Origin: a virus
Direction: 5' to 3' (one strand)
Length of the DNA: 34,124 nucleotides
IMG/VR virus record: IMGVR_UViG_3300013104_000734
Span: 1 to 34,124 of that record
Part shown: in pieces, positions 1-34,124 of the stretch
Position numbering within the stretch: position 1 is the stretch's first letter
Layout: every line of letters starts with the position of its first letter
Translations under genes and position numbers: made by a program
Notes under the pieces: model-generated
What the model saw: only the letters and a program-made list of their open reading frames with translations
What the model was told of the DNA's origin: nothing
Database searches by the model: none

Positions 1-1185
1 ATGCGCTATCTCGACGTCTGCGCCGGTATCTCCGCAAGCACCATCGCGTGGAAGCCGCTCGGTTGGGAGGCCGCAGCCTACAGCGAGATCGAGGCCGCGC
101 CGCGCGCGATCCTCGCCCACCACTATCCCGACACGCCGCTGCACGGCGATTTCACCACCATCCGAGGCGATGAATATGGACCAATTGACCTTCTTGTCGG
201 GGGAACCCCCTGCCAGGACTTCTCCGTCGCCGGCCTCCGAAAGGGCTTGGATGGAGACCGTGGCAACCTCAGCCTTGAGTTTCTCCGCCTTGCTGATCGC
301 ACACGGCCCCGCTGGATCGTATGGGAGAACGTCCCCGGCGTCCTGTCGATCGATGGCGGACGGGCGTTTGGCTCCATCCTCGGGGGGGTGGGCGAACTCG
401 GGTATGGGTTCGCCTACAGAGTTCTGGACGCTCAGCACTTTGGAGTTCCCCAGCGCCGCCGTCGCGTCTTCGTTGTCGGATGTCTTGGAGATTGGCGACG
501 TGCCGGAGCGGTACTTTTTGAGCGCCACAGCTTGTCGGGGCATCCTGCGCCGCGCAGAGAAAAGGGGGAAGGTGTTGCCGGATGCCTTAGCCCGGGCGCT
601 CACCCGGGCGGCTTCAACGGACAGGATGCCTACGACAACAAGCTGATCGCGTTCGGCGGCAACAATTGCTCGGGCCCGGTTGACGTGGCGACTGCGCTGC
701 AATCGCATGGCGGTCCGCATGGCAGACAGGACTTCGCAAGCGAAACCTTCGTCGCTCACGCAATTCAGGCAGGCGCCCTGCGCGAAAATCCTGATGCCGG
801 GCCAGACGGCATCGGTGTGCAGGAAGGCTGCGCCTATACCTTGGAGGCTCGCGCGGAGGTGCAGGCAATCTGCTTCTCCGCCAAGGATCACGGCGCCGAC
901 GCGATGGAGGATTGCTCGCCGACCCTGCGAGCGGGCGGCTTCACGAACAGCCACGCAAACGCGGGAGTGATGCCGGCGGTGGCCTTCACCAAAACAGCCG
1001 CAGCGAGGTTCGCCAGATCAGCGGTGATGGCGGCATTGTCGGCGCCCTGGCAGCAGAGCCGGGAGCTCAGCAGCAGAACTATGTCGCTGCGGCCTCCGCC
1101 GTCCGCCGCCTCACCCCTCGCGAGTGCGAGCGCCTCCAAGGCTTCCCCGACGATTACACATTGGTCCCGTACCGCAAGGGCATGA
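1..1185 (+). CDS. dcm: DNA (cytosine-5) methyltransferase, frameshifted; N-terminal and target-recognition part
   Basis: C5-cytosine DNA methyltransferase, which transfers a methyl group from SAM to cytosine in a short DNA site; in phages it usually protects DNA from host restriction. Visible motifs: SAM-binding motif I near residues 4-10 (DVCAGIS), catalytic motif IV with the Pro-Cys-Gln nucleophile near residue 70 (GTPCQDFS), motif VI ENVPGVL near residues 110-116, and motif VIII QRRRRVF near residues 151-157. The middle would be the target recognition domain. After about residue 328 this frame turns into low-quality Ala/Ser/Arg sequence, while the missing motifs IX-X continue in the -1 frame (next entry). 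A single lost base near 985-992 explains this. The first base of the window is the A of the ATG, so the upstream signals are unseen. Family assignment is secure; whether an active enzyme is made is not. Confidence 0.9.
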   Translation: MRYLDVCAGISASTIAWKPLGWEAAAYSEIEAAPRAILAHHYPDTPLHGDFTTIRGDEYGPIDLLVGGTPCQDFSVAGLRKGLDGDRGNLSLEFLRLADRTRPRWIVWENVPGVLSIDGGRAFGSILGGVGELGYGFAYRVLDAQHFGVPQRRRRVFVVGCLGDWRRAGAVLFERHSLSGHPAPRREKGEGVAGCLSPGAHPGGFNGQDAYDNKLIAFGGNNCSGPVDVATALQSHGGPHGRQDFASETFVAHAIQAGALRENPDAGPDGIGVQEGCAYTLEARAEVQAICFSAKDHGADAMEDCSPTLRAGGFTNSHANAGVMPAVAFTKTAAARFARSAVMAALSAPWQQSRELSSRTMSLRPPPSAASPLASASASKASPTITHWSRTARA

Positions 1186-1304
1186 TGGCCGATGGCCCAC
1201 GCTACAAGGCGCTGGGCAACTCGATGGCCGTGCCGGTGATGCGGTGGATTGGGGAGCGGATTGCCGCGGTCGAAGCGCTCCAGGCGAAGGACTTGGCCGC
1301 ATGA
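988..1304 (+). pseudogene. dcm: C-terminal part of the cytosine-5 methyltransferase in the shifted frame
   Basis: This frame carries the expected end of a C5 methyltransferase: a stretch beginning QNSRSEVRQ, then RRLTPRECERLQGFPDDYT and the motif X helix YKALGNSMAVPV, ending at TGA 1302-1304. It joins the upstream frame if one C is restored in the ACCAAAAC stretch at 988-995 (giving ACC CAA AAC, Thr-Gln-Asn). No classical slippery heptamer lies in the correct phase, so a real frameshift or a sequencing/assembly error is more likely than programmed -1 frameshifting. With the two pieces joined, the enzyme would be about 434 residues with all motifs in order. Confidence 0.8.
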
Positions 1305-1347
1305 CCCCCTCCTGCATCCCCCTGAGAAGACGTGAAGGAGATATGGA

Positions 1348-1584
1348 ATGAACGACGAGCAGATAAAGCACATGACGCAGCGGTTCCTGATGTGGAGGCT
1401 GCCGGAGAACTTTCACCCGGACAACGGCATCAGCTTCAAGCCGACCTTCAACGATAGCCCGGAAGCTATGCGCATGCTCGGGCTGACCGAGCCGATGAAG
1501 TGCAATCCGACCGGGACGAACCTGTTCGACGCCACGCAGGCTGAAGCGATGGTGCGGCACATGATCGAGGAGCTACCGTCGTGA
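1348..1584 (+). CDS. conserved-looking phage hypothetical protein (78 aa)
   Basis: Small acidic soluble protein of unknown function. It starts at ATG 1348 behind the strong ribosome site AAGGAG (about 1332-1337). The C-terminal half (GTNLFDATQAEAMVRHMIEEL) recalls a short protein often seen among the accessory genes of alphaproteobacterial phages; that is from memory and not searched here. No metal-binding or catalytic motif is apparent. Its stop overlaps the GTG of the next gene by 4 bp (GTGA), so the two are probably translationally coupled. Confidence 0.75.
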   Translation: MNDEQIKHMTQRFLMWRLPENFHPDNGISFKPTFNDSPEAMRMLGLTEPMKCNPTGTNLFDATQAEAMVRHMIEELPS

Positions 1585-1787
1585 CGGCGGCAGACAAAGA
1601 GACGATCTGGGCGCGCTCCTCCTATGAGGGCCGGTCCGGCGGCTGGGCCGATGGGCGCCTCGGTCAGGCCTACGACATCGTTTGGGAAATCAAGCAAGAT
1701 AAGCCCGAGTGGAAGGCTGAGGTGGAGCGCCTGCTCGGCGACATCGAAGCCCTGGATCGAGACATGCAGAAGGAGGCTGCGGCGTGA
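1581..1787 (+). CDS. hypothetical protein (68 aa)
   Basis: Short charged, mainly helical protein. It starts with GTG 1581, overlapping the previous stop (GTGA), and ends by overlapping the next gene's GTG in the same way. Residues 30-64 are rich in Glu, Asp and Lys with spaced hydrophobics (EIKQDKPEWKAEVERLLGDI), which suggests a short coiled coil or amphipathic helix. No known domain recognised. The evidence that it is real is the tight coupling on both sides and its protein-like composition. Confidence 0.65.
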   Translation: MTAADKETIWARSSYEGRSGGWADGRLGQAYDIVWEIKQDKPEWKAEVERLLGDIEALDRDMQKEAAA

Positions 1788-2143
1788 CCGCGCGTTCGTC
1801 CGCATCGTTCGCCATCGGCGGCGTGGAACCGAAATTCGCCTGCATTACTTGCGGCTGCGAGGTGGGCGGCATATTCCCGCTGGAGGTGCGTGGGCAGTGC
1901 TGCAAATGCGCTGGCGAGCATCTGGAGTGGGAATGCGGTTATTGCATCGAATGCGGCGAACCGCGCGAGTACGACCCCTGCGACGATGATGTGGGCCTGT
2001 TTACCGGCTACCATGCCGACGAGCCTATCGGGAGGCTCGCAAGCACCATGAACGGCAATGCCGCGGTCGCCAATGCCAGCCGCGACAATCGGCAAGCCTG
2101 GGATAATTGGGTCGCCTTCTGCGAGTCCAATGGACACCCCTAG
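1784..2143 (+). CDS. small cysteine-rich, zinc-ribbon-like hypothetical protein (119 aa)
   Basis: Starts with GTG 1784, overlapping the upstream stop by 4 bp. The first half carries clustered cysteines: CITCGC near residues 20-25, CCKC near 39-42 and CGYCIECGE near 51-59. This spacing suggests one or two structural zinc sites. The remainder is acidic and has no motif I recognise. It is the third gene of a GTGA-coupled run of short genes, so it is probably co-expressed with 1348-1787. Function unknown; a zinc-ribbon nucleic-acid or protein binder is only a guess. Confidence 0.6.
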   Translation: MTARSSASFAIGGVEPKFACITCGCEVGGIFPLEVRGQCCKCAGEHLEWECGYCIECGEPREYDPCDDDVGLFTGYHADEPIGRLASTMNGNAAVANASRDNRQAWDNWVAFCESNGHP

Positions 2144-2187
2144 TCCCCGCCTAACCCCACCTCTCCCCTGGGTTTTTAAGGAGAAAG

Positions 2188-2733
2188 ATGATGGCTGGAA
2201 ACGCTCTGGCATTTGAGTTCGTGACGGACAGCGCCGAGCCTGCGGTCGTCAAGGACGCGCTCATTTCGCCATGCGGGCTCTATCGCTACTGGTTGACGCG
2301 GGTCTGGAATCCGGGCGCGCGCAAGCTGCCGATCATCATGCTGAATCCATCCACAGCCGATGCGGCGATCGATGATCCCACGATCGGGCGCTGCATGTCG
2401 TTCGCACGTAGGGAAGGGTTCGGCGGCATCCGTGTCGTCAACCTCTTCTCGTTCCGCGCCACATCTCCAGATGACATGAAGGCTGCTGACGATCCGATCG
2501 GGCCCGATGGATCGGCGCATATCGAGGACGTGCTGCGGGTATCCGTCGCGGCAGGGATTCCCGTGCTTTGTGCATGGGGCGCGCATGGCGGCTATGGTAA
2601 TCGAGACAAGGCCGTCTTGCTCTCGGCCGAGGGCTGGGGCGCGGACATGGTTTGCCTCGGCACGACAAAGGAAGGCCACCCGCGCCACCCGCTCTACGTC
2701 AGGGGCGATCAGCCATTTGAACCGTTTGCCTAG
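2188..2733 (+). CDS. DUF1643 family protein
   Basis: Matches DUF1643 as I know it: an N-terminal YRYWLTRVW segment, the hallmark IIMLNPSTADAAIDDPTI (residues about 50-67), then RCMSFARREGFGGIRVVNLFSFRAT and a C-terminal HPRHPLYV. The reaction is unknown. The family is common in phages and mobile elements and is a compact alpha/beta domain. It starts at ATG 2188 with AAGGAG at 2178-2183; a second in-frame ATG follows directly at 2191. It is separated from the preceding coupled trio by about 45 bp of C-rich sequence. Confidence 0.85.
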   Translation: MMAGNALAFEFVTDSAEPAVVKDALISPCGLYRYWLTRVWNPGARKLPIIMLNPSTADAAIDDPTIGRCMSFARREGFGGIRVVNLFSFRATSPDDMKAADDPIGPDGSAHIEDVLRVSVAAGIPVLCAWGAHGGYGNRDKAVLLSAEGWGADMVCLGTTKEGHPRHPLYVRGDQPFEPFA

Positions 2734-2792
2734 CCCATCCCCATACGAAGGTGTCTGGTGCAGGGAAGAGGGAATTGAGATAGGAGGGTGGT

Positions 2793-2981
2793 ATGGACGG
2801 AAAACCTGATTTTGTCCCGACGCATAAGTTGCCGACATGGCTTTCCAGCGAAGATGTGCTGCAGGCGATCCGTGAGTTGGCTGACCAAGGCGCCGATAAG
2901 GCCGTGTGCTGGGACATGACACAAGCAATCTATAAATTGGTCAACGCCACTGCTGACCCGCAACCACTACCAGACCGATAG
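2793..2981 (+). CDS. hypothetical protein (62 aa)
   Basis: Short ORF starting at ATG 2793 behind a good ribosome site (TAGGAGGG, about 2781-2788). Helical protein with WLSSEDVLQAIRELADQGADKA in the middle and a loose C-terminus. No family recognised. It is the last clear gene of the left plus-strand block, facing the minus-strand lysis genes. Confidence 0.6.
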   Translation: MDGKPDFVPTHKLPTWLSSEDVLQAIRELADQGADKAVCWDMTQAIYKLVNATADPQPLPDR

Positions 2982-3080
2982 AGAGGGGTGAGCTACTTGC
3001 TTTGGAGCTTTATCCGGCTCTACTCGCTTCGCTCACAAAGCTGCTTCGCATCTTCGCCCTAACGGGTTACGATCCGGGCT

Positions 3081-3260
3081 ATGGCAAAACGACCCAACTG
3101 CATCCCTGACTATGGCGCTCCACGGCGCACAATCACGACAGGCGAGGCACTGCGTTCAGGATTCCCAATCGGCACGGAGGTTACAGCTTCCGTCACCACG
3201 GAGGATCTGATGGCAAGCGGCCCAATGTGGTTATTCAGGCCTAGCGGGCGATCGCGCTAA
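3081..3260 (+). CDS. possible small protein (59 aa)
   Basis: A 59-codon ORF from ATG 3081 to TAA 3258-3260 fills the gap between the plus-strand block and the convergent lysis genes. It starts MAKRPNCIPDYGAPRRTITT and ends PMWLFRPSGRSR. The composition is protein-like, but there is no convincing ribosome site (the sequence just upstream is GATCCGGGCT), and the last 20 bp overlap the end of the Rz-like gene on the other strand. No family recognised. The rest of the gap (2982-3080) shows no clear terminator or promoter. Confidence 0.35.
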   Translation: MAKRPNCIPDYGAPRRTITTGEALRSGFPIGTEVTASVTTEDLMASGPMWLFRPSGRSR

Positions 3261-3813
3261 CCGATCGATACCAATCCTGCCAGCCTTGGGCCTTCACGGT
3301 GTTTTCGGTGCAGATTTCGAGGTCTGGAATAGAAACGATGGCGTTCTGACCGGTTCCATCAACTGCGCCGGCGGTGTTGGCAGCTTGGGATAGACCACTT
3401 GCGCCGGCATTACCGGGAGAGGCTTGGGCATGTGTGCGCAGCCAGCCAGCAAGAGCGGCGCGAGCATCAACGAGATTAGCGGATAGCGCATCGGTTTCAG
3501 CCTTTCGGGTCTTTTCGTCGGCGGTCTGGACATCAAGGACATGCTGCTTGTTGTCGGCCGCAGCCTTGGCGCTGGCGGCCTTCATGTCGTCCACGGTCTT
3601 TTGGAGCGTGGTGATCTGCGCCTGGTCTTTCTCACGCTGACGGTTTTCCGCCCACGGTGCGCGCCAGATGGTCAGGGCAATCACAAAGACCGCGCCGACC
3701 ACGACAAGCGTCTGCCAGTGCTTCCGGCACCATAACCATATGTGTACGAGCGCGCCGGAGCCCGGAACGACCGCATTGGCGGCGGTTTCCTCAATGCTGG
3801 TAATCAGGCCCAT
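3241..3813 (-). CDS. Rz: Rz-like inner-membrane spanin
   Basis: Inner-membrane spanin subunit, which with its outer-membrane partner fuses the two membranes in the last step of gram-negative lysis. The N-terminal domain has one transmembrane helix (TLVVVGAVFVIALTIW, about residues 36-51), followed by a charged periplasmic coiled coil (ENRQREKDQAQITTLQKTVD onward), the classical Rz layout. I place the start at ATG 3813 because GAGGAG lies 7 nt upstream of it; a GTG at 3828 and an ATG at 3819 are in frame but have no properly spaced ribosome site. An o-spanin gene lies entirely inside it in another frame. It is the last gene of the late operon. Confidence 0.75.
   Translation of the reverse strand: MGLITSIEETAANAVVPGSGALVHIWLWCRKHWQTLVVVGAVFVIALTIWRAPWAENRQREKDQAQITTLQKTVDDMKAASAKAAADNKQHVLDVQTADEKTRKAETDALSANLVDARAALAGWLRTHAQASPGNAGASGLSQAANTAGAVDGTGQNAIVSIPDLEICTENTVKAQGWQDWYRSVSAIAR
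3294..3491 (-). CDS. Rz1: Rz1-like outer-membrane lipoprotein spanin, nested in Rz
   Basis: Outer-membrane spanin lipoprotein, fully embedded in the Rz-like gene in a different frame. From ATG 3491 it reads MRYPLISLMLAPLLLAGCAHMPKP: a short signal peptide, the lipobox LAGC with the acylated Cys at residue 18, and a short proline-rich mature part (PKPLPVMPAQVVYPKLPTPP), which is the signature of Rz1 proteins. The ORF is open further upstream, but a start before the signal peptide would bury the lipobox. The mature protein of about 48 residues fits the family. It should pair with the Rz-like protein across the periplasm. Confidence 0.8.
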   Translation of the reverse strand: MRYPLISLMLAPLLLAGCAHMPKPLPVMPAQVVYPKLPTPPAQLMEPVRTPSFLFQTSKSAPKTP

Positions 3814-4015
3814 CGCCATGCTCCTCACAATGCGGGGCTTGGGGCGTCATCGCCATTGCCACGGTCAGGCCGAACCCGACGTAGGACCATGGGGCCGGAA
3901 GGACGGCCAGCGGGATCATGCCGCCCGTGATCGTGAAATAGGTGCTACGTTCAGACAGGCGCGCTTTGATGAACGCAAACGACCGAACGATGTAGGGGAA
4001 GGGATTGAGCTTCAT
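3791..4015 (-). CDS. small membrane protein, candidate holin (74 aa)
   Basis: Starts at ATG 4015 with AGGTGA nearby, overlapping the end of the endolysin gene by 4 bp, and its end overlaps the start of the Rz-like gene. The middle (GGMIPLAVLPAPWSYVGFGLTVAMAMT, residues about 31-57) is one hydrophobic segment; the N-terminus is basic and the C-terminus His/Glu-rich. Position between endolysin and spanins suggests a lysis role such as holin or antiholin, but I recognise no holin family and the 42- and 97-residue membrane proteins at 6142-6560 are rival candidates. Confidence 0.6.
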   Translation of the reverse strand: MKLNPFPYIVRSFAFIKARLSERSTYFTITGGMIPLAVLPAPWSYVGFGLTVAMAMTPQAPHCEEHGDGPDYQH

Positions 4016-4587
4016 GGATTCACCTGATCGTACTGAGTGAGGTTGTTGGTCGCGATGATGCTATGGAGTGCGGCGGCGTAGTTCGGCGCCGTCGCGTAGT
4101 GTGCGGCCATCAGATCCACGTATCGGCCCACGTCGGGCAGAGCGGCCATTGCGGGAGCGTAGATGGGGGACGTGGCGATCAGCTTGCCGTGCGCGTCAAA
4201 GAATACGTCCGGACTGTCGAAATCCTTGAACCAGCGCTGGCAATGGACGACTTGGCCCTGATAATTCTCATGGGTCCAGCAGAGTGTCGCGGGCTCTAGC
4301 GGTGTGCCGGGGACATAGGGGAACACAGCGTTCTTGACCTTCGCTGTTACGCCGCCATAGTTGAATTTCCCCGTGACGGATTTGCCCCAATTGCTCTCAT
4401 CGGCCCATTGGGCGAGGCTGGCAGATGCGGGAACGCGCCACTTAAGTTGCTCGGCCTGTGCAGACGCGATGATGGCCGCTGGAAAGCGCGAGTTGCTGCT
4501 GATGGTCGGAGCTGGCGGAACCGGGGCAGGCGCGGGAGGGCTCTTGCTGCCGTTTAGCCAAGACAGCGCGCCCATGAACAGGGTCAT
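4012..4587 (-). CDS. endolysin, glucosaminidase-like peptidoglycan hydrolase
   Basis: Probable endolysin that cuts glycan strands of peptidoglycan. The stretch ASLAQWADESNWGKSVTGKF followed by NYGGVTA (residues about 55-81) matches the FlgJ/glucosaminidase pattern (ALAQAxxETGWG...NxxGI/KA) with the catalytic Glu in DESNWG, and the C-terminal AALHSIIATNNLTQYD fits the family's end. A proline-rich linker near residues 17-27 follows a short N-terminal segment that is too weak to call a signal peptide or signal-anchor, so export probably needs a holin. Start ATG 4587 has AAGGAAA 6 nt upstream. It heads a lysis block with the membrane protein at 3791-4015 and Rz/Rz1. Confidence 0.75.
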   Translation of the reverse strand: MTLFMGALSWLNGSKSPPAPAPVPPAPTISSNSRFPAAIIASAQAEQLKWRVPASASLAQWADESNWGKSVTGKFNYGGVTAKVKNAVFPYVPGTPLEPATLCWTHENYQGQVVHCQRWFKDFDSPDVFFDAHGKLIATSPIYAPAMAALPDVGRYVDLMAAHYATAPNYAAALHSIIATNNLTQYDQVNP

Positions 4588-4628
4588 GGTATTTCCTTGC
4601 TATGGGAATTAGATTGTGCTAGCGGAGG

Positions 4629-4705
4629 GGTTCGCTGTGGGGCCGCCGGGAAAAGACGGCTGTATTGCTCTGATCAAGCGGGGTGCCGTAGCCCCGCAGC
4701 GAACC
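4629..4705 (-). ncRNA. structured element upstream of the endolysin gene (possible RNA)
   Basis: The gap between the 66-aa gene and the endolysin gene folds as one unit. Arms 4629-4643 and 4691-4705 are complementary over 15 positions with one G/T pair. Inside, 4656-4660 pairs with 4685-4689. A competing 6-bp GC hairpin, 4678-4683 with 4692-4697, uses part of the right outer arm, so the two folds exclude each other. The right arm runs directly into the stop codon of the upstream gene; the left arm ends about 40 nt before the endolysin start. No T-run follows, so it is not a plain terminator. Role as leader, switch or processed RNA is inference. Confidence 0.4.
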
Positions 4706-4905
4706 TAATCGTTAATCACGCTATTCGGCGCTATCCCGGCTTCCTGCCGGCAGATATCGATGATCCGCATCCAGTGTGCGGGGTAATTCTCGTCACCGGA
4801 TTTGATCAGATCCAACTCACGGACGATCAATTCAACGGCAACGGCTTTACGATCCCCAAGGCTATAGAAGCTGGGATCGAGCGATAGGGCTTCGGTGAGT
4901 TTCAT
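4705..4905 (-). CDS. hypothetical protein (66 aa)
   Basis: Starts at ATG 4905, overlapping the stop of the phosphoesterase gene (ATGA), so it is probably translated with it. Small acidic, helical protein: KAVAVELIVRELDLIKSGDE then HWMRIIDICRQEAGI. No domain recognised. Its stop codon abuts the structured element that precedes the endolysin. Confidence 0.6.
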   Translation of the reverse strand: MKLTEALSLDPSFYSLGDRKAVAVELIVRELDLIKSGDENYPAHWMRIIDICRQEAGIAPNSVIND

Positions 4906-6065
4906 GCGGCCAACATTTCCGGCACGATCGTATTGACCGCGACCTGTCCATATTCAGCGTGGTAGGAGATGGCCTTGACCTGGCGCTCGCTCACCCATCC
5001 GCCACGGGCGGCATAGGCGTCTCTGGCTGCCAAGGTGGCGTGCTGCGTAACAACCATGCCGCTATGCTCCTTCACCTCTTCATGATGGCGGTGTCCGGTG
5101 TGGCAATAGCGCTTCGTGGTAGCGCCCCAGATCGTAGGGAACTGCGCGGCGAACAGCATAGGTAGCTGGTCGTTCTTCATCTTGTGGCCATGGTGGAAGG
5201 CCAGCATAACCTTGCCGTGCTGGTAGACGTAGAACGGCAATTCGCTGTCGTTGACGCTCAGACGCGGCTCATTCTCATAGAGCGCTGCGAACATCTGCCG
5301 GAGCCACACGGACGAACTCTCGTCGTGGTTGCCCTCGCATATCAGCAAGTGGACCGTGGGATGGGCGGTAAGCGCCAGATCGACCACGCGGCGGATGATC
5401 CGGATCGCGACGGATACAACCTTGGAGAAGCGGCTATCCGCGTCAAGGACATGGCCGTGTTCAGGCGTGACGGGCTTCAGCCCATCGAAATGGAGAAAGT
5501 CGCCTTGGACGTTGACGATCCCGACGCCCGCTGACGGAGCGGAGGCCACCATAGCCGAGAAGCAGCCGAGCAAGGTTTGTTCGGCGATGTCCAGATCCCA
5601 ATCAGCCCCACCCTCCTTGCGCCACGCCAGCATACCGACATGGCTGTCGGTCAGGGTGTAGAGGTTCGCCAGATCGAGGCTGACGGACTTAGGCGCGTCA
5701 ATTGGTGCGACCCGTGGCAGATCGGCAGCCATGGCCGCGAACGCCTCGCGCATCGCCTCCGCGCGCTGTAGATCATCCAGCTTTGTCTTGACCCACTGCC
5801 CGCGCTGGTTGCCATCGGCATCGTAATAGGTCGAGACGCCCTTGATGACGTAGGGGTCGAAACCGTCACGGGCCGGGCCATAGCCCTCGCCGCCCGTCTC
5901 GAATGTGTTGGCCTCACCCCGGCTTTCCAGGTAGCGGATCAATCTCCGAAGGCGGGATCGGTGCCAGCCAAGCTCCTTTGCTGCGGCGGTCTTGTCGCCA
6001 TGACTACGGGCAAGCGCCTCTAGCGCCCGCCGACATTCGTCGGGGGTGTATGGTTCGGCTGGCAA
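4902..6065 (-). CDS. HTH-containing calcineurin-like metallophosphoesterase
   Basis: Two-part protein of about 387 residues. The N-terminus (residues about 23-46, DKTAAAKELGWHRSRLRRLI) is a helix-turn-helix-like segment. The rest is a calcineurin-like phosphoesterase with all metal-binding blocks in order: TDSHVG (about 139-144), GDFLHFDG (188-195), GNHDE (245-249), HHGHK (291-295) and HTGHRHH (322-328). It probably hydrolyses phosphodiesters with two metal ions; the substrate is unknown. I place the start at TTG 6065 because a perfect AGGAGG lies 6 nt before it; an upstream TTG at 6128 has no such site. Related proteins occur in phages. Here it sits late in the virion operon, just before lysis genes. 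Confidence 0.8.
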   Translation of the reverse strand: MPAEPYTPDECRRALEALARSHGDKTAAAKELGWHRSRLRRLIRYLESRGEANTFETGGEGYGPARDGFDPYVIKGVSTYYDADGNQRGQWVKTKLDDLQRAEAMREAFAAMAADLPRVAPIDAPKSVSLDLANLYTLTDSHVGMLAWRKEGGADWDLDIAEQTLLGCFSAMVASAPSAGVGIVNVQGDFLHFDGLKPVTPEHGHVLDADSRFSKVVSVAIRIIRRVVDLALTAHPTVHLLICEGNHDESSSVWLRQMFAALYENEPRLSVNDSELPFYVYQHGKVMLAFHHGHKMKNDQLPMLFAAQFPTIWGATTKRYCHTGHRHHEEVKEHSGMVVTQHATLAARDAYAARGGWVSERQVKAISYHAEYGQVAVNTIVPEMLAA

Positions 6066-6141
6066 ATGCCGCCTCCTGTGGCTGTTGTCCGGAAAGTGCC
6101 CACAAATTTCGGACACGATGGAACGCAAAGCTACTTACGAA

Positions 6142-6435
6142 TCAGGCGTTTCGTTCGAGCGGAAATTCATCGCCCAAGATGATCGCGGCTTGCCTTAGAT
6201 TATGGTCCAGCGGGTCTTTCGCATGCAGCCCTGTCGCCACGAACCCGAAGGCAAGCCATAGCTTCCGGTATTTCTCCTCCAGCTCATCAATGCGCGCCTC
6301 AAGGCCAGTCACGCGGGAGCGAGAGTGTTTCATTATCCAGGCAATTCCCTTGCCAATGCCGAAGAGAATTGTAGATCCCACGGTCAGGGCCGCAGCGATA
6401 CCGGGCCAGTCTGTGACGGCGGCATGGTCGCTCAC
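6142..6435 (-). CDS. small membrane protein with coiled coil (97 aa)
   Basis: Starts with GTG 6435, overlapping the stop of the 42-aa gene (GTGA). One transmembrane segment near residues 12-34 (GIAAALTVGSTILFGIGKGI), then a charged helix with heptad character (VTGLEARIDELEEKYRKLW), then a soluble tail. This layout, small size and location next to another tiny membrane protein suggest a lysis or membrane-remodelling role, for instance a holin-like pair, but no family is recognised. Confidence 0.6.
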   Translation of the reverse strand: MSDHAAVTDWPGIAAALTVGSTILFGIGKGIAWIMKHSRSRVTGLEARIDELEEKYRKLWLAFGFVATGLHAKDPLDHNLRQAAIILGDEFPLERNA

Positions 6436-6560
6436 GCCAGTTCACCCGTCAGGGCATATGGCAGCCAATATAGGATCAACCCATAGACAAGGGTTATCAG
6501 CGCCACGCCTATCGTGATCCGTGCCCATGGACTCGAAAGGATGGAATTGTGGATTCCCAT
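6432..6560 (-). CDS. tiny membrane protein (42 aa)
   Basis: A 42-codon gene from ATG 6560 to TGA 6432-6434. AGGAAG lies about 4 nt before the ATG and the stop overlaps the next gene's GTG (GTGA). It reads MGIHNSILSSPWARITIGVA and continues hydrophobic to LPYALTGELA: one transmembrane helix over about residues 14-36. The spacing of 9 bp after the spike gene and the coupling to the 97-aa membrane protein support it. Function unknown; one half of a two-component holin is a possibility. Confidence 0.6.
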   Translation of the reverse strand: MGIHNSILSSPWARITIGVALITLVYGLILYWLPYALTGELA

Positions 6561-6569
6561 GGCGCTTCC

Positions 6570-8582
6570 TCAGTGCGTGAGAAGGTAGGCGTAACCGTTG
6601 GCCTGGTTATCGCCGCCTGAAACCAGCACGCTCATGCCTGCCGGGGACGGATGGGTGGTATCGAGCCAATTGGGGTCTGTGGCATTGTTGCCGGTGTAAT
6701 TAGCGCCATAGATATATTGGCCGCCGACCTGGATTTGCGTGAAGTCGCCCACCTTGAGATTGGCCGCGAGCGTAGGTCCGACGACTGCCGACGCATCGGC
6801 CACAGCGCCGGAAATCTTGACTGCCAGTTCGGCCCGCGCCGCCGTATCCGCGCCCCCGTACACCGTCTCGGCCATCCACCGGACATTGTACCCTTGGGTA
6901 AGCAGGGCTTGTACGTATTTCTGGAGCGAGGAAAGAACCGCCGTGCCGGCGACGCCGGAGACACCAGGGGTCTCGGCCGCGTTGATGTTGAACGGCCCGG
7001 TTTGCGAGGTCGTGGCGCAAGTGAGGCCCGCCGACGTGCCCGCGATCGTCAGCTTGGACCCCTCGTAGAGCCAGCCGGTCATGCCTGTGACCGTCATCGG
7101 GTTGCTGGTCGCGGTGGTTATGGTCGCGGTGAAGCTGTTGGTATAATCCGCACCATTGTAATAATCGTCGGCTACACCAGCCGATTGCGACGCACCGCCG
7201 CGTCCGCCGTTGGTGGCTTGAGGCCAGCGCGAGGCGGTGTCGTTGATGCCGACGAAGATGCCGACCGTATCATGGCCGCCGCCGAGCATGAGGCTACTAT
7301 TGAGCGGAGAACTGTAACCGGCGTTGTGCGCGTCGTGGACCTTGTAGAAATTCTCCCACATCACGCCGATGCCGGCGCCGCTTACCGCAGTGTTCAGAAT
7401 GCGCGTCGTTGCGGGAACGGCAAAGGCATAGCCCGGATCGGTCATGCGGATGCCGATATTCTGGCCCGAGGTCGATCCGTTGATTGAGCGGCTGTCACCC
7501 ACCAGGATGATGCTGTCGGTGATCGCCGGGATATTATAGTTGGTGACCGCCTTGGCCTGCTGAGCCGGCGCGTTGGCCTGCATGGCGGCGATGTTGCCCA
7601 TCTCGCCCTTGAGCCAGCCGGAAAGCTCGTACAGGTCGAAGATCGCATAGTTGGCGGTGTTGACACCCGTCGCCTGCGTCGAAAGCTTGCCGATTTCGAA
7701 ACCGGTCTTTCCGGTCGCCTGCTCGCTGGACATGGTGATGGTCGCGTTCTGCTCATTGAGCATGAGTTGGCAACCAACCGTCGAGGTCGTGACGCCCACG
7801 GCAAGATTTGTCGCGGTCGCCATGCCCAGCACCTGCAATTGCGTGCCGAGCATGAGTTTGTTCGGATTGCCAGCTGACACGCTCGTCATCAGGCTCTTGG
7901 TGAGCGGGACCGGGAAATGGCTATTGTAGCCCAAGGGTGCGGCGCTGGTGCCGGTGCCGTTTTCCTTGAGGCCGTAGGAAATGAGCGTGCCGTTGCTCCA
8001 CGCGTTGTGGAAACGACCCACCAATATCCACGTCGAGTTGTAGGTATCGAGCGCACCGAGCGTGTTATTGCGCAGCCACGAGCCGTTATAATTCTCGGGC
8101 ATCAGGAAACGCAGGAACTTGCGGCCAAGCGCGTCCGTCATCAGGCGCGGGCCGTAGCCATCCAGGCTGGTCAGGTCGGCGGTGCCCTTGAGGTCCGAGA
8201 TCGCGGTGACAGTCTTGGTATCGACCGTGAAGGCGGCGGGCGAGCCCGCGCTGCCGACCGTCTGGGAGACGCTGACCGTGAACGTGCCCAGCGTCGCGCC
8301 GAAAGTGGTCCCACAGCGCAGGATGGTGGTCCCAGGCGCCGCGCCGACTACAACGTCGCCAATCATGAGCGGAGGGCCGTCGTTGGCGGTGACGGTCATC
8401 GTATTGCCCGAGATATAGCCGGTCACGTTGTTGACCGCGCGCATCGTCAGGTTGGACGTGTTGGGGTGGTATTGGACCGAGGGAGCAATGGTGAAGCTGC
8501 TCGGCGACGCGCCAGCCGCAGGTGCAGTCCCCCCGCTCCCAGCGGTAGACGCATTAAGCGAAAGGCCTAGTCCAAGGCGCAT
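6570..8582 (-). CDS. tail spike/fibre with C-terminal SGNH hydrolase domain
   Basis: Large 670-residue virion protein, probably the receptor-binding spike. The N-terminal part (1-350) is Ser/Thr/Gly/Ala-rich and beta-like, with a LamG-like stretch around 170-320. The C-terminal part has SGNH/GDSL hydrolase blocks: block I VGDSRS with Ser364, GIND at 445-448 (the Asn of block III), and DTTHPSPAG with Asp641 and His644 completing the catalytic triad. Such domains remove acetyl or other ester groups from surface polysaccharide, so the protein may trim host capsule or O-antigen. A long insertion lies between the GIND and DxxH blocks. Its stop region overlaps nothing; its start touches the stop of the 133-aa gene upstream. 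Confidence 0.8.
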   Translation of the reverse strand: MRLGLGLSLNASTAGSGGTAPAAGASPSSFTIAPSVQYHPNTSNLTMRAVNNVTGYISGNTMTVTANDGPPLMIGDVVVGAAPGTTILRCGTTFGATLGTFTVSVSQTVGSAGSPAAFTVDTKTVTAISDLKGTADLTSLDGYGPRLMTDALGRKFLRFLMPENYNGSWLRNNTLGALDTYNSTWILVGRFHNAWSNGTLISYGLKENGTGTSAAPLGYNSHFPVPLTKSLMTSVSAGNPNKLMLGTQLQVLGMATATNLAVGVTTSTVGCQLMLNEQNATITMSSEQATGKTGFEIGKLSTQATGVNTANYAIFDLYELSGWLKGEMGNIAAMQANAPAQQAKAVTNYNIPAITDSIILVGDSRSINGSTSGQNIGIRMTDPGYAFAVPATTRILNTAVSGAGIGVMWENFYKVHDAHNAGYSSPLNSSLMLGGGHDTVGIFVGINDTASRWPQATNGGRGGASQSAGVADDYYNGADYTNSFTATITTATSNPMTVTGMTGWLYEGSKLTIAGTSAGLTCATTSQTGPFNINAAETPGVSGVAGTAVLSSLQKYVQALLTQGYNVRWMAETVYGGADTAARAELAVKISGAVADASAVVGPTLAANLKVGDFTQIQVGGQYIYGANYTGNNATDPNWLDTTHPSPAGMSVLVSGGDNQANGYAYLLTH

Positions 8583-8983
8583 TAGCTGGTCCTCTTGATG
8601 ATGATGGAGCCGGCGGAGGGGTAGCGGGCGCTTGCGGTCGCCCCGAGGCTATCCGTCACGTCAAACTGAAGGTAACAGCCTTCAAGCTCGTTCAGAGAGA
8701 AGCCTGACCAGCCGATCGTATTATGAAGGCCATCGCCGGTCGGAACGAGAGAAAGTTTACCGCTCGCATCGCCATTGAGAGATTGGCCTGGTCCTCCATA
8801 GGGGGGAGTTCCGCCGGAGGTTGAAACGAAAATCCCCTTGGCGAATTGGCTATAAAGATCACCTGCGGAGCCAGAGACATTCCACGGCCCAGCGCCGCCG
8901 ATCAGTTCAATGTCACAGGAAAGGGGTGCGGCTGCGGCGCCATAAGGGCCGCTACTCGCAATGAGGCAGTTAATACCAGACAT
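8582..8983 (-). CDS. putative structural protein, Ig-like (133 aa)
   Basis: Starts at ATG 8983 with AAGGAGAG about 6 nt upstream and ends one base into the spike gene's ATG. Gly/Ser-rich, beta-type sequence; TSGGTPPYGGPG in the middle and FDVTDSLGATASARYPSAG near the end resemble the strands of Ig-like or SprB-type modules. Situated between fibre and spike genes, so it is probably a fibre-associated or decoration protein. No firm family. Confidence 0.65.
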   Translation of the reverse strand: MSGINCLIASSGPYGAAAAPLSCDIELIGGAGPWNVSGSAGDLYSQFAKGIFVSTSGGTPPYGGPGQSLNGDASGKLSLVPTGDGLHNTIGWSGFSLNELEGCYLQFDVTDSLGATASARYPSAGSIIIKRTS

Positions 8984-9046
8984 GCGCTCTCCTTCGCCTG
9001 CTCGTCGCAGAACGTGGGAAGGTCAGATTTTCAGAAGTTCAGGGGT

Positions 9047-9295
9047 TCAGATTTCGCCGAGCGCGGCGTCTATCATCTCTACCCAGCGCTCTTGCGTGGT
9101 GGCCTGACGGGCAAGCGGCCTAACGCTGGCCTCTGCCATCGCGGCCATATTATCGACTGCGGCCAGCATTTCAGGGGATGGCGTTTTCAGCTCCCGCAAC
9201 GCTGCGAAAGCCATGCCTCGATAATAGGAGGCCCGATGCTGATTATTGTCTTGCTCTGCCAGCGCCCTGATCAGGCGATCCATCATTTCAGTCAT
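9047..9295 (-). CDS. hypothetical protein (82 aa)
   Basis: Helical protein starting MTEMMDRLIRALAEQDNNQH, then YYRGMAFAALRELKTPSPEM and AVDNMAAMAEASVRPLARQA. I chose ATG 9295 because it follows the stop of the preceding gene directly; ATG 9340 (MNGLRAG) is in frame, has a weak AAGGT ahead of it and would overlap that gene by 35 bp. Unknown function. Its place in the fibre region suggests a small chaperone or virion accessory protein. Confidence 0.6.
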   Translation of the reverse strand: MTEMMDRLIRALAEQDNNQHRASYYRGMAFAALRELKTPSPEMLAAVDNMAAMAEASVRPLARQATTQERWVEMIDAALGEI

Positions 9296-9305
9296 CGCGG
9301 CTAGA

Positions 9306-9857
9306 TTACGAAACGCCGCCCCCGCTCGCAACCCATTCATCAGTGCCGACCTTGAGCAGCGTGCAAAGGCCGCGCTGGGGGAGCGAGCGGTTCCCCGAGG
9401 TCGCGGTCCCCACCAGACGAAGGGTGACGCCGGAGCCTTGGGTGATCGTGATGCCGGACGCACTGTTGTTGTAGATGACGATCGTATCGCCGATCGCGAA
9501 CGCCGTGGTCGCGTTGGGTGGGACCGTGACGCCTGCGTTCGTCGAAATGCCCTGCCCAACATCGGTCAAGGCAATCTGGTACGAGGTCGATTTGCTGGTA
9601 AGGGGAAGCGCACGGTAGCCGATATAACGCGAGGTTCCGGCGCCATCCTGGATCAGCGTACCGTTACCGATCGTGTTCGCGGCTACGCGGAGGAGAGGAC
9701 CCGTAGCAGCGGCAAGCCAAGTGGCCACCTGCGCCATAAGGGTGCGGATCGCATCGTTGATGCCGGACGCGGGGCAGCCTTCGGCGATGTTTACGCCCGC
9801 AATGTCGCTGTTATTTGATGGGGTTACGTCCCAATCCGTGATCAGGTTTTTGGCCAT
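9306..9857 (-). CDS. putative tail fibre/minor structural protein (183 aa)
   Basis: Begins MAKNLITDWDVTPSNNSDIA followed by GVNIAEGCPASGINDAIR, a start typical of fibre-associated virion proteins in alphaproteobacterial phages (recalled, not searched). The body is Gly/Thr/Ser-rich and beta-like, with repeating valine-rich strands (AIGDTIVIYNNSASGITITQ). AAGGAA lies 7 nt before ATG 9857. The gene starts only 20 bp below an intrinsic terminator, so it marks where the late operon resumes after the cassette at 9878-11926. Confidence 0.7.
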   Translation of the reverse strand: MAKNLITDWDVTPSNNSDIAGVNIAEGCPASGINDAIRTLMAQVATWLAAATGPLLRVAANTIGNGTLIQDGAGTSRYIGYRALPLTSKSTSYQIALTDVGQGISTNAGVTVPPNATTAFAIGDTIVIYNNSASGITITQGSGVTLRLVGTATSGNRSLPQRGLCTLLKVGTDEWVASGGGVS

Positions 9858-9873
9858 CTAGATTCCTTCAACG

Positions 9874-9903
9874 AAAAGAGGGCCGCCCTTTCGGACGACC
9901 CTC
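9874..9903 (-). terminator. intrinsic terminator at the end of the regulated cassette
   Basis: Read on the minus strand, GAGGGTCGTCC and GGGCGGCCCTC (9893-9903 with 9878-9888) form an 11-bp stem, including two G/T pairs, closed by a GAAA tetraloop and followed directly by TTTTCG (down from 9877). This is a clear rho-independent terminator. It lies after the pentamer repeats and just before the fibre gene at 9857, so it ends transcription of the three-gene minus-strand cassette and also stands in the path of late transcription. Confidence 0.8.
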
Positions 9904-9952
9904 CCATTTGCCTGCCGTGCGATGCCAATCCTGGCCTCACCGTGCGGAGACA

Positions 9953-10075
9953 CGCCTTGCCTAGCCTGCCATGCCTAGCCGGGCGTTGCCTTGCCTCGCC
10001 AGGACTAGCCTTACCCCGCCTGCCGTGCCCAGCCTAGCCAAACCCAGACGCGCCTCGCCTAACCTCGCCTGCCAT
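9953..10075 (-). repeat. degenerate pentamer array (GGCNN on the transcribed strand)
   Basis: About 120 bp in which GCC recurs almost every 5 bases on the plus strand (units such as TTGCC, TAGCC, ATGCC, TCGCC), with occasional 4-base slips; on the transcribed minus strand this reads GGCAA, GGCTA, GGCAT, GGCGA and so on. About 20 units are recognisable, and weaker copies extend left to about 9910. No long ORF fits. It lies in the 3' untranslated part of the three-gene cassette between the stop at 10085 and the terminator. Period 5 does not suit a protein repeat, so a role in RNA or DNA is likelier. Confidence 0.75.
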
Positions 10076-10084
10076 GTTTCGGAG

Positions 10085-10546
10085 TTAGGCCTCCTGAGCC
10101 TGATCGACCAAGGCGAAGATATTCGCCAGTTCGGTCAGCTCCGCGTGACGCTTCCGCCACGCTACCAATTCGCGCATCGCATCCGCCAGAACCTGAGCGC
10201 GAAGCTCAGCATCTGACAGCGCGTGCGCGAAACTTGTAAACGAACGATCCTCGTCCCGCTTGACCGACACGAACGCCCGTACAGGCTCCGCGCTGATCTG
10301 CGAATCGACCTGAACCACAATCGACCGGATCAGGTAGCGCGCCTGCTCCGAACGATGCGCCTCAGCCGCTTTCGTATCGTCCCATTCGAAGTGATCGTGC
10401 AGCGGGTTTTCTTCATTCCGCGCTGCATCGACCAACATTGCCGCTTCGAGCCGTCCGTTATGGATGACCCGAAGGCGCTCCATTTCCGCACCAGCCGCCT
10501 GAGCGTCGATCTTGATCCGGGCTTCCGGCTTCCATTGGTAGATCAT
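10085..10546 (-). CDS. hypothetical phage protein, last gene of the regulated cassette (153 aa)
   Basis: Starts at ATG 10546, overlapping the stop of the 192-aa gene (ATGA). Predominantly helical, with MIYQWKPEARIKIDAQAAGA at the N-terminus, a central NEENPLHDHFEWDDTKAAEA, and a helical C-terminus (MRELVAWRKRHAELTELANI). The HDHFEWDD and SEQARYLIRSI segments recall a conserved phage protein of unknown function (memory only). Coupling to the RAMP-like gene suggests the two proteins work together. No catalytic motif is obvious. Confidence 0.7.
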   Translation of the reverse strand: MIYQWKPEARIKIDAQAAGAEMERLRVIHNGRLEAAMLVDAARNEENPLHDHFEWDDTKAAEAHRSEQARYLIRSIVVQVDSQISAEPVRAFVSVKRDEDRSFTSFAHALSDAELRAQVLADAMRELVAWRKRHAELTELANIFALVDQAQEA

Positions 10547-11121
10547 TCGTCAGCCCCTCCCACATGGAAGCGGCCATACTGACCGTTCCGCTCGGGGCGC
10601 CATTCGCCGATGCCGATCGCGAACCCTGCGATATTGAGAAGGTTGGCGATCTGCTCGGCGCTGATAGCGTTGGCGTTAAATTTCACCGCGACCGGGATTC
10701 TCCAGTCAACGAATTCCGGGCGGTAGCGAATGTCCGCCGTACCCAGCCCAACTCTAACCATATCCTCACGGGGCCGAGGCTCACCGAGAACCCGAAGCAT
10801 CTCGGCATCAATGTGAAACGCACCGCGCGCCTCCGTCATCTTCAGATCCGCGAAACGGCAGGCGCCGACCATCGAGGCCTTCACCCCAATCGCAGGGAAG
10901 CCGTAATGGCCCTCGGGCGTTCTATAAAACGACTGTTCGTAATCGGCCTGCGGGTCTTTGGCCTCCTTCGCCTGCTTGGCCTTCTTCATCTGCTTGTCGA
11001 GCATCTGCTTTTTGGCTTTTTCGGACCATGCGTGGACGATGAGCGGGCTATCGCCGACCAGCATAAGCTGGATGGTTTCGATCCGGAGTGCCGGAAGTTC
11101 GATTTTGGTCGGGGTAGGCAT
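10543..11121 (-). CDS. phage protein with possible RAMP/Cas7-like fold (192 aa)
   Basis: Starts at ATG 11121 behind GGAGGAG (7 nt), one base into the previous stop (TAATG). Order of elements: a strand LMLVGDSPLIVHAW (about 15-28); a very basic helix with KKAKQAKEAKD; YGFPAIGVKASMVGAC (about 69-84); a strand-rich middle; and AGFAIGIGEWRPERNGQYGR ending in FHV (about 167-188). The pair of a 'PAIGVKAS..GA' helix start and a C-terminal 'IG..RPE..G.YGRF.V' hairpin resembles RAMP-superfamily (Cas7/Csm3-type) RNA-binding proteins. That is pattern recognition only; no search was possible. An unrelated single-strand-binding or annealing role remains possible. Confidence 0.65.
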   Translation of the reverse strand: MPTPTKIELPALRIETIQLMLVGDSPLIVHAWSEKAKKQMLDKQMKKAKQAKEAKDPQADYEQSFYRTPEGHYGFPAIGVKASMVGACRFADLKMTEARGAFHIDAEMLRVLGEPRPREDMVRVGLGTADIRYRPEFVDWRIPVAVKFNANAISAEQIANLLNIAGFAIGIGEWRPERNGQYGRFHVGGADE

Positions 11122-11378
11122 TAGTGGCTCCTCCCATTTTCGCGCTCGTTTTCGTCGGCCACGAGACCTAGCGAAAGTAACGTCTGCACACCGTAGAGGG
11201 CTTCAGCTAAGATGGCGGGATTTAAATCCATCTCTTGGGCAGATAACGCAGCGGCCAGCACAGCATGTGCCTGACCGAAATAAATCGAGCTGTCCAAACA
11301 ACTCAACGGCCTCCACCCGTTGATGGTGAATTCCTCTGCCCCTGCGAGCGTCGGTCTGATAGGGGTAATGGTAGCCAC
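11121..11378 (-). CDS. hypothetical protein, first gene of the regulated cassette (85 aa)
   Basis: Starts with GTG 11378; AAGGAG lies 8 nt upstream and decides the start. Middle part AHAVLAAALSAQEMDLNPAI and AEALYGVQTLLSLGLVADE is helical; the N-terminus carries EEFTINGWRPLSCLDSS. No family recognised. It is the first gene after the operator region, so its expression should be set by the ribbon-helix-helix repressor encoded divergently at 11519. Confidence 0.65.
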   Translation of the reverse strand: MATITPIRPTLAGAEEFTINGWRPLSCLDSSIYFGQAHAVLAAALSAQEMDLNPAILAEALYGVQTLLSLGLVADENERENGRSH

Positions 11379-11442
11379 GGCGCGATCTCCTTCGCGTTGG
11401 GGTTAGGAGCGGCGGGGTGTTGATAGCGCCTCGCCGTTCTGG

Positions 11443-11492
11443 TATGTCGAGTATGTCACTAGCATACCTATGTCAACAACATATTTGACATA
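11443..11492. promoter_or_regulatory. operator array between the cassette and its RHH repressor
   Basis: Four related half-sites: TATGTC at 11443-11448 and 11452-11457 (9 bp apart, same direction), then TATGTCAA at 11469-11476 facing TTGACATA at 11485-11492 as a perfect 8-bp inverted repeat with an 8-bp spacer. The array lies between divergent genes and overlaps the -35 boxes in both directions (TTGACA at 11485-11490 for plus; its mirror at 11471-11476 for minus, with only a weak -10 near 11448-11454). Arrays of short half-sites are the usual targets of RHH repressors. Probable autoregulation and control of the three-gene cassette. Confidence 0.7.
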
Positions 11493-11519
11493 ACCCGCAT
11501 ACGTGGTATTTCGCGTTTA
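11485..11519 (+). promoter_or_regulatory. promoter of the RHH repressor gene, predicted leaderless transcript
   Basis: The -35 box TTGACA (11485-11490, perfect) is followed by a 16-bp spacer and TATTTC (11507-11512, 4 of 6). Start of transcription 7 bp later falls on the A of the ATG at 11519. There is no ribosome-binding site upstream of that ATG, which agrees with leaderless translation, as known for lambda cI from PRM. The -35 box is inside an operator half-site. Confidence 0.6.
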
Positions 11520-11665
11520 TGGCGGATGATAAGGACCCACGGATTATCACTCCCATGCCTACCGAGCTGGTGGCTAGGATTGACGATTACCGTTTTAAAA
11601 ACAGACTGGCTTCACGTTCAGAAGCGATTAGGCGCCTTGTTGAAAAGGGGCTGAAACAGGAGTAA
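11519..11665 (+). CDS. ribbon-helix-helix (Arc/MetJ-type) repressor (48 aa)
   Basis: A 48-codon gene from ATG 11519 to TAA 11663-11665. A beta strand RIITPMPTEL (residues 8-17) is followed by helix A (VARIDDYRFK) and helix B (SRSEAIRRLVEKGLK, 34-48): the ribbon-helix-helix pattern, with polar residues of the strand expected to contact DNA. RHH proteins bind as dimers to tandem short operators, and such an array lies immediately upstream. It is predicted to repress its own promoter and the divergent cassette. No ribosome site; see promoter entry. Followed after 9 bp by a membrane protein gene on the same strand. Confidence 0.8.
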   Translation: MADDKDPRIITPMPTELVARIDDYRFKNRLASRSEAIRRLVEKGLKQE

Positions 11666-11674
11666 CTAGCCCCC

Positions 11675-11926
11675 ATGGGGCTGGGCTTTGGATTCTTGTG
11701 CGCTTGCATCCTTAGTGGTGTGATCCGTGAACTTTATAAAATGTGGCATCGCTACAAACTGCGGCGGCGCGAACTTCCATCACATATTCGCAACCGTGGC
11801 GTTTTGAATGATCACACCCTGTTTTGGGGTGAGGCCTTCCTATGGGCGTGCTTCGCTGGAGTGCTTATTTATTCAATCGCGATATTTGCGCTTTTGAACT
11901 GGGGCATTCAATTACCGCTTCCGTAA
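11675..11926 (+). CDS. small two-helix membrane protein downstream of the RHH repressor (83 aa)
   Basis: Membrane protein with a hydrophobic N-terminal segment (LGFGFLCACILSGVI, residues 3-17), a basic loop (WHRYKLRRRELPSHIRNRG) and a second transmembrane helix (FLWACFAGVLIYSIAIFALL, about 55-74). It begins 9 bp after the repressor gene and probably shares its transcript. Its 3' end overlaps the end of the large ejection-protein gene on the other strand by 19 bp. A small membrane protein expressed with a repressor could act in superinfection exclusion, but this is inference from context. Confidence 0.6.
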   Translation: MGLGFGFLCACILSGVIRELYKMWHRYKLRRRELPSHIRNRGVLNDHTLFWGEAFLWACFAGVLIYSIAIFALLNWGIQLPLP

Positions 11927-14460
11927 GCGAGCAGAAGCGGGGATTGAGCGCCAGACGCGATCAGCCGATCTAGGTTCCTGATCTTTGCAGCCGCGTTGGC
12001 GAGGCCGGGACGCGGCCTGAAAGCCATTCCCATAAGAGTTCTCGCGCCCGGTGCGTAGGGCAGCGTGACAGCGGCCCCCTTCAACGCCATCGGCAACGAT
12101 AGCAAGCCGGACATTCCCGCAACGCCGCCAGCGGCCCCTGTTGCAGCCTGCGTGGCGAGCAATCGATCGGTTGTCCCACTGTTAGGCAGTCTGTCGCGCA
12201 TCGATTTCCAGGCATCGGCATAATCCTGCATCAGTGCATCACCCCGAAGGTAAGCGCGACTGCGGACGCCGCCCGTAGCCTGCTGTACGGAGCGGTCGAA
12301 CTGGTTGGCGGTGAAGCGCCCGGTGTCGCCGCCGCGAGCGGCGGCGGCCTGTTCTATACGGACAGCCTTCGCGTAGCCCGCGTCCGCCGCGTCCAATTTT
12401 GCCACCGATTCCGGCGCGCTATTGCGACGGGCAGCGCTATCGAAGATCGCACCGTAGTTGTTCAAAGCATCGGAAACGAGGGGATCGCTCGCGGACAGTT
12501 TGCGCGCTGCATCAGAGATATCGGAGGCGGCGGCCTTATAGGCGTCCCCCGAGAGCGAACCACGCCCAGCCTGTAGGCGGCTCGTCACAGCATTATCCAG
12601 GATATTGGAGACGCGCCCCGCCTGATCGGCGCTTAGAACGCCATTGCCGAGCTTGCCCATGAAGGCGTCGCGATCCGCCTGGTACTGTTGGTCAGGAACG
12701 AATACCATGCCTGAGCGCGCGTCATCATAGGCCTTTTTGAAGGCGTTCTGCATGTAGCCATGGGCCGAGGTTCCCACGGACATATCTGCGGGCAGCCTAT
12801 CGTTGATTTCCGATAGGGCCGAATTGAACGCCCCACGCTCGGCCTGTTCGTTCGCCTGGTCCCGCGCGCCTTTAACCATTGAACCCACAACAGGAAGGCT
12901 TTGCAGCGATTCCTCAATCGCGTTGACCGCTCTTCCCGGGAAGGAGCCCCCAGATGCCGCGCGCTGACCAATCGTCGGCAGCACGCCCGCCTGATAGAGC
13001 GGCCCAAGGTTGCCGGGATTGGGCGAGACCGCGCTGGCGATCCCTTTGGTTGCCAACCTTCCGGCCACGCCCCCCGGAACGCTCAAAGCCATTCCCTTTA
13101 GCGCGCCCGTGAGGCCGTCGCCCTGATCTGCGGTATTATATCCGTACAGGCCGCCATATGCGGCATCTGCAAGGACGGGAGCTGCGAGCTTGCTAACGCC
13201 TAGCGCTCCTGCGCCGTACTCCAATCCAGCCGCCAGAGAGGCGCCGCCGAGCCCCTGTCCCGCAATCGCCCACCCGGGCTTATTGGCATTGGCGAACATC
13301 ATGCCGGCGCGAGCCTGTGCAGGATTGGGCGCAAGATTCGGCGCAGCGCCCGCCGTCGCCCCGTCCGCAAAATTCATTAGGGCCGTGCCGGGTCCAGTTT
13401 GGGCAAGACTATTCACCGTGGCCCGCGTCGCCGACATCGGCACAGACATTTTGTCAACGGAGATTGCGTAATTCGCGGGCGGCACTTCCGGGTGCTTCTG
13501 GCGGAAATCGACCGCAGCAGCCACATCCTGCGCGCGCTGATCGCCAAGGCCCGGCTTAACCGAGTTCATATAGCCGACGATATCGGAAGCCGACTTGTTG
13601 GCGGCGATCAGCGAACGGATTTTATCGTTCACGCCCGCCATAGTCGGGTCATTCACGATCTGCGTCCCGCCTTGCGCAAGCCCGATTTGATCCGGCGTGT
13701 CCAACGTTTGCTGCGACACAAGCGGACTGTTGGGGGAGCCGGGGTTCGACGGACCACCAGGCGGCGAGCCGGGAGGCGGCCCATTGCCCACGTTAGGCAG
13801 GGGGGTGGCCTGCGATTGATTGAGCGCCGCGAGGTCAGAAACAGCCTTGGGTGCAAACTGATCTAGCTGCATCTTCATGGACTTGCGCCCATTGTCGAGT
13901 AGCCCGCGCAGCATGTCCAATTTGTTCTGGATCTGGGCGTCTGTATCGGAGCTATTCGGTAGATAAGCGCCGACAAATCGCTTTTGTTCACCAGGCGTGT
14001 CGAATTGGCGCGAGGTTAGCCCAAGTCCTTTAGAAACAAAGCTCGAAAGGCCGTTGGCGGTATCATCGAATACGCCATTTTCCGGCCTGATAAAGGACGG
14101 GGCGTATTCGAGAGGCGTTTTGAGGCCCTGGTTCTTGAAATACTGATCGTAGAAACCCTGAAGCTTGTTGATCCCGTTGTCGAGAACGTTGAGGCTTTGC
14201 AGGTCGCCACGCAGCTCAGCGCGCTTGTCCGGGGTAATCGGTTGCGACACCTGAATTTCATGCTCAGAACGCGCATGAGCATCGGCGGCAGCATTAGTTT
14301 TCGCAACGTCAACAGGAAGAGTCGCGTGCGCAACCATGACATCCTTGTTGCCCTGGGCGGTCGCATCGGCGTTGGCCACAACAGAGGCCTTCTGACCCGC
14401 ATAGTCTATCGTCGGGTTGCCGAGGCTTTGAAGTGCGGAGGGATCAGTAATACGCGGCAT
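11908..14460 (-). CDS. large internal virion (ejection-type) protein, 850 aa
   Basis: Very large protein in the position of podovirus ejection proteins, between tail and fibre genes. The N-terminal third is helical and charged, followed by a Pro/Gly-rich linker (residues about 225-248, PPPGSPPGGPSNPGSPNSP). The middle (about 370-475) is Ala/Gly-rich and weakly hydrophobic, with stretches such as GGASLAAGLEYGAGALG. The C-terminal third is helical again (RQAT/QAD-rich). This pattern fits proteins packaged inside the capsid and ejected to build a DNA channel in the envelope. No lytic transglycosylase motif is visible. Its stop region overlaps the end of the convergent membrane-protein gene. Confidence 0.65.
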   Translation of the reverse strand: MPRITDPSALQSLGNPTIDYAGQKASVVANADATAQGNKDVMVAHATLPVDVAKTNAAADAHARSEHEIQVSQPITPDKRAELRGDLQSLNVLDNGINKLQGFYDQYFKNQGLKTPLEYAPSFIRPENGVFDDTANGLSSFVSKGLGLTSRQFDTPGEQKRFVGAYLPNSSDTDAQIQNKLDMLRGLLDNGRKSMKMQLDQFAPKAVSDLAALNQSQATPLPNVGNGPPPGSPPGGPSNPGSPNSPLVSQQTLDTPDQIGLAQGGTQIVNDPTMAGVNDKIRSLIAANKSASDIVGYMNSVKPGLGDQRAQDVAAAVDFRQKHPEVPPANYAISVDKMSVPMSATRATVNSLAQTGPGTALMNFADGATAGAAPNLAPNPAQARAGMMFANANKPGWAIAGQGLGGASLAAGLEYGAGALGVSKLAAPVLADAAYGGLYGYNTADQGDGLTGALKGMALSVPGGVAGRLATKGIASAVSPNPGNLGPLYQAGVLPTIGQRAASGGSFPGRAVNAIEESLQSLPVVGSMVKGARDQANEQAERGAFNSALSEINDRLPADMSVGTSAHGYMQNAFKKAYDDARSGMVFVPDQQYQADRDAFMGKLGNGVLSADQAGRVSNILDNAVTSRLQAGRGSLSGDAYKAAASDISDAARKLSASDPLVSDALNNYGAIFDSAARRNSAPESVAKLDAADAGYAKAVRIEQAAAARGGDTGRFTANQFDRSVQQATGGVRSRAYLRGDALMQDYADAWKSMRDRLPNSGTTDRLLATQAATGAAGGVAGMSGLLSLPMALKGAAVTLPYAPGARTLMGMAFRPRPGLANAAAKIRNLDRLIASGAQSPLLLAYGSGN

Positions 14461-14939
14461 TATTTGCCCTCCGGATTGTCATACCAAGCGCCATTGACCC
14501 AATATGCCGTGTCGCCATTGGGCATTTTCTTGGAAATGACATTCGAGTTATTTGCTGGAACAATCGGCGCGCCGCTTTTGTGGACGAAGGTCGGCTGTCC
14601 AGTTGCGGGGTCAACACCCAGCGTAACGGGGTCGGATTGGTTTTTCAGGTAAGACTCGGCGAGCGTGGGATTGACGCCCTTGAGATATTGGTAGTTGCGC
14701 TGCAATTCGGTCGGCAACGGGTTCTGAACCTCGTTCTGACGAAGCGCCAATTGCCGCTGGTATTCAAGGTTTTGCTGTGATGCCTGGCGAGCGAGCATGT
14801 TTTGCTGTTGGCGCTGTTCGACCATCAAGGGAGTGTAAATCGGGCTGCGTCCGCTCATGGAGAGAAGCGCATCGCCAACGTAGCCCGCGATCGACCTCCC
14901 GGTACCACCGGGGGCGAAGGTGTTTCCGAACATGCCCAT
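14460..14939 (-). CDS. putative internal virion protein (159 aa)
   Basis: Starts MGMFGNTFAPGGTGRSIAGY at ATG 14939; ends one base into the next gene's ATG. It has a Gln-rich helical section (EQRQQQNMLARQASQQNLEY and RQLALRQNEVQ), then a small C-terminal beta region (PNGDTAYWVNGAWYDNP). Gln-rich helices are common in podovirus internal proteins. Translated together with the 850-aa protein, so probably a partner in the ejection apparatus. No family recognised. Confidence 0.6.
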   Translation of the reverse strand: MGMFGNTFAPGGTGRSIAGYVGDALLSMSGRSPIYTPLMVEQRQQQNMLARQASQQNLEYQRQLALRQNEVQNPLPTELQRNYQYLKGVNPTLAESYLKNQSDPVTLGVDPATGQPTFVHKSGAPIVPANNSNVISKKMPNGDTAYWVNGAWYDNPEGK

Positions 14940-14944
14940 GCCGA

Positions 14945-16033
14945 TTATCCCTGCTTAAAGCCGCCAGACGCCCAGCCCGCGAGCCCAGCCCCAAGCAATC
15001 CGCCCAGCCCAGCGCCCAAGCTCTGATCCGTCGTGGTCGTGCCGCTGCTCGTCCCCGAGCTAGTGCCGGACGCCGTGCTGGTGCCGTATTTGCCGGTCAG
15101 GCCACCGAGGATATTGGTGTAATTCAGCAGGCTGGCGTATGGGAGCGCCTGACTTGCGCCCAGCGCGTTCAACTGATCCTGCGAGATCTGACCCGACGCG
15201 ATAGCGGCCTGGAGTTGCGAGCTGGTCAGGCCGTTTGCCGCACCAAGCGCCGTATTATTGTCGTTGGTGTACTGCGAACCCAAGGCAGAGGCCGCGCCCG
15301 TCTTGTTGGCCGTCGCCTGATTGTAGAGCGAGCCGAGGGACGACGCGGCGGTGAGAGCCCGATCCTGGCCCGCATTGTACTGCGTGTCAGCCTGACCGGC
15401 GATGGTGCCCATCCGGTTCAGTTCGTCATTGTAGGCGGTATAGCGCAGGTTATTGTTAGCGTCCGCTACCGCCGTTCCGAGGGCATGCGAATATGGCGTG
15501 CTGATTCCTTCGCCCATTCCCGAGAGCGCAAAGCGTGCGTTTTGCGCCTTCGTCGCTGCGTCGGTGCCCTGCTGCACGATCGCGTCGAGATAGGGATTAC
15601 CCGAACCGAGGTACTTCCCCGAGAGCGTGTCGGAGTAGAATTGCTGCGTAAGGGGGTCTGTGGTGGGATTCGTGAAGCCGTTCAGCGGATTGAAGGCGGG
15701 GTTGGCATAGGCGCTGTTGATCGTGGCCTGTAGTGCGCTGATCGAGGGATCGTTCGCTGCCGCTTTCTGGAGGTTGGCGAGGGTGCCCTGTGAAGCCGTA
15801 TTGCCGCCGTAGATCGACCCAAGGACGGATTGGGGCGCGGAGAGGCCGTTATAGACGCCAAGCGCCTGTTGTCCCGCGTAGGCTCCATTGGTCCCGGTCA
15901 GCGCGGCTTGTGCGGCATTGACGCCCTGGTCGATAGCTGGCTGGTATTGGCTCAGGGGCGCGGCGGTGCTGGTGCTGTTGTTCGATGAACTGCTGGTGCT
16001 GTTCGTGGTCGATTTCGAAGAGGAGAGACCCAT
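14945..16033 (-). CDS. putative internal virion/tail protein (362 aa)
   Basis: Starts at ATG 16033 (MGLSSSKSTTNST...), with AAGGA about 9 nt upstream; the frame is open 33 bp further but that would run into the GNAT-like gene. A Ser/Thr/Asn-rich head (residues 4-30) precedes Ala/Gln/Asn/Gly-rich helical sequence (QALGVYNGLSAPQS, ALGSQYTNDNNTALGAANGL) and a Ser/Thr/Gly linker (TASGTSSGTSSGT) before a Gly/Ala-rich C-terminus. This composition suits ejection or tail-interior proteins. It sits upstream of the two other putative internal proteins, giving three in a row as in P22-type phages. Confidence 0.6.
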   Translation of the reverse strand: MGLSSSKSTTNSTSSSSNNSTSTAAPLSQYQPAIDQGVNAAQAALTGTNGAYAGQQALGVYNGLSAPQSVLGSIYGGNTASQGTLANLQKAAANDPSISALQATINSAYANPAFNPLNGFTNPTTDPLTQQFYSDTLSGKYLGSGNPYLDAIVQQGTDAATKAQNARFALSGMGEGISTPYSHALGTAVADANNNLRYTAYNDELNRMGTIAGQADTQYNAGQDRALTAASSLGSLYNQATANKTGAASALGSQYTNDNNTALGAANGLTSSQLQAAIASGQISQDQLNALGASQALPYASLLNYTNILGGLTGKYGTSTASGTSSGTSSGTTTTDQSLGAGLGGLLGAGLAGWASGGFKQG

Positions 16034-16398
16034 TACGCAAAATCCTTCCGAACAGCCGCCTGCCAAGGCTCGTACCCGCTACGCTTCAACACTCTCAGCC
16101 AACCCTCTCGACTCTCGATAATCGCCCCCAAAGCCCCGATGGACTTGGCCCACGCTTCGGCTTCCGGGATCAGGACATCGCGGACGGTTACCACGTCTCC
16201 GGCGGCCACAAGCCCGTGAATGTCGAAATTGCCGGTCGGGTAGTGGCGAAGCTCGGCTACAATCCCGGCCTTGTTATTGCCCCAAAACCACGCACGTCCC
16301 GACCAGACCTGACCATCCAGCCAGCCGATCGAGTACATGCGAGGGTCCATCACAGCTTCGAACTTAGGGCGCCATTTCTGATAGGCGCCCATGCTCAT
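16033..16398 (-). CDS. GNAT-like phage protein (121 aa)
   Basis: Starts at ATG 16398, overlapping the previous stop (ATGA), and its stop overlaps the next ATG (TAATG). The frame is open upstream, but that part is the shadow of the 74-aa gene. The C-terminal half (EAEAWAKSIGALGAIIESRE then WLRVLKRSGYEPWQAAVRKD) looks like the last helices and strands of a GNAT acetyltransferase, where a residue cluster before 'GYE' is typical. The acetyl-CoA loop (Q/RxxGxG/A) is not evident, so it may be a non-catalytic GNAT fold. Such proteins often lie among podovirus tail genes. Confidence 0.55.
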   Translation of the reverse strand: MSMGAYQKWRPKFEAVMDPRMYSIGWLDGQVWSGRAWFWGNNKAGIVAELRHYPTGNFDIHGLVAAGDVVTVRDVLIPEAEAWAKSIGALGAIIESREGWLRVLKRSGYEPWQAAVRKDFA

Positions 16399-16619
16399 AC
16401 CGTGGTGCCAGCGGCGTTCTTCCAGACGCTGCCATTCCACCAGATCGGGATACCGAGCGTGGTATCGTAGAAGCGCTGGGCAATGACCGGTATGGCGGGC
16501 CTTTGCGCGGTCGTTCCAGACATCATATCCCGCAAAAGGCGGTTGATCGCGTCGCGGTAAGCCCGGGCTTGAGCCTGAGGCGTATCGTAGGTGTCGCGGA
16601 CGAAAACGGGCGTACTCAA
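16395..16619 (-). CDS. hypothetical tail-region protein (74 aa)
   Basis: Starts with TTG 16619, overlapping the stop of the 477-aa tail gene (TTGA) and ending in an ATGA overlap with the GNAT-like gene. N-terminal helix (TPQAQARAYRDAINRLLRDM), then FYDTTLGIPIWWNGSVWKNA, which resembles the short 'DTTLGKPIWWNGSAWV' motif at the ends of many phage virion proteins. Probably a small virion component. The TTG start rests on tight coupling, since only a G-rich stretch precedes it. Confidence 0.6.
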   Translation of the reverse strand: MSTPVFVRDTYDTPQAQARAYRDAINRLLRDMMSGTTAQRPAIPVIAQRFYDTTLGIPIWWNGSVWKNAAGTTV

Positions 16620-18049
16620 ATCCGCCCCCCGTCCGAAGCATCTAGATCATAGCCCTGGAAATAGCCCCATTGCGTTCCGGCCGGGATTTGCACCTTGACC
16701 TGGCCGTAATTCCCCACGTCGCGGGTGCGGATCAGGCCAGAGCTGGTCGCTGTCGTGTAGGTGTTTTCGGATGGGGTGCCGGATATGTTGTTGGTCGTTC
16801 CAACCGTGACGGACAGGCTCTGCGCATCGGTCAGTGGGCGGATGGTCGATATTCTGGCCCTGCGACCCGGCACGAACTCCCTCAGGCAATCCTTGAAGGT
16901 TGCAGCCATCGGTGTTCCCGAAAGCTGGCCGAGCATGTTGGAGCCGTTGAACAGGTACATGGAGGGATAGCCACCTCGGAAGGCAGCGCTATCCAGGCTG
17001 GTCGTGATCGCATCGAGGTTGCCGTAGATCGCGTCCAGTTGTTCAAGCGACACGGACAGCGACAGGGCTGAAAACATGAGCGGCGATGTGATTGGGGCGG
17101 TCGTCCATTCGCCAAGATTGTAGTTATAGACTAAGGCCGAGTTGGGCGGATTCGCCGATGGGATGGTGACGATATAGAGCGAGCGCAGAGGATCGATGAC
17201 TGCCGAGACATAATCGGTGTAGTTGCGGTCCAGCATCCCCTGAAAGGTGCGATCGACCTTTTCGTTTCCGATAGGCTGGACCGTCGCCCCATCGAACGCC
17301 ATGAAGCCGCGGTTAGAATAGAAGAAGCTGATCTTGCCGACCGTCGCGAGGCTCTTAGCAATCGTGCAGCCGATATCGGTCACGACCTCATCGAACTGCC
17401 AAACCGCGCTATCCCCGGTATAGGTCATCCGGAGAATGCGTTGCTCCTGAAAGATCAGGCCATATTCCCCGCCGACGACACCGGTAATGTCGCCACCGGC
17501 TGGCATCGAAAACTGGCCAGAGATGGACGATCCGCCAACGGTCCAGCCGGCGGGATTGCCGTTGTCCGACCACGACACCTGAAGCGGGTTGGCGGCCGCA
17601 TATCCCAGGACCAAAACGCCCCGAACAACCGCCATGTATCGCGCCGTTGGGGCCGACCCGGAAAGCGTCGTCATGACGGTGGGCGTGGTGGGATCAAACT
17701 TCTTGATCGGATCTTGCCCGTTGGTGGCGAGCATGAACGACCCATAGGGGCAGAAGCGAAGGCCGTTGGTGGCCGTGTTGGTCAATCCGGTCTGGATCGC
17801 GGTAAAACCAGCGGAGGAATAAGTGGATATGCTCGTCGCATTGCCGACAAAGATGTACGGCTGTCCGGTGTAGCGGTATGCCCCGCCACCGATCGGCGCC
17901 GAGGCCAAGCCGCCATTCTGAAGTCCGGAGAATTGGGGTAAAGAAGCATAGCCGTTGGCGATCTTAAAGCAGCCATCAGCTTGCAACAGGCCGTCGTTCT
18001 GGAAATTGGGTTGATCGGGACGGTAAGGGCCAGCGTTGAAGCGGGCCAT
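16616..18049 (-). CDS. tail hub/stabilisation protein, P22 gp10-like (477 aa)
   Basis: Probable neck/tail closure protein that plugs the packaged head and carries the spike. The sequence is beta-rich throughout, with repeated short strands (YIFVGNATSISTYSSAGFTA, YMAVVRGVLVLGYAA, GLIFQEQRILRMTYTG), the WSDNGNPAGWTVGG element and a late GGYPSMYLFNG, as in the beta-propeller-like gp10 packaged-DNA stabilisation proteins. It follows directly on the adaptor gene, as in P22/SU10-type phages. Start ATG 18049 overlaps the adaptor stop by one base. Confidence 0.7.
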   Translation of the reverse strand: MARFNAGPYRPDQPNFQNDGLLQADGCFKIANGYASLPQFSGLQNGGLASAPIGGGAYRYTGQPYIFVGNATSISTYSSAGFTAIQTGLTNTATNGLRFCPYGSFMLATNGQDPIKKFDPTTPTVMTTLSGSAPTARYMAVVRGVLVLGYAAANPLQVSWSDNGNPAGWTVGGSSISGQFSMPAGGDITGVVGGEYGLIFQEQRILRMTYTGDSAVWQFDEVVTDIGCTIAKSLATVGKISFFYSNRGFMAFDGATVQPIGNEKVDRTFQGMLDRNYTDYVSAVIDPLRSLYIVTIPSANPPNSALVYNYNLGEWTTAPITSPLMFSALSLSVSLEQLDAIYGNLDAITTSLDSAAFRGGYPSMYLFNGSNMLGQLSGTPMAATFKDCLREFVPGRRARISTIRPLTDAQSLSVTVGTTNNISGTPSENTYTTATSSGLIRTRDVGNYGQVKVQIPAGTQWGYFQGYDLDASDGGRI

Positions 18050-18711
18050 TAGGTCAGACTAAGCCCCGTAGCGTCACCGAAATAGGTCGTTCCAAACTCA
18101 GTCACGCTGGGACGCATGCGCAGTGGTCCAGCGGCGATCTTGGCTTTCCGGCCCGTTTCGTTGATCTCGGCCATAAGCTCTTCCGCAGCAGCCTTGGCCT
18201 CAGCTGCTCGCGGATCATTCCAACCCCGAAACTCCGCGAAGATCATGCACGCCATCAGGTACAGGTCAGGATGCTTGGTCATGATCCAGTTGGTCGGGTT
18301 GGTGGCCGACAAACCCTGAATCTTCTGCTTGTACCGAAGCCCCAACGTGCACGCTGCATTCGGCAGAGGGCCAAGAACGATATTCGGGCCATCAATGGCG
18401 TAGGCTACGGGAGTGCCGTTATAGTCATCGGGATAGAGGTTCTTCAGCGCATTGAGGGTCAGAGCTTCCAATGGCACGGTATATTGGGCATTGAGAAAAA
18501 GGCCGCGCACCTCATAATAATCCGCCGGCAGCGCGATAGTCGAGGTTGAGCCGTCGAGCGTGGTGGACGCTTCCTGATCCGGCGTATCCAGTACGCGGTT
18601 AAACCGGGCCTCTGCCAATGCGATATAGGTATCGACCTTCGTCGCCTGATTGGCGTCGTTCATGAAATCCACGATCGCCGCAGACAGATCGGAATAGGTC
18701 GAAAGCGTCAT
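18049..18711 (-). CDS. head-tail adaptor protein, SU10/P22 gp4-like (220 aa)
   Basis: Adaptor that connects the portal to the tail. Hallmarks: N-terminal helix MTLSTYSDLSAAIVDFMNDA, then YIALAEARFNRVLDT (the 'AE.r.nr.L' signature), then IALPADYYEVRGLFLN, and a C-terminal helix EAKAAAEELMAEINETGRKA. This is the layout of the SU10-type adaptor family as I know it. Located between the 111-aa head gene and the gp10-like gene, which is the expected place. Confidence 0.75.
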   Translation of the reverse strand: MTLSTYSDLSAAIVDFMNDANQATKVDTYIALAEARFNRVLDTPDQEASTTLDGSTSTIALPADYYEVRGLFLNAQYTVPLEALTLNALKNLYPDDYNGTPVAYAIDGPNIVLGPLPNAACTLGLRYKQKIQGLSATNPTNWIMTKHPDLYLMACMIFAEFRGWNDPRAAEAKAAAEELMAEINETGRKAKIAAGPLRMRPSVTEFGTTYFGDATGLSLT

Positions 18712-18721
18712 AACCCACCCC

Positions 18722-19057
18722 TTAGATGATGATGTTGCGGACCTTGAGGTATCGGTAGTCGGGGCTGTTCAGCAGCCGCTTGACGCCATCCGCGTGGGTC
18801 GGGTTCCAGGCGTTCACCCCGAACTTGTGAAGCCACTCGTACATGACCTGCACCGGGATGCGGGCCGCCAGAGCCATATCGCCCATGCGCCCCGTGGCAT
18901 CCGCTGCCATGGCCTTATTCTGATCGAGAATGGCTTGCGTGTGCGCCGGGTCATATTCGGTCCTGACCAACACGGAGTCTTCTTCGTGCTGGTCGGCCGC
19001 GATCCACTTACGGACGCCCGTGTGCGGATTGTAATCGACCAAATCCCATTCAGCCAT
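18722..19057 (-). CDS. head-region protein of unknown function (111 aa)
   Basis: Begins MAEWDLVDYNPHTGVRKWIA, with the body RIPVQVMYEWLHKFGVNAWN and an end RLLNSPDYRYLKV. I recall proteins with this start and end just after the capsid gene in related phages, but not their role; a minor head or connector protein is likely. GAGGT lies about 6 nt before ATG 19057. It lies between the stem-loop after the capsid gene and the adaptor gene. Confidence 0.65.
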   Translation of the reverse strand: MAEWDLVDYNPHTGVRKWIAADQHEEDSVLVRTEYDPAHTQAILDQNKAMAADATGRMGDMALAARIPVQVMYEWLHKFGVNAWNPTHADGVKRLLNSPDYRYLKVRNIII

Positions 19058-19073
19058 GGTTACCTCATGGAAG

Positions 19074-19101
19074 GATGGGCGGAGCCGAAACCCCGCCCAT
19101 C
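19074..19101 (-). terminator. stem-loop just after the major capsid gene
   Basis: A perfect 9-bp GC-rich inverted repeat (19074-19082 with 19093-19101, 10-nt loop) begins 5 bp after the capsid stop codon. Only CTTCC follows, with no proper T-run, so it is more likely an attenuator or an mRNA-stabilising 3' end than a full terminator. It would allow much more capsid than downstream protein to be made. Confidence 0.45.
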
Positions 19102-19105
19102 AAGG

Positions 19106-20053
19106 TCAAGTCAAATCCGCAACGACGCCCGAAGCCGCCTCATTAAGGCACTTCAGCGCCCATTCGACCTTGAGCAGCTTGCGGGTCGCAAGGCCGGTCT
19201 TGGCAAGGTCTTCCACGCCCAAAGGATCGAGCGTGCCGACTTCCCAATATTCCGGGTCAACGATCAGCGCATCGCGAGCCGAGCAGAAACGCGACGGCAC
19301 GAACTGCACCTCACCGAAGTCGGACACGTACATGTCCGCACCAGCGATGATCGTCGCCTTCTTGTTTCCGGTCTCGCGACGCTGCTGAGCGATGCCGGAG
19401 AAACCGGCCTCGATCTGCTTGTGCGGACCATCGGTGATCACGAACTTGGAGTTGCCACCCTTGGCCCAGATCGACTGGAGGACAGTCTTCAACAGGGTTT
19501 CGGTATAGGTCCGCTGCGTGCCGTTGGTGGCAGCCGAAACCAGCCCGGCGGAGAAACCACCACTGGCGCCCGACGTACCGCGCGACACGTTGCTGGTCAG
19601 CCATGCGAGCGCGCCCGCCGTCTGGCCCTCGACCGAAGTCGTCGGTGCGACAGAGGCGTAATTGCCCGTGGAACGCAATTCCATGTCGGTGCGAAGCTCG
19701 CGCCCCGCCTTCATGATTTCGCGCGCCATTTCCGACTTGCGGCCAGCCTTCGCGACCGCTTCCGTGGTGGAGGCGACGCCTACGACCTTGGTCGAGATCT
19801 GCGTGTACGTGCCAACGCGGGTCGTGTCGGGACGATTCTGGTTGGGCGTGTCGGCGCCCTGCACGTTATAGTTGTTGGCATTGGCCGCCACCAGCGTGTC
19901 GGTCTGCCACTCGGTCTTGGTCGCCGAACATTTGCCCTTGCCGATGGCGTTGATGAATGGGGTTTCATCGGGGAAAAGTTGGGCGATCTTGTCGCTCAGG
20001 TCTTCGCGCTGACCAACGCGGTTGGCCTGCACCGTATTCGATGGAACGCTCAT
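19106..20053 (-). CDS. major capsid protein, SU10-type (315 aa)
   Basis: Matches the SU10-type (DUF5309-like) major capsid family: start MSVPSNTVQANRVGQREDLS, then KIAQLFPDETPFINAIGKGK, VGVASTTEAVAKAGRKSEMA, the long helix ELRTDMELRSTGNYAS, a KFVITDGPHKQIEAGFSGIA segment and the C-terminal LLKVEWALKCLNEAASGVV. These fit an HK97-fold shell protein with N-arm, P-loop-like long helix and A-domain. Length is normal for the family. Downstream of the scaffold gene and followed directly by a stem-loop. Confidence 0.85.
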   Translation of the reverse strand: MSVPSNTVQANRVGQREDLSDKIAQLFPDETPFINAIGKGKCSATKTEWQTDTLVAANANNYNVQGADTPNQNRPDTTRVGTYTQISTKVVGVASTTEAVAKAGRKSEMAREIMKAGRELRTDMELRSTGNYASVAPTTSVEGQTAGALAWLTSNVSRGTSGASGGFSAGLVSAATNGTQRTYTETLLKTVLQSIWAKGGNSKFVITDGPHKQIEAGFSGIAQQRRETGNKKATIIAGADMYVSDFGEVQFVPSRFCSARDALIVDPEYWEVGTLDPLGVEDLAKTGLATRKLLKVEWALKCLNEAASGVVADLT

Positions 20054-20075
20054 GTGAGATGTCCTTGGTCAGGGG

Positions 20076-21173
20076 TCAGAGTGTGATCCCCATGCTGTCG
20101 AGAAGGGCAGCGTAAGCGTCGCCCGATCGCTCGGTTTTCGCGCGCTGCCATGCTGCGTCACGGCCTCGGGAGGAGCGCTCGCCCTGCGTCTGAGCCGTTC
20201 CCGGCTTCAACACTGGCTGCTTGCCCTTGGCGGCCCGTACCGCTTCCATTTTGACGTTCATCTTGAGCTGATCGAGTTCAGCGGCCTTTGCCTTCCATTC
20301 GGCAGCCTTCGCCAAGGCCTGAATGTCCGCTGCGGAAGCCTGACCCATCAATTCCGCGGAATAGCCAAGCTCGGCTCCGACCCCTTCAAGGTCGGTGAGC
20401 AGCGCGCGGCGTTGCGCTTGATCGGTCCACTTCTCGCCGAAGTGATCGGCCAGAATCTTGTCGTTCTGGGCAATCTCTTGCTGGCGGTTGAAGGTCTCGC
20501 GTCCGTCTGCCTCTTGGCGTGCCTGGGCCGCTCGCTGCATCAATCCCTGATACTGGGCGAAGTCGGCGTCATAGATCGCCTTGAGCTGGATGTACCGGCC
20601 GGGGTCCTGGGCCGCGATGGCTGGGTCGGGCGGTTGAGGCGCGAATTGGCCTACGATCTGCTCCAGATGTGAAGCATATTGACGCTGATGCTGGGCCAGG
20701 GCGGCATTGGCTTCCTGCGTGGCATTGCTGCGCGCATTGGCCGCGTCCGTGGTGGCCCGCTGGACGGCTTTATCGCGCTGGGCTTCCCGCTCCGTAACCT
20801 TCTGCTGAAGGTCGGGCGGGAGCTGCGCAAAAAGCTCCTTAGCGTCGTCTCCCCAACTGACCGGGAAAGCGATGGGCTCCTTGGCTTCGCCTTCCGGGTT
20901 CTCTGGGTCATCCCCTTCGGGCTCATCGCCTTCCGGTTCGTCACCCTCAGGCTTATCGCCTTCGGGATTCTCGTCCTGATCCTCGGGCTCATCATCGCCG
21001 CCAAGGAAGTCGTTTTCGATGCTTTCCAGCACCGCCGCCTGCGTGACAGGGGCGGCGTCGCCATGGTCGGGGGCGCGCATGAAACGCCCCTGGATGCGTT
21101 CGGCGGGAGTAAACCGAAGGCCGATCGCCAAGGCGCGCGACACTCCGGCTTCGTCGTCAAGACGATGGGCCAT
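20076..21173 (-). CDS. head scaffolding protein (365 aa)
   Basis: Acidic, mostly helical protein immediately upstream of the capsid gene. Residues about 60-96 are strongly acidic with a small tandem repeat (EGDEP units, five copies with variation). The rest is a long coiled-coil-like region rich in Ala, Gln, Glu and Arg, ending in RSGDAYAALLDSMGITL. These are the properties of scaffolding proteins. Start uncertain: ATG 21173 has only a weak GAAAG upstream, and ATG 21080 (MRAPDHGDAAP) is an alternative. Confidence 0.75.
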   Translation of the reverse strand: MAHRLDDEAGVSRALAIGLRFTPAERIQGRFMRAPDHGDAAPVTQAAVLESIENDFLGGDDEPEDQDENPEGDKPEGDEPEGDEPEGDDPENPEGEAKEPIAFPVSWGDDAKELFAQLPPDLQQKVTEREAQRDKAVQRATTDAANARSNATQEANAALAQHQRQYASHLEQIVGQFAPQPPDPAIAAQDPGRYIQLKAIYDADFAQYQGLMQRAAQARQEADGRETFNRQQEIAQNDKILADHFGEKWTDQAQRRALLTDLEGVGAELGYSAELMGQASAADIQALAKAAEWKAKAAELDQLKMNVKMEAVRAAKGKQPVLKPGTAQTQGERSSRGRDAAWQRAKTERSGDAYAALLDSMGITL

Positions 21174-21199
21174 TGTGGGTTGCTTTCTGCTGTGGTGGA

Positions 21200-21490
21200 T
21201 TAGAGGAAGCGGCGACGCGCTTCGGGTAATTTCGCGATACGGTCCGCGTGGTCCTGTGCGGCCATTTCTATCTTGCCGGCGACGAATATCGCCTGGATGT
21301 GCTGGTCGATCTGATCGACAATCTTGCGCCCCATGCCGAGCTTCAACAGCCCCGCCGTGTCACCAGGCATAAGATCGGCCGCGCGATCGAGGTACGCACC
21401 CTTGAGCGTGTCCAGGATGTCTTTCAGGCCGCCATCTTCATGATAGAAATCATGCCAGCGATTGGCGCGGTGGATAGGGTCTTCAGCCAT
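21200..21490 (-). CDS. hypothetical head-region protein (96 aa)
   Basis: Starts at ATG 21490 (MAEDPIHRANRWHDFYHEDG), with GGTGG about 9 nt upstream; the frame is open to 21577 but that part is the shadow of the 51-aa gene. Helical body (LKDILDTLKGAYLDRAADLM, GMGRKIVDQIDQHIQAIFVA) and basic C-terminus. Overlaps the end of the 51-aa gene by 8 bp. Lies between portal and scaffold; function unknown, perhaps a head-assembly helper. Confidence 0.65.
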   Translation of the reverse strand: MAEDPIHRANRWHDFYHEDGGLKDILDTLKGAYLDRAADLMPGDTAGLLKLGMGRKIVDQIDQHIQAIFVAGKIEMAAQDHADRIAKLPEARRRFL

Positions 21491-21638
21491 GGTGTTCGTT
21501 CCACCATTGAACCGCCTGCGCCCAATGCTCGCGGAAATATTCACCCCATGTAAGCTGATGGTACCCGACAGACCCATCCTTGCGGAGCATTCTATAATCT
21601 AGGCCGAGCCGATTTATGATGATCCTGGGCTTACTCAT
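21483..21638 (-). CDS. small protein between portal and scaffold (51 aa)
   Basis: A 51-codon gene from ATG 21638, overlapping the portal stop (ATGA), to TGA 21483-21485, overlapping the 96-aa gene. It begins MSKPRIIINRLGLDYRMLRK, continues DGSVGYHQLTWGEYFREHWA and ends with a Trp/His-rich helix (QAVQWWNEHHG). The ATGA start and the protein-like sequence support it. I recognise no family. Confidence 0.6.
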   Translation of the reverse strand: MSKPRIIINRLGLDYRMLRKDGSVGYHQLTWGEYFREHWAQAVQWWNEHHG

Positions 21639-23737
21639 TGGTCGATCTTTCCGCCCGGGCGATCTGACTGAACAGGCTTGGCCGCAGCGATCTTGGCCTG
21701 ATACGCGAGATCAGCCTTCTTGTGCGCAAGCTCGGTTTCGGCCTCAAGCTGTTGCTGGCCCAGGTGGTAATCCATGGCCTGCTTCTGGACGGCAAGCGCG
21801 GTTTCGGTCTGCGCCTGCTGATTGGCCTGCATCGCCTGGGATTCGTTCTTGAACTGCTCGTTGGCGAGGCGCGATTGCGTGTCATGAGCCTTGATCGCGG
21901 TGGTTTGCTGGGCGCGATCCTGTTCGATCTGCGTTTTCTGCTGGTAGAACTCGATCTGCGCCTGAGCCTTGGCCATCTCGGGATTGTTCTGCCGCATCAT
22001 GGCGGCTTGTTGCGCAGCCTGTTGGCCCTCGGGGCTGTCGGGATCGATAATATAGTCGGTCGGCACGCCCAATTCCGCGTCGCGGATCATACGTTCAACA
22101 TTGTTGAAGATGCCCTTGGCGCTGCTCAGGCCGAGTTGGAGGCCGTCCTTCTGCATGTCCAGGAGCTGCATGCGATATTGAAGCCGCTGATCCTTGCGGC
22201 CAGAGCCCAAGCCCACCGTGACGTTCGCGGACAGGCCATCGGGCCACTTGCTCGGATCGACCATGACGCTTTGCCCGTCGATCTTGACCTGGAAGGGCTT
22301 GCCAGTTTGCTGCATGAGGCGCAGCTTTTTGGCGAACAGACGCCCTAAGCCTTCCGCGAAATTACGGGCGACGAACTCTTCCATCTGCTGGCCTTGGGCC
22401 TGCATGAGAGCCGTTCCCGTCGCGGTCTTGTTCAGCGCGTCAGCGTCAAGACCCTGATTGAGCCTGGTAATCCCGGTGCGCGATTCCCGCTCGCCCGTGA
22501 TGTACTCCAGCATCGTCATGCCTTTCGACATGTCGAATGCTTCATAGAGCGGCTTGGGCTGATTGGGGCCTTTGCCTCTGACTAGGCCGCCGGGGCGCAC
22601 CGTCAGAAGGTCATCGATCGTATCTTCCGTCATGCAGTCCTGCGGGACGTACATGCGGGGATTGTTTGTCAGGTAGAGCCCGTTCAATTGCTGGCGCAGC
22701 ACCACGCTCTTGATGCGCTGAAGGTCCATGACCTTATCGGCCAGCGAATTGCCGACCAGCCTATGGGCACGCGGGAATGGGCACCATACGACGAACGGCG
22801 CTTCGTCCACCTCCTCAACGCTGAGGATGATATTCTCGACGCGAAACACCTTGATCAGCTCGGCAATGCCGTCACCGTCAAGATCAACGCGCTTATATTC
22901 TTCCCGAAGCCATACCTTGCGCACACCGGGTGTTTCGGTCTGCGTCTCATCCAGCCAGCGCGCGGTCTGGCGCTGATCCCATTGCTCCGTTCCGGGATCG
23001 GACGGCAGGCTATCGACTAGTTCCCTGTCAAAGCCCATCTCGATCAGGTCGGACGTGGTTTTGGCCGAGCGATGGCAGAGGTAGTTCGCGTCATCCTCAT
23101 GCCGAGTGCGTGAGGCGAACAGAAACTCCTCGCTCGGGATGGGATAATCGCAGAAGCGCGTTTCCTGCGTATGTTCGTGAATCTCGATCTGCCACGTACC
23201 GTCGCCATTGTCGGTCGCAGCGGCGATGTTGGCGCCTTGATGATGCAGCATGGCGAGCTGCATCTCGTCAACGACACCACGGGTCTTTTTGACCTTCTCG
23301 TAGGTCTCGGCACAGGTTTTCGCGATGCCGATCTTTTCGATTAGGCCCGACTGGATCCAGTCGTGGATGATGCGATAACCATCCTGTTGCTTCATGAACG
23401 AGTAGGTAACGGCGGCAGTGGCCTGTTCAGCCGCTTCCTCGTTATCCTGCTCGGCGCTTTCGAACTCGACAACGCGGTCGCCCGAAACCATGGTGCGCGC
23501 AACCGAGATGGTCATATAATCGACCACTTCGGCGACTTCCGGGGTCACGACCTGGGAAAGGCCGTCTTCCTCATCGCCAAACGGGCGCGCTTCGTAATAG
23601 TCGATTGCGACCGATTGCTCATCGGCCAGCGTGGTATCGCGGAAGGAAATGGCTAGGCGCTCATCTTCCGCCAGAAGCGCGGCCAATTCCTCATGGCTCA
23701 ACGGCTCATTGTCGGGGATGATCGGCGCTGATGCCAC
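21635..23737 (-). CDS. portal protein, P22/SU10-type (700 aa)
   Basis: Dodecameric portal through which DNA is packaged and ejected. The N-terminal wing and stem show the features of P22-like portals: SHEELAALLAEDERLAISFR, then YYEARPFGDEEDGLSQVVTP with EVAEVVDYMTISVARTM, a central RRE/acidic DLDGDGIAELIKVFRVE segment, and VWCPFPRAHRLVGNSLADKV. The C-terminal about 130 residues are almost pure Gln/Ala/Lys/Glu helix, the barrel typical of P22. Length fits the family. Downstream of terL (1-bp overlap) and upstream of head-assembly genes. Confidence 0.85.
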   Translation of the reverse strand: MASAPIIPDNEPLSHEELAALLAEDERLAISFRDTTLADEQSVAIDYYEARPFGDEEDGLSQVVTPEVAEVVDYMTISVARTMVSGDRVVEFESAEQDNEEAAEQATAAVTYSFMKQQDGYRIIHDWIQSGLIEKIGIAKTCAETYEKVKKTRGVVDEMQLAMLHHQGANIAAATDNGDGTWQIEIHEHTQETRFCDYPIPSEEFLFASRTRHEDDANYLCHRSAKTTSDLIEMGFDRELVDSLPSDPGTEQWDQRQTARWLDETQTETPGVRKVWLREEYKRVDLDGDGIAELIKVFRVENIILSVEEVDEAPFVVWCPFPRAHRLVGNSLADKVMDLQRIKSVVLRQQLNGLYLTNNPRMYVPQDCMTEDTIDDLLTVRPGGLVRGKGPNQPKPLYEAFDMSKGMTMLEYITGERESRTGITRLNQGLDADALNKTATGTALMQAQGQQMEEFVARNFAEGLGRLFAKKLRLMQQTGKPFQVKIDGQSVMVDPSKWPDGLSANVTVGLGSGRKDQRLQYRMQLLDMQKDGLQLGLSSAKGIFNNVERMIRDAELGVPTDYIIDPDSPEGQQAAQQAAMMRQNNPEMAKAQAQIEFYQQKTQIEQDRAQQTTAIKAHDTQSRLANEQFKNESQAMQANQQAQTETALAVQKQAMDYHLGQQQLEAETELAHKKADLAYQAKIAAAKPVQSDRPGGKIDQ

Positions 23738-25056
23738 TATACAATCCCCTTGTTGGAATAGTTGATCTTGACCGGCCCGTTCACGTCTTGCGGCTTGCCG
23801 ATCGCGAAGGTGCGAAAGGCGTCCGAAGGATCACTAGCCCAATCGTGGAGCGGCGTGTCGCGGTAGGCGCGAAGCTTATCGTCCCACACGCGACGATAAG
23901 AGCGCAGTGCGTCCACGCCCTTTTCTGTCTTCTCTTTGTCGAACCAGCACAGCGGCAGGATTTGCCGCACTTCGTTGATGTCGTTAGCCACGCTCGACGT
24001 GCGCGGAACAACGCGAATGCCCTTGAGTCCCATCCCTTCGGCGGTCTCAGCGATTGAACCTGTCGTGCTGACTAGCTCTTCCTTCTCCGCATCATGCGGC
24101 AGAAGATGCTCGCCGTAGTTGTAGGGCTTGGCCTTTAGCTCCTTGACGTACCAATCAATGCCGACGCTAGTGTTCGCCAGATAGTCGATCACCGCCCATC
24201 CGGTGCCGTGGCGCTGCACGAACCAGATTGCGGTCTGGTCGTTGCGGCCCAAGTCCCAAGCGGTATGAACCTGTCGCTGCGGATTGTACGGGACCGCCGT
24301 TATGCGGCCATCCTTCTCCAAGCCGTCAATGATCTTCGCGTAGTAGGCGCCGGGCAGGCCAGCCGAGAAGCTGGTCATGTATTCCTGCTGGTAGATAGCG
24401 TCCCCGTCCTCTTCGCCGCGCTCAACGATCAGTTCGCGACGCTCGTTTTCAAGCACCTCTTGGCTGAACACGCCCGTCTCCGTGGCGATTAGGCGCTCAG
24501 AGAACCAGTCTGGGCTATCCTTGCCCATTTCGTACATGCGGAATGCATGATTGCGGCCTCGCGGCGTGGTGATGAACATCGCCCACCCGCCGTTCTCGGC
24601 AAGGATGGGGCGTATCAGAGACCACGCTTGCGGATTGCTCAGTGCCCATTCGGAGAACACCACACCAATTGGGGGCGTGCCGACCAGTGCATCGTAATTG
24701 TCAGATCCGATAACCTGCCAGGACGAACCGCACTTCAGGCGGATCATCATATCTTGTTCGCGGGTGGTCTCCCGAAGCTCGCGGGGAAACGCATCCTCTA
24801 TACGCCTGCGGCCGGTGTGCGGGTTAATTGCATCCCAAATGGCTTTGCGCGCTTGGTTCTGCTGCGGCAGCAGATGCCAATAGACCCCCGTCCGCTCATG
24901 CGCCGCGCATGCCGTATAGTGCAGCGCCACATCATCCTTACCATGCCGGCGCGGCCATATCGCGATTGCTCGCTTACCGCCGCCGTGCATGTAACGCCAA
25001 AGCCCATCCTGATAATCACGCGGTGCCCAATGGTTGGGCAGGTGAATATCAGGCAC
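23737..25056 (-). CDS. terL: terminase large subunit (439 aa)
   Basis: Packaging motor ATPase and nuclease. Walker A-type PRRHGKDD at residues 35-42, Walker B-type VVFSEW with Glu136, motif III TTPRG at 163-167. Nuclease domain: Asp267 in AWDLGRND, Asp321 in LLPHDAE and Asp408/Asp411 in WASDPSDAFR, the acidic RNase-H-like cluster. Length is typical of the shorter terminases. It overlaps terS by 8 bp upstream and the portal start downstream, as in a standard packaging module. Confidence 0.9.
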   Translation of the reverse strand: MPDIHLPNHWAPRDYQDGLWRYMHGGGKRAIAIWPRRHGKDDVALHYTACAAHERTGVYWHLLPQQNQARKAIWDAINPHTGRRRIEDAFPRELRETTREQDMMIRLKCGSSWQVIGSDNYDALVGTPPIGVVFSEWALSNPQAWSLIRPILAENGGWAMFITTPRGRNHAFRMYEMGKDSPDWFSERLIATETGVFSQEVLENERRELIVERGEEDGDAIYQQEYMTSFSAGLPGAYYAKIIDGLEKDGRITAVPYNPQRQVHTAWDLGRNDQTAIWFVQRHGTGWAVIDYLANTSVGIDWYVKELKAKPYNYGEHLLPHDAEKEELVSTTGSIAETAEGMGLKGIRVVPRTSSVANDINEVRQILPLCWFDKEKTEKGVDALRSYRRVWDDKLRAYRDTPLHDWASDPSDAFRTFAIGKPQDVNGPVKINYSNKGIV

Positions 25057-25564
25057 CCGGCTTATTCACGATTACATTAACGCCGCCGCTATGCTCAACC
25101 TTATCCGTAAACATGCCGAGGTGACGCCCCATGTCCACCAGGGCCGCCCGCTTGTCCCAGAGCTTGACCTTTATGGTCGCCTCAACATCGTACTCGTCGC
25201 GCTCTTCGCCGCCGCTGAGTTTCCGTCGCTTCTGCGCGTCCACTTCGACGGACGAGATGCTGGCGGCAACCTCATCATCCAGCATCGTGATATGCTTGAG
25301 CTTGCCATTGTCATCGAACAGGCGCCGGATATCAGCAAAGCCTATGCGACCCAGTTCCTTAAGCACTCGATCTGACGTGATCTCAGTGCGCCTAGCTCGC
25401 TCTATCTGAGCCGCCGCGATAGCATCCTGAATGTCAGGTTTCGTCAGGTTCTCCGCACCGATGGCTCGGGCGGTGTTAACGCTATACCCGGCGCGGATCG
25501 CGGCCTGAGCGGCATTGAGGTCGATCAGGTATTCCCGAACGAACTGCTCTTGCTTGGGGGTCAT
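25049..25564 (-). CDS. terS: terminase small subunit (171 aa)
   Basis: DNA-recognition subunit of the terminase. The N-terminus MTPKQEQFVREYLIDLNAAQ with AAIRAGYSVNTARAIGAENL and DIQDAIAAAQ is the classic Terminase_2 (PF03592-type) helix-turn-helix; the C-terminus holds a charged oligomerisation and TerL-binding part (MFTDKVEHSGGVNVIVNK). I place the start at ATG 25564 because GAGGGTG lies 7 nt upstream; a GTG at 25573 is also in frame. It overlaps terL by 8 bp. Confidence 0.85.
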   Translation of the reverse strand: MTPKQEQFVREYLIDLNAAQAAIRAGYSVNTARAIGAENLTKPDIQDAIAAAQIERARRTEITSDRVLKELGRIGFADIRRLFDDNGKLKHITMLDDEVAASISSVEVDAQKRRKLSGGEERDEYDVEATIKVKLWDKRAALVDMGRHLGMFTDKVEHSGGVNVIVNKPGA

Positions 25565-25609
25565 ATGGTACACCCTCGTTTCAGCTCCCCGAGGGGTGGG
25601 CTGTCTCGG

Positions 25610-25626
25610 GCGCTTGGATTAAGCGC
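25610..25626 (-). other. hairpin in the terS leader
   Basis: Perfect 6-bp palindrome GCGCTT/AAGCGC with a 5-nt loop between the 96-aa gene and terS. No T-run follows. It could be a weak transcript end, an mRNA-stability element or chance. Confidence 0.25.
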
Positions 25627-25631
25627 TGAGG

Positions 25632-25922
25632 TTAAGATTCGGTGATGCCTGCGACCTTGTTGCCGGGAACAGCATCCAACCAAAGGCGCTCTTGCGGCCC
25701 AATACCGGGTCCAGTGGCAACAGCAGTCGGATTGGCGCTGTCATACTTGAAGGCGACGCCGCCCGTCTCCGTGTTGCGAAGGGAGATGAACATCGCATTC
25801 GAAGGAGTAACGCCGCTCTGTGCGCTGGTTCCGGAAATAGCTAAGGCTTCGCTGGAAATGACAGCACCAGGAACGTTTTGGTTCCATTGGCTTGCGGTCC
25901 AATAGATGATCTTGAGCGGCAT
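25632..25922 (-). CDS. hypothetical protein upstream of terS (96 aa)
   Basis: Starts at ATG 25922 with a perfect AGGAGG 7 nt upstream (the open frame before it is not coding). Sequence MPLKIIYWTASQWNQNVPGA, then mostly beta-type, ending WLDAVPGNKVAGITES. Looks like a compact beta protein; a virion decoration or packaging accessory is possible, but nothing is recognised. An element with alternative inverted repeats lies upstream. Confidence 0.6.
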   Translation of the reverse strand: MPLKIIYWTASQWNQNVPGAVISSEALAISGTSAQSGVTPSNAMFISLRNTETGGVAFKYDSANPTAVATGPGIGPQERLWLDAVPGNKVAGITES

Positions 25923-25979
25923 TGGCTCGCCTCCTGTTATTATGTCCCGGCGTTCCGAGCTTTCCGGCAAAGCTGGCCC

Positions 25980-26068
25980 AAGGCAGGGCGGCAGGGACCG
26001 GTTTGCGCTAAGAGCGAGCGACGGCGTTCACACAGCCGCCGGGTGTCTGCGTTTGGAGTCCCTGCCTT
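25980..26068 (-). other. alternative inverted repeats in an intergenic region
   Basis: Two left arms compete for one right arm: 25980-25988 (AAGGCAGGG) and 25990-25998 (GGCAGGGAC) are each perfectly complementary to parts of 26058-26068. A small hairpin (CGGCG/CGCCG) lies in the loop near 26022-26041. The element fills the gap between the 84-aa and 96-aa late genes. Structured leader, attenuator or chance; low certainty. Confidence 0.35.
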
Positions 26069-26076
26069 GCTATTGG

Positions 26077-26331
26077 TTAGGCTTGGTCGGCCGGCGGCGT
26101 GCCGACTTCGCCCTCAAGTGTCGCAACGCGATTGGCGACACCGGTCAGATCGTCCTTGGTCGCGAAGGTGCTGGTATCGACGGCAGGCGCGGCCTTGAGC
26201 GCGTCCACATCAGCGCGAAGGCCAGCAAGCAGTTCATAAATAGTCATGGCAAGGATTCCCTCGATACGGGGTTGGGGTTTCAAATAGGGGAGGAGGAAGA
26301 GGATCAGCTTTTGTGCGAGCCAGTTACACAT
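26077..26331 (-). CDS. small protein with two possible starts (84 or 56 aa)
   Basis: Two in-frame starts each have a ribosome site: ATG 26331, with AAAGGAG about 10 nt upstream, gives an 84-residue form with a hydrophobic N-terminal stretch (MCNWLAQKLILFLLPYL); ATG 26247, with GAGGGA upstream, gives a 56-residue soluble form (MTIYELLAGLRADVDALKAA) that ends in a coiled-coil-like region (DDLTGVANRVATLEGEV). The short form looks like a phage accessory protein; the long form could be membrane-anchored. Function unknown. Confidence 0.5.
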   Translation of the reverse strand: MCNWLAQKLILFLLPYLKPQPRIEGILAMTIYELLAGLRADVDALKAAPAVDTSTFATKDDLTGVANRVATLEGEVGTPPADQA

Positions 26332-26470
26332 CGTTGGCAGGCTCCTTTGCGCACCAGCGTTTGATGGTGGCGATTATGTCGTCGGCCAGTTCTTGGGCTC
26401 GATCGCCACGGATTCCGCTCTGGCCGAGCGTAAGCAGGAGGTCGTCGCGAAGATCGGCTACGATCTCCAT
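26324..26470 (-). CDS. small protein, first gene of the late operon (48 aa)
   Basis: Starts at ATG 26470 with AAGGAG 7 nt upstream. Helical: MEIVADLRDDLLLTLGQSGI, then RAQELADDIIATIKRWCAK. Overlaps the next gene by 8 bp. It is the first ORF after the terminator at 26.6 kb, so a late promoter should lie in 26471-26580, where I see no sigma-70 consensus. Confidence 0.5.
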   Translation of the reverse strand: MEIVADLRDDLLLTLGQSGIRGDRAQELADDIIATIKRWCAKEPANDV

Positions 26471-26580
26471 CCCCGCTCTCCTTGAATAAGTCCCCTCCGA
26501 TACGCGCGGTTGCTCGCCCATGTAGCTGGTGCGAATGGGAGCGTTCCGGGTTCGGAGGGGTGCGCCGACATGCAGCGCAA

Positions 26581-26616
26581 ACGAAAACGGCGGCCGATCC
26601 GAAGACCTAGCCGCCG
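26581..26616 (-). terminator. strong intrinsic terminator between early and late operons
   Basis: On the minus strand CGGCGGC pairs with GCCGCCG (26610-26616 with 26588-26594), followed inward by GGTC-TTCG-GATC, a UUCG-capped helix, and outward by TTTTCGT (26587 down). This is a textbook rho-independent terminator. It ends the replication operon 150 bp after the 187-aa gene and requires read-through or a separate promoter for the late genes. The stretch 26617-26768 holds two more small hairpins but no gene. Confidence 0.85.
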
Positions 26617-26768
26617 CTATCCAACCTACCTACTCTAAGAGGCGCCGCGCGAGCGGCTTTCGGAAGGAGGATTAAAAACCTCGCGGTCGCAACTTCGACC
26701 ACTATCCATCCGCATACACTAAGCTGCGCACCAATGCAAGAACAAAATGCGCTCTGATCGTGAATGTA

Positions 26769-27332
26769 TCAGAAACACTTCCACATGGCGATTAGATCCG
26801 CGACAAAGCACACGCACGTAAAAGCAGCATCGACCGCGGAGCGGCTGTTGGTCGCGAGTTTCGACCCGGCTACGCCAGCCGGCTCATCGAACCTGCAAAC
26901 GTTTTCGTAAACGGACCAATAGTGGGCGGGGATCGCGCGCTTGAAGTGCGCCAGCTCGTCCAACGCCTCTTGCTGAGACCAGCCCGACGAAGGGGGAAGG
27001 CCAACGATCTTACCCATGTCCATGGTCAGCGCTTGGCGCCCAGCGCGTTCCCAAAGCCGGATGCAATAGTCGATCGCGAGGGTTTGCGTGGGCGACAGCC
27101 TGGATTCCCCACGCCAGCGGGCGATGGGCGTCCCACCGCGATTGCGCAGCGTGCGGTTGCCCTCCTTGGCATAGTCGCCGTTATCGAGCGCGATCTGCGG
27201 GATAATCGGCTCGACCTCATTGGCAGCTTTCTCACGCAGCTCCCTCGCGCGGGCCTCAAGCTCGGTACGTGGTGGCGCTACGTCCTTCGCGGCAAGGAGC
27301 GCTGCCGCTTTTGCAATCTTCGTCCTTGCCAT
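26769..27332 (-). CDS. hypothetical protein, position of a late regulator (187 aa)
   Basis: Basic N-terminus (MARTKIAKAAALLAAKD), then GGTPIARWRGESRLSPTQTL and AIDYCIRLWERAGRQALTMD, ending CVCFVADLIAMWKCF. The middle resembles, loosely, alphaproteobacterial phage proteins in the place of late regulators (compare DUF6456-like or RinA-type); no clear HTH can be fixed by eye. It is the last gene of the early operon, directly before the terminator that blocks late transcription, which is where Q- or RinA-like factors usually lie. Function is inference from place. Confidence 0.6.
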   Translation of the reverse strand: MARTKIAKAAALLAAKDVAPPRTELEARARELREKAANEVEPIIPQIALDNGDYAKEGNRTLRNRGGTPIARWRGESRLSPTQTLAIDYCIRLWERAGRQALTMDMGKIVGLPPSSGWSQQEALDELAHFKRAIPAHYWSVYENVCRFDEPAGVAGSKLATNSRSAVDAAFTCVCFVADLIAMWKCF

Positions 27333-27362
27333 GGTGTTGTTCCCCGCTCTTGAGTGTGGATA

Positions 27363-27545
27363 TTACTTGGTGGCGTTGAAAGCGTGCGCGATCCGACCAC
27401 CGAAGCTTCCGATGCTTTCTGGCGTGATACGGGACACCGCGTAGGCGATCGTCACGACGAAGAAGATCGCGATCAGTAAAACCACGATCTGTGCCCCAAT
27501 GATGATCTTGCGAGTGCGGGCAAATTCCCTATCGAAATTCCTCAT
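27363..27545 (-). CDS. small single-span membrane protein (60 aa)
   Basis: Starts at ATG 27545 with GCAGGAG 7 nt upstream. MRNFDREFARTRKIIIGAQI begins a basic segment leading into one transmembrane helix (IIIGAQIVVLLIAIFFVVTIAYAV broken at its centre, residues about 14-37) and a short tail. Small membrane proteins of this type occur in many phages; role unknown. Confidence 0.6.
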   Translation of the reverse strand: MRNFDREFARTRKIIIGAQIVVLLIAIFFVVTIAYAVSRITPESIGSFGGRIAHAFNATK

Positions 27546-27631
27546 TTCATTTCTCCTGCGTAATCTTTGAAACCGAATAGTTTCGGTGCGCGTTGGACCA
27601 CCCGTGCCAAACTCGACACATGATCCACCAA

Positions 27632-27802
27632 TTATTCGTCATGGGTTTCGCCCATGATCTTGCGGGCTAGTTTCTCAGCAGCACGTTCAGCTTGCGCCCC
27701 ATGCCCATAAACTTGAACGCAGCGTTCGCCGCCGATGTGGATTTTAACCATGCCTTCATAGTCGCGACCGGGTGGGATGGATTGGAAGCGGGGATCGGTC
27801 AT
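27632..27802 (-). CDS. small hypothetical protein (56 aa)
   Basis: A 56-codon gene from ATG 27802, overlapping the previous stop (ATGA), to TAA 27632-27634. It reads MTDPRFQSIPPGRDYEGMVK, then IHIGGERCVQVYGHGAQAER and AAEKLARKIMGETHDE. The mix of strands and a final charged helix looks like a real folded mini-protein. No family recognised. Confidence 0.6.
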   Translation of the reverse strand: MTDPRFQSIPPGRDYEGMVKIHIGGERCVQVYGHGAQAERAAEKLARKIMGETHDE

Positions 27803-28395
27803 ACTGACTCGCTCCCGATCACCCGATCAAGCAACCCGCGCATCTCGGCACTGACTTCTGCCTCATCAAGTGCCGACTGGCGCTCGGCCTGCGTCACGAT
27901 TTGCTTCGGTGGCTGGGGCGGTTCGCGATCCGACTTGAGCGCCAGCGCCTTCATCCGCATCAAGCGCCACGAACGCATCGCCATCTCAGGCATCGCGGCG
28001 GCGCGTATCTCGGCTACCGTGGGGAAGAATTTCAGTGTCTGCGCGCACTTGCGGAACGCCCCGCCCAGCACGTCGGCGGGAATGTCGTTCAGCAGCTCGA
28101 CGTAAAGCTGGTTCTGCGCCTTGGCCTCCGCATCGGATAGCTTGCCGTTGGGGAACAGGATCGCGATCTTGCCGATCATACGGCTAATCTCGTCCGGTTC
28201 GGCCGGAACGTTCGCCGCCTCAAAGCTGGCGATTGCCGTATCCAGGTCGGAGCGTGTCGATCCGCTCAGCGAGGGTAAGTCAGAAACCCGCGTGTCGCTG
28301 TCCACGATTGCGCTCAGCGTCGAGTTCAACTGCGGCGCGGAAACGAGTGTTCTGGAGTTCTGCCGGTCGGTCGTTTGCAGGGCGGTGCTGGACAT
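27799..28395 (-). CDS. replication accessory, possible helicase-loader-like protein (198 aa)
   Basis: Start placed at ATG 28395 (MSSTALQTTDRQNSRTLVSA), with GAGAAG about 4 nt upstream. The N-terminal 60 residues are low-complexity; the core LSDAEAKAQNQLYVELLNDI, then PADVLGGAFRKCAQTLKFFP and TVAEIRAAAMPEM recalls the C-terminal part of lambda P-like/DnaB-loader proteins (the 'FPT..EI' pattern). Placement after a lambda O-like gene supports that, but the match is loose. It overlaps the O-like gene by 116 bp in another frame; ATG at residue about 73 would avoid the overlap. Confidence 0.55.
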   Translation of the reverse strand: MSSTALQTTDRQNSRTLVSAPQLNSTLSAIVDSDTRVSDLPSLSGSTRSDLDTAIASFEAANVPAEPDEISRMIGKIAILFPNGKLSDAEAKAQNQLYVELLNDIPADVLGGAFRKCAQTLKFFPTVAEIRAAAMPEMAMRSWRLMRMKALALKSDREPPQPPKQIVTQAERQSALDEAEVSAEMRGLLDRVIGSESV

Positions 28396-28900
28396 TTCGC
28401 TTCTCGGTCGGAGTGAAAATCGTTTCGTATCCGCGCTCAACGGCGCGCTCGAATAGCTCGCCTGGCGGCCATCCGACTTCGGCGGCCTCCCCGATCGTTT
28501 TCAGCATCCGGTCATAGGCGATCCGCGTGACCGGCTTCTTCCGCTGGGCGCAGAAGGCGATCCAGGTGTCGTTCGTGACGCCGGCAGGCGCTCGAAACCC
28601 GCCGGCCTTACGCGGGAGCGCGTCACCCCCCTCAGGTGCGGAGGGGTTAATTTCTTTAGGGGGTGTGGGGGAGGTTTCTTTATCAGGGGAGGGAGGGTTG
28701 TCCGCCTCGGTAACGCTAGTAACGTCGTTAACGTTAGTAACGTTACCAGCGGGCTTGTTATTAGCTTTCCACCGGGCCTGGCGCTCAGCGTTTTTGGCGC
28801 GAGCAACCTCAAGAGCGCGCACTTCGGCCAGTAGGCCGGCTACCTCATCTATCAGTTCGTCTGGAGTTCCAGCGGCCATCAGCCGGCGCAAGAGCGACAT
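28280..28900 (-). CDS. lambda O-like replication protein (206 aa)
   Basis: Start placed at ATG 28900, with GGAGG 10 nt upstream; GTG 28909 is also in frame but its ribosome site is too close. N-terminal helical part (SLLRRLMAAGTPDELIDEVA, EVARAKNAERQARWKANNK), then a Thr/Asn/Val repeat encoded by iteron-like DNA, a Pro-rich linker, and a C-terminal domain GFRAPAGVTNDTWIAFCAQR with KKPVTRIAYDRMLKTIGEAA and VGWPPGELFERAVERGYETI. The latter resembles the C-terminal domain of phage replication initiators. Likely binds the repeats and starts replication; specific function is inference. Confidence 0.6.
   Translation of the reverse strand: MSLLRRLMAAGTPDELIDEVAGLLAEVRALEVARAKNAERQARWKANNKPAGNVTNVNDVTSVTEADNPPSPDKETSPTPPKEINPSAPEGGDALPRKAGGFRAPAGVTNDTWIAFCAQRKKPVTRIAYDRMLKTIGEAAEVGWPPGELFERAVERGYETIFTPTEKRNVQHRPANDRPAELQNTRFRAAVELDAERNRGQRHAGF
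28710..28745. repeat. iteron-like 9-bp repeats inside the O-like gene (candidate origin)
   Basis: Four back-to-back 9-bp units at 28710, 28719, 28728 and 28737 (GTAACGCTA, GTAACGTCG, TTAACGTTA, GTAACGTTA). Two carry the palindrome TAACGTTA. On one side lies a purine-rich and AT-containing stretch (28641-28690, with TTAATTTCTTTA and TTTCTTTAT). Iterons inside the initiator gene next to an AT-rich stretch is the arrangement of lambda ori. Candidate replication origin; not proven. Confidence 0.6.
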
Positions 28901-28905
28901 ATCGG

Positions 28906-29322
28906 TCACGCCTCCCCCGCCTCCGTGCGCTCAAGGATGTTCGCGAGGATCGGATTGAGGATGGCTCCGATCTGGCGGGGTTCTCCATCGTCAATGACGA
29001 CCGTGACGCGGGCGTTTTTCACCGGCTCGGCAAACTGATATACCGGAAGGAACCGGCTATCGTTCACACCCATCGCGTCGGCGATGCCGTCGAAATAGGG
29101 CTTCATGCGATTGGCGAAGTTCACCCGGTCACTGCGCCGATCTGGCGGGTAGAAGGTGATAATCAGGCGGATGTCGCCGGATGGGCTAGATGGCGCAGCG
29201 CCAGCAGTCATTGCCGCAGCCTTAGCCCACGCGCGATACTTGGCCGTAACCGCCGCCTTGCCGCGCCAGTGACCGTTTGCATGTCCTGATAGTGAGGAGG
29301 GTGGCCAGGGAAGCTCGATCAC
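28906..29322 (-). CDS. rusA: RusA-like Holliday junction resolvase (138 aa)
   Basis: Endonuclease that cuts four-way DNA junctions. Start at GTG 29322, overlapping the previous stop (GTGA), giving the family-typical beginning MIELPWPPSSLSGHANGHWR. RusA hallmarks: FYPPDRRSDRVNFANRMKPY (about 58-77) with Asp61/Asp65 and Lys74, then FDGIADAMGVNDSRF with Asp78, Asp82 and Asp88, and YQFAEPVKNARVTVVI at the end. The frame is open upstream, but that is a shadow of the 76-aa gene. Acts in recombination or packaging-substrate processing. Confidence 0.75.
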   Translation of the reverse strand: MIELPWPPSSLSGHANGHWRGKAAVTAKYRAWAKAAAMTAGAAPSSPSGDIRLIITFYPPDRRSDRVNFANRMKPYFDGIADAMGVNDSRFLPVYQFAEPVKNARVTVVIDDGEPRQIGAILNPILANILERTEAGEA

Positions 29323-29549
29323 GCTGCCAGCCTTTCGGCCGGCACATCTTCGGCTAGCCAATAATCGGTGATGTCCCAATCGTTCGGATGGCGGCGATCC
29401 TTGCGCCAATCCCATTTGCGGGAACCGGCGGCGATAGGCTCAGCTTTGATCCCATCCCGCGCGGACGCACCAGCGCATTGTCCGTTGGCATAACGGACAA
29501 TGACCATCGTCTCAGGACGGACAGGAGAAACACCGCCAGTGTGCTTCAT
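29319..29549 (-). CDS. hypothetical protein (76 aa)
   Basis: Starts at ATG 29549, overlapping the previous stop (ATGA). MKHTGGVSPVRPETMVIVRY, ANGQCAGASARDG, then a Trp/Arg/Asp-rich end (WDITDYWLAEDVPAERLAA). Small, Trp-rich C-terminal part is protein-like, but no family is recognised. Ends in a GTGA overlap with the RusA-like gene. Confidence 0.6.
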   Translation of the reverse strand: MKHTGGVSPVRPETMVIVRYANGQCAGASARDGIKAEPIAAGSRKWDWRKDRRHPNDWDITDYWLAEDVPAERLAA

Positions 29550-29908
29550 GCCGCTTCCGCCGATTGCTGTTCGATCGCCTCGCGGAGAAGTACCCGATTG
29601 TTGAGGCGGCGGCGGATCGCATGGATGTCGGCGGCGAGGTCGTTATCCTTGCCGATGAGGCCATCGATTATGCGGATGCCGTGCATCACGGTGGTGTGAT
29701 CGCCACGGCGCAGATGGCGCGCGATCTCGGGAAGCGAACGTACAGTCATCTTGCGACCGAGCCACATGGCTATCTGACGTGGGCGGGCGACAACGCGGCT
29801 CCGACGTTCGGATAGCAGATCCAGCCGATCCAAGCCGTAGTGGTCGCATACGGTCGAGATGATCTCGCTCATGCGGGGGCAATGAAGGGCGATTGGCTCC
29901 TCGCTCAT
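29546..29908 (-). CDS. DnaA domain IV-like DNA-binding protein (120 aa)
   Basis: Free-standing version of the C-terminal DNA-binding domain of DnaA. RQIAMWLGRKMTVRSLPEIA then RHLRRGDHTTVMHGIRIID (residues about 44-82) matches the DnaA domain IV helix-turn-helix with its DHTTV signature. The N-terminal part (ISTVCDHYGLDRLDLLSERR) fits the preceding helices of the same domain. The AAA+ ATPase part is absent. Such a protein could bind host DnaA boxes or recruit or block host initiation. ATG 29908 overlaps the previous stop (ATGA); MSEIISTV (residue 13) is an alternative start. Confidence 0.8.
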   Translation of the reverse strand: MSEEPIALHCPRMSEIISTVCDHYGLDRLDLLSERRSRVVARPRQIAMWLGRKMTVRSLPEIARHLRRGDHTTVMHGIRIIDGLIGKDNDLAADIHAIRRRLNNRVLLREAIEQQSAEAA

Positions 29909-30234
29909 GATGTGAGCCCCAATTCCCGGGCGCGCGACATGAAAGCCTCGCGACCCATACCGAGATCGCTATTATGCCTCAGCCCGTAGACGATGCACCG
30001 CTTGAGCAATTCCTGGCTGGCGATGGTGGTGGCACACGTCAGGTCAAACCCTGCCTCCGCCATGGAGCGGTTGCCGTTCAGGCGATAATGGGTCGCGCAC
30101 CGCTTCGTGCAAAAGCGCTGGCGCGTCCAATTCAGGATTGAAAGACCATATGGCCGGGTGAAGGGCCTGTCGCAGAACGCGCAATCCTTCTCCTCGACTA
30201 TCTCAAGGTTTTTGACTTTAAGCCCCCCGGCCAT
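29905..30234 (-). CDS. zinc-ribbon-like hypothetical protein (109 aa)
   Basis: Starts at ATG 30234, 2 bp after the previous stop. CAFCDRPF near residues 18-25 and FCTKRC near 41-46 make a CxxC...CxxxC zinc-ribbon-like motif at the N-terminus, followed by a helical part (GMGREAFMSRARELGL). A nucleic-acid-binding role is plausible. No named family recognised. Part of a tightly packed early operon. Confidence 0.6.
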   Translation of the reverse strand: MAGGLKVKNLEIVEEKDCAFCDRPFTRPYGLSILNWTRQRFCTKRCATHYRLNGNRSMAEAGFDLTCATTIASQELLKRCIVYGLRHNSDLGMGREAFMSRARELGLTS

Positions 30235-30236
30235 GC

Positions 30237-30707
30237 TCAGCCCCTCCGGCTCGAATATGGGAGAGCGAAGGCGATGACGTTGTCCGCCGCCTCAGTGGCT
30301 TCTGGCTCTTCCGTGTGATCGATGATGTTGTCGGCAGCCAGGCGAGCAAACCGGGCAACCTCGCCCATCATGTTCGCGGCAGCGAGCGCCGGGGCATTGA
30401 CGGATGCGTTATCCAGCGACGCACCTGCGTAGCCGATCGATGCCAGAACCGTATTCACCGCGCGCGGACCAGCAGCGTAGAGCAGCGATAGCATTTGGTG
30501 CGCGTGAATCGGGCGGAACTTGGCCGGATCGCGCGACAGGATCGCATCGATCTGGTAGATGTTCACACCGCTATCGTTGGCGAGGCTCTCCCGCGTTGCG
30601 GTACGCTCGACATGGATGGCGGTGTAGAGCGCCTTGCGGAGATCGTTCCGCAAACGTTCGTCCGAAACGATTCCGCCATCTTGGGCGGAATTTGTGCGGT
30701 GCGGCAT
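30237..30707 (-). CDS. helix-turn-helix phage regulator, CII-like (156 aa)
   Basis: ESLANDSGVNIYQIDAILSR then DPAKFRPIHAHQMLSLLYAA (residues about 40-80) is a helix-turn-helix with the layout of phage CII-type regulators. The C-terminal part is acidic and helical (AADNIIDHTEEPEATEAADN), perhaps for oligomerisation. In lambda-type regulation, a CII-like factor in the cro operon activates repressor and integrase promoters. Assignment by general shape and position only. Confidence 0.55.
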   Translation of the reverse strand: MPHRTNSAQDGGIVSDERLRNDLRKALYTAIHVERTATRESLANDSGVNIYQIDAILSRDPAKFRPIHAHQMLSLLYAAGPRAVNTVLASIGYAGASLDNASVNAPALAAANMMGEVARFARLAADNIIDHTEEPEATEAADNVIAFALPYSSRRG

Positions 30708-30708
30708 G

Positions 30709-31038
30709 CTAGGCGGCCTCCCGATGCAAAAGATTGAGGTATTCAGGCTGCAAATGGGCGGCGATCACGCGGCCACCACGGATCTGCGTCTTGATCCCGC
30801 GCCCTTTGGCGTACATGTCGAGCATGTTCTGCCTGTTAGACCCGGGCCAAAGGTGAGCTGGGTTAACGCAGGCGCGATTGTCGCAACTGTGACAAATGAA
30901 CTGCCCCGCCGGAATCTCCCTGCGGTTGGCGAGAACCCACGCAACACGATGCGCCAAGCGGTACTGGCCTTCGACTTTGAAGCGGGCATAACCGCTAGAC
31001 TGGCGGTATCCGGTCCATTCAAGGACCCGTTCCGCCAT
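30709..31038 (-). CDS. HNH endonuclease (109 aa)
   Basis: HNH_3-type nuclease: GYARFKVEGQYRLAHRVAWV, then ICHSCDNRACVNPAHLWPGS and NRQNMLDM. The His of LAHRVAW and of ICHSC, the Asn of the DNRACVNP loop and the final HLW/Asn form the beta-beta-alpha-metal centre, and the Cys pair probably holds zinc. Start ATG 31038 with GAGGT about 5 nt upstream; that site lies inside another ORF. Small HNH genes are mobile in phages; this one could be a homing-type insertion. Confidence 0.8.
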   Translation of the reverse strand: MAERVLEWTGYRQSSGYARFKVEGQYRLAHRVAWVLANRREIPAGQFICHSCDNRACVNPAHLWPGSNRQNMLDMYAKGRGIKTQIRGGRVIAAHLQPEYLNLLHREAA

Positions 31039-31196
31039 TCGGACCTCGCGGCTATTCTCTGGGAGATGGACCGAAGATTCCGCCCGACCAATTCCAGCAG
31101 GGGAACCGTGTCGAACTCAGTCCATGTGCGCTCTGCGAGGCTCCCAGCAATGGCAGCACTGATCGGGCCCATTCGCTTGGAATTGAAGCGGGTCAT
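30765..31196 (-). CDS. ORF with a good start that overlaps the HNH gene (143 aa as read)
   Basis: ATG 31196 has GGGAGG about 6 nt upstream and follows the previous stop directly, so translation probably starts here. The first about 60 residues (MTRFNSKRMGPISAAIAGSL, then TWTEFDTVPLLELVGRNLRS and ISQRIAARSEWRNGSLN) look real, but from about 31025 onward the frame only shadows the HNH gene. Either a genuine short gene that was cut by the HNH insertion, or a frameshift joins the two. Function unknown. Confidence 0.4.
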   Translation of the reverse strand: MTRFNSKRMGPISAAIAGSLAERTWTEFDTVPLLELVGRNLRSISQRIAARSEWRNGSLNGPDTASLAVMPASKSKASTAWRIVLRGFSPTAGRFRRGSSFVTVATIAPALTQLTFGPGLTGRTCSTCTPKGAGSRRRSVVAA

Positions 31197-31358
31197 TCAC
31201 CCCTCCCCATGATTGATGAAGTCGGCCTCGCAAGACCAATCGGCGCCATTGTCGCCGGTATCGTCAGTCGTCTGGCGCCAAGAGCGGAACTCAAGGATGA
31301 GACCGACGAGAACGGCGACGTAGAGCGCGCCCACGACAAGGGCCTGACCAATGGTCAT
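31197..31358 (-). CDS. small membrane protein (53 aa)
   Basis: Start at ATG 31358 (the frame is open much further, but that part is not coding) with AAAAGGA about 8 nt upstream. MTIGQALVVGALYVAVLVGL starts a single transmembrane helix (residues about 5-24), followed by an acidic, Thr/Asp-rich tail (RQTTDDTGDNGADWSCEADF). Unknown role in the early operon. Confidence 0.55.
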   Translation of the reverse strand: MTIGQALVVGALYVAVLVGLILEFRSWRQTTDDTGDNGADWSCEADFINHGEG

Positions 31359-31522
31359 GCGGATGTCCTTTTGGATGGAATGGAAACCGCCGGGGCCATG
31401 GGGGAAGCCCCGGCGGCACGCGCTGACCGGGAGGCGTGGCCGCGCGAAACTGGAATGAACCGCAGCGCGCAAACGAATGCGCCGTCTTTGCGGAGAAATG
31501 GGACTGGTTGGGGATCGCTCAT
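31355..31522 (-). CDS. possible small protein between cro and the membrane protein (55 aa)
   Basis: ATG 31522 overlaps the cro stop (ATGA) and the TGA at 31355-31357 overlaps the next ATG in the same way, which argues for a real coupled gene. It starts MSDPQPVPFLRKDGAFVCAL and continues RFIPVSRGHASRSARAAG, becoming low-complexity where a strong hairpin (31387-31416) lies. That hairpin inside the frame is a reason for doubt. Confidence 0.35.
   Translation of the reverse strand: MSDPQPVPFLRKDGAFVCALRFIPVSRGHASRSARAAGASPMAPAVSIPSKRTSA
31384..31416 (-). terminator. strong GC-rich hairpin after cro
   Basis: Perfect 10-bp stem CCGCCGGGGC/GCCCCGGCGG (31387-31396 with 31407-31416) with a 10-nt loop; on the minus strand it is followed only by TTTCC. 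It could attenuate transcription after cro, or pause it where an antiterminator acts, like lambda tR1. It lies inside a possible 55-codon gene. Confidence 0.4.
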
Positions 31523-31731
31523 GCGGCGGCGGCCCTGCCAGATGCCCCGATAATGCGGGTAAGAGCGGCGTCCAAATTTTCGACTGTGCGGAGGTTCGCC
31601 CCGTTGCGGTCGTTTTTCCATCGCGAGGGGGTAGTTGTAGCAACACCAGCTTCGCGGCAGATTGCCGCCATGGATACATTATGGGCTTCGGCGCGGGCGT
31701 ATAGCCGCGAAACGGGGTCGTCATGTTCCAT
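31519..31731 (-). CDS. cro: Cro-like HTH repressor (70 aa)
   Basis: Small helix-turn-helix protein divergent to the CI-like gene, the lambda Cro position. SRLYARAEAHNVSMAAICRE then AGVATTTPSRWKNDRNGANL (residues about 8-47) is the HTH, with helix 3 at TTTPSRWKN. It is the first gene of the leftward early operon. The ATG at 31731 has no ribosome site; the predicted transcript start falls on the ATG (see operator entry), so translation is probably leaderless. Confidence 0.75.
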   Translation of the reverse strand: MEHDDPVSRLYARAEAHNVSMAAICREAGVATTTPSRWKNDRNGANLRTVENLDAALTRIIGASGRAAAA

Positions 31732-31734
31732 GGT

Positions 31735-31820
31735 TAGGCATTATGTAGGCATTCATGCTTAGATGCAAGTGCAGAGTTGCCTACCCCGCCGCATAGGCAT
31801 GTTTGCTATGTCCGTGCCTA
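31735..31820. promoter_or_regulatory. cro/cI operator region with the cro promoter
   Basis: Leftward cro promoter (minus): -35 TTGCAT at 31763-31768, 17-bp spacer, -10 CATAAT at 31740-31745 (5 of 6); the transcript start falls at 31732-31731, the cro ATG. The operator TAGGCATTCATGCTTA (31746-31761) fills the spacer exactly. A second operator-like site TAGGCATGTTTGCTAT lies at 31794-31809 and half-sites TAGGCA (31735), TGCCTA (31778) and TGCCTA (31815) lie around it. I see no convincing promoter or ribosome site for cI on the plus strand. Consensus TAGGCA-N4-TGCYTA. Confidence 0.75.
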
Positions 31821-32470
31821 TGCCGGGGATAGATAACGACATTCAGCTTGTCCGCGATTTGATCGCGTGGACGGATAGCAACGCAAACCAGATCGCCAAA
31901 AAGATCGGGGTGGCAAACACCACACTCAACCGGTTTGCCAATGGAACCTCTCAAACGCGGCTCGGCAGGGGCACGCTCATTAAGCTGCGCGAGGCCTATC
32001 CACGATTTCCAGGGTTCGCGCTCGACTCCGATTTGCCGCCTGATGAAGGCGAAGTTGACCGGGACTATGTGCCGATCGCGGTTCTACCCTCCTACGGGGG
32101 TATGGGCGGTGGCGGAACCGGCGAGGGTGATCGGGTCATGGCGAAGTTGCCTCGCCGGCTGATCGAGGAAGAGTTGCGCGGGCAGCCCGGGGACTTCGAA
32201 CTTATCGACGTGAGGGGGGATAGCAACTTCCCGGAGTTTCACCACGGCGACCAGATATTGATCGATAAACGCGACCGCAATCCCGTGCAGCCTGGCTATT
32301 TCGCGCTTTGGGATGGCGACGGGTATGTCGTAAAAAAGGTTGAGCGCGTTCCTCAGCGGCGCGGGTGGTACCGCGTGTTTTCGGCTAACCTTCAATATCG
32401 CGAATACGAAGTGGAAGAGACCGATACCACTATCATGGGGAGGCCGGTATGGTTCGCGCGGCGACTTTAG
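31808..32470 (+). CDS. cI: CI-like repressor with S24 domain (220 aa)
   Basis: N-terminal HTH (SNANQIAKKIGVANTTLNRF, about 24-43) and C-terminal S24/LexA-type domain: Ser139 in RGDSNFPEFHHGDQILID and Lys176 or 177 in DGYVVKKVER form the usual Ser-Lys pair; the end TIMGRPVWFARRL is typical. The linker has a glycine run (SYGGMGGGGTGEG) instead of a plain Ala-Gly cleavage site, so RecA-triggered autocleavage is not evident. Start uncertain: ATG 31808 is my choice; 31763, 31799 and 31820 are in frame and none has a ribosome site. Its operators flank the immunity region. Maintains lysogeny. Confidence 0.8.
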   Translation: MSVPMPGIDNDIQLVRDLIAWTDSNANQIAKKIGVANTTLNRFANGTSQTRLGRGTLIKLREAYPRFPGFALDSDLPPDEGEVDRDYVPIAVLPSYGGMGGGGTGEGDRVMAKLPRRLIEEELRGQPGDFELIDVRGDSNFPEFHHGDQILIDKRDRNPVQPGYFALWDGDGYVVKKVERVPQRRGWYRVFSANLQYREYEVEETDTTIMGRPVWFARRL

Positions 32471-32757
32471 CTACTTGCTTATTGCTTGCCTCTTGTGATG
32501 CGCCGCCACAGCAGCAGGCTGAGAAACAGGTTGTTCATGAGAGCAACCCTGAAGTTGGCCGCTATGTCGTGGTGCACAGCCCACATGTTGAGCGCGATAC
32601 AATTTTGCTCGACACCGTGACCGGCAAAACTTGGCAACTAACGCAGTACACCTTCCTGAAGGATGATCCTGTGGGCTGGGAGCCTATGGCTCGCGGTGAT
32701 GACGACGATGAATATAAGCGCATGGTAACGTCGCACGGGCTCAAACAAAAAAAATAG
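32449..32757 (+). CDS. small lipoprotein co-transcribed with cI (102 aa)
   Basis: Begins MVRAATLATCLLLASCDAPP: signal peptide with lipobox LASC and acylated Cys at residue 16, then a small soluble domain with strands (VGRYVVVHSPHVERDTILLD, GKTWQLTQYTF) and a Lys-rich end. ATG 32449 is inside the end of cI and has GGGAGG 6 nt upstream, so it is read with cI in the lysogen. Such lysogen-expressed envelope lipoproteins often block superinfection or change the surface (compare Cor, Llp); function here is inference. Confidence 0.75.
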   Translation: MVRAATLATCLLLASCDAPPQQQAEKQVVHESNPEVGRYVVVHSPHVERDTILLDTVTGKTWQLTQYTFLKDDPVGWEPMARGDDDDEYKRMVTSHGLKQKK

Positions 32758-32807
32758 GCATCCCTGCTTATTTTGTGCTTGACGGCATAGGCATTCCTGC
32801 CTAAACA
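32755..32807 (+). promoter_or_regulatory. second CI operator pair with rightward promoter
   Basis: Operators TAGGCATCCCTGCTTA at 32755-32770 and TAGGCATTCCTGCCTA (perfect palindrome) at 32788-32803 share the consensus of the cro/cI sites. Between and over the second lies a promoter: -35 TTGACG at 32779-32784, 17-bp spacer, -10 TAAACA at 32802-32807 (3 of 6). The repressor would therefore also shut off the operon starting at 32878, as lambda CI does at OL and OR. The first site overlaps the end of the lipoprotein gene. Confidence 0.7.
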
Positions 32808-32877
32808 CTCTCCCTGTCACCGGGCGCCGATCCCGTAAGGCGTTGAAACGCTCGGTGGCTTCACAGGGAGACCACCG

Positions 32878-33117
32878 ATGGCGAACGTCGCCGACTTGCT
32901 CACAGAACTCGATAGCGCAGCGGTTGCGCTGGAAGAGGCGTCCAAGCTCTTGTTCGCCAAGGGCCTGCAAGGCTCGGCGAGCATCATCATGGGTCACGCT
33001 GACCGTGCCCGCGCCGCCATCGCTAAGGCTGAGGCTGAGGCTGAGGCTGAAGCTCAAGCCGCCCTCAACTCAGAAAACAGCGAGATGATCGCCCTGTCTA
33101 ATGGGCGGTTGGCGTGA
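32878..33117 (+). CDS. hypothetical protein with Ala-Glu tail (79 aa)
   Basis: First gene of the rightward operon; ATG 32878 with GGGAG about 7 nt upstream. Helical: MANVADLLTELDSAAVALEE, then KGLQGSASIIMGHADRARAA and a short run of AE repeats encoded by GCTGAG units, which makes the C-terminal helix. Function unknown. Confidence 0.6.
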   Translation: MANVADLLTELDSAAVALEEASKLLFAKGLQGSASIIMGHADRARAAIAKAEAEAEAEAQAALNSENSEMIALSNGRLA

Positions 33118-33299
33118 TGGTCTGGTTGGCAAATCAGGCGATGGATGCGGCTCGGTTCATCATATCGGCGGCAGGCGGCCTCGTGATCGGCGCCGCGTGC
33201 GCAATGGGCCTCGAAAAGCTCGGGATCGATGAGGGTGTAGCATGGAAGTGCTGCATATCGATCTTCTTCATCCTCATGGTTTGGGTGGTTAAGGCATGA
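33117..33299 (+). CDS. small two-helix membrane protein (60 aa)
   Basis: Starts at ATG 33117, sharing TGATG with the previous stop (GTG 33114 is an alternative). Two hydrophobic stretches (FIISAAGGLVIGAACAMGL, CISIFFILMVWVVKA). Overlaps the next gene's ATG by 4 bp. Unknown role. Confidence 0.55.
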   Translation: MVWLANQAMDAARFIISAAGGLVIGAACAMGLEKLGIDEGVAWKCCISIFFILMVWVVKA

Positions 33300-33565
33300 G
33301 CGCTCTTCTGCTCTGCTGCGGCTGCGACGCCATCCGCGATGTCGAGCGCGCCTTCTGTGCGTCATGTGGCGAGGCAACGGATAGCTACGCCTACGAACCT
33401 ACAGAGCGCGAAACCTTCGTCATGAAGCAGCGCCAGTGCACACCCGTCGCTTTCGAGCGCTCCGCCACATTCGACGGTGATCCCATCTCTCCTGCCACCG
33501 CTGACGAAATACGCCAGCTTGGTCGGCCAACCCTTCATATCAATTATAATCGGAAGGCAGCGTAA
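33296..33565 (+). CDS. small Cys-rich protein (89 aa)
   Basis: Starts with ATGA overlap at 33296. MSALLLCCGCDAIRDVERAF then CASCGE: Cys pairs at residues 7-10 and 21-24 form a zinc-ribbon-like knuckle. The rest is a short acidic/polar part with no motif. Stop overlaps the next ATG (TAATG). Confidence 0.55.
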   Translation: MSALLLCCGCDAIRDVERAFCASCGEATDSYAYEPTERETFVMKQRQCTPVAFERSATFDGDPISPATADEIRQLGRPTLHINYNRKAA

Positions 33566-34124
33566 TGGCGGCGAAGAAACTATACAGCTTCAACGATCAT
33601 CCCGAGCATAAGGCTCGGCTTGGTGATTGGGCCAATAAGTGGATCGCGAATGCGATGTCCACTTCCGCCATGACCGAGGACGAGCGCGAGCTTTGCCGTA
33701 AAGCCGCGAAGGGGCTCTATGAAGCGGCAGGTTTGCCAGCGCCAAAGCATATTGTTTTCGTGCCGTCACCATTCGTCTTGCGGTTTGCAGGAGGTTTCGC
33801 TGCAGCGCGCTGGTATCTCCATCATCAGCAAAAAACGCTTGCGGAAGCAAGCGCCACGCGCAGCGCCACGGACAGCGCCACGGACAGCGCCACGCGCAGC
33901 GCCACGCGCAGCGCCACGCGCAGCGCCACGTACAGCGCCACGTACAGCGCCACGGACAGCGCCACGCGCAGCGCCACGTACAGCGCCACGTACAGCGCCA
34001 CGGACAGCGCCACGCGCAGCGCCACGGACAGCGCCACGGCCAGCGCCACGGACAGCGCCACGTACAGCGCCACGTACAGCGCCACGGACAGCGCCACGGA
34101 CAGCGCCACGGACAGCGCCACGTA
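33565..34124 (+). CDS. phage protein with Ser-Ala-Thr-X tetrapeptide repeats, incomplete
   Basis: Starts at ATG 33565 (TAATG overlap) and stays open to the window edge. The N-terminal 95 residues are a charged helical part (MAAKKLYSFNDHPEHKARLG..., TEDERELCRKAAKGLYEAAG) and a hydrophobic VPSPFVLRFAGGFAAARWYL segment. From residue 96 the protein is 22 tetrapeptides Ser-Ala-Thr-X, with X being Asp, Arg, Tyr or once Ala. The array continues out of the window, so the C-terminus is unknown. The N-terminus recalls phage proteins with the same repeats (memory only). Likely structural role for the array; function not known. Confidence 0.75.
   Translation, partial: MAAKKLYSFNDHPEHKARLGDWANKWIANAMSTSAMTEDERELCRKAAKGLYEAAGLPAPKHIVFVPSPFVLRFAGGFAAARWYLHHQQKTLAEASATRSATDSATDSATRSATRSATRSATYSATYSATDSATRSATYSATYSATDSATRSATDSATASATDSATYSATYSATDSATDSATDSAT
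33850..34124 (+). repeat. 12-bp coding minisatellite (AGC GCC ACG NNC)
   Basis: At least 22 complete copies of a 12-bp unit plus part of a 23rd, cut by the window end. Only the fourth codon changes (CGC, GAC, TAC, once GCC); the other nine bases are invariant in all copies. A longer unit R-Y-Y-D recurs, which suggests copying of four-unit blocks by unequal exchange. No stop codons occur in any frame, which explains the long opposite-strand ORF. Confidence 0.95.

Follow-up and report, generated by a model that had tools for sequence, protein, structure and literature searches.

The window analysed here, that is, the whole stretch of 34,124 bp making up a linear virus contig, ends inside an open reading frame that runs into a perfect 12-bp tandem repeat in which a single codon varies. 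This raises the question of what the complete gene encodes, how such a repeat changes, and what use a phage might have for it.

The array at the contig end

The units read AGC GCC ACG NNC and encode Ser-Ala-Thr-X (Table 1); Tandem Repeats Finder places the repeat at 33850-34122 with a period of 12, 22.8 copies and a score of 413. An initial annotation of this DNA had counted 22 copies that are constant save for two or three bases. The count stands, and the variation narrows to exactly two bases, the first two of the X codon; its third base and all nine framework bases are invariant across the 22 units. X had been described as almost only Arg, Asp or Tyr, as is the case in 21 of the 22 units, the codons being GAC (9), CGC (6), TAC (6) and GCC (1), or 9 Asp, 6 Arg, 6 Tyr and 1 Ala. 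The Arg-Tyr-Tyr-Asp blocks that were said to recur are present twice, but X does not depart significantly from a random order (lag-4 identity p = 0.08).

The suspicion that the window stops at an assembly limit appears well founded. The record end lies in the array, and about 22 of the about 51 IMG/VR contigs with such a tetrapeptide array (counted from contig ranges) likewise terminate within it, which makes an assembly break the likely cause. On our reading, an accessory gene of the phage is present in the window for its first two-thirds, counted from the 5′ end.

Table 1. Positions of the array gene and of the genes preceding it in the window.
Feature	Position	Strand	Remarks
CI/LexA-like repressor	31763..32470	+	HTH + Peptidase_S24; array gene downstream on the same strand
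Small ORF	32878..33117	+	presumed operon of the array gene
Small predicted membrane ORF	33114..33299	+	4-base overlaps with its neighbours; presumed operon of the array gene
Upstream ORF, 89 aa	33296..33565	+	zinc-ribbon-like start CxxC...CxxC; weak Zn_ribbon_NOB1 match, E=0.013, below cut-off
Array gene (ORF)	33565..34122	+	start ATG at 33565; frame still open at the record end
N-terminal head, 95 aa	33565..33849	+	MAAKKLYSF...HIVFVPSPFVLRFAGGFAAARWYLHHQQKTLAEA; 13 IMG/VR relatives, 51-74% identity, all followed by an array
Array	33850..34113	+	22 complete, perfect 12-bp units, Ser-Ala-Thr-X; X = RDDRRRYYDRYYDRDADYYDDD
23rd unit	34114..34124	+	11 bases, then contig end

The array joins a conserved head to DUF6745

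Searches of Pfam and PHROGs with the window protein gave only weak low-complexity or chance matches, and the family emerged from the head. Homologues of this 95-aa part, which the initial annotation had proposed to look for, were found in IMG/VR with 74% identity in L002 and 51-68% in most others, over 69-97 aa. Each of the 13 continues into a tetrapeptide array, SAT-X in the closest, L002, and mostly X-[A/D]-A-T in the others, so that relatives keeping the head and lacking the repeats number 0 of 13. In the complete relatives (L002, L006-L008, L010, L011, L013 and L014) the array is followed by a conserved region of ~200 aa that corresponds to DUF6745 (PF20530); all four complete relatives scanned passed the PF20530 gathering score (E 7e-8 to 5e-53). 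Five others (L003, L004, L005, L009 and L012) stop within the array, like the window. L012 and L059 are the two contig ends of one IMG/VR record and both fall within a single array, which is what assembly would leave of a circular genome opened at that point. We infer that the missing C-terminus of the window protein is DUF6745, with the stop codon beyond the record.

A scan with the DUF6745 part added 50 loci, in which the middle segment is a tetrapeptide array with a phage-specific unit. The description as a Ser-Ala-Thr-X protein therefore fits the window but names only one version of a family whose unit types include SAT, AAT, NAT, QV, SV, SSL, QL, NL and AV (patterns including xSAT, xAAT, DQVx, DSVx, SSLx and DNLx). 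In the mycobacterial prophage prophiGD102-1, gp38 has DUF6745 in the same head-array-DUF6745 order and differs in its units, [GRW][DG]QL. Nine of the listed DUF6745 loci are array-less, as is gp174 of Microcystis phage LMM01, in which DUF6745 follows an N-terminal part; such homologues are found only further away than the head relatives, and since they exist, the core function can do without the array. The full protein would thus consist of an N-terminal domain, a tetrapeptide array of 0 to ~95 units and a C-terminal DUF6745. Members also occur in bacterial genomes (Sphingobium, Novosphingobium, another Sphingomonadales bacterium and Pseudothauera), and in a phylum sample DUF6745 is rare, with 3 of 398 genomes carrying it, the starting genome included. 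Our literature search found no paper naming DUF6745.

Two chromosomal loci depart from this plan. In the Bdellovibrio bacteriovorus strain kdesi chromosome (L034, ~4986-5804), the head continues in frame with permease-like sequence after one or two remnant units, without DUF6745; it is a decayed or recombined copy. The chromosomal DUF6745 protein of L090 (ORF from 358) has leucine-rich-like repeats in its N-terminal half instead of tetrapeptides, so the domain apparently combines with repeats of more than one type.

A small partner gene accompanies DUF6745

An all-against-all comparison of neighbouring ORFs returned one recurrent neighbour, a protein of ~115 aa with the motif QGD...HSETGHHH...H...LP.G.YEVRRQREY.PE..RRVAD. 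Its gene adjoins nearly every DUF6745 gene, and wherever both were seen they are adjacent, with the partner upstream in some loci and downstream in others; this placement on either side speaks for a pairing by function and against a gene order that was simply inherited. The partner profile, A2, matches 69 fetched loci against 74 with DUF6745, counts that include duplicate loci and partner-only contigs, and it is too diverse for a scan of the collection. DUF6745 loci lacking the partner are mostly contigs cut near the array, and the partner is present also at array-less LMM01 and at the M. abscessus prophage prophiGD102-1. Profile A2 has no match in the window, including the 89-aa ORF upstream of the array gene, which is not the conserved partner. 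In the closest relatives the partner lies downstream, a position that falls past the contig end here, and the window protein presumably has a partner gene as well.

The partner had no match in Pfam. Its structure model is all-beta (mean pLDDT 82), and the best PDB fold within the Foldseek shortlist scored an uninformative Z of 3.8. A His-rich motif, GHxH ... H, is conserved in this small all-beta partner (e.g., L010 7477-7836 and L007 5111-5452) and could be a site for binding metal.

Concerted evolution with retained diversity at X

The statistics below come from 44 arrays of at least 10 units (1441 units). The minor-base frequency is 0.52 at the first base of X, 0.31 at its second base and 0.25 at the second base of the first codon, where Ala and Asp alternate. 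At framework third positions it does not exceed 0.024, and at bases 1 and 2 of the anchor codon it does not exceed 0.001. The first two X bases vary more than third positions in all 44 arrays, 28 of which have no framework third-position variation at all. Among the 30 arrays of the Ala-Thr type, within-array diversity reaches 0.65 at X base 1 and 0.47 at X base 2 against 0.002-0.013 at silent framework sites, in line with the selection on X that had been proposed from the window alone, while the between-array diversity of the same silent sites is 0.57-0.59. The Thr codon, for example, is ACG in 22 of 22 window units and ACC in 21 of 21 units of L002. Judging from these comparisons, the arrays undergo concerted evolution through exchange or copying among units, with the diversity of X kept up, and the contrast of within- and between-array statistics offers a clean test case for this combination.

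The fast change in copy number that the initial annotation expected is seen between close relatives. Between L068 and L069, with 99.96% identity over 4.8 kb, exactly 14 units flanked by identical repeats have been lost cleanly and in frame; L002 and L021, with flanks 99.9% identical, have 21 and at least 28 units, the last ten X letters being common and the remainder divergent, with the proviso that, for metagenome contigs, some of the difference in unit number could stem from collapsed arrays or other artefacts of assembly. The arrays of L040 and L041, tetrapeptide for the rest, contain several occurrences of a longer, higher-order repeat (…TYHETVDAI…), which suggests block duplication of several units. 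We also considered a target of a diversity-generating retroelement. A search for reverse transcriptase (RVT_1) gave no match in 15 records including the window, some of which may be fragments, and this origin of the variation is not supported.

Different codons reach a common set of letters

A basic, an acidic and an aromatic residue are all present in 40 of the 44 arrays (0.29, 0.47 and 0.26 per unit, respectively), and arginine makes up at least 5% in 43. The letters are Asp, Arg and Tyr where the X codon ends in C or T, and Arg, Trp, Gly and Glu where it ends in G, with Asp moved to unit position 1 (0.44 vs. 0.11 per unit). Codons ending in G cannot encode Asp or Tyr, which would explain both the Asp at position 1 and the Trp. 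Since different codon routes reach the same balance of arginine, acid and aromatic residues, selection on composition at the protein level can be argued. Arginine, aromatic and acidic letters set among small spacer residues would resemble sticker-and-spacer disordered chains.

These patterns bear on whether the array means anything at all. A passive, neutral linker whose repeats expand by slippage would account for the range from 0 to ~95 units, for an X order without preference and for the low model confidence over the array (see below). However, silent sites should then vary no less than X, the reverse of what is observed within arrays, and the arginine, acid and aromatic content converges across unrelated unit types and codon classes. 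We regard a neutral linker as very unlikely.

Predicted structure

In an AlphaFold2 model of the complete relative L002, head and tail are predicted to be well ordered (block means mostly ~75-93), the head as helix-helix-strand-long helix, and the array has pLDDT ~29-43 with only weak helix over parts. The only strong viral fold match of the model is the LMM01 DUF6745 protein. Its best PDB fold (Z 3.7, Foldseek shortlist) is a helical antifreeze protein aligned mostly over the array, which we read as a trivial long-helix match, and a PDB sequence search returned only low-complexity and weak chance matches.

The initial annotation had allowed for some kind of solenoid. An array folded as a regular solenoid or as long helices, whose exposed ladder of X residues would make it a ruler or a surface for binding, would suit the strict period of four, the invariant Thr, Val or Leu anchor of every array and the helix that AlphaFold draws over parts of it. 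Against this stand the low pLDDT and the order of X, which in 38 arrays has no common structural period or turn length. Moreover, Gly-rich and Thr-rich units are poor helix formers. A solenoid is not indicated by these results, and we think a regular fold of either kind quite unlikely; rather, we infer that the array is disordered or multivalent.

Gene surroundings and the alternatives they bear on

The array gene is the fifth same-strand ORF after the S24/CI-like repressor and overlaps the 89-aa ORF by one base, the A of TAATG. Repressors precede the gene in the same orientation in L002 and in L031, the Novosphingobium mangrovi HK4-1 prophage; RecT is encoded near some relatives, and DNA polymerase genes lie near LMM01 gp174. 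This setting is the accessory or early region of temperate phages, not the structural region. Scans upstream of the array gene found no promoter above chance, and terminator-like sites are at the level of shuffled sequences. A run of 5.5 copies of the hexamer GCTGAG (33022-33054) encodes an Ala-Glu stretch in the ORF at 32878-33117, three genes upstream of the array.

With its S24 repressor and its portal, the window phage is a temperate podovirus-like phage, distant from the collection. The portal gene (21635-23737, minus strand) is of the SU10 type (E 5e-173), with ~30% identity to LUZ24-like podophages. At the other end of the contig, a cytosine-methyltransferase-like ORF (1-1185, plus strand) has as its ATG the very first bases, without upstream sequence.

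The gene order raises the idea of a prophage-expressed defence or superinfection exclusion system, in which an array gene on the repressor side is expressed in the lysogen and its variation retunes recognition of incoming phages. The position downstream of the repressor in the window, L002 and L031 agrees with this, as does a two-gene pairing conserved in either order; yet the large Microcystis phage LMM01 has the module too, with replication genes on both sides, and a PADLOC search matched known defence families only weakly, through low complexity inside the array (E=0.0005), with no match to the folded domains or the partner. We hold this role to be unlikely. Far less probable still is a role in the virion or in receptor binding, with the array varying to suit the host range. 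Phage fibres do have variable-copy repeat arrays, and there are weak low-complexity matches to tail proteins, but the gene sits in the immunity or early region with RecT and replication genes near it in relatives, and in Bordetella phage BMP-1 the repeat variation of bbp36 does not appear to reflect host tropism, at least in the account cited in PMC2884959.

Comparison with known repeat proteins and proposed function

The closest parallel is gp54 of mycobacteriophage Tweety. This protein is non-essential, and its array of 12-bp/tetrapeptide units has fixed third positions (PMC2884959). Mutants that escape the defence of Phrann or MichelleMyBell prophages have gained or lost repeats in it, and their activity against these defences switches accordingly (PMC9262239, PMC8549241). 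As in the present family, a folded N-terminal part, the array and a C-terminal part follow one another; framework codons and third positions are fixed and bases 1-2 of the other codons vary; closely related phages have unequal numbers of units, and the gene lies in the early region. On the other hand, gp54 (PHROG 3416, with ~148 mycobacteriophage relatives) has the unit Ala-Ala-[Gly/Trp/Gln]-[Ser/Tyr], unlike the arrays here. It has no Pfam match, no DUF6745 and no partner gene beside it. An hhalign comparison of gp54 with the folded parts of our family aligned only 23 columns at probability 65, that is, no detectable homology, and the window protein hits PHROG 3416 at E=9.9 via its repeats only (Tweety gp54, E=1e-142). 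We therefore do not assign the window protein to the gp54 family, with which no homology of N- and C-terminal parts was detected. What the window protein and its relatives share with gp54 is the 12-bp tandem unit, the fixed third codon positions and the copy-number variation between relatives, and our best reading is that the family would work like gp54, a resemblance by design and not by descent.

By this analogy, the array protein would act with the adjacent small all-beta partner against a fast-evolving bacterial or prophage factor. Recombination between identical copies would gain, lose and homogenise units, while selection would maintain, at the positions that vary, a mixture of arginine, acids and aromatics. 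Array length and letters would then set the spacing of the two folded domains, the strength of multivalent binding to the bacterial or prophage target, or both, and a change in copy number would let the phage retune a counter-defence (or inter-phage exclusion) protein, as shown genetically for Tweety gp54. We tentatively favour such a counter-defence or inter-phage role, with array-tuned specificity in an accessory module of temperate phages, and judge its chances to be close to even. Counting against it are the lack of detectable homology with gp54, the PADLOC outcome, the array-less homologues and the chance that some copy-number differences are assembly artefacts. That the two-gene modules of DUF6745 repeat protein and all-beta partner, with their convergent arginine, acid and aromatic letters, use length and letters as a fast-changing code for multivalent recognition or condensates in phage-bacterium or phage-phage conflict is a more speculative idea, which we consider somewhat unlikely.

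DUF6745, phage tetrapeptide arrays and the tuning of repeat number were each known already. Their combination in a widespread module with a partner, phage-specific units, convergent letters and strong concerted evolution is undescribed in the literature searched. Tweety gp54 had been presented as an isolated oddity of obscure mechanism, and the same design is now seen in a widespread phage family unrelated to it, whose members often lie on contigs from isolates or prophages (Novosphingobium, Sphingobium, Pseudothauera and M. abscessus). If the analogy holds, tuning by repeat number would be a general phage strategy, one that goes unseen in short-read assemblies, whose contigs end at the repeats.

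Two further systems are similar in part. The variable region 2 of BMP-1 bbp36 is, as cited in PMC2884959, an in-frame array in a non-essential gene with copy number varying between isolates; compared from the literature only, it differs in its 24-bp unit and has no known link to DUF6745. Pentapeptide-repeat proteins likewise combine a short period with one variable residue. The window protein is not one of them: there is no Pfam pentapeptide match, and, as the initial annotation had already objected, 12 bp give a period of four residues, not five.
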